A stretch of 64,000 bases of DNA from Streptomyces sp. TLI_105. GTDB lineage: Bacteria > Actinomycetota > Actinomycetes > Streptomycetales > Streptomycetaceae. Shown here piece by piece: positions 1 through 64,000 of this stretch. The position numbers and the translations under genes were made by a program. Within the stretch, counting starts at the first letter, position 1; every line of letters begins with the position of its first letter. Location of the stretch: contig NZ_FNSM01000001.1 in the NCBI RefSeq assembly GCF_900105415.1, positions 6,511,501 to 6,575,500 of the forward strand, given 5' to 3'. Under the pieces are notes generated by a model that saw only the letters and a program-made list of their open reading frames with translations, was not told the DNA's origin and did not search any database.

Positions 1-331
1 CCGGTCCCTGGGCGAGGACGGGGACGATGTGCGGGTGGTCGGCGAGGGCCGCGCGGTAGGAGACCGCCCAGTCGTGCAGCGCCGTCCACCAGTCCCGGCC
101 GTCGTCCGCCGCGAACATCGACAGGTCGATCTTCGCGCTCACCGCGTCCGCGACCGCGTCGAGGATCTCGTCCTTCGTGCGGAAGTGGTTGTAGAGCGAG
201 GGCCCGCTCACGCCGAGTTCGGCGGCGAGCCGCCGGGTGGAGAGCGCCGCCAGGCCCTCCGCGTCCACGAGTGCGCCCGCCGTCTCGACGATGCGTTCTC
301 GGCTGAGCAGGGGCTTGCGCGGTCGGGCCAT
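1..331 (-). CDS. TetR-family transcriptional regulator, 3' part cut off by the window edge
   Basis: Reading on the minus strand from ATG 331 gives a TetR N-terminal domain: a basic start (MARPRKPLLSRERIVETA), then the helix-turn-helix ending in GPSLYNHFRTKDEILDAV, which is the typical recognition helix and Y-x-HF signature. The C-terminal ligand domain continues outside the window. An in-frame ATG at 340 is an alternative start. The gene is divergent from the acyl-CoA dehydrogenase at 402 with about 70 bp between them, so it probably represses that gene and itself. Ligand unknown; an acyl-CoA or fatty acid is a reasonable guess from context only. Confidence 0.85.
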   Translation of the reverse strand, partial: MARPRKPLLSRERIVETAGALVDAEGLAALSTRRLAAELGVSGPSLYNHFRTKDEILDAVADAVSAKIDLSMFAADDGRDWWTALHDWAVSYRAALADHPHIVPVLAQGP

Positions 332-401
332 GGCGCACATAGTAGGCCCGCACCAGGAAAACTAGCAGTGGTAATTAAATGGCCGAGTGGGGTGGCACCG
401 C

Positions 402-1553
402 ATGAATCTGGAACTGGGCGAGGAGCAGGAGGCCGTACGGCGGCTCGCCGAGGACTTCGTCGCGCGCGAGGTCACCCCGCACGCCGCCGCGTGGGACCGC
501 GCCGAGCAGGTGGACCGCGCCCTCGTGAAGAAGCTCGGCGCCGTCGGCTTCCTCGGGCTCACGATCCCGGAGGAGTACGGAGGTTCGGGCGGCGACCACC
601 TCGCGTACTGCCTCGTCACCGAGGAGCTGGGGCGCGGGGACTCCTCCGTGCGTGGCATCGTCTCCGTCTCCCTCGGCCTGGTCGCCAAGACGATCGCCTC
701 CTGGGGCACCGAGGAGCAGAAGCGGGAGTGGCTGCCCCGGCTCGCCACCGGCGAGGCGCTCGGCTGCTTCGGCCTCACCGAGCCGGACACCGGCTCGGAC
801 GCCGGGAACCTGGCCACCCGCGCCGTGCGGGACGGCGACGCGTACGTCGTCAACGGCGGCAAGATGTTCATCACCAACGGCACCTGGGCCGACGTCGTGC
901 TGCTCTTCGCCCGCACGAACGACACGCCCGGCCACAAGGGCGTCTCCGCCTTCCTCGTCCCCGCAGACACCCCCGGCCTCACCCGCCGGCCCGTCCACGG
1001 CAAGCTCGGCCTGCGCGGCCAGGCCACCGCCGAGCTGGTCCTGGAGGACGTCCGCATCCCGGCGGACGCCATGCTCGGCCCCGAGGGCAAGGGCTTCGCC
1101 GTCGCCATGTCCGCCCTCGCCAAGGGGCGCATGTCGGTCGCAGCCGGCTGCGTCGGCATCGCGCAGGCCGCACTCGACGCGGCCGTGCGGTACGCCGGGG
1201 AGCGCGAGCAGTTCGGAAAGCCCATCGCCTCGTACCAGCTGGTCCAGGAGCTCCTGAGCGACATCGCCGTCGACGTGGACGCCGCCCGGCTGCTCACCTG
1301 GCGGGTCGCCGACCTGATCGACCGGGGCCAGGACTTCGCCACCGCCGCCTCCAAGGCCAAGCTGTACGCCTCCGAGGCCGCCGTCCGCGCCGCGAACAAC
1401 GCCCTCCAGGTCTTCGGCGGCTACGGCTACATCGACGAGTACCCGGTCGGGAAGCTGGTGCGCGACGCCCGCGTCATGACCCTCTACGAGGGCACCAGCC
1501 AGATCCAGAAGCTCATCATCGGCAGGGCGCTGACGGGGGTCTCGGCCTTCTGA
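402..1553 (+). CDS. acyl-CoA dehydrogenase
   Basis: A 383-residue FAD-dependent acyl-CoA dehydrogenase, expected to oxidise acyl-CoA thioesters to trans-2-enoyl-CoA in the cytoplasm and pass electrons to ETF. Visible family signatures are LTEPDTGSDAGNL (FAD/substrate loop, about residue 125), GKMFITNG, and the C-terminal LYEGTSQIQKL, whose glutamate (about E363) is the usual catalytic base. Length is normal for short/medium-chain members. ATG 402 starts at the conserved N-terminus; an in-frame GTG at 387 is possible but adds only five residues. Divergent from the TetR gene on its left, so probably under its control. Chain-length specificity cannot be read from the sequence. Confidence 0.93.
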   Translation: MNLELGEEQEAVRRLAEDFVAREVTPHAAAWDRAEQVDRALVKKLGAVGFLGLTIPEEYGGSGGDHLAYCLVTEELGRGDSSVRGIVSVSLGLVAKTIASWGTEEQKREWLPRLATGEALGCFGLTEPDTGSDAGNLATRAVRDGDAYVVNGGKMFITNGTWADVVLLFARTNDTPGHKGVSAFLVPADTPGLTRRPVHGKLGLRGQATAELVLEDVRIPADAMLGPEGKGFAVAMSALAKGRMSVAAGCVGIAQAALDAAVRYAGEREQFGKPIASYQLVQELLSDIAVDVDAARLLTWRVADLIDRGQDFATAASKAKLYASEAAVRAANNALQVFGGYGYIDEYPVGKLVRDARVMTLYEGTSQIQKLIIGRALTGVSAF

Positions 1554-1571
1554 GTACGTCGCTGAGTACGT

Positions 1572-1601
1572 GGACGGATGTGGCGCCGACCACATCCGTC
1601 C
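1572..1601 (+). terminator. hairpin between the acyl-CoA dehydrogenase and the YiaA/B gene
   Basis: Perfect 12-bp stem (1572-1583 with 1590-1601) around a 6-nt loop, 18 bp after the dehydrogenase stop and 13 bp before the next start. No T-tract follows, as is usual for actinobacterial hairpin terminators; it could also attenuate read-through into the small membrane protein gene. Confidence 0.6.
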
Positions 1602-1614
1602 GATGCTGTGCGGC

Positions 1615-1902
1615 ATGAGCGACACACCGGTCAAGCAGCAGAACACCGCCGCCTACTACATGCAGGCCGTCATCTCCTTCGGGATCGCGATCGCCGCCGT
1701 GGCCATCGGGATCTACCAGCTCGACGCCAGCGCCTGGGTCCGGGCCTTCCTCGCCGTCTCGGTCCTCTACCTCACGACCTCGGCCTTCACCCTCGCCAAG
1801 GTCGTCCGCGACCGCCAGGAGGCCGGCCAGATCGTCAGCCGGGTGGACCAGGCCCGCCTGGAGAAGCTCCTCGCCGAGCACGACCCCTTCCAGAAGCTCT
1901 GA
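1615..1902 (+). CDS. YiaA/YiaB-type two-helix inner membrane protein
   Basis: A 95-residue protein with two predicted membrane helices (roughly residues 14-34, AVISFGIAIAAVAIGIYQL, and 41-60, around AFLAVSVLYLTTSAFTLAK) followed by a charged cytosolic tail. This matches the YiaA/B two-helix domain, a conserved but uncharacterised family. ATG 1615 is the start that leaves the first helix near the N-terminus; the longer reading from 1570 would run through the preceding hairpin. It follows the acyl-CoA dehydrogenase on the same strand but is separated by the hairpin. No function can be assigned. Confidence 0.8.
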   Translation: MSDTPVKQQNTAAYYMQAVISFGIAIAAVAIGIYQLDASAWVRAFLAVSVLYLTTSAFTLAKVVRDRQEAGQIVSRVDQARLEKLLAEHDPFQKL

Positions 1903-1912
1903 GCGCCCGAGG

Positions 1913-1929
1913 ATCTAAGCGCTTGCTCA
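1913..1929 (+). promoter_or_regulatory. 17-bp motif in front of the TetR gene, identical to 3099-3115
   Basis: ATCTAAGCGCTTGCTCA occurs 50 bp before the TetR start at 1979 and again, base for base, in the maoC promoter. It is centred on the palindrome AAGCGCTT; its right half would complete an 18-bp palindrome TGAGCAAGC/GCTTGCTCA. Likely operator of the TetR encoded at 1979 (autoregulation). Confidence 0.5.
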
Positions 1930-1978
1930 CCCTCGTTGTATGGTGTTCGTCCTGACGGGGTCCGAGAAGGAGTGTGGG

Positions 1979-2605
1979 ATGAGCACGGCGGAGGAGACGC
2001 CCGGGGGCGAGGACATGCCCTGGGACGAGGTCACGCCCGAGGCGGCCCGGAGGCTGCTCGTGGCCGCCGTCGAGGCGTTCGCCGAGCGCGGCTACCACGC
2101 CACCACCACCCGGGACATCGCGGGCCGCGCCGGGATGAGCCCCGCCGCGCTCTACATCCACTACAAGACCAAGGAAGAGCTGCTCCACCGGATCAGCCGC
2201 ATCGGTCACGACAAGGCCCTGGAGATCCTCCGGGCCGCGGCCGACGGCGACGGCACCGCCGCCGAGCGGCTCGCCGACGCCGTCCGCTCCTTCGTCCGCT
2301 GGCACGCCGAGCGCCACACGACCGCGCGCGTCGTCCAGTACGAGCTCGACGCGCTCGGCCCCGAGCACCGCGCCGAGATCATCGAGCTGCGCCGCGAGTC
2401 CGACGCGACCGTGCGCCGGATCCTCGAAGAGGGCGCGGCGGCGGGCGAGTTCGACGTGCTCGACGTGTCCGGCACCGCGGTCGCCGTGCTCTCCCTCTGC
2501 ATCGACGTCTCGCGCTGGTTCAACACGCAGGGCCGTCGGACGGCCGACGAGATCGGCGTGCTCTACGCCGACCTCGTCCTCAGGATGGTCGGCGCTCAGA
2601 AGTAG
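1979..2605 (+). CDS. TetR-family transcriptional regulator
   Basis: A 208-residue TetR protein. The HTH lies at about residues 18-65 ([20 protein letters not shown], then [16 protein letters not shown]), followed by an all-helical ligand domain with a long Arg/Glu-rich stretch around [23 protein letters not shown] 1979 follows an AAGGAG Shine-Dalgarno sequence. Its 3' end overlaps the maoC gene on the opposite strand by 10 bp. The identical 17-bp motif in front of this gene and in front of maoC suggests it controls both. Domain layout resembles TetR repressors of acyl-CoA metabolism, but no effector can be named. Confidence 0.9.
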
Positions 2606-3057
2606 TAGCGGGAGACCGACTCGGCCACGCAGACCGGCTTCTCGGAGCCCTCGCGCTCCACGGTCACCGCCGCCGTCACCTGCACGCCGCCGCCCGCCTC
2701 CTCGACCTTCGTCAGGACCGCGGTGGCGCGCAGGCGCGAGCCGACCGGGACAGGGGCGGGGAAACGCACCTTCTCCGTCCCGTAGTTGAGGCCCATCTTC
2801 ATGCCCTCGACCCGCAGTACCTGCGGGACGAACAGCGGCAGGAGGGACAGCGTCAGATAGCCGTGCGCGATCGTCGTGCCGAAGGGGCCGGTCGCGGCGC
2901 GCTCCGGGTCCACGTGGATCCACTGGTGGTCCCCGGTCGCCTCCGCGAAGAGGTCGATCCGCTTCTGGTCGATCTCCAGCCAGTCGCTGTGCCCCAGCTG
3001 CTCGCCCACCCCCGCGCGCAGCTCCTCGGCGGAGGTGAAGATCCTCGGCTCGGCCAT
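2596..3057 (-). CDS. MaoC-like hotdog-fold dehydratase/hydratase
   Basis: A 153-residue single-hotdog protein of the MaoC dehydratase family. The hydratase-2 signature is present: [18 protein letters not shown] with the catalytic Asp-His pair, then [16 protein letters not shown]. Expected to hydrate enoyl-CoA (R-specific) in the cytoplasm, which fits beside the acyl-CoA dehydrogenases. Start ATG 3057. The promoter region towards 3178 is shared divergently with soxR and carries two operator-like motifs (3083-3100 and 3099-3115), so the gene may answer to two TetR regulators. The tail overlaps the convergent TetR gene by 10 bp. Confidence 0.9.
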
Positions 3058-3082
3058 GTGTCCTCGTCCCTTCTCGTACGGC

Positions 3083-3100
3083 ATACCCGATGGTCGGTAT
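3083..3100 (-). promoter_or_regulatory. TetR-type 8-2-8 operator in the maoC promoter
   Basis: ATACCCGATGGTCGGTAT, 26-43 bp upstream of maoC. It fits the consensus ATACCGAC-TG-GTCGGTAT that also occurs at 8933-8950 (SDR) and 12889-12906 (phosphotransferase-dehydrogenase operon, opposite strand). The right half is perfect; the left half matches 5 of 8 positions. Confidence 0.55.
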
Positions 3101-3115
3101 CTAAGCGCTTGCTCA
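3099..3115 (-). promoter_or_regulatory. second copy of the 17-bp TetR motif, in the maoC/soxR intergenic region
   Basis: Exactly the same 17 bases as at 1913-1929, 42-58 bp upstream of maoC and 63 bp upstream of soxR. It abuts the 8-2-8 operator with a 2-bp overlap, which would let two regulators compete at the maoC promoter. Confidence 0.5.
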
Positions 3116-3177
3116 GCATGTGGGGTGCGGGGGCCGCTGTCAACGGCCGTCGTCGGCGCACCAGTAGGGTTCCCCGA

Positions 3178-3654
3178 GTGCCGCATATTCCAGAGAAGCT
3201 CCACGAACTCACCGTCGGCCAGCTCTCCGCCCGCAGCGGGGCCGCCGTCTCCGCCCTGCACTTCTACGAGGCGAAAGGGCTCATCAGCAGCCGGCGCACC
3301 AGCGGGAACCAGCGCCGCTACGGCCGTGACACGCTCCGCAGGGTCGCCTTCGTCCGGGCCGCGCAACGGGTCGGGATCCCCCTGGCCACCATCCGGGAGG
3401 CCCTGGCCCAGCTCCCCGAGGAACGCACGCCCACGAACGAGGACTGGGCCCGGCTCTCCGAGGCCTGGCGCACCGAACTCGACGAGCGCATCAAGCAGCT
3501 CGGTCGGCTCCGTGACCATCTGACGGACTGCATCGGGTGCGGCTGTCTCTCCCTGGAGACCTGCGTCCTGTCCAACCCCGACGACCGCTTCGGCGAACGG
3601 ATGGCGGGCTCCCGCCTGCTGCCGGTGCGGCGCGGGCAGGGGGACATGGACTAG
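3178..3654 (+). CDS. soxR: SoxR-type redox-sensing MerR-family activator
   Basis: A 158-residue MerR-family protein with an N-terminal winged HTH ([21 protein letters not shown], residues 11-31), a dimerisation helix, and the SoxR-specific [2Fe-2S] cluster loop [12 protein letters not shown] (Cys118, 121, 123, 129). In Streptomyces SoxR responds mainly to redox-active secondary metabolites and regulates a small set of oxidoreductase genes. GTG 3178 is chosen because it starts just before the conserved DNA-binding domain; no ATG is available nearby. No obvious SoxR target lies next to it; it is divergent from maoC. Confidence 0.92.
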
Positions 3655-3741
3655 CCCGCCGACCGGGGGTGTCCCCGCCCCCGCCCGTGTGGCGGCTGCC
3701 CCCGCCGGAGCGGACACCGTGCCCGAGCCGACCACCCCCCG
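3655..3741. other. G+C-rich left flank of the 213-bp palindromic element
   Basis: No gene is supported. The stretch contains partial copies of the left end of the neighbouring element (cccgcccgtgtgg-like sequence near 3684) and short inverted C-rich/G-rich runs. It looks like degenerate nested element ends. Confidence 0.4.
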
Positions 3742-3954
3742 CCCGTGTGGGCAATCGTCCCGCAGGGCGGGACGGGTGGGCACACGGGACGGCGCCCTTC
3801 AGCGGCGCCTCCGCGTTTCGCGCCTGGACCCGCACCACGAGTGCGGCGCATCTAGGGGTGCGGGTTCAGGCGCGGGAGCCTCTGGCGCCGGCAAGGGGCG
3901 CCGTTCCGTTGTGCCCACCCGTTCCGCCCCGGCGGAACGCATGCCCACAACGGG
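3742..3954. repeat. 213-bp long-palindrome element, copy 1
   Basis: Two arms of about 95 bp (3742-3836 and 3857-3954) are imperfect inverted repeats of each other, around a 20-bp centre. The same sequence, of the same 213-bp length and over 90 percent identical by eye, is found at 14391-14603. Arm-specific differences (for example the segment around 3797-3812 versus its partner around 3880-3897) are kept in both copies, so the whole unit was duplicated. It lies between convergent soxR and the gene ending at 4123. It has no credible coding potential. A transcript from either strand would fold into a very long hairpin. Confidence 0.85.
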
Positions 3955-4122
3955 GGGTGCGGGGGCGGGCACCGCTCCAGCCGGCGCGCCCACAACGGGG
4001 GTGGGCGAAGGGGGTGGGCACCGCCCCAGCGGAACCACTGCCCGCAACGGGGGTGGGCGGGGCGCAGCCCGCAGCGGTGGGGGGCGGTGAGGCGCGCATG
4101 AAGCCCCCCGCCCGTCGGGGTC
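3955..4122. repeat. right flank with extra partial copies of the element end
   Basis: The sequence CCCACAACGGGGG or a close variant, which ends the palindromic element, recurs at about 3990-4003 and 4041-4055, each followed by GTGGGCG-like sequence. This indicates nested or slipped copies of the terminus. No gene is seen before the convergent stop at 4123. Confidence 0.5.
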
Positions 4123-4719
4123 TCACGCCGCCGAGGCCAGTCGGTGGGGGCGGTCGTCGCGTGCCCGGGCCAGTGCCCCCGAGGTCAGTGCCGCGCGCGG
4201 GACGCCCACCCCGCAGTCCCCGCACACCGGGCCGAGCCCCGGTCCCGCCCATTCGATCCGCGGCCCCGCGCACACCGGGCACGCCTCGCCCGGACCCCGC
4301 TCCAGCGCGGTGATCAGCCGCCGCAGCACCTCCGGCAGCGGGTCCGAGGGGTGCACCGCCGGGTCCTCGCAGCGGACCACGCCGTTCCCGCCCCAGACCC
4401 GCCGGTGCCAGTCGTCGAGCGCGCCGAGTCCGCGCAGCCCCTCCTGCTTCTCGCGCCGCCGCCGGGCGGCGAACCGCTCCTCGTACGCGAGCCACACGGC
4501 CCGCGCCTCCTCCAGTTCGTCGAGCGCGGCCACGAGCCGCCCCGGGTCGAGCTCCCGGTCCTCGGGACCGAACCTGTGCCTGCGGCACAGATGGTCCCAG
4601 GTCGCGCGGTGCCCGTAGGGCGCGAACCTCTCCAGACACTTGCGCAGCGAGTACCTGCGCAGCGCCGTGTCGCACCCCGGATCGCGCACCTGTCTCGCGA
4701 GACTCCGGAAACCGGCCAT
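4123..4719 (-). CDS. hypothetical protein with C-terminal zinc-ribbon-like cysteines
   Basis: A 198-residue protein I do not recognise. It is rich in Arg and Glu, with a probable long helix around residues 65-100. Near residues 155-180 is a four-cysteine arrangement CPVC-x15-CGDC that would suit a zinc ribbon. No membrane segment or signal peptide. ATG 4719 is the first start and the frame has normal Streptomyces codon bias. Its 3' end faces the palindromic element; upstream lies the hydrolase gene on the same strand, with 112 bp between them. Confidence 0.7.
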   Translation of the reverse strand: MAGFRSLARQVRDPGCDTALRRYSLRKCLERFAPYGHRATWDHLCRRHRFGPEDRELDPGRLVAALDELEEARAVWLAYEERFAARRRREKQEGLRGLGALDDWHRRVWGGNGVVRCEDPAVHPSDPLPEVLRRLITALERGPGEACPVCAGPRIEWAGPGLGPVCGDCGVGVPRAALTSGALARARDDRPHRLASAA

Positions 4720-4831
4720 CCCTCGCCACCTCCGTCGCTGGTCCTTCGGCGATATCAGAGGGACGAACGGGAGCCCCGCCGTGTTCCATCGAAATTCCGA
4801 TGGGAGCCATCAGCGGGGCGGAAGGGACGGT

Positions 4832-6037
4832 TCACCGGCCCGTCCGGGACGCCGAGACCACCACCCGGGCCAGCTCGGGACGGTGGATGTCGCTGTGCGA
4901 GCGGACCACCTCGGCCGCGTCCACGCTCACGCACCCCGAGCCCGGTATTCCTTCGCGCAGGGCCTCCGCGAGGGTCCGCTCCACCGTCCCCGGCACCGCC
5001 TGCACGCCGTCGTGTCCGATCGCGCCCCAGCGCGGGTCGTCCGTGCCGAGCAGCCCCGCCGTGGCGCCGGCCAGCGACTCGGAGTCGTTCGCGACCCGGG
5101 ACGCCAGCGGGTACATCACCCCGAGCGCCGTGTCGTGCCGCGAGTAGCAGGCGACCACCGGCCCCCGGACCCGGTGCTGGAGGTCCCGCAGCGAGCCGGA
5201 CCGCCTCGGGTCGTGCGGCAGCCGCGCCGCGAACGCGTAGTGCGAGAAGGCACCCTGAAGGAGCGTCACGGAGGCGACCGGCCGGGCCCCGGCGGGCAGC
5301 CCCCGCAGCGCGTACGCGACGAGCCGGGCGCCCATGCTGTGGCCCACGAGGTGGACCCGGAGTCCGGGGGCGGTCCGCGCGACCTCGCCGAGCAGCGGCC
5401 CGAGCCCGTGCTCGCCGACCTGCCCGGCCCGCTTCTTCATCACGTAGTACGTGGCCTGTCGCAGCGCCTCCCTGGCTCCCTTCCAGTACCGCTTCAGCCC
5501 CTCGCCGAAGAACCCCTCCGGCGGGACCGGGCCGGTGCCCTCGAGCGCCCCGGTGAACAGGGCGCACACCGCGACCGGGTCCGCGACCAGGAACTCGGGC
5601 ACCGGCTCCCGGACGGCCACGGACCCCACGTTCACGTCCGTCAGTTCCCGCAGCAGCGCCCCGAACTCGGCGAACGCCGACTCCTCGGGCGGCGCGGCGG
5701 CGAGGAGTTCCGTGAGCCTCCCGATGACCGGCTCCTTCTCCGGGAGGACCGTCACGAGCGCCCGGTAGTCGGGCACCGGCTCGTCCGAGAACATCATCGA
5801 GGGCCAGATCACCCCCGCGTACCCCGCCTCCACCCCGGGCGCGAGCAGCCCGGGGAAGGGGGCGAAGAAGTCGGAGCACAGGCGGGTGGCGCCGGACGGC
5901 GAGCTGTTCCACCCGTGTGCGAAGACCACCAGGTCGCCGACCCCCCGGCGCGCCAGCGCGGCGAGTTCCGAGGCCTGGCCCGGCGGCCCGTCGCCGTCCT
6001 TGTCGAAGGTGATCTCCCGGTACGGCTCCACACTCAT
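4832..6037 (-). CDS. alpha/beta-hydrolase (lipase/serine esterase type)
   Basis: A 401-residue alpha/beta-hydrolase. Features: an oxyanion-hole segment with VVFAHGWNSSP near residue 36-46, and the nucleophile elbow GHSMG (in VHLVGHSMGARLVAYAL) with its serine. The C-terminal part contains candidate Asp and His residues (CYSRHDTALGVMYPLAS; DIHRPELARV). The start is set at ATG 6037, giving MSVEPYREITF; the frame is open upstream to 6136 with a basic Ala/Arg-rich stretch that looks non-coding. No signal peptide from this start, so probably cytoplasmic. Substrate unknown. Confidence 0.82.
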   Translation of the reverse strand: MSVEPYREITFDKDGDGPPGQASELAALARRGVGDLVVFAHGWNSSPSGATRLCSDFFAPFPGLLAPGVEAGYAGVIWPSMMFSDEPVPDYRALVTVLPEKEPVIGRLTELLAAAPPEESAFAEFGALLRELTDVNVGSVAVREPVPEFLVADPVAVCALFTGALEGTGPVPPEGFFGEGLKRYWKGAREALRQATYYVMKKRAGQVGEHGLGPLLGEVARTAPGLRVHLVGHSMGARLVAYALRGLPAGARPVASVTLLQGAFSHYAFAARLPHDPRRSGSLRDLQHRVRGPVVACYSRHDTALGVMYPLASRVANDSESLAGATAGLLGTDDPRWGAIGHDGVQAVPGTVERTLAEALREGIPGSGCVSVDAAEVVRSHSDIHRPELARVVVSASRTGR

Positions 6038-6163
6038 CCCGGTCACGGCCAGACCGTCCCTCCACGTCGAGGGGGCCGCAGCGCCGAGTGCGCCCCGTGC
6101 GCGGGCGGCGGCTCCTTGGCCAGCATGCCCGCGCACGGCCCCGCTCAGACGTGCGACGGCGCG

Positions 6164-7507
6164 TCAGCGCAGCCGGGCCGCCGAGACCCTGGGGAAGTGG
6201 ATCAGCAGGTCGTAGGTGGTGGAGAGCCGCATCGGCACCGTGTCGCCCGGCCAGGGGTATGCCGTCCCGACCTGCCGGACCGGCCGGGGCACGGCCAGCC
6301 AGTCGCGCGCCGCCGGAGTCGTACGCCTCATGTCCAGGTAGAACGGGCCGGACGCGACCCGGTCCAGGGTGTGGGCGCTGCTGTCGGGGCCGAGCGGGGC
6401 GACGGCGAAGGCCCGGAGCGGCTCGCCGGGGGCTTCGGTGTCGTGCGCGTTGAAGGAGCCCTGTCCGAAGGAGGCGCCCACGCTCACGTAGTCCCGGCCG
6501 AGGGCGTCCCGGAGGAAGGCGCCCTGGGACCGGGGGTACTGGTCCGGCTTCGGCGTCTCGTAGCCGACGTGCCCGTTGTGCGCGGAGAGCACCATCCGGT
6601 CGCCGGTCCGCCGCTGCCACCACACGGTGTTCTCCGCCATGGCCCGGTCGCGGTAGAGCATCGCCGAGGCGACCCCCTCCGGGGTCGTCAGGTCGTGCGC
6701 GTACTCGGTGCCGACCTGGGCGATCGCGCGCGCGTGCTGCACCGCCCAGAGGTGCGCCTCCCTGGCCCCGGGGCCCTTGCCGGGGCTCTGCCGCTCCAGG
6801 AGGGCGAGGGCGCGGTTCACGTCGTCGGCCATCCGCTGCCGCTCGGCGCGCGGCCGCTCCAGGTACCCCTTCATCCAGGTCTCCACAGGGCCCGTGGGCC
6901 GGGAGTCCCGGTACAGCTCCCGGAAGCGGGGGAGGAGCTCCGGGTGGACGCGGGCGACGTACGAGGTGACGGCGTCGAAGAGGTTCGGGCCGGCGTAGCC
7001 GAGGTCGTTGCCCATGAAGCGGACCCGGTGCCCGGGGTGGAGCCGGTTGTGCTCGCGCATCCAGAGGAAGAGGTCGAGGTACTCCTCGGTGTTCCAGAGG
7101 CGGTACGACTCCTGGAACTCGTCCCGCATGATCGCCCGGATGTCGCCCCGGCCGGTGCGGACCCACTCGTCGACGAGGAGGCCCGTGGACCAGTTGGCCT
7201 CCAGGGCGAAGGTGGTGAACCCCCGGGACTCCACGAGGTGTTCGAAGACGCGGTGCTTGGTGGTGAAGAACTCCGCCGAGCTGTGGGTGGCCTCGCCGAG
7301 GCCGACGACCTTGGCCGGGCCGACCATCCGGTCGAGCGGGCGCAGATCGGTCAGGGGCCGGGCGGAGCGGGCGAGTTCCCGCGCGGGATCGGGGCCGGCC
7401 GGGGCCGCGGCGGCGCCCGCGGCGGGCGCCAGGGCGCCCAGGCAGGCGGCGAGGAGGAGCCCGACGAGCGGCAGGCGGTGCGGACGGCGTCGTAAGGAGA
7501 GGTTCAT
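6164..7507 (-). CDS. secreted or lipid-anchored erythromycin-esterase-like protein
   Basis: A 447-residue protein of the erythromycin esterase/EreA-like superfamily, recognisable from GLGEATHSSAEFF (metal/active-site histidine and glutamate region), the TFALEANW segment and a later SAHNGHVGYE. Members hydrolyse macrolide lactones only in a minority of cases; most are of unknown substrate. ATG 7507 gives a signal sequence with an RR-rich n-region and a hydrophobic core ending in LLAAC, a plausible lipobox (Cys22), followed by an Ala-rich linker. It is on the same strand as NamZ but separated by 75 bp. Resistance function should not be assumed. Confidence 0.82.
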   Translation of the reverse strand: MNLSLRRRPHRLPLVGLLLAACLGALAPAAGAAAAPAGPDPARELARSARPLTDLRPLDRMVGPAKVVGLGEATHSSAEFFTTKHRVFEHLVESRGFTTFALEANWSTGLLVDEWVRTGRGDIRAIMRDEFQESYRLWNTEEYLDLFLWMREHNRLHPGHRVRFMGNDLGYAGPNLFDAVTSYVARVHPELLPRFRELYRDSRPTGPVETWMKGYLERPRAERQRMADDVNRALALLERQSPGKGPGAREAHLWAVQHARAIAQVGTEYAHDLTTPEGVASAMLYRDRAMAENTVWWQRRTGDRMVLSAHNGHVGYETPKPDQYPRSQGAFLRDALGRDYVSVGASFGQGSFNAHDTEAPGEPLRAFAVAPLGPDSSAHTLDRVASGPFYLDMRRTTPAARDWLAVPRPVRQVGTAYPWPGDTVPMRLSTTYDLLIHFPRVSAARLR

Positions 7508-7582
7508 CTGCCCCAGCGTGGTCGGCGGGACGCCCGGGGGACATCCCGCCCGCACCCGTACCGTACGGGGGTTCGCCCCCTC

Positions 7583-8839
7583 TCAGCGGTACAGCAGGTA
7601 CTCCTCGCGCACCGCCCGGAAGGCCTTCAGGTCCGCCTCCCAGGCGCCGACGACCTCGTCCACGCCCGCGCCCGCGTCGATCAGGGTCCGCACCCGGGTC
7701 GAGCCCGTCAGCTTGTCGATCCAGTGGTCCGCCCGCCAGGCGAAGCCGGACCACGAGCGGCGGGCCGTGACCAGGAGGCCGATGCCCGTCCGTACCGGGT
7801 CGAAGGCCTCCCGGTCGTGGACGTGCAGCTGCACCCCGCCCACCGTCCTCCCCTGGAACTTGGAGAAGGTCGGGGCGAAGTACGCCTCGCGGAACCGGAC
7901 CCCGGGCAGACCGAGGGCGTTCGCCGCCTCCGCCCACCGCCGGTCGATCCCCTCGGCGCCGAGGAGCTCGAAGGGCCGGGTGGTGCCCCGCCCCTCGGAG
8001 AGGTTCGTGCCCTCGAAGAGGCACGTGCCGGAGTAGACGAGCGCGGTCTCAGGCGTCGGCATGTTCGGGCTGGGCGGCACCCACGGCAGCCCGGTCGCGT
8101 CGAAGAACTCCGTCCGCCGCCACCCCGTCATCCGTACGGTCTCCAGGGCGACGGGCGCGGCCAGGAACTCGCCGTCGAAGAGCCGGGCCAGCTCGGCCAC
8201 CGTCATGCCGTGCGCCTGCGCGATCGGCTCCCGTCCGACGAAGGTGGCGAACGCCCGGTCCAGGACGGGGCCGAGCGCCGCCCGCCCGGTCACCGGGTTC
8301 GGCCGGTCCAGGACCACGAACCGCTTCCCGGCGAGGGCGGCGGCCGCCATGCAGTCGTACAGCGTCCAGATGTACGTGTAGAAGCGGGCGCCGACGTCCT
8401 GGATGTCGAAGACGACGGTGTCCACCCCGGAGGCGGTGAAGACGTCCGCCAGCGGCTGCCCGCTCTTCAGGTACGTGTCGTAGACGGGCAGGCCGGTCGC
8501 CGGATCGTCGTACCGCCCCTCGGAGCCGCCCGCCTGGGCGGTGCCCCGGAAGCCGTGCTCGGGGCCGAAGACGGCGACCAGGTCCACCCGCTCGTCGGCG
8601 TGCATCACGTCCACGATGTGGCGGGCGTCCGGGGTGACGCCGGTCGGGTTGGTGACGACGCCGACCCGTTCGCCCGCCAGGAGCGCGTATCCGTCGGCCG
8701 CTAGCCGCTCGAAGCCGGTCCGCACGCGGCCGTGACCGGACGCGGCGGGGGCGGGGGCGGCGTTCGTGGCCGTGGAGCCGGCCGCCACCGCCCCGAGGGC
8801 GCCTCCGGCGGCCAGCAGACTCCGACGCGACAGGCTCAT
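7583..8839 (-). CDS. exported NamZ-type exo-beta-N-acetylmuramidase (DUF1343)
   Basis: A 418-residue protein of the DUF1343 family, whose characterised member NamZ is an exo-acting beta-N-acetylmuramidase in peptidoglycan turnover. Conserved family stretches visible: GVVTNPTGV, VFGPEHGFRGTAQAG, VFDIQDVGARFYTY, DRPNPVTGR and WVPPSPNMPT. Residues 1-30 form a twin-arginine-like signal (SRRSLLAAGGALGAVAAG), so it probably acts outside the membrane after Tat export. ATG 8839 begins exactly at that signal. It probably serves cell-wall recycling together with other muropeptide enzymes not present here. Confidence 0.88.
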   Translation of the reverse strand: MSLSRRSLLAAGGALGAVAAGSTATNAAPAPAASGHGRVRTGFERLAADGYALLAGERVGVVTNPTGVTPDARHIVDVMHADERVDLVAVFGPEHGFRGTAQAGGSEGRYDDPATGLPVYDTYLKSGQPLADVFTASGVDTVVFDIQDVGARFYTYIWTLYDCMAAAALAGKRFVVLDRPNPVTGRAALGPVLDRAFATFVGREPIAQAHGMTVAELARLFDGEFLAAPVALETVRMTGWRRTEFFDATGLPWVPPSPNMPTPETALVYSGTCLFEGTNLSEGRGTTRPFELLGAEGIDRRWAEAANALGLPGVRFREAYFAPTFSKFQGRTVGGVQLHVHDREAFDPVRTGIGLLVTARRSWSGFAWRADHWIDKLTGSTRVRTLIDAGAGVDEVVGAWEADLKAFRAVREEYLLYR

Positions 8840-8932
8840 GCGGGACCTCCTCGCCAGTGGCATGAGCACGCACGCTAGTGCTTCTGATCGTTCCGGGGAA
8901 CGAGGCGTGCGGAACGGGTCTTCCGCCCTTCC

Positions 8933-8950
8933 ATACCGACTGGTTAGTCT
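8933..8950 (+). promoter_or_regulatory. TetR-type 8-2-8 operator in the SDR promoter
   Basis: ATACCGACTGGTTAGTCT, 32-49 bp before the SDR start. The left half matches the shared consensus perfectly; the right half matches 5 of 8 positions. Same architecture and similar distance to the start codon as at maoC and the phosphotransferase operon. Confidence 0.55.
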
Positions 8951-8981
8951 GTCCCCGTCGTCACAGTCGAGAGGTGGGTCC

Positions 8982-9764
8982 ATGACCGCGGACACGAACG
9001 AGCTCCAGGGCGCCGGCGTCGTCGTCACCGGAGCGGGCGGCGGCATCGGCGCCGCCCTCGCCCGCCGCTTCGCGGCCGAGGGCGCCCGCGTCGTCGTCAA
9101 CGACCTCGACCCCGGGCGCACCAAGGCCGTCGCCGAGGAGATCGGCGCCTTCGCCGTCCCGGGCGACGCCTCCGCCGTCGTCGACGAGGCCCGTGAGGCC
9201 CTCGGCGGCACCGTGGACGTCTGGTGCGCCAACGCCGGACTCTCCTCGCCCGGCGACGCCTTCGCCGACGAGGACGTCTGGGCCGCGGCCTGGGACGTCA
9301 ACGTCATGGCCCACGTCCGCGCGGCCCGCGCCCTCCTCCCGGAGTGGCTGGAGCGCGGCAGCGGCCGCTTCGTCTCCACCGTCTCCGCCGCCGGACTGCT
9401 CACCATGATCGGCGCGGCGCCGTACAGCGTCTCCAAGCACGGCGCGTACGCCTTCGCCGAATGGCTCTCCCTCACCTACCGCCACCGCGGCCTGAAGGTC
9501 CACGCGATCTGCCCGCAGGGCGTCCGTACGGACATGCTCACCGCCGCCGGAACCGCCGGCGAGCTCGTCCTCGCCCCCACCGCCATCGAGCCCGAGGACG
9601 TCGCCGACGCCCTCCTCGACGCCATCGCCGCCGACCGCTTCCTCGTCCTGCCCCACCCCGAGGTCGCCGGCTACTACCGCAACCGCGCCACCGACCCCGA
9701 GCGGTGGCTCGGCACCATGAACCACGTCCAGCAGGCCTGGGAGACGGGCGCCCGTCGGCCGTAG
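8982..9764 (+). CDS. short-chain dehydrogenase/reductase
   Basis: A 260-residue classical SDR, NAD(P)-dependent and cytoplasmic. The Rossmann glycine motif VTGAGGGIG sits at residues 15-23, CANAG at 82-86, and the catalytic Ser135, Tyr148, Lys152 in STVSAAG and PYSVSK. ATG 8982 follows GAGGTGGG. The gene is followed 77 bp later by a TetR gene on the same strand, so the regulator may be co-transcribed. The shared operator with the phosphotransferase/acyl-CoA dehydrogenase operon suggests it reduces or oxidises a keto/hydroxy-acyl-CoA of the same pathway (LvaD-like role inferred, not shown). Confidence 0.9.
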   Translation: MTADTNELQGAGVVVTGAGGGIGAALARRFAAEGARVVVNDLDPGRTKAVAEEIGAFAVPGDASAVVDEAREALGGTVDVWCANAGLSSPGDAFADEDVWAAAWDVNVMAHVRAARALLPEWLERGSGRFVSTVSAAGLLTMIGAAPYSVSKHGAYAFAEWLSLTYRHRGLKVHAICPQGVRTDMLTAAGTAGELVLAPTAIEPEDVADALLDAIAADRFLVLPHPEVAGYYRNRATDPERWLGTMNHVQQAWETGARRP

Positions 9765-9790
9765 TGCCGGCGGATGGGAAGATCTACCGG

Positions 9791-9806
9791 CGGGAACGCG
9801 TTCCCG
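9791..9806 (+). promoter_or_regulatory. perfect 16-bp palindrome upstream of TetR
   Basis: CGGGAACGCGTTCCCG, a perfect palindrome 36 bp before the TetR start at 9842 and 27 bp after the SDR stop. Either the autoregulatory operator of this TetR or, less likely, a small transcription-ending hairpin of the SDR gene. Confidence 0.5.
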
Positions 9807-9841
9807 TGACCGAAAACGATCACCAAGGAAGGCGGCGCAGC

Positions 9842-10435
9842 ATGGCCAGGACGACGGACGGGAGCGGTGCACCCGTCCCCCAGAGGCTCCTCGCCGCCGC
9901 CACCCGGCTCTTCGCCGAGCGGGGCTACGACCGCACCTCCGTCCAGGAGATCGTCGAGGCCGCGGGGGTCACCAAGGGCGCGCTCTACCACTACTTCGGC
10001 TCCAAGGAGGACCTCCTCCAGGAGGTCTACTCCCGCGTCCTGCGCCTCCAGCAGGAGCGGCTCGACGCCTACGCGGACGCCGACGCGCCCGTCGAGGACC
10101 GGCTGCGCGACGCCGCCGCGGACGTCGTCGTCACCACCATCGAGAACCTCGACGACGCGTCCATCTTCTTCCGCTCCATGCACCACCTGAGCCCGGAGAA
10201 GCACAAGCAGGTGCGGGCCGAGCGGCGCCGCTACCACGAGCGCTTCCGGGCCCTGATCGAGGAAGGCCAGCGGGCGGGCGTCTTCTCCTCCGCCACGCCC
10301 GCCGACCTCGTCGTCGACTACCACTTCGGCTCCGTGCACCACCTCTCCACGTGGTACCGCCCGGACGGCCCCCTCACCCCCGAGGAGGTCGCCGCCCACC
10401 TCGCCGACCTCCTCCTCCGGGCCCTCCGTCCGTAG
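9842..10435 (+). CDS. TetR-family transcriptional regulator
   Basis: A 197-residue TetR regulator with the HTH at about residues 14-60 (RLFAERGYDRTSVQEIVEAAG, then TKGALYHYFGSKEDLLQEV) and a helical effector domain. ATG 9842 follows AAGGAAGGCGG. Lying between the SDR and the convergent acyl-CoA dehydrogenase operon, both of whose promoters carry the 8-2-8 operator, it is the best candidate for the protein that binds that operator. Co-transcription with the SDR would make it autoregulated. The stop codon TAG shares its G with the first base of the 160-bp inverted-repeat element. Confidence 0.9.
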   Translation: MARTTDGSGAPVPQRLLAAATRLFAERGYDRTSVQEIVEAAGVTKGALYHYFGSKEDLLQEVYSRVLRLQQERLDAYADADAPVEDRLRDAAADVVVTTIENLDDASIFFRSMHHLSPEKHKQVRAERRRYHERFRALIEEGQRAGVFSSATPADLVVDYHFGSVHHLSTWYRPDGPLTPEEVAAHLADLLLRALRP

Positions 10436-10594
10436 GGGGTGTCTTGCCGATCAGGCCGGGCTCGCGGCGTCTGGCACCGCGCCTCGCCGCGTTGTCGTCG
10501 GTCGACAACGCTCCGCGTTGCCTCCCTCCTCCGCCTTGCGATCCACGGCACCAGACGCCGCTCCCTGATCCGGCCTGATCGGCAAGACACCCCC
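10435..10594. mobile_element. 160-bp MITE-like element with perfect 25-bp terminal inverted repeats
   Basis: The ends 10435-10459 and 10570-10594 are exact reverse complements over 25 bp and begin with five Gs. Inside, a second pair of inverted segments (GGCGTCTGG near 10467 with CCAGACGCC near 10551) and a central palindrome around GTCGGTCGAC continue the symmetry. No reading frame is credible. It fills the gap between the TetR gene and the convergent acyl-CoA dehydrogenase (stop 10606). Structure fits a non-autonomous insertion element; transcribed, it could also act as a two-way terminator. Confidence 0.75.
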
Positions 10595-10605
10595 TGAGCC
10601 GCCCC

Positions 10606-11820
10606 TTACAGGTACTTCTTCAGCTCCCGGCGCGCCAGCGACCGCTGGTGCACCTCGTCCGGGCCGTCCGCCAGCTTCAGCGTCCGGGCCGCCGCCCACA
10701 GTTCGGCCAGCGGGAAGTCCTGCGAGACACCGCCCGCCCCGTGCGCCTGCACGGCCTTGTCGATGATGTCGACGACCGCGCGCGGGGTCGCGATCTTGAT
10801 GGCCTGGATCTCGGTGTGCGCGCCCTGGTTGCCGACGGTGTCCATGAGCCAGGCCGTCTTGAGGACGAGCAGCCGCAGCTGCTCGATGGTGACCCGGGCG
10901 TCGGCGATCCAGTTCTGCACCACGCCCTGCTGGGCGAGCGTCTTGCCGAAGGCGGTACGGGAGACGGCGCGCCGGCACATCAGCTCGACCGCCCGCTCCG
11001 CCATGCCGATGAGCCGCATGCAGTGGTGGATGCGGCCGGGGCCGAGCCGGGCCTGCGCGATGGCGAAGCCGCCGCCCTCCTCGCCGACGATGTTCGAGGC
11101 CGGGACCCGGACCCCGTCGAAGACCACCTCGGCGTGGCCGCCGTGGGAGTGGTCCTCGTACCCGTACACCTGCATCGCGCGCCGTACCTCGACGCCCGGG
11201 GTGTCGCGCGGCACGAGGATCATCGACTGCCGGCGGCGGACGTCCGGGCCGTCGGGGTCGGTCTTGCCCATGACGATGAAGATCCTGCAGTCCGGGTTCA
11301 TCGCCCCGGAGATGTACCACTTGCGCCCGTCGACGACGTACGAGTCGCCGTCCCGCCGGATCCGGGTCTCGATGTTGGTCGCGTCGGAGGAGGCGACCTC
11401 GGGCTCGGTCATCGCGAAGGCCGAGCGGATCTCGCCGGCGAGGAGCGGCTCCAGCCACTGCTTCTTCTGCGCCTCGTCGCCGAACTGGGCGAGCACCTCC
11501 ATGTTCCCGGTGTCCGGGGCGGCGCAGTTGAGGGCGGTCGGGGCGAGGTGCGGGCTGCGGCCGGTGATCTCGGCGAGCGGCGCGTACTGGAGGTTGGTCA
11601 GCCCGGCGCCGTACTCCGCGTCCGGCAGGAAGAGGTTCCAGAGCCCCTGCCGCTTGGCCTCCGCCTTGAGCTCCTCCACCACCGCCGGGGTGTCCCAGGG
11701 GGAGGCGAGCCGGGCGCGCTGCTCCTCGGCGACGGCCTCGGCCGGGTATACGTGCTCGTCCATGAAGGCGAGGAGCTTCGCCCGCAGTTCCTCGGTGCGC
11801 GCGTCGTACGCGAATTCCAT
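10606..11820 (-). CDS. acyl-CoA dehydrogenase, ACAD10/11-FadE type
   Basis: A 404-residue acyl-CoA dehydrogenase. Seen: FAMTEPEVASSDATN (FAD loop), GRKWYISGA, YGYEDHSHGGHAEVVFD, and the C-terminal LADGPDEVHQRSLARRELKKYL that marks the ACAD10/11 and long-chain FadE group. Translated directly after the APH-like phosphotransferase (6-bp gap), so the pair forms one operon. Fused or adjacent APH plus ACAD modules are known from human ACAD10/11 and from bacterial LvaA/LvaC, where a phosphorylated 4-hydroxyacyl-CoA is converted to an enoyl-CoA. The same role is inferred here. Its 3' end faces the MITE-like element. Confidence 0.92.
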   Translation of the reverse strand: MEFAYDARTEELRAKLLAFMDEHVYPAEAVAEEQRARLASPWDTPAVVEELKAEAKRQGLWNLFLPDAEYGAGLTNLQYAPLAEITGRSPHLAPTALNCAAPDTGNMEVLAQFGDEAQKKQWLEPLLAGEIRSAFAMTEPEVASSDATNIETRIRRDGDSYVVDGRKWYISGAMNPDCRIFIVMGKTDPDGPDVRRRQSMILVPRDTPGVEVRRAMQVYGYEDHSHGGHAEVVFDGVRVPASNIVGEEGGGFAIAQARLGPGRIHHCMRLIGMAERAVELMCRRAVSRTAFGKTLAQQGVVQNWIADARVTIEQLRLLVLKTAWLMDTVGNQGAHTEIQAIKIATPRAVVDIIDKAVQAHGAGGVSQDFPLAELWAAARTLKLADGPDEVHQRSLARRELKKYL

Positions 11821-11826
11821 GACGGA

Positions 11827-12849
11827 TCAGCCTTCCTGAAGGGTGGTGAGGCCGTGCTCGATGAAGACGGGGACGAGTTCGCCGATGCGGTCGAAGCCGG
11901 CGCCGACCGTCTGCCCGAGGGTCCACCGGTAGTGGATGCCCTCCAGGATCACGGCGAGTTTGAACCAGGCGAAGGCCGTGTACCAGGCGAGCCCGGAGGT
12001 GTCGCGGCCCGAGCGGGCCGCGTAGCGCTCGACCAGCTCGGCCGCGCTCGGGTGCCCGGCGGCGGTGGCGGTCGTGGAGATGGGGGAGCCCGGCAGGTCG
12101 AGGGGGGTGCTGTACATGACGAGGAGGCCGAGGTCGGTGAGCGGGTCGCCGAGTGTGGACATCTCCCAGTCGAGGACGGCCCGGATCCGGTCGTCCTCGC
12201 CGACGAGGACGTTGTCGAGCCGGTAGTCGCCGTGGATCACGGTCGGCGGCGGCGAGGCGGGCAGCGCGCGCCCGAGGGCGGCGTGCAGCTCGTCGATCCC
12301 CGGCAGTTCGCGGCCGCGCGAGGCGTCGAGCTGCTTGCCCCAGCGGCGCAGCTGCCGGTCGAGGAAGCCGTCCGGGCGGCCGAAGTCGCCGAGCCCCGCG
12401 GCCTCCGGATCGACGGCGTGCAGGTCGACGAGGGTGTCGACCAGGCCGAGGACGGTGGCGCGGGTGCGCTCGGGGCCGAGCGCGGCGAGCTCATGGGCCG
12501 AGCGGTACGGCGTCCCGTCGACGAAGTCCATGACGTAGAACGGCGCGCCGAGCACCGACTCGTCCTCGCAGAACAGGACCGTCCCGGGGACGGGCACGTC
12601 GGTCGCCCCCAGGGCGCTGACGACGCGGTGCTCGCGCCGCATGTCGTGGGCGGTGGCGAGGACGTGGCCGAGCGGGGGACGGCGGACCACCCAGCGGCCG
12701 GTGCCGTCGCTCACGGCGTACGTCAGGTTCGACCGGCCGCCCTCGATCAGCCGGGCCTCCAGGGGGCCGGAGAGCAGCCCGGGCCGCTCGCGGTCGAGGA
12801 ACCGGCGCAGCTGCTCGGGGTCGAGTCCTGGCGGCGGGGCGGAACTCAT
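11827..12849 (-). CDS. APH-family phosphotransferase (ACAD10/11 N-domain or LvaA-like)
   Basis: A 340-residue aminoglycoside-phosphotransferase-fold kinase. Visible: the nucleotide-binding start IEGGRSNLTYAVSD, WVVRRPP (ATP-lysine equivalent replaced by an Arg-rich strand), the Brenner-type catalytic motif VIHGDYRLDNVLV with catalytic Asp, and the metal-binding VLDWEMSTLGDPLTDLG. This subgroup is the kinase part of ACAD10/11-like systems that phosphorylate 4-hydroxyacyl-CoA, not antibiotics. ATG 12849. It is the first gene of the operon with the acyl-CoA dehydrogenase, and its promoter carries the 8-2-8 operator 40-57 bp upstream. Confidence 0.88.
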   Translation of the reverse strand: MSSAPPPGLDPEQLRRFLDRERPGLLSGPLEARLIEGGRSNLTYAVSDGTGRWVVRRPPLGHVLATAHDMRREHRVVSALGATDVPVPGTVLFCEDESVLGAPFYVMDFVDGTPYRSAHELAALGPERTRATVLGLVDTLVDLHAVDPEAAGLGDFGRPDGFLDRQLRRWGKQLDASRGRELPGIDELHAALGRALPASPPPTVIHGDYRLDNVLVGEDDRIRAVLDWEMSTLGDPLTDLGLLVMYSTPLDLPGSPISTTATAAGHPSAAELVERYAARSGRDTSGLAWYTAFAWFKLAVILEGIHYRWTLGQTVGAGFDRIGELVPVFIEHGLTTLQEG

Positions 12850-12888
12850 GGGTGCGTACCTCCGGATCGGTTGCGTCGGCGCCCATGA

Positions 12889-12906
12889 TGACCGACCAGT
12901 CGGTAT
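12889..12906 (-). promoter_or_regulatory. TetR-type 8-2-8 operator in front of the phosphotransferase-dehydrogenase operon
   Basis: Read on the minus strand the site is ATACCGACTGGTCGGTCA: the left half is perfect, the right half matches 6 of 8 positions, and the inner 6-bp arms ACCGAC/GTCGGT are exact. It is the best-preserved of the three sites with this consensus in the window. Confidence 0.6.
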
Positions 12907-12980
12907 GCAGTCCAGGGGGGCGGCTGGAAAGCGCGTCCCGCCCTCTGGTGGCTGGACGTATGCATGAATAGGGTTCACAT

Positions 12981-14246
12981 ATGGATGCGAAGCTGATCGT
13001 CGACGAAGTCCGGCTCACCCCGATCCTCATCTCCGACCCGCCCCTCCTCAACACCCAGGGCGTCCACCAGCCCTACACGCCCCGGCTCGTGGTCGAGGTG
13101 ATCACCAGGGGAGGGGTGAGCGGACTCGGGGAGACCTACGGCGACGGCGTCTACCTGGACATCGCCCGGCCGCTGGCCGAGGCGCTGCCGGGTCGATCGG
13201 TCACGGATGTGAACGGCCTCTTCGCGCTGGCGGAGGAGGCGGGTGGCGTCGCGCCTTCCGGGACGGACGCCGGGGTCGACGCGAGCGGCCTGCGCGGAGT
13301 GCGCACCGCCGACAAGCTCCGCCTCTCCGTCGTCTCCGCCTTCGAGACCGCCTGCCTGGACGCCCTCGGCAGGACCCTCGGCCTGCCCGTCCACGCCCTC
13401 CTCGGCGGCAAGGTCCGCGACGAGGTCGAGTACGGCGCGTACCTCTTCCACAAATGGGCCGGCACGGACGACTGGGGCGCGGCCCTCGACCCCGCCGGCA
13501 TCGTCGCCCAGGCCCGCCGCTTCGACCGCGAGTACGGCTTCCGCTCCTTCAAGCTCAAGGGCGGAGTGTTCGAGCCCGAGCGGGAGATCGCCGCGATCCG
13601 GGCGCTCGCCGAAGCGTTCCCCGGCCGCCCGCTCCGCCTCGACCCCAATGGCGCCTGGTCCGTGGAGACCTCGCTCGCCGTCGCCCGCGAACTGAAGGAC
13701 GTCCTGGAGTACCTGGAGGACCCGGCGAGCGGCACCGCCGCCATGGCCGAGATCGCCGCCCGCACGGACGTCCCGCTCGCCACCAACATGTGCGTGACGA
13801 CCTTCGAGGAGGTCCCGGAGGCCTTCGCCGCCGATGCGGTACGGATCGTCCTCTGCGACCATCACTACTGGGGCGGACTCCACCGCACCCGCGAACTGGC
13901 CGCGCTCTGCCGGACGTACGGCGTCGGGCTCTCCATGCACTCCAACACCCACCTGGGCATCAGCCTCGCCGCCATGACCCAGGTCGCTGCCACGCTGCCC
14001 GGCCTCCACCACGCCTGCGACACCCACTACCCGTGGCAGACGGAGGACGTCGTCACCCCCCGCCCCGCCTTCCGGGCGGGCCGGCTCACGGTCTCCGACG
14101 CGCCGGGCCTCGGCGTCGAACTGGACCGCGAGGCGCTCACGACCCTGCACCGGCGCTGGCTCGACGACGACGGCACGTTCAGGGACCGGGACGACGCGGC
14201 GGCGATGCGGAGGGCGGAGCCGGGCTGGACGCCGAGCACGTGGTAG
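12981..14246 (+). CDS. glucarate dehydratase-like enolase-superfamily enzyme
   Basis: A 421-residue member of the mandelate racemase/enolase superfamily, closest in motif pattern to glucarate dehydratase. Seen: KLKGG (Lys191/Lys193 of the KxK acid-base motif), metal ligands in LDPNGAW (Asp221, Asn223), LEDP (Glu246) and TNMC (Asn269), then LCDHHYWGG (Asp293) and MHSNTHLG (His320) forming the His-Asp dyad. It would dehydrate an acid sugar such as D-glucarate to a 2-keto-3-deoxy product in the cytoplasm. Divergent from the phosphotransferase operon. No aldolase or transporter for the pathway lies beside it, so the actual substrate is uncertain. Confidence 0.85.
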   Translation: MDAKLIVDEVRLTPILISDPPLLNTQGVHQPYTPRLVVEVITRGGVSGLGETYGDGVYLDIARPLAEALPGRSVTDVNGLFALAEEAGGVAPSGTDAGVDASGLRGVRTADKLRLSVVSAFETACLDALGRTLGLPVHALLGGKVRDEVEYGAYLFHKWAGTDDWGAALDPAGIVAQARRFDREYGFRSFKLKGGVFEPEREIAAIRALAEAFPGRPLRLDPNGAWSVETSLAVARELKDVLEYLEDPASGTAAMAEIAARTDVPLATNMCVTTFEEVPEAFAADAVRIVLCDHHYWGGLHRTRELAALCRTYGVGLSMHSNTHLGISLAAMTQVAATLPGLHHACDTHYPWQTEDVVTPRPAFRAGRLTVSDAPGLGVELDREALTTLHRRWLDDDGTFRDRDDAAAMRRAEPGWTPSTW

Positions 14247-14390
14247 CACCACAACCGGGCCGGCCCCCCGCCGGCGTACGGGCGCTCGCTCCGCCCCGCC
14301 CTCCGCCCCTGTGTGCGGGCGCACCCGCCGGGGCGGTGCCCCCGCCCCGTGCGGGCCGCACCCGGCGGGGTGCGGGGCCCCCGCCCCCCG
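14247..14390. other. G+C-rich left flank of the second 213-bp palindromic element
   Basis: No gene is supported. It contains short inverted G-rich/C-rich segments resembling degenerate ends of the neighbouring element, as seen in the flank of copy 1. Confidence 0.4.
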
Positions 14391-14603
14391 CCCGTGTGGG
14401 CAGTCGTCCCGCTGGGGCGGGACGGGTGGGCACACGGGACGGCGCCCTTCAGCGGCGCCTCCGCGTTCCGCGCCTGGACCCGCACCACGCGTGCGGCGCA
14501 CGTTCCGGTGCGGGTCGGGGCGCGGGAGCCTCTGGCGCCGGCAAGGGCGCCGTTCCGTTGTGCCCATCCGTTCCGTCCCAGCGGAACGATTGCCCACAAC
14601 GGG
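14391..14603. repeat. 213-bp long-palindrome element, copy 2
   Basis: Arms 14391-14486 and 14507-14603 are imperfect inverted repeats around a 20-bp centre. The copy matches 3742-3954 along its full length with scattered differences, the clearest in the centre. As with copy 1 it lies between two convergent genes (the enolase-family gene ending at 14246 and the hydrolase gene ending at 14645). Confidence 0.85.
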
Positions 14604-14644
14604 GGCGGCGAGGCGCGGAACAGCCGCTCGCAACGGGCGTGGGG

Positions 14645-15556
14645 TCACGCGTGGCAAGCCACCGGCACCCCTCCGTTCATCGCCGCCATGTCCCCGAAGA
14701 CCGCCACCGGATCCAGCGGCGACCCCTCCGGCAGCCCCTCCAGCTCCGCGTACGCCCGGTGCAGGTTCGCCACGAGCCGCTCGCTCTCGCGCCACGCGGC
14801 GAACTCGCCGAGCTCCGCCCGCCGGGCCGTCTCCAGGGGCGTCGACCCCTTCGCGTACCCCTCGACGGCGAGCTCCCGCACCCAGAGCAGGTACCGCTCC
14901 GTGGTGTCGTACGCCGTGGGGTCGGTCACCCGCCCGTGCCCCGGTACCACCGTCGACGCGTCGAGGGAGCGCAGCAGGTCGAGCGCGCGCAGCGAACCGG
15001 CGAGCGAACCCATCGGCAGGAACGGCGTCCCGCCGTGGAAGATCAGGTCGCCGGTGAAGACGACGCCCTGCTCCGGGAGATGGACGATCGAGTCGCCGGT
15101 GGTGTGCGCGGCGCCGGGGTGGAGCAGCCGCACCTCGATCCCGCCGACGTACAGCGTGAGCCGCTCGCTGTACGTCACGGAGGGCGGCAGGATGTCGACC
15201 CGCCCGAAGTCGGTCTGCGGCCACAGCAGATGGAGCTGGTGCCCGGCCGCGAGCTGCTCGGAGCGGCAGTTCTCGTGTCCCACGATCCGCGCCTCGGGGC
15301 GGAACACCCCGTTGCCGTAGGTGTGGTCGCCGTGGTGGTGGGTGGAGACGATGGTGCGGGGCAGCGGCAGCCCTTCGGCGAGCACCGCCTCGCGCAGCAG
15401 CTTCGCGCGCCGTTCGGTGGCGGCGGTGTCGACGAGCAGAGACTCGTCCGCGTCGCCGATGAACCCGGCGTTGTTCAGGCACCAGCCGCCGTCGGGCTGG
15501 ACGAAGGCGTGCACGTGCGGAGCGAGCGTGACCACATAGGGATCGGTGGCAGACAA
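14645..15556 (-). CDS. MBL-fold metallo-hydrolase
   Basis: A 303-residue metallo-beta-lactamase-fold protein. The zinc motif is THHHGDHTYGN (HxHxDH), with further ligands in HPGAAHTTGD, FTGDLIFHGG and VVPGHG. TTG 15556 is chosen as the start because GGGGGA lies just upstream and no ATG/GTG fits between it and the conserved start of the domain (YVVTLAPHVHAF). Family members hydrolyse thioesters, lactones or phosphoesters; the substrate here is unknown. It is convergent with the enolase-family gene across palindromic element copy 2. Confidence 0.82.
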   Translation of the reverse strand: MSATDPYVVTLAPHVHAFVQPDGGWCLNNAGFIGDADESLLVDTAATERRAKLLREAVLAEGLPLPRTIVSTHHHGDHTYGNGVFRPEARIVGHENCRSEQLAAGHQLHLLWPQTDFGRVDILPPSVTYSERLTLYVGGIEVRLLHPGAAHTTGDSIVHLPEQGVVFTGDLIFHGGTPFLPMGSLAGSLRALDLLRSLDASTVVPGHGRVTDPTAYDTTERYLLWVRELAVEGYAKGSTPLETARRAELGEFAAWRESERLVANLHRAYAELEGLPEGSPLDPVAVFGDMAAMNGGVPVACHA

Positions 15557-15669
15557 AGGGATTCCCCCGGATGAGAGCCCGACTGGACAGGGGGAAGACT
15601 GCCAGTCGGCCCGGCCCGGGGGAAGTCGGAACGGACCACTCCTCGGCCTGCCCTCGACATGCCCCCGGC

Positions 15670-16032
15670 CTACTCCTCGTCCCATCCCTGCGCCGCCACG
15701 AAGGCGTCCCCGTACTCCGCCGACCAACGGCCCAGCGCCTCGATCGGTCCGAGCAGCGAACGCCCCAGCGCGGTCAGCGCGTACTCGACCCGGGGCGGCG
15801 TCTCCTCGTACGCCCGCCGTTCCACCAGCGCGTACCCCTCCAGGCGCCGCAGCGTCTCCGTCAGGACCTTCGCGCTGATCCCGCCGATCTCCGCCCGCAG
15901 TTCACCGGGGCGGCGCGGCCCGCCCGCGAGCGCGTACAGCACGACCCCGTTCCAGGTGTGGGAGAGCAGGTCGAAACCGAGCCGCGCCCGGCAGTCCGCG
16001 AGGAGCCGGTCGGGTTCGATGCCGGGAACCAT
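15670..16032 (-). CDS. HxlR-family transcriptional regulator
   Basis: A 120-residue winged-HTH protein of the HxlR family. It shows the usual Cys near the N-terminus (LLADCRARLGFDLLSHTWNGVVLYAL), GPRRPGELRAEIGGISAKVLTETLRRLE as the DNA-binding helix pair, and the YALTALGRSL wing. Such proteins sense redox or electrophiles through that cysteine. ATG 16032 is used, with GGGAGG upstream; GTG 16065 is also possible. The gene is divergent from the reductase at 16103 with a 70-bp promoter gap, the usual arrangement for an HxlR regulator and its target. Confidence 0.88.
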   Translation of the reverse strand: MVPGIEPDRLLADCRARLGFDLLSHTWNGVVLYALAGGPRRPGELRAEIGGISAKVLTETLRRLEGYALVERRAYEETPPRVEYALTALGRSLLGPIEALGRWSAEYGDAFVAAQGWDEE

Positions 16033-16102
16033 TCGGTAAGTCGCCTCCCGCCTACGGTCGTTCACGTCAGCACGCACAACGGTACGTGAGGGAGGACGCC
16101 CC

Positions 16103-16738
16103 ATGAGGGTGGGAGTACTGGGTACGGGAGCGATGGCACGGGCGCTCGGCGGGGGATGGGCCGGGGCCGGCCACGAGGTGCTCGTCGGCGGCCGGGACGC
16201 GGAACGGACCGCCGCGCTCGCCGCGAGCACGGGGGCCAGACCGGGCACCCTCGCCGAGGCCGCCCGTTTCGGCGAGGCGACCCTCCTGGCCCTGCCGTAC
16301 GACGCGGTCCTGCCGGCCCTCGGGACGGTGGGCCCCGTCGACTCGTTCGGCGGCCGGATCCTGATCGACTGCACCAACGCGGTCGGTCCGGGGCCGGTCC
16401 TCACCACCGGCGAGGGCCCCGGCGCCGCCCGCACCCTCGCCGCCGCGACGGGCGCCCGGGTGGTGAAGGCCTTCAACCACGTGACACCGGCGGTGTGGAG
16501 CCGTACCCCGCCCGTCTTCGCGGACGGACCGGTCGCCGTCCCCCTGTGCGGGGACGACGAGGAGGCCCTCGCGCTCGTCTCCACCCTCGCCGCCGACCTG
16601 GGCTGCGCCCCGTTCGTCGCCGGCCCGCTGGCCCACGCGGACCTCCTGGAGGCGACCACCGCCTTCCTCATCGGCCTCTGGACCTCGGGCCGCGACCCGC
16701 GCGCCATGCTCCCGCCGCCGGCGGCGCTCGGCGACTGA
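16103..16738 (+). CDS. NAD(P)-binding reductase, F420-dependent NADP reductase-like
   Basis: A 211-residue single Rossmann protein with the dinucleotide motif VGVLGTGAMARALGGGWAGAGHEVLVGGRD at the very N-terminus, DCTNAVGPG in the middle and KAFNHV later. This is the pattern of F420H2:NADP oxidoreductase-like (Npd/DinI-type) reductases. Expected to be cytoplasmic. ATG 16103 follows the HxlR promoter region and is probably that regulator's target. Whether it uses F420 cannot be decided from sequence alone. Confidence 0.82.
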   Translation: MRVGVLGTGAMARALGGGWAGAGHEVLVGGRDAERTAALAASTGARPGTLAEAARFGEATLLALPYDAVLPALGTVGPVDSFGGRILIDCTNAVGPGPVLTTGEGPGAARTLAAATGARVVKAFNHVTPAVWSRTPPVFADGPVAVPLCGDDEEALALVSTLAADLGCAPFVAGPLAHADLLEATTAFLIGLWTSGRDPRAMLPPPAALGD

Positions 16739-16782
16739 CGCCCGGCTTGCGGTCCGGGCCGGTCGCACCGAGGGTCGGAGGT

Positions 16783-17718
16783 ATGAAGGCGATCAGTTAC
16801 AGCCGGTACGGCGGCCCCGAGGTGCTGGAGTACGGAGAGCTGCCCGACCCCAAGGTCGGCCCCGACGAGGTCCTGGTCGAGGTGCGGGCGGCCGCCGTCA
16901 ACCCCGTCGACTGGAAGGCGCAGGCCGGGTATCTCGACGGCATGCTCGACGCCGTCTTCCCGGTCGTCCCCGGCTGGGACGTCTCCGGCGTCGTGATCCG
17001 GCTCGGCGTCTCCGTCCCCGAGTACGCGGTCGGGGACGAGGTCATGGGGTACGTCCGCGAGGACGTCCTCGCGCACGGCACCTTCGCCGAGTACGTCGCC
17101 GCCCCCGTCCGCACCCTCGCCCGCAAGCCCCGCACCTTCGGGTTCGAGGAGGCCGCGGCCCTCCCGCTCGTCGGCCTCACCGCGTACCAGGTGCTCCATC
17201 GGCCGCAGGCCCTCGCGGTGCGCCCCGGCGACACCGTCCTGGTGCACGCGGCGGCCGGCGGGGTCGGCTCGATGGCCGTGCAGATCGCCCGCCACTTCGG
17301 CTGCCGGGTGATCGGCGCGGCCCGGGACGCGGGCCTTGAGCAGGTCGCGGAGCTGGGCGCCGAGCCCGTCCGCTACGACGAGGAGACCTTCGCCGACCAG
17401 GTCCGCGCCCTCGCCCCGCAGGGCGTGGACGCCGTCCTGGACACCATCGGCGGCCCGTTCCTGAAGCTCTCCGCCGGGCTCCTCGCCCCCGGGGGCCGCC
17501 TGGCCTCGATCGCCGACGGCGAGGTCCTCGCCCTCGGCGGCCGCTACTTCTGGGTCCGTCCCGACGCCGCCGACCTCGCGGTCCTCGCCGACCTGGCCGA
17601 CGCGGGCGTCCTCACCGTACGGGTGGCGAGGACGTTCCCGTTGGAGCAGGCGGCCGAGGCCCAGCGCGCCAACGCGGCGGGCGGTCTGAACGGCAAGGTC
17701 GTGGTGACCGTCCCCTAG
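16783..17718 (+). CDS. NADP-dependent quinone-oxidoreductase-like MDR enzyme
   Basis: A 311-residue zinc-free medium-chain dehydrogenase/reductase of the quinone oxidoreductase group. Features: MKAISYSRYGGPEVLEYGELP at the N-terminus, the AAVNPVDWKAQAG loop, PVVPGWDVSGVV, and the NADP-binding HAAAGGVGSMAVQIARHFG. The structural and catalytic zinc cysteines of alcohol dehydrogenases are absent. ATG 16783 follows GGTCGGAGG. It probably reduces quinones or enones in the cytoplasm. Its TAG stop shares its G with the solo inverted-repeat end at 17718. Confidence 0.9.
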   Translation: MKAISYSRYGGPEVLEYGELPDPKVGPDEVLVEVRAAAVNPVDWKAQAGYLDGMLDAVFPVVPGWDVSGVVIRLGVSVPEYAVGDEVMGYVREDVLAHGTFAEYVAAPVRTLARKPRTFGFEEAAALPLVGLTAYQVLHRPQALAVRPGDTVLVHAAAGGVGSMAVQIARHFGCRVIGAARDAGLEQVAELGAEPVRYDEETFADQVRALAPQGVDAVLDTIGGPFLKLSAGLLAPGGRLASIADGEVLALGGRYFWVRPDAADLAVLADLADAGVLTVRVARTFPLEQAAEAQRANAAGGLNGKVVVTVP

Positions 17719-17739
17719 GGGGTGTTTGACAATTTCCGT
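17718..17739. repeat. possible solo end of a MITE-like element
   Basis: GGGGGTGTTTGACAATTTCC starts on the last base of a TAG stop, just as GGGGGTGTCTTGCC does at 10435. The first eight bases are the same and the next resemble it. No matching inverted end is found nearby. It sits in the convergent gap between the MDR gene and a DUF202 gene. Probably a truncated relative of the 160-bp element. Confidence 0.35.
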
Positions 17740-17757
17740 CGGATCAGGGTCGCGGTC

Positions 17758-18075
17758 TCACCAGATCACCGCCGCCCCGAGGGCGGCGAGCGCGATAGTG
17801 CACACCGTCGCGAGCAGCGCGCCCCGAGGGGAGAGCGGGAGCGGCCGGGCCGCGCCCAGGGAACGGATCCTGCGGTGGGCCACCGCCAGGAAGGCGACCC
17901 ACACCAGGGACGAGAGCGCGAGCCCGGTCAGCTCCCGCGCCGTGATCTCGTCGCTGACCACCAGCTTCATGGCGAGCACCGCGACGACCGTGCACGACAG
18001 GGTCGTACGCCGCCACGCGAGCCGGGTCCGCTCCGGCTGGAGCCCGGGATCCCGGGCCTCGCCGGCCGAGCTCAC
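17758..18075 (-). CDS. DUF202 membrane protein
   Basis: A 105-residue protein with three hydrophobic segments (about residues 24-42, 52-68 and 85-104) and the DUF202 start motif ERTRLAWRRT. The function of the family is unknown. GTG 18075 overlaps the TGA stop of the upstream DUF202 gene by 4 bp, so translation is coupled. The two probably form a heteromeric membrane unit. Confidence 0.8.
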   Translation of the reverse strand: MSSAGEARDPGLQPERTRLAWRRTTLSCTVVAVLAMKLVVSDEITARELTGLALSSLVWVAFLAVAHRRIRSLGAARPLPLSPRGALLATVCTIALAALGAAVIW

Positions 18076-18467
18076 CGTCCGGCCCAGCCGAAGACGACGA
18101 GCACCACCATCGCGAGGGCCACGACGGCCACCGCGAGGCTGAGCAGCGCCGGGAACCGGGACACCGGAAGGTCCTCGCCCAGGCGCATGGCCCGTTCGCA
18201 GCGCACCCAGTGGTTCACCGCCCGCAGGGCGCACAGCACACCGGCGGCGAGCAGCGCGAGCGCGAGCCCGACGCGCACGCCCCAGCGCAGGTCCGGCAGG
18301 AACTGGTCGACGGCGAAACCGCCGCCGACCAGGGCGAGCGCGGTCCGGATCCAGGCCAGGAAGGTCCGCTCGTTGGCGAGGGAGAAGCGGTAGTCGGGGG
18401 TGTCGCCCTCGTCCCGGATCCGCTGCGGCGCGAGCCACAGCCGCAGGCTCTGCACGAAATCGCTCAC
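18072..18467 (-). CDS. YidH-like DUF202 membrane protein
   Basis: A 131-residue membrane protein with the DUF202 signature LANERTFLAWIRTALAL near residue 30-46, followed by a Gly-rich first helix and two more hydrophobic segments (around 64-82 and 105-127). Homologues (E. coli YidH) have no established role. ATG 18467. Paired through a 4-bp overlap with the second DUF202 protein downstream; the Nudix gene upstream is only 9 bp away, so all three may be co-transcribed. Confidence 0.85.
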   Translation of the reverse strand: MSDFVQSLRLWLAPQRIRDEGDTPDYRFSLANERTFLAWIRTALALVGGGFAVDQFLPDLRWGVRVGLALALLAAGVLCALRAVNHWVRCERAMRLGEDLPVSRFPALLSLAVAVVALAMVVLVVFGWAGR

Positions 18468-18476
18468 CTGTGCACC

Positions 18477-19046
18477 CTAACGGCCGGGTGACCGGCCCGC
18501 CGGACGCGCGTCCCGCGCCGCGGGGCTCTCCGCCTGCGCCAGCAGCCCGTACGCGGCGAGGCCGTCCGGCACCCACTCCCAGGCGCCCGCCGCCCCGGGC
18601 AGCCGTGCGGCCAGCTCCTCGTCGGTGAGGAAGCCGTGCCAGGCGACCTCCTCCACCTGCGGGTCGACCGGCAGTTCGCAGCGGACCTCGTAGACGGCCG
18701 ACCACCACTTCCCGGCCACGCCCCCGGAGTCGTACAGGAACCGCGCCACCGGCTCGGGGCGGGGCAGCCCGGACACGCCGAGCTCCTCCTCGGCCTCCCG
18801 CAGCGCGGCCTCGTCGTAGGACTCGCCGGCGCCGACGACCCCGCCGACGAACATGTCGTACAGGGAGGGGAAGACCAGCTTCGTCGGCGTCCTGCGGTGG
18901 ACGAAGATCCTGCCCTCGGCGTCCCGGACCCGGATGAAGACGCAGCGGTGGATCAGGCCCCGCGCGTACACCTCACCGCGCGGGGCCTGCCCGATCACCC
19001 GGTCCTGCTCGTCGACGACGTCGAGGATCTCTTCGGAGGCGCTCAT
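18477..19046 (-). CDS. Nudix hydrolase
   Basis: A 189-residue Nudix protein. The complete Nudix box GVVGAGESYDEAALREAEEELGV is at residues 69-91. Preceded by RIFVHRRTPTKLVFPSLYDMF, the pattern of the Idi/YfcD-like subgroup, which hydrolyses nucleoside diphosphate derivatives or related compounds. ATG 19046. The tail from about residue 165 is Ala/Arg-rich and probably disordered. Head of a likely operon with the two DUF202 genes. Substrate unknown. Confidence 0.9.
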   Translation of the reverse strand: MSASEEILDVVDEQDRVIGQAPRGEVYARGLIHRCVFIRVRDAEGRIFVHRRTPTKLVFPSLYDMFVGGVVGAGESYDEAALREAEEELGVSGLPRPEPVARFLYDSGGVAGKWWSAVYEVRCELPVDPQVEEVAWHGFLTDEELAARLPGAAGAWEWVPDGLAAYGLLAQAESPAARDARPAGRSPGR

Positions 19047-19076
19047 GCGCCCATGAAATCACCGTGCGAGGAAACG

Positions 19077-20499
<1,423 letters not shown>

Positions 20500-20509
20500 G
20501 TCTTCATAT

Positions 20510-20524
20510 TAATGCTCGACATTA
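20510..20524 (-). promoter_or_regulatory. inverted repeat upstream of the TetR-HSD operon
   Basis: TAATG-CTCGA-CATTA, exact 5-bp arms, 11-25 bp before the TetR start at 20499. Position fits an autorepression operator. Confidence 0.45.
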
Positions 20525-20545
20525 GAAAACGGAAAGGCCGGACGG

Positions 20546-20574
20546 TTGACTCGATACATCCGTGTATCCAAGAT
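20546..20574 (+). promoter_or_regulatory. promoter of the FAD dehydrogenase with an operator in the spacer
   Basis: TTGACT (20546-20551) and CAAGAT (20569-20574) are 17 bp apart, and transcription would start within a few bases of ATG 20582, where no Shine-Dalgarno sequence exists. A leaderless mRNA is therefore likely. The spacer is almost entirely the perfect inverted repeat GATACA-TCCG-TGTATC (20553-20568), a good place for a repressor to block RNA polymerase. Confidence 0.45.
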
Positions 20575-20581
20575 GCGGTCC

Positions 20582-22237
20582 ATGTCCTACGACGCTGATG
20601 TGATCGTGATCGGGGCGGGCCTCGCCGGCCTCGTCGCCACCGCCGAGCTGGTCGACGCCGGCCGCTCCGTGATCCTCCTCGACCAGGAACCCGAGCAGTC
20701 CATCGGCGGTCAGGCCCACTGGTCCTTCGGCGGTCTGTTCCTCGTCGACTCGCCCGAACAGCGCAGGATGCGCGTCAAGGACAGCCACGCCCTGGCCCTG
20801 CAGGACTGGTTCGGCACGGCGGGCTTCGACCGCGCCGAGGACCACTGGCCGAGGAAGTGGGCCGAGGCGTACGTCGACTTCGCCGCCGGCGAGAAGCGGG
20901 CCTGGCTCCACGCGCGCGGGGTGCGCTTCTTCCCCGTCGTGGGCTGGGCCGAGCGCGGCGGCTACGACGCGAACGGCCACGGCAACTCCGTACCCCGCTT
21001 CCACATCACCTGGGGCACCGGCCCCGGCCTCGTCGCCCCCTTCGAGCGAAAGGTCCGCGAGGGCGCCGCCCGCGGGCTCGTCGACCTCCGCTTCCGCCAC
21101 CGCGTCACCGGCCTCGGCCGCACGGCCGGAGCCGTCGACACCGTCTCCGGCGAGGTCCTGGCCCCCTCCGCCGCCGCCCGGGGCACCGCCAGCAGTCGTG
21201 AGGTCACCGGCGCCTTCGAGCTGCGCGCCCAGGCCGTGGTCGTCACCTCCGGAGGCATCGGCGGCAACCACGACCTCGTCCGCGCGCAGTGGCCCGCCCG
21301 CCTCGGCACCCCGCCCGCCAAACTGCTCTCCGGCGTCCCCGCCCACGTCGACGGACTCATGCTCGGCGTCGCCGAGAAGGCCGGCGCCCACCACATCAAC
21401 CGCGACCGGATGTGGCACTACACCGAGGGCATCGAGAACTGGGACCCCATCTGGGCCCGGCACGGCATCCGCATCCTGCCCGGACCCTCCAGCCTCTGGC
21501 TCGACGCCACCGGCAAGCGGCTGCCCGTCCCGCTCTTCCCCGGCTTCGACACCCTCGGCACCCTCGAACACATCATGCGGACCGGCCACGACCACACCTG
21601 GTTCGTCCTCGACAAGCGCATCATCGGCAAGGAGTTCGCGCTCTCCGGCTCCGAACAGAACCCCGACCTCACCGGCAAGTCCGTCCGCGACGTCCTCGGC
21701 CGTGCCCGCGCCGACGTACCGGCGCCCGTCCGGGCCTTCATGGACCACGGCGTCGACTTCGTCGTCGAGGACGACCTCTCCGCCCTCGTCCGGGGCATGA
21801 ACGCGCTCACCGACGAGCCGCTCATCGACGAGGCCGCCCTGCGCCGGGAGATCACCGCCCGCGACCGCGAGATCGCCAACCCCTTCACCAAGGACCTCCA
21901 GGTCACGGCGATCCGGGGGGCCCGCAAGTACCTGGGCGACCGGCTGATCCGTACGGCGGCGCCGCACCGCCTCCTCGACCCGAAGGCGGGTCCGCTGATC
22001 GCCGTACGGCTCAACATCCTCACCCGCAAGTCCCTCGGCGGCCTGGAGACCGACCTCGACTCCCGCGTCCTGACGGAGGGCGGCGAGCCCCTGGACGGCG
22101 TGTACGCGGCGGGCGAGGCGGCCGGCTTCGGCGGCGGCGGAGTCCACGGCTACCGCTCCCTCGAAGGCACCTTCCTCGGCGGCTGCATCTTCTCCGGCCG
22201 GGCGGCGGGCCGGGCGGCGGCGAAGGCGGTCGGCTGA
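20582..22237 (+). CDS. FAD-binding dehydrogenase, 3-ketosteroid-dehydrogenase-like
   Basis: A 551-residue flavoprotein of the FAD_binding_2 family. The N-terminal dinucleotide motif is VIVIGAGLAGLVATAELVDAG with DQE at the end of the second strand. Later motifs are VTSGGIGGNHDLVR and the C-terminal GGLETDLDSRVL...GVYAAGEAAGFGGGGVHGYRSLEGTFLGG, the FAD-binding end typical of fumarate-reductase/KstD-like enzymes. ATG 20582 lies immediately before the Rossmann strand. It faces a TetR-20beta-HSD operon, so a steroid-like or polycyclic substrate is a reasonable inference. It is a general COG3573-type dehydrogenase; delta-1-dehydrogenase activity is not proven. Confidence 0.88.
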   Translation: MSYDADVIVIGAGLAGLVATAELVDAGRSVILLDQEPEQSIGGQAHWSFGGLFLVDSPEQRRMRVKDSHALALQDWFGTAGFDRAEDHWPRKWAEAYVDFAAGEKRAWLHARGVRFFPVVGWAERGGYDANGHGNSVPRFHITWGTGPGLVAPFERKVREGAARGLVDLRFRHRVTGLGRTAGAVDTVSGEVLAPSAAARGTASSREVTGAFELRAQAVVVTSGGIGGNHDLVRAQWPARLGTPPAKLLSGVPAHVDGLMLGVAEKAGAHHINRDRMWHYTEGIENWDPIWARHGIRILPGPSSLWLDATGKRLPVPLFPGFDTLGTLEHIMRTGHDHTWFVLDKRIIGKEFALSGSEQNPDLTGKSVRDVLGRARADVPAPVRAFMDHGVDFVVEDDLSALVRGMNALTDEPLIDEAALRREITARDREIANPFTKDLQVTAIRGARKYLGDRLIRTAAPHRLLDPKAGPLIAVRLNILTRKSLGGLETDLDSRVLTEGGEPLDGVYAAGEAAGFGGGGVHGYRSLEGTFLGGCIFSGRAAGRAAAKAVG

Positions 22238-22467
22238 CGCAGGGGTCGGGTCGGGGCGACCGGGCGTACGGCCCCGGGGCGTGCGGGCGTGCGGGCGTGC
22301 GGCCGGACGGTCGGCTGTGCGGCCGGGGCGGTCGGGCGCCGCCCGGGAGCGATCGGGTGCCGGCCGAAGGAGACGGCTCGCGGACCCGCCGCGCCCACCC
22401 CCGTGTGGTGCGGGTCACGCCCCCGACCCTTCGTGTCGCGCGCCTCCCCGCTGCCCAGGATGAGGCC
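22238..22467. other. G+C-rich intergenic segment without a gene
   Basis: Contains short direct repeats of CGTGCGGG near 22278-22305 and otherwise low-complexity G/C-rich sequence. No credible frame, hairpin or known motif seen. Confidence 0.4.
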
Positions 22468-23352
22468 ATGGACATAGGCATCGCACTGCCCCAGTACGGC
22501 ACCCACGCCCACGCCGACCGGGTCGCCGCCTTCGCGCGGGACGCCGAGGAGGCCGGGTTCGACTCGCTCTGGGTCGGTGACCGCGCCCTCACCCCGGTCG
22601 TTCCCCGTGACCTCTATCCGGGACACACCCCCGAGAACCCGTACCCCCGGCAGTACAAGACCTTCCTCGACCCGCTCACCGTCCTCACCGTCGCCGCCAC
22701 CGCGACCGGCCGCGTCCGGCTCGGCACCAGCACCCTCAACGGCCCCTGGTACCCGCCGGTCCTCCTCGCCCGCTCGCTCACCTCGCTCGACCGGGTGAGC
22801 GGCGGACGCCTCGACGTCGGCCTCGGGATCGGCTGGCTGCGGGACGAGTACACCGCCGTCGGCGCCGACTTCCACCGCCGCGGCGCCCTCCTCGACGAAC
22901 TCCTCGACGTCCTCCACGGCATCTGGACCGAGGAGGAGTTCGGCCACGAGGGGCCGCGGTGGACCATCCCGGCGTCGTACGTCGGCCTGCGCCCCGTCCA
23001 GCCGGTCGGCCCGCCCGTCCACCTGGGCGGCTTCAGCCCAGCGGCCCTGCGCCGGGTCGGCCGCCGGGCCGCCGGCTGGGTCGGCGCGGTGCTTCCGCCC
23101 GGTGTGGCCGGGCACCTGTGGGACGAGGCCCGGCGCGCCGCCGAGGAGGCGGGCCGCGACCCGGGCGCCCTGCGCCGCGAGATCCGCCACAACCCGGCAC
23201 CGGGCGCCACGGCGGAGTCCGTCGCCGCCGTCCTCGCGGGCGTCCGCGACACCGGGGCCGAGGGCTGCTTCGTCGACTTCCAGCAGTGCGTGGACGAGCC
23301 GGGCGAGGCCCTGGAGCTGGGCGTGAAGGTCCTCTCGCTGCTGCGGGGCTGA
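22468..23352 (+). CDS. LLM-class F420-dependent oxidoreductase
   Basis: A 294-residue luciferase-like TIM-barrel oxidoreductase. Family marks: MDIGIALPQYG start, AEEAGFDSLWVGDR, RVRLGTSTLN, LTSLDRVSGGRLDVGLGIGW and VHLGGFSPAALRRVGRRAAGW. The subgroup generally uses coenzyme F420. ATG 22468. It lies 230 bp after the FAD dehydrogenase, possibly part of the same catabolic locus. A perfect hairpin follows directly. Confidence 0.88.
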   Translation: MDIGIALPQYGTHAHADRVAAFARDAEEAGFDSLWVGDRALTPVVPRDLYPGHTPENPYPRQYKTFLDPLTVLTVAATATGRVRLGTSTLNGPWYPPVLLARSLTSLDRVSGGRLDVGLGIGWLRDEYTAVGADFHRRGALLDELLDVLHGIWTEEEFGHEGPRWTIPASYVGLRPVQPVGPPVHLGGFSPAALRRVGRRAAGWVGAVLPPGVAGHLWDEARRAAEEAGRDPGALRREIRHNPAPGATAESVAAVLAGVRDTGAEGCFVDFQQCVDEPGEALELGVKVLSLLRG

Positions 23353-23360
23353 ACGCACGG

Positions 23361-23394
23361 GAGCCCCTGACGTCCAGCAGGACGTCAGGGGCTC
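23361..23394. terminator. two-way hairpin terminator
   Basis: Perfect 15-bp stem (23361-23375 with 23380-23394) and a 4-nt loop, between the convergent LLM oxidoreductase and the gluconate permease genes. Acts on both transcripts. Confidence 0.8.
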
Positions 23395-23414
23395 CGGCGT
23401 AGGCCCGGCGGCGC

Positions 23415-24812
23415 TTACAACACCAGCGACAGCAGCAGGACGAACACGATGCCGACGACCGAGATGATCGTCTCCATCACCGACCAGGTCTTGATCGTCT
23501 GGCCGACGTTCATGCCGAAGTACTCCTTCACCAGCCAGAACCCGGCGTCGTTGACGTGGCTGAAGAAGAGCGAACCGGCACCGATGGCGAGGACGAGCAG
23601 TGACACCTCACCGGTCGACATGCCCTCGGCGAGCGGGGCCACCAGGCCGGCCGCCGAGATCGTCGCCACGGTGGCCGAGCCGGTCGCGAGCCGGATCGCG
23701 ACCGCGATCAGCCAGGCGAGCAGCAGGGCCGGGATCGACCAGCTCTTCGAGAAGTCGAGGATCATCTGGCCGACGCCGAGGTCGATCAGGGTCTGCTTGA
23801 AGCCGCCGCCGGCGCCGACGATCAGCAGGATGCCGGCGATGGGCGCCAGGGACTTCTCGACGGTCGAGGACAGCCGCTCCTTGGTGAAGCCGGCCGCGCG
23901 GCCCAGCGTGAACATCCCGACTATGACGGCCGCCAGCAGGGCGATCAGCGGCGAGCCGATGACGTCGGTGACCTTCTGCACGCCGTTCTCGGGGTCGTCG
24001 ACCACGATGTCGACGAGCGCCTTGACCAGCATCAGGACGACGGGCAGCAGGATGGTCGCGACGGTTGCGCCGAAGCCGGGCCGCTTCTCCAGGTCCTCGG
24101 AGGGCCGGGCCGGGATCATCTTCTCCGGGGCCTGGATGTCCACCCAGCGGGCGGCGTACTTGGAGAAGACCGGGCCGGCGATGATCACGGTGGGGATGGC
24201 GACGACCAGGCCGAGCGCGAGGGTCACGCCCAGGTTGGCGCCGACCGCGTCGATCGCGACGAGCGGGCCGGGGTGCGGCGGGATGAGCCCGTGCATCACG
24301 GACAGACCGGCCAGGGCGGGGATGCCGATCCGCATCAGCGAGTAGTTGCCGCGCTTGGCGACCATGAGCACCACCGGGATCAGCAGCACGATGCCGACCT
24401 CGAAGAAGAGCGGGAGGCCGATCACGGAGGCGATCAGGACCATCGCCCACGGCATGGCCCGCTTGCCGGTCTTCGCCAGGATCGTGTCCACGATCTGGTC
24501 GGCGCCGCCGGAGTCGGCGAGCAGCTTCCCGAGGATCGCGCCGAGCGCGATGAGCACGCCCACGCCGGCGACGGTGTTGCCGAGGCCGGTGCTGAACGAC
24601 TTGATGGTGTCCGCGAGCGGGGCACCCGCGAACGCGCCGAGCGCCAGCGACCCGATGGTCAGCGCGAGGAACGCGTGCATCTTGAACTTGGTGATGAGCA
24701 GGACGATGACGGCGATGCCGGCGAGCACGGCGATCCCGAGCTGGGCGTTGCCTGCCGAGGTGATCGGTTCGGCGGCGTCCGCTGCCAGGATCTCGACGCT
24801 GAGACTGGTCAC
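23415..24812 (-). CDS. gntP: GntP-family gluconate:H+ symporter
   Basis: A 465-residue polytopic membrane protein with about 12-14 hydrophobic segments across its length. GntP-family features include the region PLFFEVGIVLLIPVVL, HGLIPPHPGPLVAID, and AIRLATGSATVATISAAG with SHVNDAGFWLVKEYF near the end. It imports gluconate or a related sugar acid by proton symport. GTG 24812 begins the protein. Downstream partner of gluconokinase (46-bp gap) on the same strand, with a GntR regulator divergent from both. Confidence 0.93.
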   Translation of the reverse strand: MTSLSVEILAADAAEPITSAGNAQLGIAVLAGIAVIVLLITKFKMHAFLALTIGSLALGAFAGAPLADTIKSFSTGLGNTVAGVGVLIALGAILGKLLADSGGADQIVDTILAKTGKRAMPWAMVLIASVIGLPLFFEVGIVLLIPVVLMVAKRGNYSLMRIGIPALAGLSVMHGLIPPHPGPLVAIDAVGANLGVTLALGLVVAIPTVIIAGPVFSKYAARWVDIQAPEKMIPARPSEDLEKRPGFGATVATILLPVVLMLVKALVDIVVDDPENGVQKVTDVIGSPLIALLAAVIVGMFTLGRAAGFTKERLSSTVEKSLAPIAGILLIVGAGGGFKQTLIDLGVGQMILDFSKSWSIPALLLAWLIAVAIRLATGSATVATISAAGLVAPLAEGMSTGEVSLLVLAIGAGSLFFSHVNDAGFWLVKEYFGMNVGQTIKTWSVMETIISVVGIVFVLLLSLVL

Positions 24813-24858
24813 GGTGGTGTCCTTCGTACGGGCAGGTGGGGACGGGGGCGGGGGAGGG

Positions 24859-25383
24859 TCAGCCGGCCAGGCCGCGCAGGGCGGCGACGGCGCGGGCGGT
24901 GATCTCCTCCGGGGTGCCGGAGACGTCGACGGCGACGCCGGCCTCGTCGTCCTGCAGGGGCTGCAGGGTGGCGAACTGGGAGTCGAGGAGCGCGGTGGGC
25001 ATGAAATGGCCCTTGCGTGCGGCCATCCGCTCCTCGATCAGCTCCCGGTCACCGGTCAGATGCAGGAAGACGACCCCGGGCGCGGCGGCACGCAGCCGGT
25101 CCCGGTAGCTCCGCTTGAGGGCGGAGCTGCTCACTACCCCGCCGAGCCCGGCCCGGCCGTGCGCCCACTCCCCGATGGCGTCGAGCCAGGGCCCCCGGTC
25201 CGTGTCGTCCAGCGGGATGCCGGCCGACATCTTGGCGACGTTGGCCGCCGGGTGGAAGTCGTCGCCCTCGGCGTACGGCAGGCCGAGCGCCTCCGCGACC
25301 AGCGGACCGATGGTGGTCTTGCCGGTCCCGGCGACGCCCATGACGACGACGACCGGGGGAGCGGTGAGGGGGGTGGTGCTCAT
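24859..25383 (-). CDS. gntK: gluconokinase
   Basis: A 174-residue cytoplasmic kinase that phosphorylates D-gluconate to 6-phosphogluconate. Walker A is VMGVAGTGKTTIG at about residues 14-26, followed by the gluconate-binding GDDFHPAANVAKMSAGIPLDDTDRGPWL that defines the family, and VSSSALKRSYRDRLR. ATG 25383. First gene of the operon with gntP. Its promoter region holds the TAAAAGT/ACTTTTA inverted repeat, presumably the GntR operator. Confidence 0.95.
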   Translation of the reverse strand: MSTTPLTAPPVVVVMGVAGTGKTTIGPLVAEALGLPYAEGDDFHPAANVAKMSAGIPLDDTDRGPWLDAIGEWAHGRAGLGGVVSSSALKRSYRDRLRAAAPGVVFLHLTGDRELIEERMAARKGHFMPTALLDSQFATLQPLQDDEAGVAVDVSGTPEEITARAVAALRGLAG

Positions 25384-25477
25384 GGGGGGTGCCTCGCTGT
25401 CTTCTTCGACATCGATTCGGTGAATCCGTCGCGCTCATGAAACCCATTGGGTACGACGTATTCAAGAGTCTGTGACA

Positions 25478-25494
25478 TAAAAGTCATACTTTTA
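25478..25494. promoter_or_regulatory. inverted repeat between gntK and gntR, likely GntR operator
   Basis: TAAAAGT-CAT-ACTTTTA, perfect 7-bp arms with a 3-bp centre, in the divergent promoter region of the gluconate genes. It is strikingly A/T-rich for this genome. Confidence 0.6.
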
Positions 25495-25540
25495 ATTCCC
25501 GGGTGTGGTCACCCGGACGCGCGCGCATAGGCTGATCACC

Positions 25541-26242
25541 ATGACGACACCGGCCCAGGGGCTCCACTCACACGTCCTGGCCACCCTGGGCCTCGCGATC
25601 ACCGCCGGGGAGTTCCCGCCGGGCACCGTGCTGCGCACCGACGAGCTCGCCCAGCGCTTCGACGTCTCCCGGACCGTCGTCCGCGAGGTCGTGCGGGTCC
25701 TGGAGTCCATGCACCTCGTCGAGTCCCGCCGGCGCGTCGGCGTGACCGTGCTCCCCACGGCCAGCTGGAACGTGTACGACCCCCAGGTCATCCGCTGGCG
25801 GCTGGCCGGCGCCGACCGCCCCCGCCAGCTCCGCTCGCTCACCGTCCTCCGCTCGGCCGTCGAGCCCGTCGCCGCGGGACTGGCCGCGCTGAACGCCACC
25901 CCCGAGCAGTGCCGCGAGCTCACCGAGCAGGCCCTCGGCATGGTCGCCACCTCGCGCGGCCGGCGCCTGGAGGAGTACCTCGTCCACGACATCGCCTTCC
26001 ACCGGGTGGTGCTCAACGCCTCGGGCAACGAGATGTTCGCCCGCCTCGGCGACGTCGTCGCCGAGGTCCTCACCGGCCGCACCCACCACCACGTGATGTT
26101 CGAGGACCCCGACCCGGCCGCCGTCACCCTGCACGTCCAGGTCGCCGAGGCCGTACGGGAGCGGGACGCCGCCCGCGCCGAGGAGCTCACCCGGCAGATC
26201 GCGGTCGGCGCCCTCCAGGAGCTGGACGTCCTCGCTCCGTAG
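25541..26242 (+). CDS. gntR: GntR-family (FadR subfamily) regulator of gluconate genes
   Basis: A 233-residue regulator with an N-terminal GntR winged HTH (LGLAITAGEFPPGTVLRTDELAQRFDVSRTVVREVVRVLES, residues 16-57) and a C-terminal FCD all-helical ligand domain containing the metal-binding pattern DIAFHRVVLNASGNEMF and the late THHHVMF/HVQVAEAV histidines. ATG 25541 is used; GTG 25505 would add 12 residues. Divergent from gntK-gntP, so it most likely represses them until gluconate or 6-phosphogluconate binds. Confidence 0.9.
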   Translation: MTTPAQGLHSHVLATLGLAITAGEFPPGTVLRTDELAQRFDVSRTVVREVVRVLESMHLVESRRRVGVTVLPTASWNVYDPQVIRWRLAGADRPRQLRSLTVLRSAVEPVAAGLAALNATPEQCRELTEQALGMVATSRGRRLEEYLVHDIAFHRVVLNASGNEMFARLGDVVAEVLTGRTHHHVMFEDPDPAAVTLHVQVAEAVRERDAARAEELTRQIAVGALQELDVLAP

Positions 26243-26298
26243 CCCCTCTGTCGTTACCCGCCCGTAAAGCTCTGAACTAGCTCAAATATGGGCTTTCA

Positions 26299-26312
26299 GT
26301 GACATGCGTCAC
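26299..26312 (+). promoter_or_regulatory. Crp-like site upstream of the amino-acid permease
   Basis: GTGACATGCGTCAC is a perfect inverted repeat (5-bp arms, 4-bp centre) and fits GTG-N6-GNCAC, the form reported for the Streptomyces cAMP receptor protein. It is 112-125 bp before the permease start. A second such site is at 62151. Confidence 0.45.
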
Positions 26313-26423
26313 AGTCAGTCAGGGGCTGTTGCCGTGAGTATGTGCGCTGGCCGTGCCGGGGACACCCCCCGTTCAGGTGCGGCCGGGTACCGCACCGCTC
26401 CCCTCACGAAGGCGAACAACTCC

Positions 26424-27884
26424 ATGACTGACCGCGTCACCGCGGCCGAGCCGCTGTCCGCCGCTCCGGCGAACCCGGCCGCCGCCCCCCACGTCGACGC
26501 AGGCGACGCCGGCTACCGCAAGGACCTCAAGTCCCGGCACATCAACATGATCGCCATCGGCGGCGCCATCGGCACCGGCCTCTTCCTCGGCGCCGGCGGC
26601 CGCATGTCCCAGGCCGGCCCGTCCCTCTTCATCGCGTACGCCGTCTGCGGCGTCTTCGCCTTCTTCGTGGTGCGCGCCCTCGGCGAGCTGGTGCTCTACC
26701 GCCCCTCCTCCGGCGCCTTCGTCTCCTACGCCCGTGAGTTCATGGGCGAGAAGGGCGCCTACACGGCCGGCTGGCTGTACTTCCTCAACTGGTCGACCAC
26801 CGCCGTCGCCGACATCACCGCGGCCGCCACCTACGCCCACTTCTGGGCCGTGTTCAGCGACGTCCCGCAGTGGGTCCTCGCCCTGATCGCCCTCGCGGTC
26901 GTCCTCACCGCCAACCTCATCTCCGTGAAGTACTTCGGCGAGATGGAGTTCTGGTTCGCGATCATCAAGGTCGCCGCCCTGGTCGCCTTCATGCTCGTCG
27001 GCATCTTCCTCGTCGTCACCTCGCACGACGTCGGCGGCCACACCCCGGGCCTCGCCAACATCACCGACAACGGCGGCATCTTCCCCAACGGCATGATGCC
27101 GATGCTGCTGCTCATCCAGGGCGTCGTCTTCGCCTACGCCTCCGTCGAGCTCTGCGGCGTCGCCGCCGGCGAGACCGAGAACCCCGAGAAGATCATGCCG
27201 AAGGCGATCAACTCGATCATGTGGCGCGTCGGCCTCTTCTACGTCGGCTCCGTCGTCCTGCTCGCCCTGATCCTCCCGTACACCGCGTACTCCGGTGACC
27301 AGAGCCCCTTCGTCACCGTCTTCGACAAGCTGGGCATCCCCGGCGCCGCCGGCGTGATGAACCTCGTCGTCCTCACCGCCGCCCTCTCCAGCCTCAACTC
27401 GGGCCTCTACTCCACCGGCCGCATCCTGCGCTCCATGTCGCTCTCGGGCTCCGCGCCCAAGTTCACCGGCGTCATGAACAAGGGCGGCGTCCCCTACGGC
27501 GGCATCCTGCTCACCGCGGGCTTCGGCGTCGCCGGCGTCCTCCTCAACTACGTCATGCCCGGCGAGGCCTTCGAGCTCGTCCTCAACTTCGCCTCCATCG
27601 GCATCATCGGCACCTGGGCCATGATCATGATCTGCTCGCTGCTCTTCGTGCGCAGCGCCAAGCAGGGCAAGCTCACCCGCCCCGGCTACCAGCTGCCCTG
27701 GGCTCCGTACACCCAGATCGTGACCCTGGGCTTCCTCGCGGCCGTCCTCGTCCTGATGTGGATGGACGGCGGCATCAGCCGCACCACCGTGAACTGCCTG
27801 CCGCTCATCGCGGCGGCGCTCACCGGCGGCTGGTTCCTGGTCCGCCGCCGGGTCCGCACGACCTCCGCCGCGCAGCAGGGCTGA
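26424..27884 (+). CDS. amino-acid permease of the APC family (AnsP/CycA type)
   Basis: A 486-residue transporter with twelve hydrophobic segments. The amino-acid permease signature begins LKSRHINMIAIGGAIGTGLFLGAGG near residues 35-59; further APC marks are VFAYASVELCGVAAGETENPEKIMPKAINS and SSLNSGLYSTGRIL. The pattern is that of the AAT subgroup containing L-asparagine and D-serine/D-alanine/glycine permeases. ATG 26424 follows GAAGG; it precedes the cytosolic N-terminal tail. Monocistronic, ended by a strong intrinsic terminator. The exact amino acid is not evident. Confidence 0.9.
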   Translation: MTDRVTAAEPLSAAPANPAAAPHVDAGDAGYRKDLKSRHINMIAIGGAIGTGLFLGAGGRMSQAGPSLFIAYAVCGVFAFFVVRALGELVLYRPSSGAFVSYAREFMGEKGAYTAGWLYFLNWSTTAVADITAAATYAHFWAVFSDVPQWVLALIALAVVLTANLISVKYFGEMEFWFAIIKVAALVAFMLVGIFLVVTSHDVGGHTPGLANITDNGGIFPNGMMPMLLLIQGVVFAYASVELCGVAAGETENPEKIMPKAINSIMWRVGLFYVGSVVLLALILPYTAYSGDQSPFVTVFDKLGIPGAAGVMNLVVLTAALSSLNSGLYSTGRILRSMSLSGSAPKFTGVMNKGGVPYGGILLTAGFGVAGVLLNYVMPGEAFELVLNFASIGIIGTWAMIMICSLLFVRSAKQGKLTRPGYQLPWAPYTQIVTLGFLAAVLVLMWMDGGISRTTVNCLPLIAAALTGGWFLVRRRVRTTSAAQQG

Positions 27885-27903
27885 GACTCCCCCCACGGGA
27901 GAC

Positions 27904-27946
27904 GGCGGGACCCCCACAGGCACGGCCTGCGGGGGTCTCGCCTTTT
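27904..27946 (+). terminator. intrinsic terminator of the permease gene
   Basis: A 12-bp stem with one G-U pair (27904-27915 with 27931-27942), a further short inner stem, and a TTTT tract at 27943-27946. A classical rho-independent terminator. Confidence 0.85.
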
Positions 27947-28007
27947 GTCAGGAGATAGTGGTACGCAAGAGCCTTACAAGATCCGGTAAAGGAAAGGGAA
28001 GTTCACG

Positions 28008-29093
28008 ATGCCGCAGCACGTCCAGGGGGTCATCGCCCCCGGCAGGAACGAACCGGTACGCGTCGAGACCATCGTGATCCCCGACCCCGGCCCCGGCGAG
28101 GCCGTCGTCAAGATCCAGGCCTGCGGCGTCTGCCACACCGACCTCCACTACAAACAGGGCGCGATCAACGACGAGTTCCCCTTCCTGCTCGGCCACGAGG
28201 CCGCCGGAATCGTCGAGTCCGTCGGCGAGGGCGTCACCGACGTCGCCCCCGGCGACTTCGTGATCCTCAACTGGCGCGCCGTCTGCGGCACCTGCCGCGC
28301 CTGTACGCGGGGCCGCCCCTGGTACTGCTTCGCCACCCACAACGCGAAGCAGAGGATGACCCTGCTCGACGGCACGGAGCTCTCCCCGGCGCTCGGCATC
28401 GGCGCCTTCGCCGAGAAGACCCTCGTCGCCGCCGGCCAGTGCACCAAGGTCGACCCGTCCGTCGCCCCCGAGGTCGCGGGCCTCCTCGGCTGCGGCGTGA
28501 TGGCCGGCATCGGCGCCGCGATCAACACCGGGAACGTCGGCCGCGGCGACACCGTCGCCGTCATCGGCTGCGGCGGCGTCGGCGACGCGGCCGTCGTCGG
28601 CTCCCGCCTCGCCGGAGCCGCGAAGGTCATCGCCGTCGACATCGACGACCGGAAGCTGGACAAGGCCCGCGAGATGGGCGCCACCCACACGGTCAACTCC
28701 CGCACCGCCGACGCCGTCGAGGCGATCCGCGAGCTCACCGGCGGCTTCGGCGCAGACGTCGTCATCGAGGCCGTCGGCCGCCCCGAGACGTACGAGCAGG
28801 CCTTCTACGCCCGCGACCTCGCTGGCACCGTCGTCCTCGTCGGCGTCCCCAGCCCCGAGATGAAGCTCGAACTCCCGCTCCTCGACGTCTTCGGCCGCGG
28901 CGGCTCGCTCAAGTCCTCCTGGTACGGCGACTGCCTGCCGTCCCGCGACTTCCCGATGCTCGTCGACCTGCACCAGCAGGGCCGCATCGACCTCGCCGCC
29001 TTCGTCACCGAGACGATCGGCCTCGGCGACGTCGAGAAGGCCTTCGCCCGCATGCACGAGGGCGACGTCCTGCGCTCGGTGGTGGTCCTCTGA
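28008..29093 (+). CDS. mscR: S-(hydroxymethyl)mycothiol dehydrogenase
   Basis: A 361-residue zinc alcohol dehydrogenase of class III type. Catalytic zinc residues Cys39 or Cys42 with GHEAAG, structural-zinc cysteines Cys93, 96, 99 and 107, and the NAD motif [14 protein letters not shown] are present. In actinobacteria this enzyme oxidises the formaldehyde-mycothiol adduct to S-formylmycothiol (formaldehyde and nitrosothiol detoxification). ATG 28008 follows AAAGGGAAG. It overlaps the following metallo-hydrolase by one base (TGATG), so the two are translationally coupled; mshC for mycothiol synthesis lies 16 kb away. Confidence 0.92.
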
Positions 29094-29722
29094 TGGCCGC
29101 CCGCATCGACCACCTCGTCACCTCCGGCACCTTCAGCCTCGACGGCGGCACCTGGGACGTCGACAACAACGTCTGGATCGTCGGCGACGACTCCGAGGCC
29201 ATCGTCATCGACGCCGCCCACGACGCCGGGGCGATCCTCGCCGCGCTCGACGGCCGCGCCCTGCGCGCCATCGTCTGCACCCACGCCCACGACGACCACA
29301 TCGACGCCGCCCCGGCCCTCGCGGCCGCCACCGGCGCCCGGATCCTGCTCCACCCGGCCGACCAGCCGCTGTGGAAGCTCACCCACCCCGGCCACAGCCC
29401 GGACGGCGAGCTCGCCGACGGCCAGGTCCTCACCATCGCCGGCACGGACCTCACCGTCCTCCACACCCCCGGCCACGCCCCGGGAGCGGTCTGCCTGTAC
29501 GCCCCCGAGCTCGGCACGGTCTTCTCCGGCGACACGCTCTTCCAGGGCGGCCCCGGCGCGACCGGCCGGTCCTACTCGGACTTCCCGACGATCGTCGGCT
29601 CGATCCGCGAGAAGCTCCTCACCCTGCCGCCGGAGACGGTGGTCCGCACCGGCCACGGCGACACCACCACGATCGGCGCCGAGGCCCCGCACCTGGAGGA
29701 ATGGCTCAAGCGGGGCCACTGA
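29093..29722 (+). CDS. MBL-fold hydrolase coupled to the mycothiol dehydrogenase
   Basis: A 209-residue metallo-beta-lactamase/glyoxalase-II-like protein. Motifs: THAHDDHIDAAP (HxHxDH), HTPGHAPGAVCLY, FSGDTLFQGGPGATG and VVRTGHGDTT. It starts at ATG 29093 within the stop codon of the dehydrogenase gene. The same gene pair is conserved in actinobacteria, so it probably hydrolyses S-formylmycothiol to formate and mycothiol; this is inferred from position. Its last 17 bp overlap the convergent pseudouridine-synthase gene. Confidence 0.88.
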   Translation: MAARIDHLVTSGTFSLDGGTWDVDNNVWIVGDDSEAIVIDAAHDAGAILAALDGRALRAIVCTHAHDDHIDAAPALAAATGARILLHPADQPLWKLTHPGHSPDGELADGQVLTIAGTDLTVLHTPGHAPGAVCLYAPELGTVFSGDTLFQGGPGATGRSYSDFPTIVGSIREKLLTLPPETVVRTGHGDTTTIGAEAPHLEEWLKRGH

Positions 29723-30632
29723 GGGCCAGCCGGCTCTCGAACCGCACCTCGTCGCCCGTGAACGGGTCGGTGAACTCCAGCGTCCGCGCGAGCAGTCGCA
29801 GCGGACGCGCGAAGTCCTCCGGCCCGTCCTCGCGGACCACCGGATAGACCGGGTCGTCGAGGATCGGCAGGCCCAGGCCGTTCATGTGCACCCGCAGCTG
29901 ATGGGTCCGCCCGGTCACGGGCGCCAGTCGGTAGCGCCCGAGCCCTCCCGCGTGCCCCAGGAGCTCGATCCGGCTCTCGGCGTTCGGCTCGCCCGGCACC
30001 TCCCGGGCGGCCATCACCCCGCGCTCCTTCTCGATCCGGCTGCGCACGGTCACCGGCAGTTCCACCGCCGGGTCGTACGGCGCCACCGCCTCGTACTCCT
30101 TGCGCACGGCCCGGTCGCGGAAGAGAGTCTGGTACGCCCCCCGGTCCTCCGGCCGCACGACGAACAGCACGAGCCCCGCCGTCAGCCGGTCGAGCCGGTG
30201 CGCGGGCTGGAGGCGCGCAAGCCCCAGGTCACGCCGGAGCCGAGCGAGCGCGGTCTCGGTCACATGCCTTCCGCGGGGCATCGTGGCGAGAAAATGCGGC
30301 TTGTCCACGACCACGATCCGCTCGTCGCGGTGCACGACCCCGATCGGGAAGGGCACGGGCGTCTCTGCGGGAAAGTCCCGGTGGAACCAGAGGTACCGCC
30401 CCGCGGCGTACGACTCGTCCCCGCCGACCGGCCCGTCGACCCCGACGAACCGCCCCTCCCGCAGCATCCCCTCGACCCGCCCGGCCCCGACGGCGGCCCC
30501 GTACCGCTCGACGAGGTACTCCCGGACGCTCGCCCAGCACCCCTCGGGGTCCTCCGGCAGGCGCACCCGCACGGGATCGATGCCGTGCAGCTGGGGGAGG
30601 GGTGAAAAGAGGGCCTTTGATCTGCGTCGCAC
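29706..30632 (-). CDS. RluA-family pseudouridine synthase
   Basis: A 308-residue RNA pseudouridine synthase. The catalytic motif is AHRLDRLTAGLVLF with the Asp nucleophile near residue 148; VVHRDERIVVVDKPHFLATMP precedes it and the late RYRLAPVTGRTHQLRVHMNGLGLPILDDPVY is typical of the RluA/TruC group. Which rRNA or tRNA uridine it modifies is unknown. GTG 30632 is the start. It overlaps the convergent hydrolase by 17 bp. Confidence 0.9.
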   Translation of the reverse strand: MRRRSKALFSPLPQLHGIDPVRVRLPEDPEGCWASVREYLVERYGAAVGAGRVEGMLREGRFVGVDGPVGGDESYAAGRYLWFHRDFPAETPVPFPIGVVHRDERIVVVDKPHFLATMPRGRHVTETALARLRRDLGLARLQPAHRLDRLTAGLVLFVVRPEDRGAYQTLFRDRAVRKEYEAVAPYDPAVELPVTVRSRIEKERGVMAAREVPGEPNAESRIELLGHAGGLGRYRLAPVTGRTHQLRVHMNGLGLPILDDPVYPVVREDGPEDFARPLRLLARTLEFTDPFTGDEVRFESRLALSGPA

Positions 30633-30666
30633 GGAGTCACGGTAACCGGCCGGCTGTCCGGCTTGC

Positions 30667-31436
30667 TCAGGCAGGCGGGTCCACAGCGGTCCGCAGATGC
30701 TCGTCGGCCAAGGACGCCACGGCCGCGGGGTCCGACGGGGCCGGTACCTCCAAGGGCTCGGCCCAGCCGCTGATGCTCAGGACCTGCGCGAGGAGCCGAC
30801 GCGCACGAGGCGGAGGCGCGGTCCTCGCGAGCGTGGTGAGCGCCCGCGCCCGCCGGCGGGGGTTCGGGCTCAGGAGAGCGACGCCTTCGGCGGACTCCTG
30901 CTTCCCGAGGAGCACGAGCACGTCGATGCGGGTCCTCGACGCACCGGACCAGCTCGGCGACCGGCGCGTGGGCCCTGTCACCGTCACTGGTGTCCGCTGC
31001 CGAGGTGCTGAGCTCGGTCAGGGCCCGAACGCGCTGCGACGCACTCCCGATGCTCCGCGTGAAGGTCTCGACGTGCTCCGCGCAGCCGCGGACGCCCGAG
31101 ACGGCTCTTCCCCCGATGGCATGGGCGCTGCCCGTCCGTTCGGCCCCGATCTCGGGGTGCTGACCCCATCGCGGTCGTTTGCCCCCCAACGAAACAGCCC
31201 CTCGTCCCCACGGTCGGAATGTACTGTCCTGCTGCGGGACGGAGCCGTCAGCCGAGTCGAACCCCACTGACGGCCTCTCCTCCGGAGGCATCCGCCGGGC
31301 CGGTGCGCTCGGCCACGACGGCGGAGAGGGCGGTACTGAGCCCACTCGCCTCGCCCCAGCGCAGACTCGTCAGGACCGTGACCGACCCTGCGACTGCGAC
31401 ACCGGTGACGAGGAGTACGACAGGACGCACGCTCAT
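30667..31436 (-). pseudogene. probable decayed gene for a membrane-anchored hypothetical protein
   Basis: No single frame spans this 0.8-kb stretch, yet parts have coding character on the minus strand in different frames. From 31436 comes a membrane-anchor-like N-terminus (MSVRPVVLLVTGVAVAGSV) that stops at 31248. Around 31110-30930 a second frame reads AEHVETFTRSIGSASQRVRALTEL. From about 30930 to 30667 a third reads LGKQESAEGVALLSPN and later LLAQVLSISGWAEPLEVP. This looks like one ancestral gene broken by at least two frameshifts. The alternative is a real 62-residue protein at 31248-31436 followed by unrelated sequence. I do not recognise the family. Confidence 0.35.
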
Positions 31437-31486
31437 CGCGTCGGTATGGTTCCCCCGCCTTCCGGCAGGGATGAAACGGGAAAAGC

Positions 31487-31517
31487 AGAAAGACCCCAGC
31501 TGAGCTGGGGTCTTTCT
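31487..31517 (-). terminator. intrinsic terminator of tRNA-Leu
   Basis: Perfect 14-bp stem (31487-31500 with 31504-31517) and a 3-nt loop, beginning 2 bp after the CCA end of the tRNA on the minus strand. The descending arm and what follows read TCTTTCTGCTTTTCC, a T-rich tail. Confidence 0.85.
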
Positions 31518-31519
31518 CA

Positions 31520-31607
31520 TGGTGTCCGAGGGGGGACTTGAACCCCCACGCCCGATAAAGGGCACTAGCACCTCAAGCTAGCGCGTCTGCCATTCCGCCA
31601 CCCGGAC
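31520..31607 (-). tRNA. tRNA-Leu, anticodon GAG, with encoded CCA
   Basis: Minus-strand sequence starts GTCCGGGTGGCGGAATGG. It has a 7-bp acceptor stem (one G-U pair), an anticodon stem-loop CTAGC-TTGAGGT-GCTAG giving anticodon GAG (codons CUC/CUU), a long variable arm GTGCCCTTTATCGGGC typical of leucine tRNAs, a T arm GGGGGTTCAAGTCCCCC, and a genomic CCA end at 31520-31522. Followed by a strong terminator, so transcribed alone. Confidence 0.95.
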
Positions 31608-31816
31608 AAGGTGTCTGTCTTCCCGGCCGCTGGGCCCTTCCGACGAGGAAAACCATAGCAAACATTCGGAGTGGTCGATCACCACCCCCGGTCGGCCCCC
31701 GTCATGTGACAGCCGCATGTCGGAGGGTCGGCGCCCTTGGGTGCCGAGGGGGCCACGCGGGAGGATGGGGACGACCACCAAGCAATCACGTGGGGCACGT
31801 AGTGGGAGGAAGCAGC

Positions 31817-33142
31817 GTGAGCGAGTCGAACACGGCCCGGAGCGTCAGCGGCGAGGACGAGGTGGTGGACCTCTGTCGCGACCTCATCCGCATCGACACC
31901 AGCAACTACGGCGACCACTCCGGCCCGGGAGAGCGGGCGGCGGCCGAGTACGTCGCCGAGAAGCTCGCGGAGGTCGGACTCGAGCCGAAGATCATCGAGT
32001 CGCACAAGGGGCGCGCCTCCACCGTCGCCCGGATCGAGGGCGAGGACCCGTCGCGTCCTGCCCTGCTCATCCACGGGCACACCGACGTCGTCCCGGCCAA
32101 CGCCGAGGACTGGACCCACCACCCCTTCTCCGGCGAGATCGCCGACGGCTGCGTCTGGGGCCGCGGGGCCGTCGACATGAAGGACATGGACGCGATGACC
32201 CTCGCGGTCGTCCGCGACCGGCTGCGCAGCGGCCGCAAGCCCCCGCGCGACATCGTCCTCGCCTTCCTCGCCGACGAGGAGGCCGGCGGCACCTACGGCG
32301 CCCGCCACCTGGTCGACAAGCACCGCGACCTGTTCGAGGGCGTCACCGAGGCGATCGGCGAGGTCGGCGGCTTCTCCTTCACCGTCAACGAGAACCTGCG
32401 GCTCTACCTGGTCGAGACGGCCCAGAAGGGCATGCACTGGATGCGGCTGACCGTCGAGGGCACGGCCGGCCACGGCTCCATGACCAACGACGACAACGCC
32501 ATCACGGAGCTCTGCGAGGCCGTGGGCCGCCTCGGCCGCCACCAGTGGCCGGTGAGGGTCACCAAGACCGTGCGGAGCTTCCTCGACGAGCTGTCGGACG
32601 CCCTCGGTACCCCGCTCGACCCCGAGGACATGGACGGCACCCTCGCCAAACTCGGCGGCATCGCCAAGATGGTAGGCGCCACCCTCCGCAACTCGGCCGC
32701 CCCGACGATGCTCGGCGCCGGTTACAAGGTGAACGTGATCCCCGGCCAGGCCACCGCGCACGTCGACGGCCGCTTCCTGCCCGGCTACGAGCAGGAGTTC
32801 CTGGCCGATCTCGACCGGATCCTCGGCCCCCGCGTGAAGCGCGAGGACGTGCACGGCGACAAGGCCCTGGAGACCAGCTTCGACGGCGCCCTGGTGGACG
32901 CCATGCAGTTGGCGCTGCGTGCCGAGGACCCGATCGCCCGCGCCGTGCCGTACATGCTGTCCGGCGGCACCGACGCCAAGTCCTTCGACGACCTCGGCAT
33001 CCGCTGCTTCGGCTTCGCCCCGCTCCAGCTGCCGCCGGAGCTCGACTTCGCGGGCATGTTCCACGGCGTGGACGAGCGGGTCCCGGTGGACGGCCTCAAG
33101 TTCGGCGTCCGCGTGCTGGACCGTTTCCTCGACGCCTGCTGA
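31817..33142 (+). CDS. M20-family metallopeptidase (dipeptidase/deacylase)
   Basis: A 441-residue M20/M25/M40 peptidase with two-zinc motifs: LLIHGHTDVVP (His and Asp), WGRGAVDMKDMDA (bridging Asp), FLADEEAGG (catalytic Glu pair) and the late SGGTDAKSF region. The dimerisation insert lies around residues 215-340. It should hydrolyse a dipeptide or N-acyl amino acid in the cytoplasm. GTG 31817 is preceded by GGGAGGA at 31804-31810, the ideal distance. It stands between tRNA-Leu and the chaplin genes; the neighbouring DUF5703 gene is a common companion. Confidence 0.92.
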   Translation: MSESNTARSVSGEDEVVDLCRDLIRIDTSNYGDHSGPGERAAAEYVAEKLAEVGLEPKIIESHKGRASTVARIEGEDPSRPALLIHGHTDVVPANAEDWTHHPFSGEIADGCVWGRGAVDMKDMDAMTLAVVRDRLRSGRKPPRDIVLAFLADEEAGGTYGARHLVDKHRDLFEGVTEAIGEVGGFSFTVNENLRLYLVETAQKGMHWMRLTVEGTAGHGSMTNDDNAITELCEAVGRLGRHQWPVRVTKTVRSFLDELSDALGTPLDPEDMDGTLAKLGGIAKMVGATLRNSAAPTMLGAGYKVNVIPGQATAHVDGRFLPGYEQEFLADLDRILGPRVKREDVHGDKALETSFDGALVDAMQLALRAEDPIARAVPYMLSGGTDAKSFDDLGIRCFGFAPLQLPPELDFAGMFHGVDERVPVDGLKFGVRVLDRFLDAC

Positions 33143-33269
33143 ATTCGCCCACGCGTTTGCGTGTGACCGGAAAGAGTGAATGAACTCAAGGGTTCGTAGC
33201 CCTCATCATTCCCCCTCGTTACAGGTGTGCGGTCCGCGGCTGGGGCCGCATTGCCAACTAGGAGGAATA

Positions 33270-33503
33270 ATGATCAAGAAGGTCGTCGCTGCTGCGGCTG
33301 CCACCGGCGGTCTCGTTCTCGCGGGTGCGGGCATGGCCGTTGCGGACTCGGGTGCCGAGGCTGCCGCCATCGGTTCCCCCGGCGTGCTCTCGGGCAACGT
33401 CGTCCAGGTGCCGATCCACGTCCCCGTGAACGTGTGCGGCAACACGGTCTCCGTGATCGGCCTGCTGAACCCCACCTTCGGCAACACCTGCGTCAACGCC
33501 TGA
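33270..33503 (+). CDS. chpH: short chaplin
   Basis: A 77-residue short chaplin. Residues 1-25 are a Sec signal peptide (MIKKVVAAAAATGGLVLAGA, cleaved after AVA), and the mature protein is one chaplin domain with [30 protein letters not shown] and the second cysteine in FGNTC. Short chaplins assemble into amyloid-like surface-active fibrils that let aerial hyphae leave the medium. A strong AGGAGG sequence precedes ATG 33270. Sequence and position upstream of a long chaplin match ChpH of S. coelicolor, with ChpC next to it. Probably made only during aerial growth. Confidence 0.95.
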   Translation: MIKKVVAAAAATGGLVLAGAGMAVADSGAEAAAIGSPGVLSGNVVQVPIHVPVNVCGNTVSVIGLLNPTFGNTCVNA

Positions 33504-33537
33504 CGTTGTGCCTCGCCCCGTGAGGGTGTGAGCCGGT

Positions 33538-33574
33538 CCGGCCCCGGAGTGCGTGCCATGCACTCCGGGGCCGG
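33538..33574 (+). terminator. hairpin between the two chaplin genes
   Basis: Perfect 15-bp stem (33538-33552 with 33560-33574) and a 7-nt loop, 34 bp after the chpH stop. It should end or attenuate the chpH transcript before chpC. Confidence 0.75.
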
Positions 33575-33643
33575 TGGCCATTTCCGCCCCGGGCCGTCCG
33601 CCCGGTGGCACTCTTTCGAAGCCGAGCAGGCAGGGAACAAGCT

Positions 33644-34411
33644 ATGCGACAGGTCACGCGCAAGGGCCTTATCACCGTCGCGGCCGCCGGAGGCGTTTTC
33701 GCCGCCGTCGGCGGCGGATATGCGCACGCCGATTCCGGCGCGAACGGTACGGCCATGAACTCCCCGGGCGTCGCGTCCGGAAATTCCGTCCAGGTCCCGG
33801 TGCACGTACCGGTGAACGCCTGCGGGAACACGGTCAACGTCATCGGGCTGCTCAATCCGGCCTTTGGCAACACGTGCGCCAACACCTCCCCGTCCGGTGG
33901 CGGATCCTCCGCCGGGGGGCACACCGGAAACTCTCCCGGTGTGGGCTCCGGCAACAACGTGGAGGTGCCGGTCGACGTCCCGGTGAACGTCTGCGGCAAC
34001 GACGTCACGGGTGTCGGTCTGGGCAACGCCGCCACGGGCAACGACTGCGCGAACGGCGGGGACACGGGCTACGGGGAGGAGGAGCCGGGCAACCCTGGCA
34101 ATCCGGGTAATCCTGGGAACCCCGGGAATCCGGGCAACCCCGGGAATCCGGGCAACCCCGGCAACCCCGGGAATCCGGGCCACCCCGGGACTCCGGGTCA
34201 CCCCGGCACCCCCGGCCACCCGGGTACCCCCGGCACCTCCGGCGGCGAGGGCGGGCCGAACACTCCCGGTACTCAGGTCGTCACTCCGCCGCGTGCCGTC
34301 GAGGAGCTCGCCGAGACCGGCTCCGGCCCGCTCGGCGTGATCCTTCCCGCCGGCGCCGGGATGCTGCTCGCCGGCTCGCTGATCTACCGCCGCGCCCGCC
34401 GCGCCGCCTGA
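33644..34411 (+). CDS. chpC: long chaplin, sortase-anchored
   Basis: A 255-residue long chaplin: a Sec signal peptide (residues about 1-29), two chaplin domains (about 37-80 and 96-138, each with two Cys in VCGN/ACGN and TC/DC contexts), a linker of tandem collagen-like PGN/PGH/PGT triplets (about 148-205), then the sorting signal LAETG followed by a hydrophobic helix and RRARRA tail. Sortase would link it to peptidoglycan, where it anchors short chaplin fibrils. ATG 33644. Order and architecture match ChpC beside ChpH. Confidence 0.93.
34084..34240 (+). repeat. tandem 9-bp repeats encoding a collagen-like linker in chpC
   Basis: About seventeen units of GGCAACCCC or related 9-mers (Gly-Asn-Pro, shifting to Gly-His-Pro/Gly-Thr-Pro). 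Such a tract is prone to slippage, so its length probably differs between strains. Confidence 0.85.
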
Positions 34412-34437
34412 GCCGCCGCGCTCACGCGCCACGCACA

Positions 34438-34462
34438 GGGGCCCCGCACACCGCGGGGCCCC
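34438..34462 (+). terminator. terminator after chpC
   Basis: Perfect 10-bp stem of G/C pairs (34438-34447 with 34453-34462), 5-nt loop, followed by TTCTCGTTGTCTTCT. Lies between convergent chpC and the DUF5703 gene. Confidence 0.8.
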
Positions 34463-34493
34463 TTCTCGTTGTCTTCTCGTCGTCCGGTGCTCG

Positions 34494-34682
34494 CTACCAG
34501 GTCGCCCGGACCTGGCGGATGATCCGCCGCTTCAGCCGCACTCTGCGACTCCCGTCCCGGTGCAGGCTCAGACGGTCCAACTCCCAGTGTCCGTACTCGG
34601 CATGGTCGGTCAGGAGCCGCGTCGCCTCCTTGCGGGAGACACCGCGCGGCACGTACACGTCGACAAATTCGTATTCCGGCAT
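34494..34682 (-). CDS. small DUF5703-family protein
   Basis: A 62-residue basic protein (MPEYEFVDVYVPRGVSRKEA at the start, a RRVRLKRRIIRQVRATW tail). It matches the small conserved actinobacterial DUF5703 family, often found near this M20 peptidase. No catalytic residues or membrane segment can be seen; the strand-helix-strand pattern and basic tail could suit nucleic-acid binding, which is only a guess. ATG 34682. The divergent gene at 34730 shares its 47-bp promoter gap. Confidence 0.82.
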   Translation of the reverse strand: MPEYEFVDVYVPRGVSRKEATRLLTDHAEYGHWELDRLSLHRDGSRRVRLKRRIIRQVRATW

Positions 34683-34729
34683 CGCATCTATTGTGCGGGC
34701 ACGGGCCCGGTACGGATAGCGTCTGTCCC

Positions 34730-35389
34730 ATGTCTGATGCTGCGCAGCCCACCGCTGCCGAGGTACGTGCCGCCGCCGAGGCGGTCAAGACCGCACTGGA
34801 CCGTCACCTCGCGGCGGTCGAACGCCGCACGGGAGACGACGACACGGCCGTCTACGAGGCCTTCAACGCCCTCGCCGCGGCCGCCGAGACGTACGACGAA
34901 CTCCTCTACGACCGCTACGACGAGGTCACCCCCTTCGAGATCCCCGGCGCCGACGGCAACCTGCCGCCGTACGCCGGACCTGACGAACCTCATGCCCTCA
35001 GCCTCCTGATCCGCCGCGACTACGCCGTCGCCGAACCCCAGCGGCTGCTCGCCCAGGCCCGCCGCGTCGCCGAGCTCGACGACGACGCGGACACCGGCGC
35101 GGCCGCCAAGGCCGGCGTCTCGCCGCTCGCCGCGCTCGGCGTGCTCTTCGGCGAGTACGAACCGGACGAGATCGCCTCCCGGCACAAGGAGTTCGGTCTG
35201 GAGGAGGGGGACTCCACGCTCTGGGTCACCGCCGCCGAGGAGCTCCCGGAACCGGGGGAGTGGCTGGCCGCTCCCTTCGACCACGCCGATCCCGAGCGGA
35301 TCGTCTGCCGCTTCGACGTCAGCTCCGTCTTCGACGAGGAGGACGAGGACGAGCCCGTGGACGCGGGAGCCTCCGGCGCGGACGCCTGA
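34730..35389 (+). CDS. acidic hypothetical protein
   Basis: A 219-residue, very acidic protein, mostly predicted helical in the first 130 residues (AAAEAVKTALDRHLAAVERRTGDDDTAVYEAFNALAAAAETYDELLYDRYDE) with a C-terminal tail of Asp and Glu. It is conserved in streptomycetes as far as I recall, but has no assigned function. ATG 34730 is the start before the helical part. Followed by a two-way hairpin terminator. No signal peptide or membrane segment. Confidence 0.75.
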   Translation: MSDAAQPTAAEVRAAAEAVKTALDRHLAAVERRTGDDDTAVYEAFNALAAAAETYDELLYDRYDEVTPFEIPGADGNLPPYAGPDEPHALSLLIRRDYAVAEPQRLLAQARRVAELDDDADTGAAAKAGVSPLAALGVLFGEYEPDEIASRHKEFGLEEGDSTLWVTAAEELPEPGEWLAAPFDHADPERIVCRFDVSSVFDEEDEDEPVDAGASGADA

Positions 35390-35399
35390 CGGGACGCGC

Positions 35400-35435
35400 G
35401 AGGGCCGGGACACCACGCACGGTGTCCCGGCCCTC
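35400..35435. terminator. two-way hairpin terminator
   Basis: Perfect 15-bp stem (35400-35414 with 35421-35435) and a 6-nt loop between the convergent acidic-protein and RecD2-like genes. Confidence 0.8.
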
Positions 35436-35448
35436 CGTCGTCCCGGGG

Positions 35449-37836
35449 CTACTCCCCGTCGACGGCCAGCAGCGCCTCCAGGAGCGGCCGCAGCCGCGTC
35501 GTACGCTCCGGGGCCACCCCCTCGGCCACCGCGCGGGGCAGGGCCTGGTCCACGCCGTGCACGACCGACAGATGGCGCTCCGCCCGGCCGAAGGCCGTGT
35601 ACACCCACGGCCGGCTCAGGCCGCCCGCGGCGTCCCCCGGCAGCACCACGACCACCGCGGGCCAGCGCGTCCCGGCCGCCTGGTGCGCGGTGAGCGCCCA
35701 GCCGTGCCGCAGGGCCGACTCCACGCGATCCTTCGGTACGAGGAGCTCGTCGCGTCCGCAGCGCAGCCGCAGCCCCTCGGCGTCGGCCGAGAGGACCGTG
35801 CCCGTCACCGTGCGCCCCGGCGCGGGCGCGTACGCCACCCGGTCCCCGGGGTCGTAGCCGCCGAACCGGCCGGGCCCGGGGTTGAGCCGCTGCTTCAGGG
35901 CGGCGTTCAGCGCGCGCGTGCCGGCGGAGCCGCCGTGGCCGACCGTGACGACCTGCGTCTGCTCGGACGGCACTCCGAGCGCCCGGGGCACCGAGTCCGC
36001 CACCAGCTGGACCGTACGGTGCACGGCCTCGCCCGCGTCCCGCACCGGGACGATCACGACCTCCTTGCCGGGGGCCTCGACCTGGTTCAGCTCGCCGGCG
36101 CCGATGCCCGACACCAGCTCGCCGAGCGGCCCCGGGTCGGGGACGCGGGAGGCGATCCGCGGGCACACCCGGGACGCGAGGACGTCCGCGAAGACCCGGC
36201 CCGCGCCCGGTGCGCCGAGCACCTCCGGATCGCCGCTCAGCACCAGACGACAGCCGTCCGGCAGCGACTCCACGAGCATCGCGCCCGTCTCCACGTCCAG
36301 CTGCGGGGCGTCGAGGACCACGAGGAGGTCCAGGGCGAAGGCGCCGTCCTCGTCCCGGCCGGGACCGGCCGCGCCGGACAGCAGCGCGGCGACCGTCACC
36401 GCCTCGGCCCCCGCGGCGCCGAGCGCGCGGCGCCCGCCGTCCGCGTGGACCGCCACCAGGGTGCGCAGCCCCCGCTCACGGGCCGCCGCGGCGAGCGCCA
36501 CCGGCTCGGCGCGGGCGGCCTCCCCGCCCGTGTGCAGGACGAGGCCGTTCGCCCCGGCGGCGCGCTCCAGCTCGCCGCCCTCCCAGACGTCGGCCTTCGC
36601 CGTCCTGACCAGCCGGGCGAGGCCGTCCGCGAGGCTCTCCTCCGCCATCGCGTACCGGTCGAGTCCGAGCAGCGCGGGCGCGGCGGGCTCCCGCTCCGCC
36701 GCGGGCACGGGCGCCTCCTCGACGTCCTCGTCGCCCTCGGGCTCCTCCGCCGTCTCCTCCTCCTGGAAGAGGAGGACCGCGCCCTCGGAGACCGCCGCCT
36801 CGACCGCCTGCTCCGGATCGGGCACCGCGTGCCCGGCGAGCCCGGCGCACACGGCCTGGACCTCCAGGGCCGTGTGCCCCTGGACGGCGGCCCGCTCCAG
36901 GAGCCACACGGTCAGGGCGACCGCGCGGCGAGGGTCGCCGGGGCCGCACGCGGGGCCGAGCAGCGCCCGCGCGAAACCGTCGGCCTGCTCCGGCCGGACC
37001 CCCGGCACCGCGAGCAGCTGCCACGGGTCCTCGCGCAGCGCCGGGGCCGCGCCCTCGCCGAGCACGGCGGCGACCCGGCCGGCCAGCGCCTCCGGGGCGC
37101 CGCCCGCGGCGAGGACCTCACGGACGGCGGCCGTGGTGCCGGGCGCCGGAGCCGTCGGCCGCTCCGGCGCGGGGGGCCGCACGGTCGTCGCCGGAGTCGT
37201 CTCGACGGCGGGGCGGCGGGGTGCGGGCTCGGGTGCCTCGTAGAACGCGCTGCCCGAGGAGGTGCCGCCCTCGACGGCCCGGACGGCGGCGAGGAGGTCG
37301 GCCGCGGTGCCGCTCAGCTTGGCGCCGCTCGTCACGGGACCGCTCTTCTCGGCCTTCCGGGCCTCGATCCTGGCCCGCAGCTCCCGCTGCGCGGCGAGCT
37401 CGGCCTGCGCCTCGCTCAACTCGGACCCGTCGGCGCCCTCGACGGCCCCCGCCCCCTCGCCCACGGCAGACCGGTCGCCGGTCTCTTCGGCGGATCCCGG
37501 CTCCTCGGCCGTGGCCGTCCGGCTGTCGGGCTCTTCGGCGGGTTCCGGTTCCCCGGCGGGTTCCGGTTCCTCGACCGTGGCCGTCCGGTCGTCGGGCTCT
37601 TCGGCGGATTCGGGCCCCTCGGCCGTCCTCGGCTCCTCGGCCGCGGCCGGCCGCTCGGGGGAGTCGGGCTCCCCGCCCGTACCGGGCTCTTCGGTCGTCC
37701 CCGGCCCCTCGGCAGGCTCCTCGGTGGAGTCCGGTCCCTCGGCCGCGTCGGGGGCCGGGGGCTCGGCGGCTTCCTCCCGCAGGTCCTCGGTGGGCTCCGC
37801 GGCCTCGGGCGCGGTCTCCCCGGAAGGCTCGGTCAC
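35449..37836 (-). CDS. RecD2-like helicase homologue lacking a Walker A motif
   Basis: A 795-residue protein. Residues about 1-135 are a low-complexity Glu/Pro repeat (EEP units). Then a helix-hairpin-helix segment typical of RecD2 (DPWQLLAVPGVRPEQADGFARALLG, near 265-290), a degenerate helicase core, and a RecD2-style C-terminal 2A domain (YDPGDRVAYAPAPGRTVTGTVL, then TAHQAAGTRWPAVVVVLP and YTAFGRAERHLSVV). At the Walker A position stands HTGGEAARAEP (about 435-445) without Lys-Ser/Thr, and Walker B reads VLDAPQ (Asp509-Ala510) instead of DE. It is therefore unlikely to hydrolyse ATP. GTG 37836 overlaps the TGA of the aldo/keto reductase by 4 bp. Confidence 0.8.
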   Translation of the reverse strand: MTEPSGETAPEAAEPTEDLREEAAEPPAPDAAEGPDSTEEPAEGPGTTEEPGTGGEPDSPERPAAAEEPRTAEGPESAEEPDDRTATVEEPEPAGEPEPAEEPDSRTATAEEPGSAEETGDRSAVGEGAGAVEGADGSELSEAQAELAAQRELRARIEARKAEKSGPVTSGAKLSGTAADLLAAVRAVEGGTSSGSAFYEAPEPAPRRPAVETTPATTVRPPAPERPTAPAPGTTAAVREVLAAGGAPEALAGRVAAVLGEGAAPALREDPWQLLAVPGVRPEQADGFARALLGPACGPGDPRRAVALTVWLLERAAVQGHTALEVQAVCAGLAGHAVPDPEQAVEAAVSEGAVLLFQEEETAEEPEGDEDVEEAPVPAAEREPAAPALLGLDRYAMAEESLADGLARLVRTAKADVWEGGELERAAGANGLVLHTGGEAARAEPVALAAAARERGLRTLVAVHADGGRRALGAAGAEAVTVAALLSGAAGPGRDEDGAFALDLLVVLDAPQLDVETGAMLVESLPDGCRLVLSGDPEVLGAPGAGRVFADVLASRVCPRIASRVPDPGPLGELVSGIGAGELNQVEAPGKEVVIVPVRDAGEAVHRTVQLVADSVPRALGVPSEQTQVVTVGHGGSAGTRALNAALKQRLNPGPGRFGGYDPGDRVAYAPAPGRTVTGTVLSADAEGLRLRCGRDELLVPKDRVESALRHGWALTAHQAAGTRWPAVVVVLPGDAAGGLSRPWVYTAFGRAERHLSVVHGVDQALPRAVAEGVAPERTTRLRPLLEALLAVDGE
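37432..37725 (-). repeat. Glu-Pro-rich repeat region coding the N-terminus of the RecD2-like protein
   Basis: Codes for repeated units such as EEPDSRTATAEEP and EPEPAEEPD, with near-direct DNA repeats around 37500-37620. Low complexity and probably disordered; variable between strains. Confidence 0.7.
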
Positions 37837-38810
37837 AAGGTGCTCCAGTCGTGATCCGGATAGCGGTGCACGGGCGCCGACACATCGTCCAGCGCCCGAC
37901 AGATCTCGTCAGGAAGACTAAGGGCCTCCACTGACAACGTGGCCGTGAGCTGCCGCGCCGTGCGCGCCCCGACGATCGGCGCGGTCACCCCGGGCCGGTC
38001 GCGGACCCATGCGAGCGCCACGTGGAGCGGGGTCGTCGCGAGCCCGTCGGCCGCCGTCGCCACCGCGTCCACGATCCGGCTCGCCGCCTCGTCCAGGTAC
38101 GGCTCCACGAAGGGCGCCATCGTCTCCGAGGCGCCCCGCGAGTCCGTCGGCGTGCCGCTGCGGTACTTCCCCGTCAGGACCCCCCGCCCCAGCGGGGACG
38201 AGGGCAGCAGGCCTATGCCGAGGTCCATCGCGGCCGGCAGCACCTCCCGCTCGACGCCCCGCTGGAGCAGCGAGTACTCCAGCTGCGCCCCGGCGAGCCG
38301 CGTGCGGTCGCCGCCGAGCTGCCAGGTGCCCGCCTTGGCGAGCTGCCAGCCGCAGAAGTTCGACACGCCCGCGTACCGCGCCCGCCCGCTGCGCACCGCG
38401 ATGTCGAGGGCCTGGAGCGACTCCTCCAGGGGCGTGTGAGGGTCGAAGGCGTGCAGCTGCCACAGGTCCACGTGGTCCGTGCCCAGACGGGCCAGGGAGG
38501 CGTCGAGCGCGGCGAGCAGGTGCCCGCGCGAGCCGTCCGTGCGCCGGTCGGGGTCCGGGACGCTGCCCGCCTTGGTGGACAGGACGAGGTCCTGCCGGGG
38601 CACCAGGCGCTCCATCAGACGCCCGAGCAGGTACTCCGCCTCGCCCCCGCCGTACACGTCGGCGGTGTCCACGAGGGTGCCGCCCGCGTCCCAGAACGCC
38701 TTCAACTGCTCGGCGGCGTCGTGCTCGTCGGTGTCCCGGCCCCAGGTGAGGGTGCCGAGTCCGATGCGCGACACACGCAGGCCGGTACGTCCGAGATGCC
38801 TCTGCTCCAT
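37833..38810 (-). CDS. aldo/keto reductase
   Basis: A 325-residue AKR of the YajO/voltage-gated potassium-channel-beta-like group, NADP-dependent and cytoplasmic. Catalytic tetrad residues are visible: Asp and Tyr in LVDTADVYGGGEAEYLLG, Lys in LVLSTKAG, and His in LWQLHAFD. Later GVSNFCGWQLAKA and the NADP-binding GARTARQL region. ATG 38810. Its TGA stop overlaps the start of the RecD2-like gene (GTGA), so the two are translated together even though no functional link is known. Confidence 0.9.
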   Translation of the reverse strand: MEQRHLGRTGLRVSRIGLGTLTWGRDTDEHDAAEQLKAFWDAGGTLVDTADVYGGGEAEYLLGRLMERLVPRQDLVLSTKAGSVPDPDRRTDGSRGHLLAALDASLARLGTDHVDLWQLHAFDPHTPLEESLQALDIAVRSGRARYAGVSNFCGWQLAKAGTWQLGGDRTRLAGAQLEYSLLQRGVEREVLPAAMDLGIGLLPSSPLGRGVLTGKYRSGTPTDSRGASETMAPFVEPYLDEAASRIVDAVATAADGLATTPLHVALAWVRDRPGVTAPIVGARTARQLTATLSVEALSLPDEICRALDDVSAPVHRYPDHDWSTL

Positions 38811-38912
38811 GGGCGCGAGAGTACTGGCCAGGGCACCACGCGGAGAGAGCCTGTGGACAACCGTGTCCTGACGGATGGCTCGCACGCGCGCTAGAGTCCG
38901 GCCAAAGAGACG

Positions 38913-38926
38913 TTACCGATGGGTAA
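38913..38926 (+). promoter_or_regulatory. inverted repeat upstream of the LLM oxidoreductase
   Basis: TTACC-GATG-GGTAA, exact 5-bp arms, 13-26 bp before ATG 38939. A TetR- or MarR-type operator is plausible; no regulator gene lies next to it. Confidence 0.35.
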
Positions 38927-38938
38927 GGGGTGCGTGGA

Positions 38939-39988
38939 ATGCGGCTCGGCATCAACCTCGGCTACTGGGGCGCCGGCATGGACGGCGACAACCTCGCCGT
39001 CGCCCAGGAGGCGGACCGCCTCGGCTACGACGTCTGCTGGGCCGCCGAGGCCTACGGCTCCGACGCCCCCACCGTCCTCGCCTGGGTCGCGGCGAAGACC
39101 GAGCGGATCGACGTCGGCTCCGCGATCATGCAGATCCCGGCCCGCCAGCCCGCCATGACGGCGATGACGGCGGCCACCCTCGACTCGCTCACCGGCGGCC
39201 GCTTCCGCCTCGGCCTCGGCGTCTCCGGACCGCAGGTCTCCGAGGGCTGGTACGGCGTGAAGTTCGACAAGCCGCTCGCCCGGACCCGCGAGTACGTCGA
39301 GATCGTCCGCAAGGCCATGACCCGGGAGCGGCTCAGCTACGACGGCGAGCACTGGACCCTGCCGCTCCCCGGCGGCCCGGGCAAGCCGATCAAGCTCACC
39401 GTCCACCCCCAGCGCGAGCACATCCCGCTCTACATCGCCGCGATCGGGCCGAAGAACCTGGAGCAGACCGGCGAGATCGCCGACGGCGCCCTGCTGATCT
39501 TCCCCTCGGCCGAGCACCTGGAGGAGACCGCGCTCCGGCACCTGCGGGCGGGCCGCGAGAAGGCCGGCCTGACGATGGACGGCTTCGACGTCTGTCCCAC
39601 CCTGCCGCTCGCCCTCGGCGACGACGTGACCGCGCTCGCCGACGTGTTCCGCCCGTACACCGCGCTGTACGTGGGCGGCATGGGCAGCCGCAAGCAGAAC
39701 TTCTACAACCAGCTCGCCCAGCGCATGGGGTACGAGAAGGAGGCCGCCGAGATCCAGGACAAGTACCTGGCCGGCGACAAGACCGGGGCCGCGGCCGCCG
39801 TGCCGCACTCCCTGATCGACCAGACCACGCTGCTCGGCTCCGTCGAGCGGATCGCCGAGCGGATGACGGCCTACGCGGAGGCCGGGGTCACCACCCTCAC
39901 CCTCGCTCCGGCCGGCTTCACCCTGGACGAGCGGGTGACGGCCCTGCGGGCGGGCGTCGAGGCGATGGAGCGCGCCGGACTGGCGTAA
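38939..39988 (+). CDS. LLM-class F420-dependent oxidoreductase
   Basis: A 349-residue luciferase-like monooxygenase-family protein. Seen: MRLGINLGYWGAGMDG, ADRLGYDVCWAAEAYGSDAPTVLAWVAA, IPARQPAMTAMTAATLDSLTGGRFRLGLGVSGPQV and IAAIGPKNLEQTGEIADGALL. This is the F420-linked subgroup near methylene-tetrahydromethanopterin-reductase-like enzymes. ATG 38939 has AAGGGG eight bases upstream; GTG 38930 would be too close to that sequence. Divergent from the aldo/keto reductase. Substrate unknown. Confidence 0.88.
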   Translation: MRLGINLGYWGAGMDGDNLAVAQEADRLGYDVCWAAEAYGSDAPTVLAWVAAKTERIDVGSAIMQIPARQPAMTAMTAATLDSLTGGRFRLGLGVSGPQVSEGWYGVKFDKPLARTREYVEIVRKAMTRERLSYDGEHWTLPLPGGPGKPIKLTVHPQREHIPLYIAAIGPKNLEQTGEIADGALLIFPSAEHLEETALRHLRAGREKAGLTMDGFDVCPTLPLALGDDVTALADVFRPYTALYVGGMGSRKQNFYNQLAQRMGYEKEAAEIQDKYLAGDKTGAAAAVPHSLIDQTTLLGSVERIAERMTAYAEAGVTTLTLAPAGFTLDERVTALRAGVEAMERAGLA

Positions 39989-40310
39989 CCGCGGGGCTGG
40001 CGCCGGACCCGACGGACGGAGTCCGGCGCCAGGCGGTCGAAGCCCGGTCGAAGCCCGTGAGGCCCCCGGGGGCCGATCGGTGCGAGAGCGCCGTCAAGGA
40101 GGAGTTCTGCGGCCGTGGTGGGGGCTCGGGGGTCTTCCCCGCCACGGCCGTCATGCTGCACAACGCTCCACAGAGCCCCCGGTTACGGCCTCGGACCTCA
40201 CTCTTTCGGCCGAGTCGTCGTACTCTCCTGTTGCCCGCCGCCCGGGACCCGACTTGACTCGTTCTTCCCGGACGTACCGGAGTGCGGACGTCCGCACGGA
40301 GGTGGCGGCG
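39989..40310. other. intergenic segment with a hairpin, no gene
   Basis: Holds the hairpin at 39997-40032 and then about 280 bp without a supported frame. The G-rich stretch near 40087-40140 and the sequence before 40311 probably contain the promoter of the ferritin-like gene, but no clear -35/-10 pair is seen. Confidence 0.4.
39997..40032 (+). terminator. hairpin after the LLM oxidoreductase gene
   Basis: Perfect 12-bp stem (39997-40008 with 40021-40032) around a 12-nt loop, 9 bp after the stop. Confidence 0.7.
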
Positions 40311-41096
40311 ATGCTCACGGCCAAGGGCCTGTTCCAGGAAATCATCGACAACGACGAGTCCTTCCGGCTCTTCTGTTCCATCGCCGCGAGCGGCGAGTCC
40401 CAGGGCGGCTGGGAGAACGCCCGGATCGCGACCCTCGTCGCGCCCGGCATGCGCACCCTCGCGCCCAAGATCACCCGGCACGGCGCCGACGAGGACAAGC
40501 ACGGCCGGATCTTCAACGCGCTGATGAAGAAGCGCGGTCTCGAACCCGTCCCCGTGCCTCCCGACACCGACTACACGATGCTGCTCGAACGGCGCGGCAT
40601 CGGCCTCGCGCACGACAAGCTCCGCGCCGACCGGCCGCTGACCGAGGAGGACGTCATCGTCTACCTCGCCCACAGCCGGGTCACCGAGCAGCGCGCCGCC
40701 GACCAGATGGCCATGCTCGTCGCGTACTTCGGGGACCACCCCGAACTGGGCAAGGCCATCCAGATGATCGACAACGACGAGGCGAACCACCTCGCCTACT
40801 GCCACGAGGAACTGCTCCGGCTCGCCCGCCAGGGCCACGGCCGGCTCATCCAGCGGACCCTGCGCGCGTCCGCGCTCGCCGAGATCCAGGTCTACCGCGA
40901 CGTCAGCCTCGCCGTGATGCGCCACATGGGCCGCATCCTGAACTGGTCGAAGCCCAGGGCGGCGGTCCTCGCCGCCGGGATCCACGCCGTGTACGCGTAC
41001 GAACGCGCCGCCGGCTGGCACAAGATGGTCGACCTGCGGATGCCCGAGCGGCTGAACGCCCTCGGCGGCCCCGCGACGCCCGCCCCCGCCTTCTGA
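40311..41096 (+). CDS. ferritin-like diiron-fold protein
   Basis: A 261-residue all-helical protein of the ferritin-like superfamily. Glu/His pairs that could bind two metals are ENARIATLVAPGMR, HGADEDKHGRIF, TEQRAADQMAMLVAYF and NDEANHLAYCHEELL. The C-terminal third (residues about 195-261) is Arg-rich and predicted helical. ATG 40311 follows GGAGGTG. Enzymatic function unknown; similar streptomycete proteins are annotated only by fold. It is convergent with corA. Confidence 0.8.
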   Translation: MLTAKGLFQEIIDNDESFRLFCSIAASGESQGGWENARIATLVAPGMRTLAPKITRHGADEDKHGRIFNALMKKRGLEPVPVPPDTDYTMLLERRGIGLAHDKLRADRPLTEEDVIVYLAHSRVTEQRAADQMAMLVAYFGDHPELGKAIQMIDNDEANHLAYCHEELLRLARQGHGRLIQRTLRASALAEIQVYRDVSLAVMRHMGRILNWSKPRAAVLAAGIHAVYAYERAAGWHKMVDLRMPERLNALGGPATPAPAF

Positions 41097-41118
41097 GCAC
41101 GCCCGGCGGGGACGGGCC

Positions 41119-42111
41119 TCACATCCAGCCGCGCCGCTTGAACACCCGGTACAGCGCGACGACGATGCCCGTCATCACCACGATCACCACCGGGTACGAC
41201 CAGGTCCACCTCAGCTCCGGCATGTGCTCGAAGTTCATCCCGTAGATCCCCGCGACCATCGTGGGGACCGCGGCCATGGCCGCCCACGCCGAGATCTTCC
41301 GCATGTCGTCGTTCTGCCGGACCCCCATCTGCGCGAGGTGGGCCGACAGCACGTCGGACAGGAGCCGGTCGAGGCCCTCCACCTGCTCGTTGGAGCGCAG
41401 CAGATGGTCGTTGACGTCACGGAAGAAGGGCTGTGAGCGTTCGTTCACGAACGGCACCGCGCCGGCCGTCAGCCGGGCCATCGGCCCGGCCAGCGGACCG
41501 CTCGCCCGCCGGAACTCCAGGACCTGCCGCTTCGCCGTGTAGATCCGCTCCGCCGTGTTGGCCGGATTGCCCCCGCTGGGCGCGAAGACGTCCGCCTCCA
41601 GCTCCTCCAGGTCGACCTGGAGCTCGCCCGCCACGTCGAGGTAGTGGTCCACGATCGCGTCGCTCACCGCGTACAGCACCGCCGTCGGTCCGTGCTTCAG
41701 GACCTCCGGGTCGGCCTCGAGGCGCCGGCGCACCTCCGCGAGCGGCGCGCCCTCGCCGTGCCGGACGGTCACGACGAACGAGTCGCCCATGAACACCATC
41801 AGCTCGCCCGAGGACACCCGGTCGCTCTCCGGCTCGTACACGATCGGCTTGAGCACCACGAAGAGCGAGTCGTCGTAGACCTCCAGCTTGGGCCGCTGAT
41901 GGGCCTTCAAGGCGTCCTCGACGGCCAGCGGGTGCAGCGCGAACTCCGAGGCGACGTGGTCGAACTCCGCTTCCGAGGGCTCGTGCAGCCCCACCCACAG
42001 GAACGCGTCCCCCGTCGCCCGCGCCTCCTCCAGGGCGTCGGAGAGGTCGGCGGGGCCGTCCGTACGGCGCCCGTCCCGGTAGATGGCAGAGTCCACGATC
42101 ACGCGGCGCAT
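41119..42111 (-). CDS. corA: CorA-family magnesium/cobalt transporter
   Basis: A 330-residue CorA. A cytosolic alpha/beta N-terminal domain (MRRVIVDSAIYRDGRR to about 230), a long stalk helix, then two C-terminal membrane helices with the signature YGMNFEHMPEL between them and a basic C-terminus (FKRRGWM). It forms a homopentamer in the membrane importing Mg2+ (or Co2+/Ni2+). ATG 42111. Divergent from the histidine phosphatase at 42265. Confidence 0.93.
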   Translation of the reverse strand: MRRVIVDSAIYRDGRRTDGPADLSDALEEARATGDAFLWVGLHEPSEAEFDHVASEFALHPLAVEDALKAHQRPKLEVYDDSLFVVLKPIVYEPESDRVSSGELMVFMGDSFVVTVRHGEGAPLAEVRRRLEADPEVLKHGPTAVLYAVSDAIVDHYLDVAGELQVDLEELEADVFAPSGGNPANTAERIYTAKRQVLEFRRASGPLAGPMARLTAGAVPFVNERSQPFFRDVNDHLLRSNEQVEGLDRLLSDVLSAHLAQMGVRQNDDMRKISAWAAMAAVPTMVAGIYGMNFEHMPELRWTWSYPVVIVVMTGIVVALYRVFKRRGWM

Positions 42112-42264
42112 TCTGCCCCGGAACGCCCCCGCCACGCACGCGCGTGCGACACCGGTTCCAGCGGACACCGCCACTCACGCGTGCGTGCGTCGTCCCGGTG
42201 GCCCCGCGCGCACCCGCCCCGCGCGCCCGCCCGCCCCGCACCCGCACCGCCTAGGCTGGCCCGC

Positions 42265-42954
42265 ATGGCCACGCTGATCCTCGTCCGGCACGGACGCTCC
42301 ACCGCCAACACCTCCGGGGTCCTCGCCGGGCGCACGCCCGGGATCGCGCTCGACGAGCGCGGGGCCGCCCAGGCCGCCGCCCTCCCCGGCCGCCTCGCGG
42401 ACGTCCCGCTCGCCGCGGCCGTCACCAGCCCCCTCCAGCGCTGCCGGGAGACCCTGCGGCCGCTCCTCGACGCCCGCGCCGACCTCCCGCTCCACGTCGA
42501 GGACCGGATCAGCGAGTGCGACTACGGCGACTGGTCCGGCCGCAAGCTGGCGGAGCTCAACGACGAGCCGCTGATGGAGGTCGTCCAGGGGCACCCCTCC
42601 GCCGCCGCCTTCCCCGGCGGCGAATCCATGCGCGCCATGCAGGACCGCGCCGTCGAGGCCGTACGGGACTGGAACGCCCGGGTCGAGGCCGAGCACGGCG
42701 AGGACGCCACGTACCTCATGTGCTCCCACGGGGACATCGTGAAGGCGATCGTCGCCGACGCCCTCGGGCTCCACCTCGACCTCTTCCAGCGCATCCACGT
42801 CGACCCCTGCTCGGTCACCGCGATCCGCTACACGCGCCTGCGTCCCTTCCTCCTCCGCCTCGGCGACACGGGGGACTTCGCCGGTTTCACCCCCCGGGAG
42901 CACCCCGGCGGCAGCGGGACGGCTGAGGTCGGGGGCGGTGCGGGCGCACCGTGA
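42265..42954 (+). CDS. histidine phosphatase (phosphoglycerate-mutase-like)
   Basis: A 229-residue histidine-phosphatase-superfamily protein with LVRHGRSTANTSG (the catalytic His is His9), the second Arg in VTSPLQRCRETL, the acidic CDYGDWSG, and CSHGDIVKAIV with the second catalytic His. The superfamily dephosphorylates sugar phosphates, metabolites or proteins. It opens a block conserved across actinobacteria (phosphatase, DUF3090, PI3/4-kinase-like protein, mshC); the next gene begins 67 bp later. The C-terminal tail is Gly-rich. Its substrate is not known. Confidence 0.9.
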   Translation: MATLILVRHGRSTANTSGVLAGRTPGIALDERGAAQAAALPGRLADVPLAAAVTSPLQRCRETLRPLLDARADLPLHVEDRISECDYGDWSGRKLAELNDEPLMEVVQGHPSAAAFPGGESMRAMQDRAVEAVRDWNARVEAEHGEDATYLMCSHGDIVKAIVADALGLHLDLFQRIHVDPCSVTAIRYTRLRPFLLRLGDTGDFAGFTPREHPGGSGTAEVGGGAGAP

Positions 42955-43021
42955 TCCCCTTGCGCAGTAGGGTGGACGCGCCGCTGTAGTACGACTGTCG
43001 AGACTCAAGGGAGCCGGGAAC

Positions 43022-43612
43022 GTGTCCCGTCAGGTGTTCCTCTACGACCCGCCGGAGCGTTTCGTGGCCGGTACGGTCGGGCTGCCTGGCCGCCGGACCT
43101 TCTTCCTCCAGGCGTCCGCCGGCGGCCGGGTCACCAGCGTCGCCCTGGAGAAGACCCAGGTCGCGGCCCTCGCCGAGCGCATCGACGAACTCCTCGACGA
43201 GGTCGTCCGCCGCACCGGTGGCAACGCGCCCGTGCCCGCCGTCGCCCCCGCGGAGATCGCGGACACGGCCCCCCTCGACGTGCCCGTCGAGGAGGAGTTC
43301 CGGGTCGGCACCATGGCCCTCGCCTGGGACGGCGAGGAGCAGCGCATGATCGTCGAGGCCCAGGCGCTCGTCGAACTCGACGTGGATTCCGAGGAGGACC
43401 TCGCCGAGGCCGAGGAGCGGCTGCTCCAGGACGAGGAGAACGGTCCGCCGATGCTCCGGGTCCGTCTCAGCGGGGCCCAGGCCCGGGCCTTCGCCAAGCG
43501 GGCCCTGGACGTCGTCAACGCCGGCCGGCCGCCGTGCCCGCTGTGCAGCCTGCCGCTCGACCCGGAGGGGCACGTCTGCCCGCGCCAGAACGGATACCGT
43601 CGCGGAGCATGA
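43022..43612 (+). CDS. DUF3090 protein with a C-terminal zinc-knuckle-like motif
   Basis: A 196-residue protein of the actinobacterial DUF3090 family (start SRQVFLYDPPERFVAGTVG). The middle is acidic; the end reads CPLCSLPLDPEGHVCPRQNGY, a Cys-x2-Cys with a further His-x-Cys that could bind zinc. GTG 43022. Its TGA stop overlaps the ATG of the kinase-like gene (ATGA), so the two are translated together. Always found with the kinase-like protein, hence probably its partner; function unknown. Confidence 0.85.
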   Translation: MSRQVFLYDPPERFVAGTVGLPGRRTFFLQASAGGRVTSVALEKTQVAALAERIDELLDEVVRRTGGNAPVPAVAPAEIADTAPLDVPVEEEFRVGTMALAWDGEEQRMIVEAQALVELDVDSEEDLAEAEERLLQDEENGPPMLRVRLSGAQARAFAKRALDVVNAGRPPCPLCSLPLDPEGHVCPRQNGYRRGA

Positions 43613-44412
43613 CCAGCCCCGAGAGCCCGCGCGACACGGAGCTGCTCGCGCGCGGTGAGCTGACCGTGCGCGGCCGGGTCCGAGAGGCGTCCAACGCCGT
43701 GCTGTACTGCTCCGTCGCCCACGAGGGCCGGGAAGCCGCCTGCGTCTACAAGCCGGTCGCGGGGGAGCGGCCCCTCTGGGACTTCCCCGACGGCACCCTG
43801 GCCCAGCGAGAGGTCGCCGCGTACGAGATCTCCGAGGCCACCGGCTGGGGCCTGGTCCCGCCGACCGTGCTCCGTGACGGTCCGTACGGGGAGGGCATGG
43901 TCCAGCTGTGGATCGAGGCCGACCCCGACGCGCGGCTCCTGGCGCTCACCGAGGACGAGGAGGCGGGCGAGGGCTGGAGGGCCGTGGGGCCCGCGCAGAT
44001 CGACGAGGAGCGCACCGCGCTCCTCGTCCACGCGGACACCCCCGAGCTGCGCCGGCTCGCCGTCCTGGACGCCGTCATCAACAACGGCGACCGCAAGGGC
44101 GGGCACCTGCTGCCGGCCCCCGGCGGTCGGCTGTACGGCATCGACCACGGGGTGACCTTCCACGTCGAGGACAAGCTGCGCACCCTGCTGTGGGGCTGGG
44201 CGGGCGAGGAGCTGCCCGCCGAGGCGGCCGACGTGCTCGACTCGCTGGGCCGGTCCCTGGCGCCGGGAGCGCCGCTCGCCACCCGACTGGCGGAACTCCT
44301 GACCGGCGCCGAGGTCGCGGCCGTACGCGCCCGCGTGGAGGCGCTGCGGGCCACCGGGCGGCACCCGGAGCCCTCGGGGCAATGGCCGGCGATCCCCTGG
44401 CCGCCCGTCTGA
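43609..44412 (+). CDS. PI3/4-kinase-like protein of the SCO1664-type family
   Basis: A 267-residue protein related to the phosphatidylinositol 3/4-kinase fold. Visible: a glycine-poor nucleotide loop around [25 protein letters not shown] with a probable ATP-binding Lys, [29 protein letters not shown], the catalytic-loop-like [12 protein letters not shown] (Asn159, Asp161), and the metal-binding GIDHG (Asp179). It is a good candidate for an active small-molecule or protein kinase. ATG 43609 overlaps the DUF3090 stop. It precedes mshC by 176 bp. Substrate unknown; it is not a lipid kinase on any evidence here. Confidence 0.82.
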
Positions 44413-44588
44413 AGTCCCGTGAAGTCCCGGCCCCACCCCTCCGGCCGATTGTTTTCGGCCACAGTCTCCGAGGGGCCCTGCACCCCTGGGGGGTATGCAC
44501 GCACGCCTCCGACCCGCAAGAGCGCCTAATCGGTCAAGATCCCGGATCCGGTTCGTATCCGGAACACCTGTCCGGTTACGCTCGGGTC

Positions 44589-45818
44589 ATGCATGCCTGG
44601 CCCGCTTCTGAGGTCCCCGCCCTTCCCGGCAAGGGCCGCGACCTCCGGATCCACGACACCGCGACCGGTGGACGAGTGACCCTCGCCCCCGGCCCCGTCG
44701 CCCGTATCTACGTCTGCGGCATCACGCCGTACGACGCGACCCACATGGGTCACGCGGCGACCTACAACGCGTTCGACCTCGTCCAGCGCGTGTGGCTCGA
44801 CACCAAGCGGCAGGTGCACTACGTCCAGAACGTGACGGACGTGGACGACCCGCTCCTGGAGCGCGCGATCCGCGACGGCATCGACTGGGTCGGCCTCGCC
44901 GAGCGCGAGACCGCCCTCTTCCGCGAGGACATGACCGCCCTGCGGATGCTGCCCCCGCAGCACTACATCGGTGCGGTCGAGGCCATACCGGGCATCGTCC
45001 CGCTCGTCGAGCGACTCCGGGACTCCGGCGCCGCCTACGAGCTCGACGGCGACATCTACTTCTCCGTCGAGGCCGACCCGCACTTCGGTCAGGTGTCGAA
45101 CTACGACACCGAGCTGATGCGCCACCTCTCCGCCGAGCGCGGCGGCGACCCGGACCGCCCGGGCAAGAAGAACCCGCTCGACCCGATGCTGTGGATGGCC
45201 GCCCGCGAGGGCGAGCCGAGCTGGGACGGCGGCAGCCTCGGCCCCGGCCGTCCCGGCTGGCACATCGAGTGCGTCGCCATCGCCCTCGACCACCTCGGCA
45301 TGGGCTTCGACGTGCAGGGCGGCGGCTCCGACCTGATCTTCCCGCACCACGAGATGGGCGCCTCCCACGCCCAGACCCTCACGGGCGAGTTCCCCATGGC
45401 CAAGGCGTACGTCCACGCCGGCATGGTCGCCCTGCACGGCGAGAAGATGTCGAAGTCCAAGGGCAACCTGGTCTTCGTCTCCAAGCTCCGCCGCGACGGG
45501 GTCGACCCGGCCGCCATCCGGCTCGCGCTCCTCTCGCACCGCTACCGCGACGACTGGGAGTGGACCGACCAGGTCCTGGATACGGCCGTGGAGCGGCTCG
45601 GCCGCTGGCGCGCCGCCGTCTCGCGCCCCGACGGCCCGTCCGCCGACGCGCTCGTCGAGGAGCTCCGCGAGGCGCTCTCCGACGACCTGGACACGCCCAC
45701 CGCGCTCGCCGCGGTCGACCGCTGGGCCGAGCTCCAGACGGCCGAGGGCGGCACGGACGAGTCCGCCCCCGGTCTCGTCTCGCGCGCCGTCGACGCGCTG
45801 CTCGGTGTGGCCCTGTAA
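44589..45818 (+). CDS. mshC: cysteine:1D-myo-inosityl 2-amino-2-deoxyglucopyranoside ligase
   Basis: A 409-residue MshC, the cysteinyl-tRNA-synthetase-like enzyme that ligates cysteine to GlcN-Ins with ATP in mycothiol biosynthesis. Conserved parts: [16 protein letters not shown] with the zinc Cys43 and the HIGH-like motif at 51-56, [22 protein letters not shown], and KMSKS at 286-290. Compared with CysS it lacks the tRNA-binding C-terminal extension, which is the normal MshC length. ATG 44589. Followed by a strong intrinsic terminator. Confidence 0.95.
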
Positions 45819-45848
45819 CGAGCAGGATCGCGCAACTCCCTTTCAGGC

Positions 45849-45894
45849 AACCGCCCTTGGACTTCTCGTCGAAGTCCGAGGGCGGTTCCGTTTT
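45849..45894 (+). terminator. intrinsic terminator of mshC
   Basis: A 17-bp stem with one G-U pair (45849-45865 with 45871-45887), 5-nt loop, and a TTTT tract shortly after (45891-45894). Confidence 0.85.
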
Positions 45895-45934
45895 GTCCTG
45901 GCGGGGATGCTCGTTCCTGCGCTAAACAAGCTCC

Positions 45935-48900
45935 ATGCAATCATCATCACGCATGAAAGTTGCACTCGCCGGAGCCGTCCTCGGGCTCTTCGCGGCCTTC
46001 GCGGGACCCGGCTCCACCGCGTCGGCCGACCCGTCCGACACCACCGTCGGCGAGGTCACCGGCTTCGCCGCCGACGGAGCCGTCTACCGGCTGACCGCGG
46101 GCCACACGGAGGCCCGCGTCTCCTTCGTCACCGCCGACACCTTCCGCATCGAACTCGCCCCCGACGGGAAGTTCACCGACCCCACCGGCGCCGACATCAC
46201 GCTGCCCCAGGGCCCGCCCCCGGCCACCCGCTGGCGCGACCTCGGCGACCGGTACGAACTCGCCACCGCCAAGGTGACCCTGCGCGCCACCAAGTCACCG
46301 CTGCGCTTCTCGGCCGTACGCGCTGACGGCACCCCGCTCTGGACCGAGACCCAGGGCCTCACCTGGAACCAGGACCGCACCGTCCAGACCCTCGCCCGCG
46401 GCGCCGACGAGGAGTTCTACGGCGCCGGGATGCAGAACGGCCGCGGCAACACCTCCCACCGCGGCAAGACCGTCGAAGTCGGCGTCGACTACAACTGGAA
46501 CGACGGCGGCCACCCCAACTCCGTCCCCTTCTACCTCTCCTCCGCCGGCTACGGCGTCTACCGCAACACCTACGCCCCCAACACGTACGCCTTCACCGAG
46601 CCCGTCACCACCAGCGCGAAGGAACGGCGCTTCGACGCCTACTACTTCGCGGGCGACGGGAAGGACGCCCTCAAGGACGTCATCGGCCAGTACACCCGGC
46701 TCACCGGCAAGCCCTTCATGCCCCCGGTGTACGGCCTGGAGATCGGCGACTCCGACTGCTACCTGCACAACGCCAACCGGGGCGAGCGCCGCACGCTCGA
46801 CGCCCTGAAGGTCGCCGACGGCTACGTCCAGCACGACATGCCCAACGGCTGGATGCTCGTCAACGACGGCTATGGCTGCGGCTACGAGAACCTCGCCGAG
46901 ACCACCGCGGGCCTCGGCGAGCGGAAGATGAAGCTCGGCCTGTGGACCGAGGACGGCATCGACAAGCTCGCCGACCAGGTGAAGGCCGGCCAGCGGGTCG
47001 CCAAGCTCGACGTCGCCTGGGTCGGCGACGGCTACAAGTTCGCCCTCGACGGCTGCAAGGACGCCCACGCAGGCATCGAGGCCAACAGCGACGCCCGCGG
47101 CTTCACCTGGGCCCCGGAGAGCTGGTCCGGCGCCCAGCGCTGCGGCGTCCAGTGGTCCGGCGACCAGTCCGGCAGCTGGGAGTACATCCGCTGGCAGATA
47201 CCCACCTACGCGGGCGCGTCCATGTCCGGACTCGCCTACACCACGGGCGACGTCGACGGCATCTTCGGCGGCAGCGCCAAGACGTACACCCGCGACCTCC
47301 AGTGGAAGATGTTCCTGCCCGTCACCATGACCATGGACGGCTGGGCCGCCAACGACAAGCAGCCCTTCCGGTACGGCGAGCCGTACACCACGATCAACCG
47401 CGCCTCGCTCAAGCTCCACGAGGCCCTGCTCCCGTACATCTACAGCCACGCGCACCGCGCCACGAAGACCGGCGTCGGCCTCGCCCGGCCGCTCGCCCTC
47501 GAATACCCGGACGACCCGAAGGCCGCGACCGAGGCCGCGAAGTACGAGTTCCTCAGCGGCGAGGACTTCCTCGTCGCGCCGGTCTACCAGGACGCGGTGG
47601 AGCGCGACGGTATCCATCTGCCCGAGGGCACCTGGATCGACTACTGGAACGGGCGCGTCTACGAAGGCCCCGTCACCGTCGACGACTACAGCGCCCCGCT
47701 CGACACCCTGCCCCTCTTCGTACGGGCCGGAGCGGCCGTCCCCATGTGGCCCGGCTCCATCCGCTCGTACCGGGACCGCGCCCCCGGCGACCCGCTCGCC
47801 TGGGACGTCTACCCGCAGGGCAGCTCCTCCTTCGAGCTGTACGAGGACGACGGCGTCACCCGCGAGCACCGCGCCGGGAAGTACGCCACCCAGCGCGCCG
47901 AGGTCCGCGCCCCCGAGTCCGGCCCCGGCGACGTCACCGTCCGGATCGGCGCGAGCACCGGCACGTACACCGGCAAGCCCGCCGCCCGCCCGTACGCCTT
48001 CACCGTCCACACCGGCGACGCCCCCGGCACGGTGAGGCTCGACGGACGCGCGCTGCCCGCCCTCACCTCCCGCGCCGCCTTCGACGCGGCCGGCCAGGGC
48101 TGGTGGTACGACCGCGACGAGCGCGGGGGAGTGGTCCGGATCAAGACCACCGCCCTGTCCACCGACCGCGCCTTCGAACTGCGCCTGACCGACACCAGCG
48201 CCGTCGGCGGGGCCGTCCCCGGCGCCTCCGCCGTCCTCGCCGCCCCCGGCGGGCAGGAGCTCGGTGCCGGCACGCCCGGCACCGTCGCCGTGGACGTCAC
48301 CGCGGGCACCCGGGACGCCACCGACGTACGGGTCTCCCTGGACGCCCCGGCCGGCTGGCAGGTCACCCCGGCCGCCCCGATCGCCCGCGTCCCGGCCGGC
48401 ACCACCCGCAGGGTCGAGGTCGCCGTCATCCCGGCGGCCGACGCGAAGCCCGGCGAGGCCACCCTCACGGCGACCGCCCGCCACCGCGCCGCGGGCACCG
48501 ACCGCACGGCCGTCCAGCGGTTCGCGATCGGAGTGATGCCCCCGGCGCCGACGGCCGACGCCTGGGCGAGCGACCTCGCCTGGCTGCGCGCGACCAACGG
48601 CTGGGGACCGCCCGAGCGCGACCGCTCCAACGGCGAGTCCGGCGCCGCCGACGGCCACGCCCTCACCCTGGCCGGACGGACCTACGAGAAGGGCATCGGC
48701 GCCCACGCCGACTCCGACATCGAGGTCTACCTCGGCGGCCGCTGCACCACCTTCACCGCCGACGTCGGCATCGACGACGAGATCAACGGCTACGGGGACG
48801 TCGCCTTCTCCGTCGAGGCCGACGGCCGGGTCCTGTGGACCTCGCCCCGGCTGACCGGGGCCTCCGCGACCCTGCCCGTGAACGTCGACGTGACCGGCGC

Positions 48901-48991
48901 CCGGCACGTGCGGCTGCGGATCACGGACACCAACGGGTCGAAGAGCGGCGACCACGGCGACTGGGCGGCGGCCAGGTTCGGCTGCGCCTGA
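45935..48991 (+). CDS. secreted GH31 glycosidase with NEW3 and NPCBM domains, alpha-galactosidase-like
   Basis: A 1018-residue secreted enzyme. Signal peptide at residues 1-32 (cleaved after ASA). An N-terminal beta-sandwich is followed by the GH31 barrel with the nucleophile strand AKLDVAWVGDGYKF and the acid/base region QWSGDQSGSWE. Then come a distal beta-sandwich and a DUF5110-like segment (SFELYEDDGVTREHRAGKYATQRAE), an Ig-like NEW3 domain (around 760-860) and a C-terminal NPCBM sugar-binding module (around 870-1018, KGIGAHADSDIEVYLGG). The KLDVAW nucleophile form occurs in GH31 alpha-galactosidases, so that activity is likelier than alpha-glucosidase. ATG 45935 is chosen; ATG 45953 is possible, and neither has a good ribosome site. 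Confidence 0.85.
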   Translation: MQSSSRMKVALAGAVLGLFAAFAGPGSTASADPSDTTVGEVTGFAADGAVYRLTAGHTEARVSFVTADTFRIELAPDGKFTDPTGADITLPQGPPPATRWRDLGDRYELATAKVTLRATKSPLRFSAVRADGTPLWTETQGLTWNQDRTVQTLARGADEEFYGAGMQNGRGNTSHRGKTVEVGVDYNWNDGGHPNSVPFYLSSAGYGVYRNTYAPNTYAFTEPVTTSAKERRFDAYYFAGDGKDALKDVIGQYTRLTGKPFMPPVYGLEIGDSDCYLHNANRGERRTLDALKVADGYVQHDMPNGWMLVNDGYGCGYENLAETTAGLGERKMKLGLWTEDGIDKLADQVKAGQRVAKLDVAWVGDGYKFALDGCKDAHAGIEANSDARGFTWAPESWSGAQRCGVQWSGDQSGSWEYIRWQIPTYAGASMSGLAYTTGDVDGIFGGSAKTYTRDLQWKMFLPVTMTMDGWAANDKQPFRYGEPYTTINRASLKLHEALLPYIYSHAHRATKTGVGLARPLALEYPDDPKAATEAAKYEFLSGEDFLVAPVYQDAVERDGIHLPEGTWIDYWNGRVYEGPVTVDDYSAPLDTLPLFVRAGAAVPMWPGSIRSYRDRAPGDPLAWDVYPQGSSSFELYEDDGVTREHRAGKYATQRAEVRAPESGPGDVTVRIGASTGTYTGKPAARPYAFTVHTGDAPGTVRLDGRALPALTSRAAFDAAGQGWWYDRDERGGVVRIKTTALSTDRAFELRLTDTSAVGGAVPGASAVLAAPGGQELGAGTPGTVAVDVTAGTRDATDVRVSLDAPAGWQVTPAAPIARVPAGTTRRVEVAVIPAADAKPGEATLTATARHRAAGTDRTAVQRFAIGVMPPAPTADAWASDLAWLRATNGWGPPERDRSNGESGAADGHALTLAGRTYEKGIGAHADSDIEVYLGGRCTTFTADVGIDDEINGYGDVAFSVEADGRVLWTSPRLTGASATLPVNVDVTGARHVRLRITDTNGSKSGDHGDWAAARFGCA

Positions 48992-49089
48992 TGCGCGCCG
49001 CAGGGCAGGATCGGCCAACTGACCTGCCGGAGGCGCCTGTTGTGATGAGGTGGGAGTGCCAATCGACCGGTTGTACGAAAGGGCACTCA

Positions 49090-50064
49090 GTGCAGCATCA
49101 CCTCGCACGCAGAGGATTCCTGGGAGCCGCCGTCGCCCTCGGCGCGGCGGCTCTCACCGCTCCCCTCACCGCGGGCACGGCGCACGCGGCCGGCCCCGGT
49201 GGGCGGTGGCCCACCGGGTTCCCCCTCCCGAGGGGCTTCCAGCCGGAAGGCGTCACGATCGGGCACAGCCCGTACGCCTACTTCGGCTCGCTCGGCGACG
49301 GCGCCGTCTACCGGGCCTCCCTGGCCACCGGCGAGGGCCGGATCATTCACCAGGGGCTCGGCGCCGGACACAGCACCGTCGGACTCAAGATCGACCGGCC
49401 CGGGCGGCGGCTCTTCCTCGCCGGCGGCTGGAGCCGGGAGATCCGCGTCGTCGACGCCCGCTCCGGCGCACTGCTGCGCCACTTCACCGGGCTCGGCGCC
49501 GAGACCACCATGGTCAACGACGTCATCCTCACCCCGGACGCGGCCTGGTTCACGGACTCCTTCCAGCCGCAGCTCTACCGGCTGGCCCTCGACCGCACGG
49601 GCGAGCCCGCGCACGAGCTGACGGTCCTCCCGCTCACCGGCGACTGGACACAGGGCCCCGACTTCACCGCCAACGGCATCGAGCGGACCCCCGACGGGCA
49701 GGCGCTGCTCGTGGTCGACGTCTTCCAGGACGGCGGCTCGCTCCTGCGCGTCGACCCGCGCACCGGCGTCGCCCGGGCGGTCGACCTCGGCGGCCTGAAG
49801 ATCCCGCACGGGGACGGGCTGCTGCTCCTCGGCCGCGATCTGTACATCGTCCAGCAGGCGGTCGACCAGATCGACGTGGTCCGGCTCGACCCGGCCGGGA
49901 CACGCGGCACCGCGATCGCCCGGATCACCGACCCGGACCGGTTCCGCATCCCCACCACGGCGGCGGTCTGGGGCGACCGGATCTACCTGCCCAACGCCCG
50001 CTTCGGTCTGGACCCGGACCCCGCCGTGGCGGACTACGACGTGGTGTCCGTGCCCAGGGTCTGA
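49090..50064 (+). CDS. Tat-exported beta-propeller protein
   Basis: A 324-residue secreted protein. Residues 1-35 are a Tat signal (HLARRGFLGAAVALGAAAL, cleavage after AHA). The mature part shows repeated four-stranded blade motifs, for example RRLFLAGGWSREIRVVDARSGALLRHF and GGSLLRVDPRTGVARAVDLGG, as in SMP-30/NHL-type six-blade propellers. Streptomycete homologues are sometimes called superoxide dismutase, for which I see no metal-site evidence. GTG 49090 is used because GAAAGG precedes it and it starts just before the RR motif. It follows the GH31 gene by 98 bp. Confidence 0.8.
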   Translation: MQHHLARRGFLGAAVALGAAALTAPLTAGTAHAAGPGGRWPTGFPLPRGFQPEGVTIGHSPYAYFGSLGDGAVYRASLATGEGRIIHQGLGAGHSTVGLKIDRPGRRLFLAGGWSREIRVVDARSGALLRHFTGLGAETTMVNDVILTPDAAWFTDSFQPQLYRLALDRTGEPAHELTVLPLTGDWTQGPDFTANGIERTPDGQALLVVDVFQDGGSLLRVDPRTGVARAVDLGGLKIPHGDGLLLLGRDLYIVQQAVDQIDVVRLDPAGTRGTAIARITDPDRFRIPTTAAVWGDRIYLPNARFGLDPDPAVADYDVVSVPRV

Positions 50065-50069
50065 ACGCG

Positions 50070-50104
50070 GTACGGGAGGGGCGGCCGCGCCACCCCTCCC
50101 GTAC
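50070..50104. terminator. two-way hairpin terminator
   Basis: Perfect 12-bp stem (50070-50081 with 50093-50104), G/C-rich loop of 11 nt, between the convergent propeller and PAC2 genes. Confidence 0.75.
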
Positions 50105-50106
50105 GG

Positions 50107-51204
50107 CTACTCCCGGCTCTCGCCGCTGTCACCCGCGTCCCCGTCGTCCTCGCCCTCCGCGGAGTCGGACGGCGGCCCCGGCTCGGACCCCGGGTCCGTC
50201 CCCGGCACCGACTCCGGGCCCGGCTCGGACCCCGCTTCCGCCCCCGGCACCGACTCCGGGCCCGGCTGCTCCGGCTTCGGCGGGCGCGTCCGGCCGCTCC
50301 CGGAGTCCCGCAGGAACTCGCCGCCCTCCGTCGCCACCCCCGGACCGGAGCCCGGACCCGTGCCCGGCTCGCGCCGCCGCAGATACCGCTCGAACTCGCG
50401 GGCGATCGCCTCGCCCGAGGCCTCCGGCAGCTCCGCCGTGTCCCGCGCCTCCTCCAGGGTCTGCACGTACTCGGCGACCTCGCTGTCCTCGGCGGCCAGC
50501 TGGTCCACGCCCAGCTGCCAGGCCCGCGCGTCCTCCGGCAGCTCGCCCAGCGGGATCCGCAGCCCGATCAGGTCCTCCAGGCGGTTGAGGAGCGCCAGGG
50601 TCGCCTTGGGGTTCGGCGGCTGCGACACGTAGTGCGGCACCGCCGCCCACAGGCTCACCGCCGGCACGCCCGCGTGCGTGCAGGCCTCCTGGAGGATGCC
50701 CACGATGCCCGTCGGGCCCTCGTACCGGGTCTCCTCCAGGTCCATCGTCCGCGCCAGGTCCGGGTCGGAGGTCACTCCGCTGACCGGGACCGGCCGGGTG
50801 TGCGGGGTGTCCCCGAGCAGGGCGCCCAGGATCACCACCATCTCCACGCCCAGCTCGTGCGCGAAGGCGAGCAGCTCGTTGCAGAAGGAGCGCCAGCGCA
50901 TCGAGGGCTCGATCCCGCGCACGAGCACCAGGTCGCGGGGTTTCTCGCCGCCGACCCGGACCACGGAGAGCCGGGTCGTCGGCCAGGTGATCTTCCGGAC
51001 GCCGTTGTCCAGGAAGACGGTGGGGCGGTTGACCTGGAAGTCGTAGTAGTCCTCGGCGTCGAGCGCCGCGAAGACCTCGCCCTTCCATTCCCGGTCCAGG
51101 TGGGCGACCGCGGTGGAGGCGGCGTCGCCGGCGTCGTTCCAGCCCTCGAACGCTGCCACCATGACCGGGTCGATCAGCTCGGGTACCCCCTCGAGCTCGA
51201 TCAC
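50107..51204 (-). CDS. parJ: PAC2-family protein, probable ParJ
   Basis: A 365-residue protein whose first 255 residues are the PAC2 fold (VAAFEGWNDAGDAASTAVAHLDREW, VVILGALLGDTPHTRP, GILQEACTHAGVPAVSLWAAVPHYVSQPPNPKATLALLNRLEDLIG). In S. coelicolor the gene between glpD and mshC encodes ParJ (SCO1662), which interacts with ParA and affects chromosome segregation in sporulation. The symbol rests on this position plus family membership. GTG 51204 follows AAGGAGG. The last 100 residues are acidic repeats (GPESVPG, SEPGPE), probably disordered. Confidence 0.78.
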   Translation of the reverse strand: MIELEGVPELIDPVMVAAFEGWNDAGDAASTAVAHLDREWKGEVFAALDAEDYYDFQVNRPTVFLDNGVRKITWPTTRLSVVRVGGEKPRDLVLVRGIEPSMRWRSFCNELLAFAHELGVEMVVILGALLGDTPHTRPVPVSGVTSDPDLARTMDLEETRYEGPTGIVGILQEACTHAGVPAVSLWAAVPHYVSQPPNPKATLALLNRLEDLIGLRIPLGELPEDARAWQLGVDQLAAEDSEVAEYVQTLEEARDTAELPEASGEAIAREFERYLRRREPGTGPGSGPGVATEGGEFLRDSGSGRTRPPKPEQPGPESVPGAEAGSEPGPESVPGTDPGSEPGPPSDSAEGEDDGDAGDSGESRE

Positions 51205-51358
51205 CCAGCGCCTCCTTATTCGAAGTTCCTGTCGTACGGCCCCACCTTACGGCTTTCCGGTGGTCCGCCCGCAGTCCCCGGACATCCCCGAAAACCCGTG
51301 CGGCCTTGATCGACTACCCAGGAACTCGCCTCCGCACACGGCGCTCTCGCGCCTCCCC

Positions 51359-52420
51359 TCACTCCTCCCAGAGGGTGCTCGGCGCCTCCCTCCGCACGAC
51401 GGGCGCGATCTCCTCGGCGAAGCGCTGGAGCGTCTCGGTCTGCTCGGCCGTCGACTGGCCGAAGGTGTCGACCGTGACGGACTGCAGGTCGTGCCCGTAG
51501 TGCTCGTGGTAGCCGAGGATCTTGTCGATGATCTGCTGCGGCGAGCCGATCAGCTGGGGGCCGTCCGCGATCGCGTCCTCGATCGTGCGGAAGGGGGTGT
51601 TGTACCCGGCCCTGCCCTCCAGGTGCGGCTTGAAGCTCTGCCGCACCTTCGCCTCGTACAGCTCCTTGTACCGGCTCACCGCCTGTTCGGGGGTGTCGGC
51701 GATGAGCAGCCCGCCGGAACCGGCCGCCACGCGCGCGTGGGCCGGATCGTGCCCGTACTCCTCGAACTTCTCGCGGTAGTGGGCGATGAGCCGCGCGTAC
51801 GCCTCGCGCGGCTGGATCGCGTTGGCGGTGAAGAGCGGATCGCCGTGCTTCGCCGCCAGCTCGGGGGAGTTGAGACTGGTGGCCGAGCCGTGCCAGATCC
51901 GGGGCGGACCGGCGTACGGCCTCGGGACCGTGGTCACGTTCTTCAGCGGCGGCCGGAACTCGCCCTCCCAGTCGACGCCCTCCTCCGTCCAGAGCCGGCG
52001 CAGCAGCTCGTACTTCTCCTTCTGCAGGTCCCACTGCCGCTCCTCGTCGAGGCCGAAGAGGTCGAAGTGGCCGGCCTCCGCGCCCTTGCCGACGACGAGT
52101 TCGAGCCGGCCGCGGGAGAGCTGGTCGAGCGTGGCGTAGTCCTCGGCGACCCGGACGGGGTCGAGGATCGCGACCACGGTGACACCGGTGAGCAGCCGGA
52201 TCCGGCGGGTGCGGGCGGCCAGGGCGGAGAGCAGCACGGTCGGGGACGAGGAGAGGAACGCGCCCGCGTGCCGCTCGCCGACCGCGTACGCGTCGAAGCC
52301 GAGCCGTTCGGCGGTCTCGCCGAGCGCGACGACCTGCTCCAACCGGTCGGCGGCGGACAGCAGTTCGCCGGTGAGCGGGTGCGGGGAGTGGTGGACGATC
52401 GAGAGCACCTGAAACTTCAT
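51359..52420 (-). CDS. LLM-class flavin-dependent oxidoreductase
   Basis: A 353-residue luciferase-like oxidoreductase. Marks: GETAERLGFDAYAVGERHAGAFLSSSPTVLLSALAARTRRIRLLTGVTVVAILDPVRVAEDYATLDQLSRGRLELVVGKG (residues about 35-115) and ITDKILGYHEHYG-like late segment. It belongs to the putative-FMN alkanal monooxygenase-like subgroup, different from the two F420-type members elsewhere in the window. ATG 52420. It follows glpD on the same strand after a terminator-like hairpin, so it is probably a separate unit. Substrate unknown. Confidence 0.88.
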   Translation of the reverse strand: MKFQVLSIVHHSPHPLTGELLSAADRLEQVVALGETAERLGFDAYAVGERHAGAFLSSSPTVLLSALAARTRRIRLLTGVTVVAILDPVRVAEDYATLDQLSRGRLELVVGKGAEAGHFDLFGLDEERQWDLQKEKYELLRRLWTEEGVDWEGEFRPPLKNVTTVPRPYAGPPRIWHGSATSLNSPELAAKHGDPLFTANAIQPREAYARLIAHYREKFEEYGHDPAHARVAAGSGGLLIADTPEQAVSRYKELYEAKVRQSFKPHLEGRAGYNTPFRTIEDAIADGPQLIGSPQQIIDKILGYHEHYGHDLQSVTVDTFGQSTAEQTETLQRFAEEIAPVVRREAPSTLWEE

Positions 52421-52474
52421 GCCTCAACTGTGCGCGCCGAGTGTTGCGGCCGTGTGGACGGCGCGTGGCACGCC

Positions 52475-52508
52475 TCAGGGCGGCCCCTCGACGAGGAACC
52501 GCCCCTGA
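52475..52508 (-). terminator. hairpin after glpD
   Basis: TCAGGGCGG at 52475-52483 pairs with CCGCCCCTGA at 52499-52508 with one bulged base, and an inner CCTCG/GAGG pairing extends it. It lies 11 bp after the glpD stop in the direction of transcription. Confidence 0.55.
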
Positions 52509-52519
52509 AGCAGCGGGAG

Positions 52520-54124
52520 TTACTTCCGCAGCATCGACTCGACCTCGGCGCGGATCTCGTCCGTCGCGAGACCGCGGATGGTCAGCGTCGTGCGGCGGCG
52601 CAGCACGTCGTCCGCCGTCTCGGCCCACTCGTGGTCGCGGGCGTAGGCGACCTGAGCCCAGATCTCCGGCGCGTCCGGGTGGATGCGGCGGGCCAGCTCG
52701 GGGTTCTCGTTCGCCATCCGGGCGATGTCGAAGGAGAGCGAGCCGTAGTGCGTGGCCAGGTGCTTGGCGGTGTCGGCGGCCATCCGGGGGCCGGGCGCCG
52801 GGCCGTCGACCAGCAGCCGGTGGGCGACCGCGTTCGGGTTGGCTATGCCGGGCAGCGGCAGCCGCTTCGGCAGCGCGGACACCGGCTCGTAGTCCTCGCC
52901 GAGCGGGTGGCCGGGGAGCTGCTCCAGCTTCTTCATCACCGTGCGGCCGATGTGGCGGAAGGTCGTCCACTTGCCGCCGGCCACCGACAGCATGCCGCCG
53001 CGGCCCTCGGTGACGACCGTCTCGCGCTTGGCCTTGGAGGTGTCGCCGGGACCGCCCGGGAGCACCCGAAGGCCGGCGAAGGAGTACGTGATCAGGTCGC
53101 GGGAGAGCTGCTGGTCGCGGATGGAGAAGGCGGCCTCGTCCAGGATCTGGGCGGTGTCCTTCTCGGTGACCTCGACCTGGCCGGGGTCGCCCTCGTACTC
53201 CTCGTCGGTGGTGCCCAGGAGCAGCATGTCCTCCCAGGGGAGGGCGAAGGTGATGCGGTACTTGTCGATCGGGGTGGCCAGCGCGGCCTTCCACGGCGAG
53301 GTCCGCTTGAGGACCAGGTGCGCGCCCTTGGAGAGGCGGATGGAGGGGGCCGCGTTCGGGTCCTCCATCTTGCGCAGGTGGTCGACCCACGGGCCGGTCG
53401 CGTTCAGCACGAGCCGGGCGTCCACGCCGAACTCGTCGCCGGTGGTGCGGTCCTTCAGCTCCGCGCCGGTGACCCGGCCGCGGGTGAAGCGGAGGCCGGT
53501 GACCTCGGCGTGGTTGAGGACGGTGGCGCCGGCGGCGACGGCGGCGCGGACGGTCATCAGCGCCATCCGGGCGTCGTTCATCTGGTCGTCGCCGTAGACG
53601 GCGACGGCCTTCAGGTTGTCGGTGCGCAGCTCCGGCACGTCCTGGGCGGCCTTGGCGGGGGAGAGCAGGTGCCCGACGCCGTCGCCGAAGGCCGAGAGGG
53701 CGCTGTAGGCGAAGACGCCGGCGCCGAGCTTGGCCGCGCCGTGCGGGCCGCCCTTGTAGACGGGCAGGTAGAAGGTGAGCGGGTTGGCGAGGTGCGGTGC
53801 CACCTGGCGGGAGACCGCGCGCCGCTCGAAGTGGTTCTCCGCGACCAGCTTCACCGCGCCGGTCTGCAGGTAGCGCAGGCCGCCGTGGAGCAGCTTGGAG
53901 GAAGCGGAGGAGGTGGCGCCGGCGAAGTCGCCGGCGTCCACCAGGGCCACCCGCAGGCCCGACTGCGCGGCGTGCCAGGCGGTGGAGATGCCCAGGATGC
54001 CGCCCCCGATCACCAGGAGGTCGTACGTCGCCTTGGAAAGCTGTTCCCGGGTCTCGGCGCGGCTCGGGAGGGAACCGGCAGCCGGGTGCGTCCCCAGGGC
54101 AGGGACGCTCTGCAGGGTGGTCAT
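52520..54124 (-). CDS. glpD: glycerol-3-phosphate dehydrogenase (respiratory, FAD)
   Basis: A 534-residue GlpD. The FAD motif is DLLVIGGGILGISTAWHAAQSGLRVALVDAGDFAGATSSASSKLLHGGLRYL; later conserved blocks include GVFAYSALSAFG, NATGPWVDHLRKM, RLSKGAHLVL and GGKWTTFRHIG. It oxidises glycerol-3-phosphate to dihydroxyacetone phosphate at the membrane and feeds quinone. ATG 54124, 6 bp after the glpK stop; third gene of the glycerol operon glpF-glpK-glpD under GylR. Confidence 0.95.
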   Translation of the reverse strand: MTTLQSVPALGTHPAAGSLPSRAETREQLSKATYDLLVIGGGILGISTAWHAAQSGLRVALVDAGDFAGATSSASSKLLHGGLRYLQTGAVKLVAENHFERRAVSRQVAPHLANPLTFYLPVYKGGPHGAAKLGAGVFAYSALSAFGDGVGHLLSPAKAAQDVPELRTDNLKAVAVYGDDQMNDARMALMTVRAAVAAGATVLNHAEVTGLRFTRGRVTGAELKDRTTGDEFGVDARLVLNATGPWVDHLRKMEDPNAAPSIRLSKGAHLVLKRTSPWKAALATPIDKYRITFALPWEDMLLLGTTDEEYEGDPGQVEVTEKDTAQILDEAAFSIRDQQLSRDLITYSFAGLRVLPGGPGDTSKAKRETVVTEGRGGMLSVAGGKWTTFRHIGRTVMKKLEQLPGHPLGEDYEPVSALPKRLPLPGIANPNAVAHRLLVDGPAPGPRMAADTAKHLATHYGSLSFDIARMANENPELARRIHPDAPEIWAQVAYARDHEWAETADDVLRRRTTLTIRGLATDEIRAEVESMLRK

Positions 54125-54130
54125 CTCGTA

Positions 54131-55657
54131 TTACTCCTCGTCCTCGATCCAGCCCATGGTCCGCTCGACGGCCTTGAGCCAGCTCTTGTACTCGCTGTCA
54201 CGCTTGTCGGCGTCCATGCGAGGGGTCCATTCCGCCGCCCGGCGCCAGTTGGCGCGCAGCGCGTCGGTGTCCGGCCAGAAGCCGACGGCGAGACCGGCGG
54301 CGTAGGCGGCGCCGAGGCAGGTGGTCTCGGCGACCATCGGACGCACGACGGGCGCGTCCAGGAAGTCCGAGAGGGTCTGCATCAGCAGGTTGTTGGAGGT
54401 CATGCCGCCGTCGACCTTGAGCGCGGTCAGCTCGACGCCGGAGTCCTTCGTCATGGCGTCGGTGATCTCGCGGGTCTGCCAGGCGGTGGCCTCCAGGACG
54501 GCGCGGGCGATGTGCGCCTTGGTGACGTACCGGGTGAGGCCGGCGATGACACCGCGCGCGTCGGAGCGCCAGTACGGGGCGAACAGGCCGGAGAAGGCCG
54601 GCACGAAGTAGGCGCCGCCGTTGTCCTCGACCGAGGACGCGAGGGTCTCGATCTCGGCGGCGGACTTGATCAGGCCCATCTGGTCGCGCATCCACTGGAC
54701 GAGCGAACCGGTGACGGCGATCGAGCCCTCCAGGGCGTAGACCGGCTTCGCGTCGCCGATCTGGTAGCCGACCGTGGTCAGCAGGCCGCTGTAGGAGTTG
54801 ATGATCTTGTCGCCGGTGTTCATCAGCATGAAGGTGCCGGTGCCGTACGTGGACTTGGCCTCGCCCTCGGCGAAACACGTCTGGCCGAACAGGGCGGCCT
54901 GCTGGTCGCCGAGCGCGGAGGCGACCGGGACGCCGTCGAGGACGCCGCCCTTGACCGTGCCGTACACCTCGGCGGAGGAGCGGATCTCCGGCAGCACGGC
55001 GGCCGGGATCTCCATGGACTGCAGGATCTTCTCGTCCCAGCCCATGGTGTGGAGGTTCATCAGCATGGTGCGGGAGGCGTTGGTGACGTCGGTGACGTGG
55101 TGGCCGCCGTCGACGCCGCCGGTGAGGTTCCAGATGACCCAGGAGTCCATGGTGCCGAAGAGGATCTCGCCGCGCTCGGCGCGCTCGCGCAGGCCCTCGA
55201 CGTTGTCGAGCAGCCAGCGGACCTTCGGGCCGGAGAAGTAGCTCGCGAGGGGCAGGCCGGTCTCGCGGCGGAAGCGGTCCTGGCCGACGTTGCGGCCGAG
55301 CTCCTTGCAGAGGGCGTCGGTGCGGGTGTCCTGCCAGACGAGGGCGTTGTGGACGGGCTCACCGGTGTTCTTGTCCCAGAGCAGCGTGGTCTCGCGCTGG
55401 TTGGTGATGCCGATGGCCTTGACGTCGGCGGCGGTGATGTTCGCCTTCTCCAGGGCGCCGGCGACGACCTCCTGGACGTTGGTCCAGATCTCGGCGGCGT
55501 CGTGCTCGACCCAGCCCGGCTTCGGGAAGATCTGCTCGTGCTCCTTCTGGTCGACCGAGACGATCCGGCCGTCCTTGTCGAAGACGATGCAGCGCGAGGA
55601 GGTGGTGCCCTGGTCGATGGCCGCGATGAACGGGCCGGAGGTGTGTGCGTCGGTCAC
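54131..55657 (-). CDS. glpK: glycerol kinase
   Basis: A 508-residue FGGY-family glycerol kinase. Diagnostic blocks: [21 protein letters not shown] (ATP-binding start), [35 protein letters not shown] and the FGGY signature region [19 protein letters not shown]. It phosphorylates glycerol in the cytoplasm. GTG 55657 is preferred over TTG 55669 because TTGGAG then acts as the ribosome site and the protein starts like other streptomycete GlpK. 35 bp after glpF and 6 bp before glpD. Confidence 0.95.
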
Positions 55658-55692
55658 GGTGTGCTCCAAGGGGGGTCTGGAAGAAGGACGGC

Positions 55693-56451
55693 TCAGGCGA
55701 ACGCGATGTTGTAGATACCCGCGGCGATGGCGCCACCGATCAGCGGACCGGCGACCGGGATCCAGGCGTAGCTCCAGTCGGAGCCGCCCTTGTTCGGCAG
55801 CGGGAGCAGGGCGTGCACGATGCGCGGGCCGAGGTCACGGGCCGGGTTGATGGCGTAACCGGTCGGGCCGCCGAGCGAGAGGCCGATGGAGACCACGACG
55901 AACGCGGTGATCAGGGCGCCGATGACGCCGAGGCCCTTGCCGCTGTCGTTGAGGCCCTGGGTGAGCACGGCCAGGACCAGCACGACGGTGCCGATGATCT
56001 CGGTGGCCAGGTTCTGCCAGGTGTTACGGATCTCGGGACCCGTGGAGAAGATGCCGAGCACCGGGCCGGGGCCCTCGATCGGCTTCTCGCCGACGGTCTC
56101 CGGGTCCGTGAGGTGCGCCTGGAACTGGCCGTAGTAGGCCACCCAGACCAGCGCCGCACCGATCATCGCGCCGAGCATCTGGCCCGCGACGTAGACGGGG
56201 ACGTTGCTCCAGTCCCCGTCCTTGATCGCGATTCCGACCGTGACGGCGGGGTTCAGATGGGCCCCCGAGAGGGAAGCGGTCATGTAGACCGCCGTCATGA
56301 CGGCGAAGCCCCACCCGAAGGTGATCGCGAGCCAGCCCGCGCCGCGGGCCTTGGAGCTCTTGAGCGTGACGGCGGCGCACACACCGCCGCCGAGCAGAAT
56401 GAGTACGGCGGTACCGATGGTCTCGCCGAGGAAGATGTCGGAGCTGGACAC
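55693..56451 (-). CDS. glpF: glycerol facilitator (aquaglyceroporin)
   Basis: A 252-residue MIP-family channel with six membrane helices and two half-helices carrying NPA (in [12 protein letters not shown]) and NPAR (in [13 protein letters not shown]), with the Arg filter after the second NPA. It admits glycerol by facilitated diffusion. GTG 56451. First gene of the glycerol operon; its upstream region has the GylR-type motif at 56577-56589. Confidence 0.95.
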
Positions 56452-56576
56452 CCGCGACTCCTTTGTCCTTCGTCCAGGGGAAGGCGAACCCCGGGTCCCT
56501 CCGGTGGTCCGCGCCCTCGTGTGAGGGCGTTGCCGGCCCTTGGCACTGTCACACCTTAGCGTCTATTGCCGTTAGG

Positions 56577-56589
56577 TGTTCGACAATGC
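56577..56589 (-). promoter_or_regulatory. GylR-type operator motif upstream of glpF
   Basis: TGTTCGACAATGC, identical to 57520-57532 in front of gylR, 126-138 bp before the glpF start. Sharing of this sequence between only these two promoters points to GylR binding. Confidence 0.6.
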
Positions 56590-56651
56590 CGACCGATGAA
56601 CGGAAGTTTTGCCCCCGGGTTAACAGCGCGTCAAGGGTCTGGGAAGTGAAA

Positions 56652-56685
56652 AACCCGCCGATAACGCGATCGTTACCGGCGGGTT
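56652..56685 (-). terminator. intrinsic terminator of gylR
   Basis: A 15-bp stem with one mismatch (56652-56666 with 56671-56685) and 4-nt loop; on the minus strand it is followed directly by a run of T. It separates gylR from the glpFKD promoter. Confidence 0.8.
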
Positions 56686-56728
56686 CTGTTGCGTGGCGGG
56701 CGGTCGGTGACGGCGCCCGCACGGGCGG

Positions 56729-57493
56729 TCAGAAGCGGTTCGCCCCCAGGTCCCGGGAGACCGCGCGGGCGCAGTCGCGCACCGCCGCCACCAGCTCGGG
56801 GCGCAGCTCCCCGCCCGGGCAGACCCGCTCCACGGCCCCCGTGACCGCGACCGCGCCCACCGGCATCCGCCGCCGGTCGTGGATCGGCGCCGCCACCGAC
56901 GCCACGCCCTCCCAGGTCTCCTCCACGTCCGCCGCCCAGCCCCGGGCCCGCGTCATGTCGAGCAGCGACTCGAAGTCGCCGAGCTCCGTGGTCGTCCGGG
57001 GGGTGAACGCCTCCCGCTCGACCTCCAGCACCTCGCTGTGCGCCACGGGGTCGTACGCCGACAGGACCTTGCCGAGCGCCGTGGAGTGCAGCGGCTGCAT
57101 GGCCCCCACCTCCAGGACCTGACGGCTGTCGTCCGGTCGGAAGACGTGGTGCACGATCAGCACGCCCCGCTGGTGCAGCACCCCCAGGTGCACGCTCTCG
57201 CCGCTGGACCGCGCCAGGTCGTCCGTCCAGACCAGCGCGCGCGCCCGCAGCTCGTGCACGTCCAGGTAGCTGTTGCCGAGCCGCAGCAGCTCCGCGCCCA
57301 GCTGGTAGCGGCCCGAGGCCGCGTCCTGCTCCACGAAGCCCTCCGCCTGGAGGGTGCGCAGGATGCCGTGGGCCGTCCCCTTGGCGAGTCCGAGCGAGGA
57401 CGCGATGTCCGACAGGCCGAGCCGGCGCTCGCCACCCGCGAGCAGTCGCAGCATGGCCGCCGCCCGTTCAAGCGACTGGATGTTCTTCGCCAT
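56729..57493 (-). CDS. gylR: IclR-family repressor of the glycerol operon
   Basis: A 254-residue IclR-family regulator. The winged HTH is LSDIASSLGLAKGTAHGILRTLQAEGFVEQDAASGRYQLG (about residues 27-66), followed by the IclR effector domain (ALGKVLSAYDP; PVGAVAVTGAVERV). GylR in S. coelicolor represses glycerol catabolism and its own gene, with glycerol-3-phosphate as likely inducer. ATG 57493. Order, size and the shared promoter motif support the symbol. Confidence 0.95.
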   Translation of the reverse strand: MAKNIQSLERAAAMLRLLAGGERRLGLSDIASSLGLAKGTAHGILRTLQAEGFVEQDAASGRYQLGAELLRLGNSYLDVHELRARALVWTDDLARSSGESVHLGVLHQRGVLIVHHVFRPDDSRQVLEVGAMQPLHSTALGKVLSAYDPVAHSEVLEVEREAFTPRTTTELGDFESLLDMTRARGWAADVEETWEGVASVAAPIHDRRRMPVGAVAVTGAVERVCPGGELRPELVAAVRDCARAVSRDLGANRF

Positions 57494-57519
57494 CGCCCGG
57501 CCCCTCACCCTTCTCATAC

Positions 57520-57532
57520 TGTTCGACAATGC
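57520..57532 (-). promoter_or_regulatory. GylR-type operator motif upstream of gylR
   Basis: Second copy of TGTTCGACAATGC, here extended to an inverted repeat TGTTCGACAATGCTGAACA (arms TGTTC/GAACA). 27-39 bp before the gylR start, suited to autorepression. Confidence 0.6.
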
Positions 57533-57737
57533 TGAACACTATCGGTCGATGCCGACCTTGCGTCACACCACACAGTGTCGGCCAAGGAGGGGCAGGACCG
57601 GGAGTCCCCGCACACAGGATGCCGTCCGGCCTGTGGGACGCCGTGTCCACCCCGGCCCCGGCGCGGTTACGCTGGCCCCGTGCGCCCTCCCCCGAGGGTG
57701 CAAAGCCGACAGCCGTCGCATTCCAGGGAGCTCATCC

Positions 57738-60700
57738 ATGGCCTCGTTGCCGACCCCTTCCGCTGACAGCCGGAACCGCGCCGCCGCCCTCCGCGAGGCA
57801 CTCGCCAGCCGAGTCGTCGTCGCCGACGGAGCCATGGGCACCATGCTCCAGGCACAGGACCCCACCCTCGAGGACTTCCAGAACCTCGAAGGATGCAACG
57901 AGATCCTGAACGTCACGCGGCCCGACATCGTCCGTTCGGTGCACGAGGCCTACTTCGAGGTCGGCGTCGACTGCGTCGAGACGAACACGTTCGGCTCCAA
58001 CCACTCGGCCGCCGGCGAGTACGAGATCGCGGACCGGATCTTCGAGCTCTCCGAGGCGGGCGCCCGGATCGCCCGCGAGGTCGCCGACGAGTTCGTCGCC
58101 AAGGACGGCCGCCAGCGCTGGGTGCTCGGCTCGATCGGCCCCGGCACCAAGCTCCCCTCGCTCGGCCACATCGCGTACGACGTGCTGCGCGACGGCTACC
58201 AGCAGAACGCCGAGGGCCTGCTGGCCGGCGGCGCCGACGCCCTGATCGTGGAGACGACCCAGGACCTGCTGCAGACCAAGTCCAGCCTCATCGGCGCGCG
58301 CCGCGCGATGGAGGCCCTGGGCGTGGACGTGCCCCTGATCTGTTCGCTCGCCTTCGAGACCACGGGCGTCATGCTCCTCGGCTCCGAGATCGGCGCCGCG
58401 CTGACCGCCCTGGAACCCCTCGGCATCGACCTCATCGGCCTGAACTGCTCGACCGGCCCCGCCGAGATGAGCGAGCACCTGCGCTACCTCGCCCGCCACT
58501 CGCGCACGCCCCTGATGTGCATGCCGAACGCCGGCCTCCCCGTCCTCACCAAGGACGGCGCGTACTTCCCGCTCACGGCCTCCGAGATGGCCGACGCGCA
58601 GGAGAACTTCGTCCGCGACTACGGCCTGTCCCTGGTCGGCGGCTGCTGCGGCTCCACCCCCGAGCACCTGCGCCAGGTCGTCGAGCGGGTCCAGGGCCTC
58701 ACGCCGCCCGAGCGCTCCCCCCGCCCCGAGCCGGGCGCCGCCTCCCTCTACCAGACGGTGCCGTTCCGGCAGGACACCTCGTACCTGGCGATCGGTGAGC
58801 GGACCAACGCCAACGGGTCGAAGAAGTTCCGTGAGGCGATGCTGGAGGGCCGCTGGGACGACTGCGTGGAGATGGCCCGGGACCAGATCCGCGAGGGCGC
58901 GCACATGCTCGACCTGTGCGTGGACTACGTGGGCCGTGACGGCGTGGCGGACATGCAGGAGCTGGCGGGCCGGTTCGCGACCGCGTCGACGCTGCCGATC
59001 GTGCTGGACTCCACCGAGGTGGACGTCCTGCGGGCCGGTCTGGAGAAGCTCGGCGGCCGGGCCGTCATCAACTCGGTCAACTACGAGGACGGCGACGGAC
59101 CCGAGTCCCGCTTCGCCAAGGTCACCCGACTGGCCCAGGAGCACGGCGCCGCCCTCATCGCCCTCACCATCGACGAGGAGGGCCAGGCCCGTACCGCCGA
59201 GCACAAGGTCGCCGTGGCCGAGCGCCTCATCGAGGACCTCACCGGCAACTGGGGCATCCACGAGTCGGACATCCTCATCGACACCCTGACCTTCACCATC
59301 TGCACGGGCCAGGAGGAGTCGCGCAAGGACGGCATCGCCACCATCGAGGCGATCCGTGAGCTGAAGCGCCGCCATCCGGACGTCCAGACCACGCTGGGTC
59401 TGTCGAACATCTCCTTCGGCCTCAACCCGGCCGCCCGGATCCTCCTCAACTCGGTCTTCCTCGACGAGTGCGTGAAGGCGGGCCTGGACTCGGCGATCGT
59501 CCACGCGTCGAAGATCCTGCCCATCGCCCGCTTCGACGAGGAGCAGGTCACCACCGCCCTCGACCTGATCTACGACCGGCGCGCCGAGGGCTACGACCCG
59601 CTGCAGAAGCTGATGGCCCTGTTCGAGGGCGCCACCACCAAGTCGATGAAGGCCGGCAAGACCGAGGAGCTCCTCGCCCTGCCGCTGGACGAGCGGCTCA
59701 AGCGGCGGATCGTCGACGGCGAGAAGAACGGCCTGGAGGCCGACCTCGACGAGGCCCTGGAGACCCGCCCGGCCCTCGACATCGTCAACGAGACCCTCCT
59801 CGACGGCATGAAGACGGTCGGTGAGCTGTTCGGCTCCGGCCAGATGCAGCTGCCGTTCGTGCTCCAGTCCGCCGAGGTCATGAAGACGGCGGTGGCGTAC
59901 CTGGAGCCGCACATGGAGAAGTCCGACGCCGAGGGCAAGGGCACGATCGTCCTGGCCACGGTCCGGGGCGACGTCCACGACATCGGCAAGAACCTCGTCG
60001 ACATCATCCTGTCCAACAACGGCTACAACGTCGTCAACATCGGCATCAAGCAGCCGGTCTCCGCGATCCTGGAAGCAGCCGAGGAGAACCGGGCGGACGT
60101 CATCGGCATGTCCGGCCTCCTGGTGAAGTCCACCGTGATCATGAAGGAGAACCTGGAGGAGCTCAACGGCCGCGGCCTGGCCGCCAAGTACCCCGTGATC
60201 CTCGGCGGCGCCGCCCTCACCCGCGCCTACGTCGAACAGGACCTCCACGAGATCTACGAGGGCGAGGTCCGCTACGCCCGCGACGCCTTCGAGGGCCTGC
60301 GCCTCATGGACGCGCTCATCGGCGTCAAGCGCGGCGTCCCCGGAGCCGTGCTCCCCGAGCTGAAGCAGCGCCGGGTGGCCAAGGGCGCCGGCACCGCCGC
60401 CCTCCAGGTCGACGAGCCGGAGCCCGGCGGCCGCTCCGACGTGGCCACCGACAACCCGGTGCCGACCCCGCCCTTCTGGGGCACCCGCGTCGTCAAGGGC
60501 ATCCCGCTGAAGGACTACGCGTCCTGGCTCGACGAGGGCGCCCTCTTCAAGGGCCAGTGGGGCCTCAAGCAGAACCGGGCCGGCGACGGACCGGCGTACG
60601 AGGAGCTCGTCGAGACCGAGGGCCGGCCCCGGCTGCGCGGTTGGCTGGAGCGCCTCCACACCGAGAACCTCCTCGAGGCGGCCGTCGTCCACGGCTACTT

Positions 60701-61253
60701 CCCCTGCGTCTCCAAGGGCGACGACCTGATCATCCTGGACGAGGCGGGCAACGAGCGGACCCGGTTCTCCTTCCCGCGCCAGCGCCGGGGCCGCCGCCTC
60801 TGCCTCGCGGACTTCTTCCGCCCGGAGGAGTCCGGCGAGACCGACGTCGTCGGCCTCCAGGTCGTCACCGTCGGCTCGAAGATCGGCGAGGCCACGGCCA
60901 AGCTCTTCGAGTCCGACTCCTACCGCGACTACCTGGAGCTGCACGGCCTCTCCGTCCAGCTCGCCGAGGCCCTCGCCGAGTACTGGCACGCCCGCGTCCG
61001 CGCCGAGCTCGGCTTCGGCGGGGAGGACCCCGAGAACGTCGAGGACATGTTCGACCTCAAGTACCGCGGTGCGCGCTTCTCGCTGGGCTACGGCGCCTGC
61101 CCCGACCTGGAGGACCGCGCGAAGATCGCGGAACTGCTGCGCCCGGAGCGGATCGGCGTCCACCTCTCCGAGGAGTTCCAGCTCCACCCCGAGCAGTCCA
61201 CCGACGCCATCGTCATCCACCACCCGGAGGCGAAGTACTTCAACGCACGGTGA
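57738..61253 (+). CDS. metH: cobalamin-dependent methionine synthase
   Basis: A 1171-residue MetH with all four modules: homocysteine-binding barrel (VADGAMGTMLQAQDPTLEDFQ; zinc Cys in GLNCSTGP and VGGCCGSTPEH), a pterin-binding barrel (IGERTNANGSKKF), the B12-binding domain with the cobalt-ligating His747 in DVHDIGKNL, and the C-terminal AdoMet reactivation domain ending in SEEFQLHPEQSTDAIVIHHPEAKYF. It methylates homocysteine from methyl-tetrahydrofolate. ATG 57738. Divergent from gylR. No cobalamin or SAH riboswitch could be recognised in the 244-bp upstream gap. Confidence 0.96.
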   Translation: MASLPTPSADSRNRAAALREALASRVVVADGAMGTMLQAQDPTLEDFQNLEGCNEILNVTRPDIVRSVHEAYFEVGVDCVETNTFGSNHSAAGEYEIADRIFELSEAGARIAREVADEFVAKDGRQRWVLGSIGPGTKLPSLGHIAYDVLRDGYQQNAEGLLAGGADALIVETTQDLLQTKSSLIGARRAMEALGVDVPLICSLAFETTGVMLLGSEIGAALTALEPLGIDLIGLNCSTGPAEMSEHLRYLARHSRTPLMCMPNAGLPVLTKDGAYFPLTASEMADAQENFVRDYGLSLVGGCCGSTPEHLRQVVERVQGLTPPERSPRPEPGAASLYQTVPFRQDTSYLAIGERTNANGSKKFREAMLEGRWDDCVEMARDQIREGAHMLDLCVDYVGRDGVADMQELAGRFATASTLPIVLDSTEVDVLRAGLEKLGGRAVINSVNYEDGDGPESRFAKVTRLAQEHGAALIALTIDEEGQARTAEHKVAVAERLIEDLTGNWGIHESDILIDTLTFTICTGQEESRKDGIATIEAIRELKRRHPDVQTTLGLSNISFGLNPAARILLNSVFLDECVKAGLDSAIVHASKILPIARFDEEQVTTALDLIYDRRAEGYDPLQKLMALFEGATTKSMKAGKTEELLALPLDERLKRRIVDGEKNGLEADLDEALETRPALDIVNETLLDGMKTVGELFGSGQMQLPFVLQSAEVMKTAVAYLEPHMEKSDAEGKGTIVLATVRGDVHDIGKNLVDIILSNNGYNVVNIGIKQPVSAILEAAEENRADVIGMSGLLVKSTVIMKENLEELNGRGLAAKYPVILGGAALTRAYVEQDLHEIYEGEVRYARDAFEGLRLMDALIGVKRGVPGAVLPELKQRRVAKGAGTAALQVDEPEPGGRSDVATDNPVPTPPFWGTRVVKGIPLKDYASWLDEGALFKGQWGLKQNRAGDGPAYEELVETEGRPRLRGWLERLHTENLLEAAVVHGYFPCVSKGDDLIILDEAGNERTRFSFPRQRRGRRLCLADFFRPEESGETDVVGLQVVTVGSKIGEATAKLFESDSYRDYLELHGLSVQLAEALAEYWHARVRAELGFGGEDPENVEDMFDLKYRGARFSLGYGACPDLEDRAKIAELLRPERIGVHLSEEFQLHPEQSTDAIVIHHPEAKYFNAR

Positions 61254-61325
61254 CCCCGCGGTGACGGCGCGGCGCAAATCCGCGCTTTCGCGGTGATCAC
61301 GACGTACACTTGTCGGTCCAGTGCA

Positions 61326-61362
61326 GGCCGGTCTTCCTCCCCGTACCGGGGAGGGGCCGGCC
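61326..61362 (+). terminator. hairpin after metH
   Basis: Two stacked stems: GGCCGG/CCGGCC outside and CCTCCCC/GGGGAGG inside, separated by a small internal loop, then TTCTCG. Lies 73 bp after the metH stop and 28 bp before the next start. Confidence 0.65.
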
Positions 61363-61390
61363 TTCTCGTCCCTCCATGGAGGTGTGCCGG

Positions 61391-62089
61391 ATGACCAGTA
61401 CGGTCCCCGCGTCCCTGTTCCGTACGAACGGCAGCTCCGCCCTGCAGGCGGTCTTCCTCGACATGGACGGGACCCTCGTCGACACGGAGGGGTTCTGGTG
61501 GGACGCCGAGGTCGAGGTCTTCGCCGACCTCGGGCACCGGCTGGACGAGGCCTGGCGGGACGTCGTGGTCGGCGGCCCGATGACCCGCAGCGCGGGCTAC
61601 CTCATCGAGTCCACCGGCGCCGACATCACCCTCGAAGAGCTGACCGTCCTGCTCAACGAGAAGTTCGAGCAGCGCATCGAGCGGGGCGTCCCCCTCATGC
61701 CGGGGGCGGAGCGGCTGCTCGCCGAGCTGGCGCGGCACTCCATCCCGACCGCCCTGGTCTCCGCCTCGCACCGGCGGATCATCGACCGCGTCCTCGCCTC
61801 GCTCGGCCGCGACCGCTTCGCGCTCACCGTCGCCGGCGACGAGGTCGTCCGCACCAAGCCGCACCCCGAGCCGTATCTGACGGCCGCCCAGGGCGTCGGG
61901 GCCGACCCCGCGCTCTGTGCCGTCATCGAGGACACCGCGACCGGTGTGGCGGCCGCCGAGGCGGCGGGCTGCCGGGTCGTCGCGGTGCCCTCCGTCGCGC
62001 CGATCGCGCCCTCCCCGGGCCGGGTCGTGGTCCGCTCGCTGGAAGAGGTCGACGTGCCGTTCCTGCGGACCTTGATCACGGGAATTTGA
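61391..62089 (+). CDS. HAD-family phosphatase (beta-phosphoglucomutase-like)
   Basis: A 232-residue HAD hydrolase: motif I FLDMDGTLVDTEGFWW (nucleophile Asp), an alpha-helical cap with VPLMPGAERLLAELA, motif II TALVSASHRR, motif III KPHPEPYLTAAQ and motif IV VIEDTATGVAAAEAAG. Cytoplasmic; acts on a small phosphorylated metabolite that cannot be identified. ATG 61391 has GGAGGTG six bases upstream. Same order (metH then HAD phosphatase) is common in streptomycetes. Confidence 0.9.
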   Translation: MTSTVPASLFRTNGSSALQAVFLDMDGTLVDTEGFWWDAEVEVFADLGHRLDEAWRDVVVGGPMTRSAGYLIESTGADITLEELTVLLNEKFEQRIERGVPLMPGAERLLAELARHSIPTALVSASHRRIIDRVLASLGRDRFALTVAGDEVVRTKPHPEPYLTAAQGVGADPALCAVIEDTATGVAAAEAAGCRVVAVPSVAPIAPSPGRVVVRSLEEVDVPFLRTLITGI

Positions 62090-62107
62090 GCTTTCCCTGA
62101 GGAAAGC
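62090..62107 (+). terminator. short hairpin after the HAD gene
   Basis: GCTTTCC-CTGA-GGAAAGC, perfect 7-bp stem starting directly after the stop codon. Weak but well placed. Confidence 0.5.
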
Positions 62108-62532
62108 GATCCGATGAAAGCGATCGGGCCATTCACCGAAAAGCGTCTACGTGACCTTGGTCACTCAGAGTGCCGGACGGTAGGTGGCCCGTTCTCGTTC
62201 CCCGTCTCAAAACCGGATGTTTCGGTGCCCCCTGTGCCCCGATTGGGTAAGTGTCGTCCCCAACGTCCGGCGCATGGTTATCGAGGCTGACGCATCCATG
62301 ATCACTCTGCGATTACGCCCCTGTACGGCCCCGGTCAAGTGATACCGGCGCCGCCCACTAATCTTTCGCGAGTACTTCGCCGCATAACCGCGTGCACCGG
62401 CGCATACCCAAGTCGCCGTGAACACAGGACCGATCGCAACGCCCGGCCCGATCGCTCCCGCCCCGACCGGGCGGCAGACGGCGGAGTTCCACTGACCGCT
62501 GTACCCAGTGCCGGATGAGGAGATCGTCCCCG
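62108..62532. other. 425-bp intergenic region with a Crp-like site
   Basis: No gene is supported. Apart from the site at 62151-62164 it shows AT-richer stretches (around 62260-62300 and 62355-62372) that probably contain the promoter of the lipoprotein gene, though no -35/-10 pair stands out. Confidence 0.4.
62151..62164 (+). promoter_or_regulatory. Crp-like inverted repeat
   Basis: GTGACCTTGGTCAC: exact 6-bp arms, 2-bp centre, fitting GTG-N6-GNCAC. It is far (369 bp) from the lipoprotein start but in the same intergenic region; see 26299-26312 for the other example. Confidence 0.4.
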
Positions 62533-64000
62533 ATGAACCGCAAGACCCTGGTGCTGCCGGCCGTGGCCGGACTGCTCGCCCCCCTGCTCGCCGCCTGCGG
62601 CGGATCGGAGGAGGGCAGAGCGATAACCGTCGGCACCACGGACCAGTTCATCGTCACCGAGGACGCACCCGCCCCCCTCGACCCGGCCTACGCCTACGAC
62701 ACCGGTGCCTGGAACATCCTCCGCCAGACCGTCCAGACCCTGCTGCACGTGCCCCGCGGCGGCGGCGAGCCCGTCCCCGAGGCCGCCCAGAGCTGCGGCT
62801 TCTCCGACAAGGCCAGCGAGAGCTACCGCTGCACGCTCCGCTCCGGCCTCACCTTCGCCGACGGCACCCCCGTCACGGCCGAGGACGTCAAGTTCTCCAT
62901 CGAGCGCGTCCTGAAGATCAAGTCGGACAACGGCACGGCCGCCCTCCTCTCGAACATCGACGCCGTCGAGACCCAGGGCACCGACGGGATCGTCTTCCAC
63001 CTCAAGACCCCCGACGCCACCTTCCCGTACAAGCTCTCCACGCCCGTCGCCGGCATCCTCAGCAAGAACAAGTACGCCGCCGACAAGCTCCGTGACGGCT
63101 TCGACGTCGACGGCTCGGGCCCGTACACCATGAAGGTCGAGCGCCAGGGCGACAAGGCCACCCGCTTCGTCTTCACCAAGAACCCGGCGTACAAGGGCGA
63201 CGTCACCCTGCGCAACGACAAGGTCGAACTGCGCCCCTACGCCGACGCGAGCGCGATGGGCGCGGCCCTGGAGCGCGACGACATCGACATGATGGCCCGC
63301 TCCCTGTCGCAGAAGCAGATCAAGGACCTCACCGAGACGCCCAAGGACAACATCCGCGTCACCGAGGTCCCCGGCCTCGAGATCCGCTACCTCGGCTTCA
63401 ACACCAAGGCCCCCTCCGTCCAGGAGAAGGCCGTCCGCCAGGCCATGGCCTCCGTCGTCGACCGGGGCGCCCTCGTCAACCTCGTCTACGGCCCCACCGC
63501 CGAGCCGCTCTACTCGCTGATCCCCTCCAGCATCACCGGCCACGCCACCCCCTTCTTCGACGAGTACGGCGAGCCCGACCCCGCCCGCGCCGCCAAGCTC
63601 CTCAAGGAAGCGGGCGTCAAGACCCCGGTCAAGGTGACCCTCAACTACACCACCGACCACTACGGCGCCGAGACCGCCCAGGAGTTCGAGGCCCTCAAGA
63701 ACCAGCTCGTCGCCAGCGAGCTCTTCGACGCCAAGGTCCAGGGCGCCGAGTGGTCCACCTTCCGCACGGCCCAGAAGCGCGGCGACTACGCCGTCTACGG
63801 CCTCGGCTGGTTCCCGGACTACCCGGACCCGGACAACTACATCGCGCCGTTCCTCGACAGCGACAACTTCCTCAACACCCCCTACGTGAACAAGACCGTC
63901 CGCGAGAAGCTCATCCCGCGCTCGCGCCGCCAGGCCGACCGCAACGCCGCGAGCCCCGTCTACGCGCAGATCCAGAAGATCGTCGCCCAGGACGTCCCCG
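62533..64000 (+). CDS. peptide/oligopeptide ABC-transporter substrate-binding lipoprotein, cut off at the window end
   Basis: Open from ATG 62533 to the window end without a stop, giving 489 residues of a family-5 solute-binding protein (usual size 520-560). Lipobox LLAAC (Cys22) then GGSEEG; SBP_bac_5 marks include QTVQTLLHVPRGGGEPVPEAAQSC, FADGTPVTAEDVKFSIERV, ATFPYKLSTPVAGILSK and GLGWFPDYPDPDNYIAPFL. It captures peptides or similar ligands outside the membrane for an ABC permease that would lie further right. GAGGAGA precedes the ATG. A possible Crp site lies upstream. Confidence 0.92.
   Translation, partial: MNRKTLVLPAVAGLLAPLLAACGGSEEGRAITVGTTDQFIVTEDAPAPLDPAYAYDTGAWNILRQTVQTLLHVPRGGGEPVPEAAQSCGFSDKASESYRCTLRSGLTFADGTPVTAEDVKFSIERVLKIKSDNGTAALLSNIDAVETQGTDGIVFHLKTPDATFPYKLSTPVAGILSKNKYAADKLRDGFDVDGSGPYTMKVERQGDKATRFVFTKNPAYKGDVTLRNDKVELRPYADASAMGAALERDDIDMMARSLSQKQIKDLTETPKDNIRVTEVPGLEIRYLGFNTKAPSVQEKAVRQAMASVVDRGALVNLVYGPTAEPLYSLIPSSITGHATPFFDEYGEPDPARAAKLLKEAGVKTPVKVTLNYTTDHYGAETAQEFEALKNQLVASELFDAKVQGAEWSTFRTAQKRGDYAVYGLGWFPDYPDPDNYIAPFLDSDNFLNTPYVNKTVREKLIPRSRRQADRNAASPVYAQIQKIVAQDVP

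Follow-up and report, generated by a model that had tools for sequence, protein, structure and literature searches.

The locus at 8933–12906 of the window, by which we mean the whole 64-kb stretch of DNA analyzed here, raises the question of whether genes of two separate transcription units, encoding a kinase, an acyl-CoA dehydrogenase and a short-chain oxidoreductase, serve one catabolic route for 4-hydroxyacyl-CoA. Judging from the genes, their catalytic residues, the operators, their conservation and the gene linkage, we estimate a probability of about 0.7 that the two convergent units constitute a single TetR-repressed regulon bringing 4-hydroxy acids, and probably 4-oxo acids, into beta-oxidation by way of phosphorylation and elimination.

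Gene Layout

The plus strand carries the genes for a 260-aa SDR oxidoreductase (8982–9764; PF00106, E 5.9e-37) and a 197-aa TetR-family regulator (9842–10435; PF00440 and PF17932). Convergent with these, the minus strand carries the genes for a 404-aa acyl-CoA dehydrogenase of ACAD10/11 (LvaC) type, predicted to be phosphate-eliminating and hereafter abbreviated as ACAD (10606–11820; PF00441/02770/02771), and for a 340-aa APH-fold kinase, the predicted 4-hydroxyacyl-CoA kinase (11827–12849; PF01636, E 2.4e-57). As the original prediction had it, kinase and ACAD are direct neighbors, their two minus-strand ORFs being separated by 6 bp (11821–11826), and the SDR lies about 2 kb away (2.06 kb from its end to the kinase gene). 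Kinase and ACAD are not fused, each ORF having its own stop codon. None of the four proteins reaches the cut-off of any NCBIfam model. The TetR gene, which lies between the SDR and the kinase–ACAD genes, did not figure in the earlier gene list.

Kinase and Acyl-CoA Dehydrogenase

The ACAD is 56% identical to the corresponding domain of mouse ACAD11 and retains all eight of the mouse positions examined, namely H597, R626, R631, H634-C-M-R637 and D753. The residues kept in ACAD and kinase are reported to serve phosphorylation of 4-hydroxyacyl-CoA (kinase) and then expulsion of the phosphate (ACAD); in the mouse enzyme, nonconservative changes of R626, H634 and R637 were the most disruptive, with accumulation of the phospho-intermediate, and H597 was of partial importance only (PMC12440821, excerpt). 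The same H-R-R-HCMR-D signature is found in the paralogs (L016, L017 and L018) of genome G000, which contains the window, and in 29 of 29 ACADs of the genus; two ordinary ACADs compared with them do not have it.

The kinase retains the equivalents of R176, which contacts CoA, of the catalytic D220 and of N225 in the alignment with mouse ACAD11; the published residue R86 had no match in the deposited chain at the numbering used, and the nearest arginine, Arg84 (beside the αC Glu), is kept. Profile comparison gives 8.7e-104 for ACAD11, 8.8e-27 for steroid kinase, 1.4e-7 for the best of the macrolide/aminoglycoside kinases and 5.1e-4 for choline kinase, and in both tree and profile the kinase is nearest to ACAD-linked kinases and ACAD11. 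These values strongly favor ACAD11 and therefore speak against a grouping with unrelated choline or aminoglycoside kinases, the outcome that the original prediction had named as its refutation. The best single-sequence match of solved structure is 9o56, named "aminoglycoside phosphotransferase" by its depositors, and comparison of folds, in which ACAD11 ranks 15th (237 columns aligned) below aminoglycoside kinases, carries little information on specificity. Residues and profiles together support, at the sequence level, the proposed assignment of the two proteins to an unfused ACAD10/11 pair resembling LvaA/LvaC. Unfused orthologs from Burkholderia can substitute for ACAD10 domains in vitro (PMC11342911, excerpt).

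The G000 genome contains three closely related kinase–ACAD pairs and one divergent pair, and their substrates have therefore probably diversified. An apparent SDR–kinase fusion at 859 kb (L017) was discarded as probable decay, the C-terminal part of its SDR looking frame-shifted by eye.

Operators, Putative Promoters and TetR

An operator common to the two units, as originally proposed, is borne out by two exact matches of ATACCGACYRGTYRG in the window (8933–8947, plus strand; 12892–12906, minus strand), against 0.00 expected from 100 shuffles. Operator 1 is palindromic (ATACCGACTGGTTAGTCT; 8933–8950, plus strand), lies 5′ of the SDR and is exact in 17 of 17 loci with a script-labeled SDR. Operator 2 (ATACCGACTGGTCGG; 12892–12906, minus strand) lies 5′ of the kinase, within the intergenic stretch that the latter shares with a divergent gene of the enolase superfamily. 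A shorter version of the operator with up to two mismatches was found 5 times, not above the 6.99 expected by chance, and the 14-mer with one mismatch occurs 59 times in the whole G000 genome, barely above the control of 46. Because such mismatch-tolerant searches stay near chance, the evidence for the operator lies in its exactness and conservation. The exact 15-mer ATACCGACYGGTYRG occurs 184 times in 81 genomes of the genus (G000 included), against 7 for the reversed pattern, and is present in 77 of them; all 30 kinase loci given have it upstream of the kinase, and 27 of 29 given for the SDR have it upstream of that gene (L100 and L263 being one region), the remaining two, L108 and L110, having no SDR. 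Conservation at both genes across the genus supports the predicted co-regulation. No operator was found 5′ of the TetR gene itself in 30 loci of the genus. Outside the phylum, one-mismatch operators begin 33–47 bp ahead of the ACAD match in four loci of Bacillota. Two groups of candidate sites in G000 were rejected: that of a FadD-type ligase (L034), which degrades and is not kept among the 12 genomes compared, and other one-mismatch operators, about half of the 14 examined being inside called genes.

Both operators appear to be embedded in promoters. The putative SDR promoter (8920–8950, plus strand) would consist of a –35-like CTTCCG (8920–8925) and a –10-like TAGTCT (8945–8950) separated by 19 nt; TAGTCTG is present in 27 of 27 loci found and CTTCC lies 7–8 nt 5′ of the operator in 25 of these, while a consensus promoter scan detected no elements on the SDR side. 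The putative kinase promoter (12885–12914, minus strand) would combine a –35-like TGGACT (12909–12914), a spacer of 18 nt and a –10-like CATCAT (12885–12890), with TGGAC, 3 nt from the operator, in 30 of 30 loci and CATCAT in 26 of 30.

The TetR protein, present in 79 of the 81 genomes, is the likely repressor acting at both operators. Its top solved relative is 3vpr (94 bits), which we take to be PfmR. On the same contig and within 15 kb it is accompanied by the SDR in 73 genomes, by the kinase in 72 and by an acyl-CoA ligase in 60, which makes the layout an old one. We rejected its identification as a γ-butyrolactone receptor, since it scores 73.9 with NF041196 (cut-off 150) and most of the receptor structures listed match its DNA-binding end only. 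A different regulator of PfmR type might instead bind the operator, which we regard as unlikely. In two genomes, G035 and G051, TetR persists although none of the SDR, the kinase and the ligase passes the cut-offs used, and its locus has no operator even with two mismatches allowed; TetR may for this reason have other targets or may not be the operator binder. Moreover, G000 has a 61% identical paralog at 1.39 Mb, the cluster of which is without the exact operator core. Besides the frequency and linkage just given, this alternative is opposed by Microbispora and Nonomuraea (L234, L236 and L255), in which the operator stands just upstream of a TetR gene whose product is 68–70% identical.

Ligase, Carboxylesterase and SDR

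In the loci of relatives that were read, the acyl-CoA ligase lies between SDR and TetR, and the SDR and ligase genes overlap by 4 bp in 9 of 10 ligase-bearing loci (our own gene calls). The possibility that the SDR is a chance neighbor, raised by its presence in only 5 of 30 TetR loci at ±1.5 kb, was dismissed once wider regions revealed this intervening ligase. In G000, scoring of 17 out of 82 candidates turned up no ortholog of the unit's ligase at E ≤ 1e-170, and activation would therefore have to come from another ligase. A carboxylesterase is under the same operator in 29 of 30 loci of relatives, which hints at ester or lactone substrates. By extension, the unit might be the core of an old TetR regulon for γ-lactones and 4-hydroxy esters, opened by the carboxylesterase and passed by ligase, SDR, kinase and ACAD to beta-oxidation, one natural substrate in streptomycetes being their own γ-butyrolactone signals, so that the hormone would be cleared; we consider this a long shot.

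SDRs of the window type adjoin kinase–ACAD genes, or lie within 7 kb of them, in Deinococcus, Pirellulales, Micromonosporaceae, Pseudonocardiaceae and Nocardioides, and related operons show the order HAD–kinase–ACAD of human ACAD10, but as separate genes. Such an ACAD occurs in 80 named loci; in the stretch examined, 40 of these had no match to the kinase and 48 none to the SDR above 100 bits.

The SDR has the active site Ser135-Tyr148-Lys152 plus Asp41 past the second strand. These four residues are invariant in an alignment of 44 rows, of which the window is one and some share a genome, and Asp41 suggests a cofactor of NAD(H) type. It shares 24% identity with an Azoarcus SDR used as a stand-in for LvaD and belongs to a different subfamily; its predicted model (mean pLDDT 83.7) matches generic SDR folds.

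Proposed Mechanism and Alternatives

We propose that in each promoter TetR would occupy the operator, which is flanked by the putative –35 and –10 boxes, and would stop RNA polymerase until an acyl-CoA of the pathway, probably, frees it. Acids would be activated in G000 by another ligase, and in most relatives by the ligase beside TetR. The SDR would most likely interconvert 4-oxoacyl-CoA and 4-hydroxyacyl-CoA, the kinase would add phosphate to the 4-hydroxyl of the latter, and the ACAD with its FAD would strip this phosphate to give 2-enoyl-CoA, leaving the rest to ordinary beta-oxidation. The three-gene reading of the original prediction is partly supported, levulinate being a candidate substrate.

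For the SDR, the role of 4-oxoacyl-CoA reductase is a plausible prediction and that of NAD+-dependent 3-hydroxyacyl-CoA dehydrogenase, acting after hydration with the kinase–ACAD chemistry unchanged, fits nearly as well; we give the latter somewhat less than even odds. Among solved structures, sequence and profile comparisons alike rank the (3R)-hydroxyacyl-CoA dehydrogenase 2et6 first for this SDR, but the match covers about residues 4–181, the common SDR core only. Asp41 also agrees with NAD(H), and an operator-bearing operon in G001 combines thiolase, HAD, a TetR-like gene, a window-type SDR, an adjacent enoyl-CoA hydratase-like gene, ACAD and a second SDR, so a beta-oxidation role also fits. 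Furthermore, at least four actinomycete loci (L227, L230, L233 and L239) contain both SDR subfamilies, of which one may be LvaD-like and the window type the other. Against this role, the unit showed neither a hydratase nor a thiolase in any of 20 Streptomyces regions that were read, and general beta-oxidation already provides a 3-hydroxyacyl-CoA dehydrogenase. In those regions the SDR, besides, pairs with a ligase as LvaD does with LvaE (PMC6692424, excerpt).

Phosphorylation–elimination could also act on other substrates than simple 4-hydroxy fatty acids, such as branched, terpenoid or steroid side-chain acyl-CoA, a rather doubtful reading. It draws on the next-closest solved kinases, which are 25-hydroxysteroid kinase (9fsg and 9ft5), working in ATP-dependent dehydration (PMC8449060, excerpt), and Rv3168 (3ats), as well as on the multiple kinase–ACAD pairs of G000; yet the profile match to ACAD11 is far better than that to the steroid kinase, and neither the R176 that contacts CoA nor the ACAD residues that bind phosphate have been lost. 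Very improbable is an ordinary fatty-acid unit, with a conventional acyl-CoA dehydrogenase and an unrelated kinase under a general fatty-acid TetR. In its favor are the likeness of the operator to the one used by a general regulator of fatty-acid genes and the NCBIfam cut-offs, which are missed throughout; against it, catalytic Asp and HCMR stand in place of conventional ACAD residues, ACAD–kinase linkage spans phyla, and ACAD10/11 oxidized none of the plain acyl-CoAs tried (PMC12440821, excerpt).

If the 4-hydroxyacyl-CoA regulon is real, most Streptomyces among the 81 genomes searched would have a self-contained, regulated route for 4-hydroxy acids; the operator would offer a handle for finding the inducer; the separate HAD–kinase–ACAD genes would make the role of HAD testable in bacteria; and a function would be assigned to kinases at present annotated as "aminoglycoside phosphotransferase" or "phosphotransferase family protein".

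Comparison with Known Systems

The chemistry is already known, whereas the regulon is apparently undescribed: no description of a Streptomyces unit of this type was found among the matches listed from openly licensed literature (CC0/CC BY/CC BY-SA). ACAD10/11 chemistry was assigned in 2024–2025, its bacterial side resting on Pseudomonas and one Burkholderia pair (PMC11342911 and PMC12440821, excerpts). The lva operon of P. putida comprises the same enzyme families (LvaA kinase, LvaC ACAD, LvaD SDR and LvaE ligase, the last in relatives of the window), the likeness being one of family. LvaD reduces levulinyl-CoA and LvaE activates levulinate, their genes having consecutive locus tags (PP_2794 and PP_2795), and growth on levulinate persists in an lvaE mutant (PMC6692424, excerpt). 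However, lva is one operon controlled by the sigma54-type LvaR, whereas the window has two convergent units and a TetR; lva has a dedicated ligase, that of the unit not being found in G000; and lva has LvaB, for any ORF of which kind the kinase–ACAD gap is too small, the P. citronellolis cluster being likewise without LvaB (PMC6692424, excerpt). Loci of Halopseudomonas (L206) and Pseudomonas (L209) were discarded as reference lva operons, no kinase or SDR being seen beside their ACAD.

Mammalian ACAD10 and ACAD11 have the same kinase and ACAD families with the same active-site residues, but are fused, whereas the unit in the window has separate genes under bacterial transcriptional control and, unlike ACAD10, no HAD gene. 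The 25-hydroxysteroid kinase (9fsg), second-ranked by fold, is another APH-fold enzyme that phosphorylates a hydroxyl en route to dehydration (PMC8449060, excerpt), but its substrate is a steroid rather than an acyl-CoA and identity over the fold is about 21%. On the side of regulation, the closest parallel is PfmR (TTHB023) of Thermus thermophilus, a TetR of fatty-acid genes, the consensus of which, TACCGACCGNTNGGTN, is matched at 12 of 13 specified bases by the kinase site and at 11 of 13 by the SDR site (PMC7022988, excerpt).

Gene Organization and a Shared Operator

The gene calls place an SDR gene (8982-9764) and a TetR gene (9842-10435) on the plus strand of the window, facing the minus-strand genes of an acyl-CoA dehydrogenase, hereafter ACAD (10606-11820), and of an APH-fold kinase (11827-12849); the 6-bp gap previously noticed between the latter two is borne out by these calls. 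Where the TetR and ACAD genes converge, the stretch 10436-10600 holds an imperfect inverted repeat that has 53 whole or partial matches across the genome, its own copy included, as a MITE-like or terminator-like family. An enolase-superfamily gene (12981-14246, plus strand) diverges from the kinase with the operator in between; it scores under the glucarate dehydratase cut-off and is labelled in part of the 20 regions read in relatives, being absent from the labels in the rest.

The original prediction was of a 4-hydroxyacyl-CoA unit in which kinase, ACAD and SDR share an operator. The underlying observation, these gene families with a common operator, is real, and its support is now stronger than could be given at the time. 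The common operator stands: ATACCGACYRGTYRG has exactly two exact matches in the window, upstream of the SDR (site 8933-8950) and of the kinase (site 12892-12906), and none in 100 shuffles, and it is conserved genus-wide. A shorter pattern with two mismatches permitted reached chance level only. Conservation is the real test of the operator: the exact 15-mer ATACCGACYGGTYRG occurs in 77 of the 81 Streptomyces genomes (TLI_105 included), with 184 sites summed over the set versus 7 for the reversed pattern. In the best 80 of at least 595 named loci with such an ACAD, a one-mismatch search gave 55 matches, palindromic sites being counted on both strands, versus one for the reversed pattern; in four Bacillota loci among these 80 the site starts 33-47 bp ahead of the ACAD match. 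Operator-like sites also lie beside a gene resembling, by eye, an LLM-class oxidoreductase in genomes G013, G007 and G049 (loci L124, L129 and L136).

When loci are aligned on the operator, the kinase side reads TGGAC, 3 nt, ATACCGACYGGTCGG and (T)CATCAT in 30 of 30 cases, the final box differing in four. The SDR-side footprint was found in 27 of the 29 loci given (L100 and L263 being one region), the exceptions L108 and L110 being without the SDR; ATACCGACYGGTTAGTCTG is present in all 27, with CTTCC 7-8 nt upstream in 25. Because of these footprints, the operator would sit between a -35-like and a -10-like box in both promoters. A simple promoter scan detected no sigma-70 consensus, so that the boxes rest on inference from conservation. 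The broken symmetry of the SDR-side operator (TTAGTCT) would be explained if TAGTCT doubles as the -10 box.

Relationships of the ACAD and Kinase with ACAD11

The window ACAD and the corresponding domain of mouse ACAD11 share 56% identity, and the window protein retains the equivalents of H597, R626, R631, H634-C-M-R637 and D753. For the mouse enzyme, nonconservative changes of R626, H634 or R637 are reported as the most disruptive, with accumulation of the phospho-intermediate, and R637K and changes of H597 as having partial effects (PMC12440821). The same residue set is present in 29 of 29 genus orthologs, in the TLI_105 paralogs of loci L016, L017 and L018, and in five of the six plasmid-borne bacterial ACADs compared (the exception, from Rhodococcus, has HAMR), and is missing from both ordinary ACADs compared; two table rows that are neighbouring ORFs of locus L015 were left out of these counts.

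The kinase, whose closest named relatives are from Streptomyces (the TLI_105 genome measures 8.88 Mb), is 33% identical to the kinase domain of ACAD11 and retains R176, D220 and N225. Its best solved matches in a single-sequence search are 9o56 (1.5e-70), deposited under the name aminoglycoside phosphotransferase, 3dxp (7.3e-53) and ACAD11 (3.5e-47). With a 15-row profile the order becomes 3dxp (1.8e-127), 9o56 (6e-106) and ACAD11 (8.7e-104 and 2.1e-102), followed by 25-hydroxysteroid kinase (8.8e-27) and Rv3168 (5.2e-25). The first macrolide or aminoglycoside kinase comes in at 1.4e-7, and choline kinase at 5.1e-4. The predicted structure (pLDDT 91.7) has 3dxp as its nearest fold (TM 0.81/0.84), and ACAD11 ranks 15th by fold only, with 237 columns aligned. 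In a 38-row tree with a very long outgroup branch, mouse ACAD11 falls within Pseudomonadota kinases and the window kinase within actinomycete ones.

Possible Roles of the SDR

The Ser-Tyr-Lys residues and Asp41 of the SDR are retained in all 44 aligned rows, Asp41 suggesting NAD(H) as the cofactor. The protein is 43% identical to a Deinococcus plasmid SDR situated between ACAD and kinase genes. A window-type SDR (140 bits or more) occurs in 16 of the best 80 of at least 595 named ACAD loci, eight of the 16 lying outside Streptomyces. In 40 of these 80 the stretch gives no kinase match, and 48 lack an SDR scoring above 100 bits, so that linkage is frequent without being universal. Across 456 kb of other regions the sole window-type match, L126, belongs to an operator-bearing cluster. 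At least four loci (L227, L230, L233 and L239) carry this SDR together with a second one like that of L016, and an operon of genome G001 runs operator, thiolase, HAD, TetR-like, SDR, hydratase-like, ACAD, SDR. On the basis of this distribution, the two-SDR loci and the G001 operon, we give a probability of about 0.5 to the SDR being a 4-oxo reductase; that it is instead a 3-hydroxyacyl-CoA dehydrogenase is a serious, if less probable, alternative.

The Ligase, the Regulator and Other Operator Targets

An exact operator precedes the SDR in all 17 regions with a script-labelled SDR, among 20 read (L096 was unlabelled by the script; L108 and L110 have the TetR only). An acyl-CoA ligase follows the SDR in ten of the 17, overlapping it by 4 bp in nine according to our own gene calls. 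The order in these regions is SDR, ligase, TetR, then convergent ACAD and kinase, with extra genes inserted in some and only a kinase fragment in L107. At the cut-offs used, the TetR is present in 79 of the 81 genomes, the SDR in 76, the kinase in 75 and the ligase in 61; within 15 kb on one contig, the TetR accompanies the SDR in 73, the kinase in 72 (71 of them on opposite strands) and the ligase in 60. Nothing in TLI_105 matches the ligase at 1e-170; the same combination, TetR and SDR present but no ligase match, recurs in 14 other genomes, some of them incomplete assemblies. Gene order and linkage in relatives make the ancestral unit look like SDR-ligase-TetR facing ACAD-kinase, the ligase having probably been lost in TLI_105. 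In Pseudomonas putida, a mutant of lvaE, the ligase gene of the levulinate set, is reported to be still able to grow on levulinate (PMC6692424).

The best solved relative of the TetR is 3vpr (94 bits). The consensus of PfmR, the fatty-acid TetR of Thermus thermophilus, has been published as TACCGACCGNTNGGTN (PMC7022988), and the window sites match 12 (kinase side) and 11 (SDR side) of its 13 specified bases. A third operator target is a carboxylesterase (PF00144), the closest solved protein being fenoxaprop-ethyl hydrolase 7y3z; it occurs in 34 of 81 genomes, with the operator upstream in 29 of 30 loci fetched (L161-L190), and has no match in TLI_105. Two loci speak against a simple regulon picture: L108 (G035) and L110 (G051) retain the TetR, with SDR, ligase, kinase, ACAD and operator gone from the locus. 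A single exact operator core is present at another place in the G051 genome.

Paralogous Operons and Comparison with Known Systems

TLI_105 also contains a paralogous operon, TetR-thiolase-SDR-HAD-kinase-ACAD, at 8276-14647 of L016 (G000:C1:1377000-1396900), and fragmented, apparently decaying kinase-ACAD copies close to a contig end (L019 and L020, near 213 and 240 kb). On a plasmid of Streptomyces sp. NBC_00388 (L159, 5853-15203) a cluster contains the kinase-ACAD pair together with ketoacyl synthases, a HAD and a hotdog gene related to AfsA. In Longimycelium tulufanense (L276, 6312-9212), HAD, kinase and ACAD directly follow an operator that is exact on one strand and has one mismatch on the other.

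Among the papers listed by a literature search of partial coverage, none described the Streptomyces split regulon, its operator or members, or ACAD10-ordered operons. The chemistry proposed for the unit has precedents in Lva and ACAD10/11. Apparently new are the Streptomyces regulon, conserved and split in two, together with its operator, the membership of the ligase and the esterase, and the ACAD10-ordered operons elsewhere. The putative ancestral Streptomyces unit resembles the Lva set, but is divided between two promoters. The HAD-kinase-ACAD gene order of L016 is the domain order of human ACAD10, whose HAD domain reportedly keeps just one Asp of the DxD motif, the first, as does the L016 HAD (LDYGG), and L276 presents the unfused ACAD10 order beneath the same operator type as the window unit.
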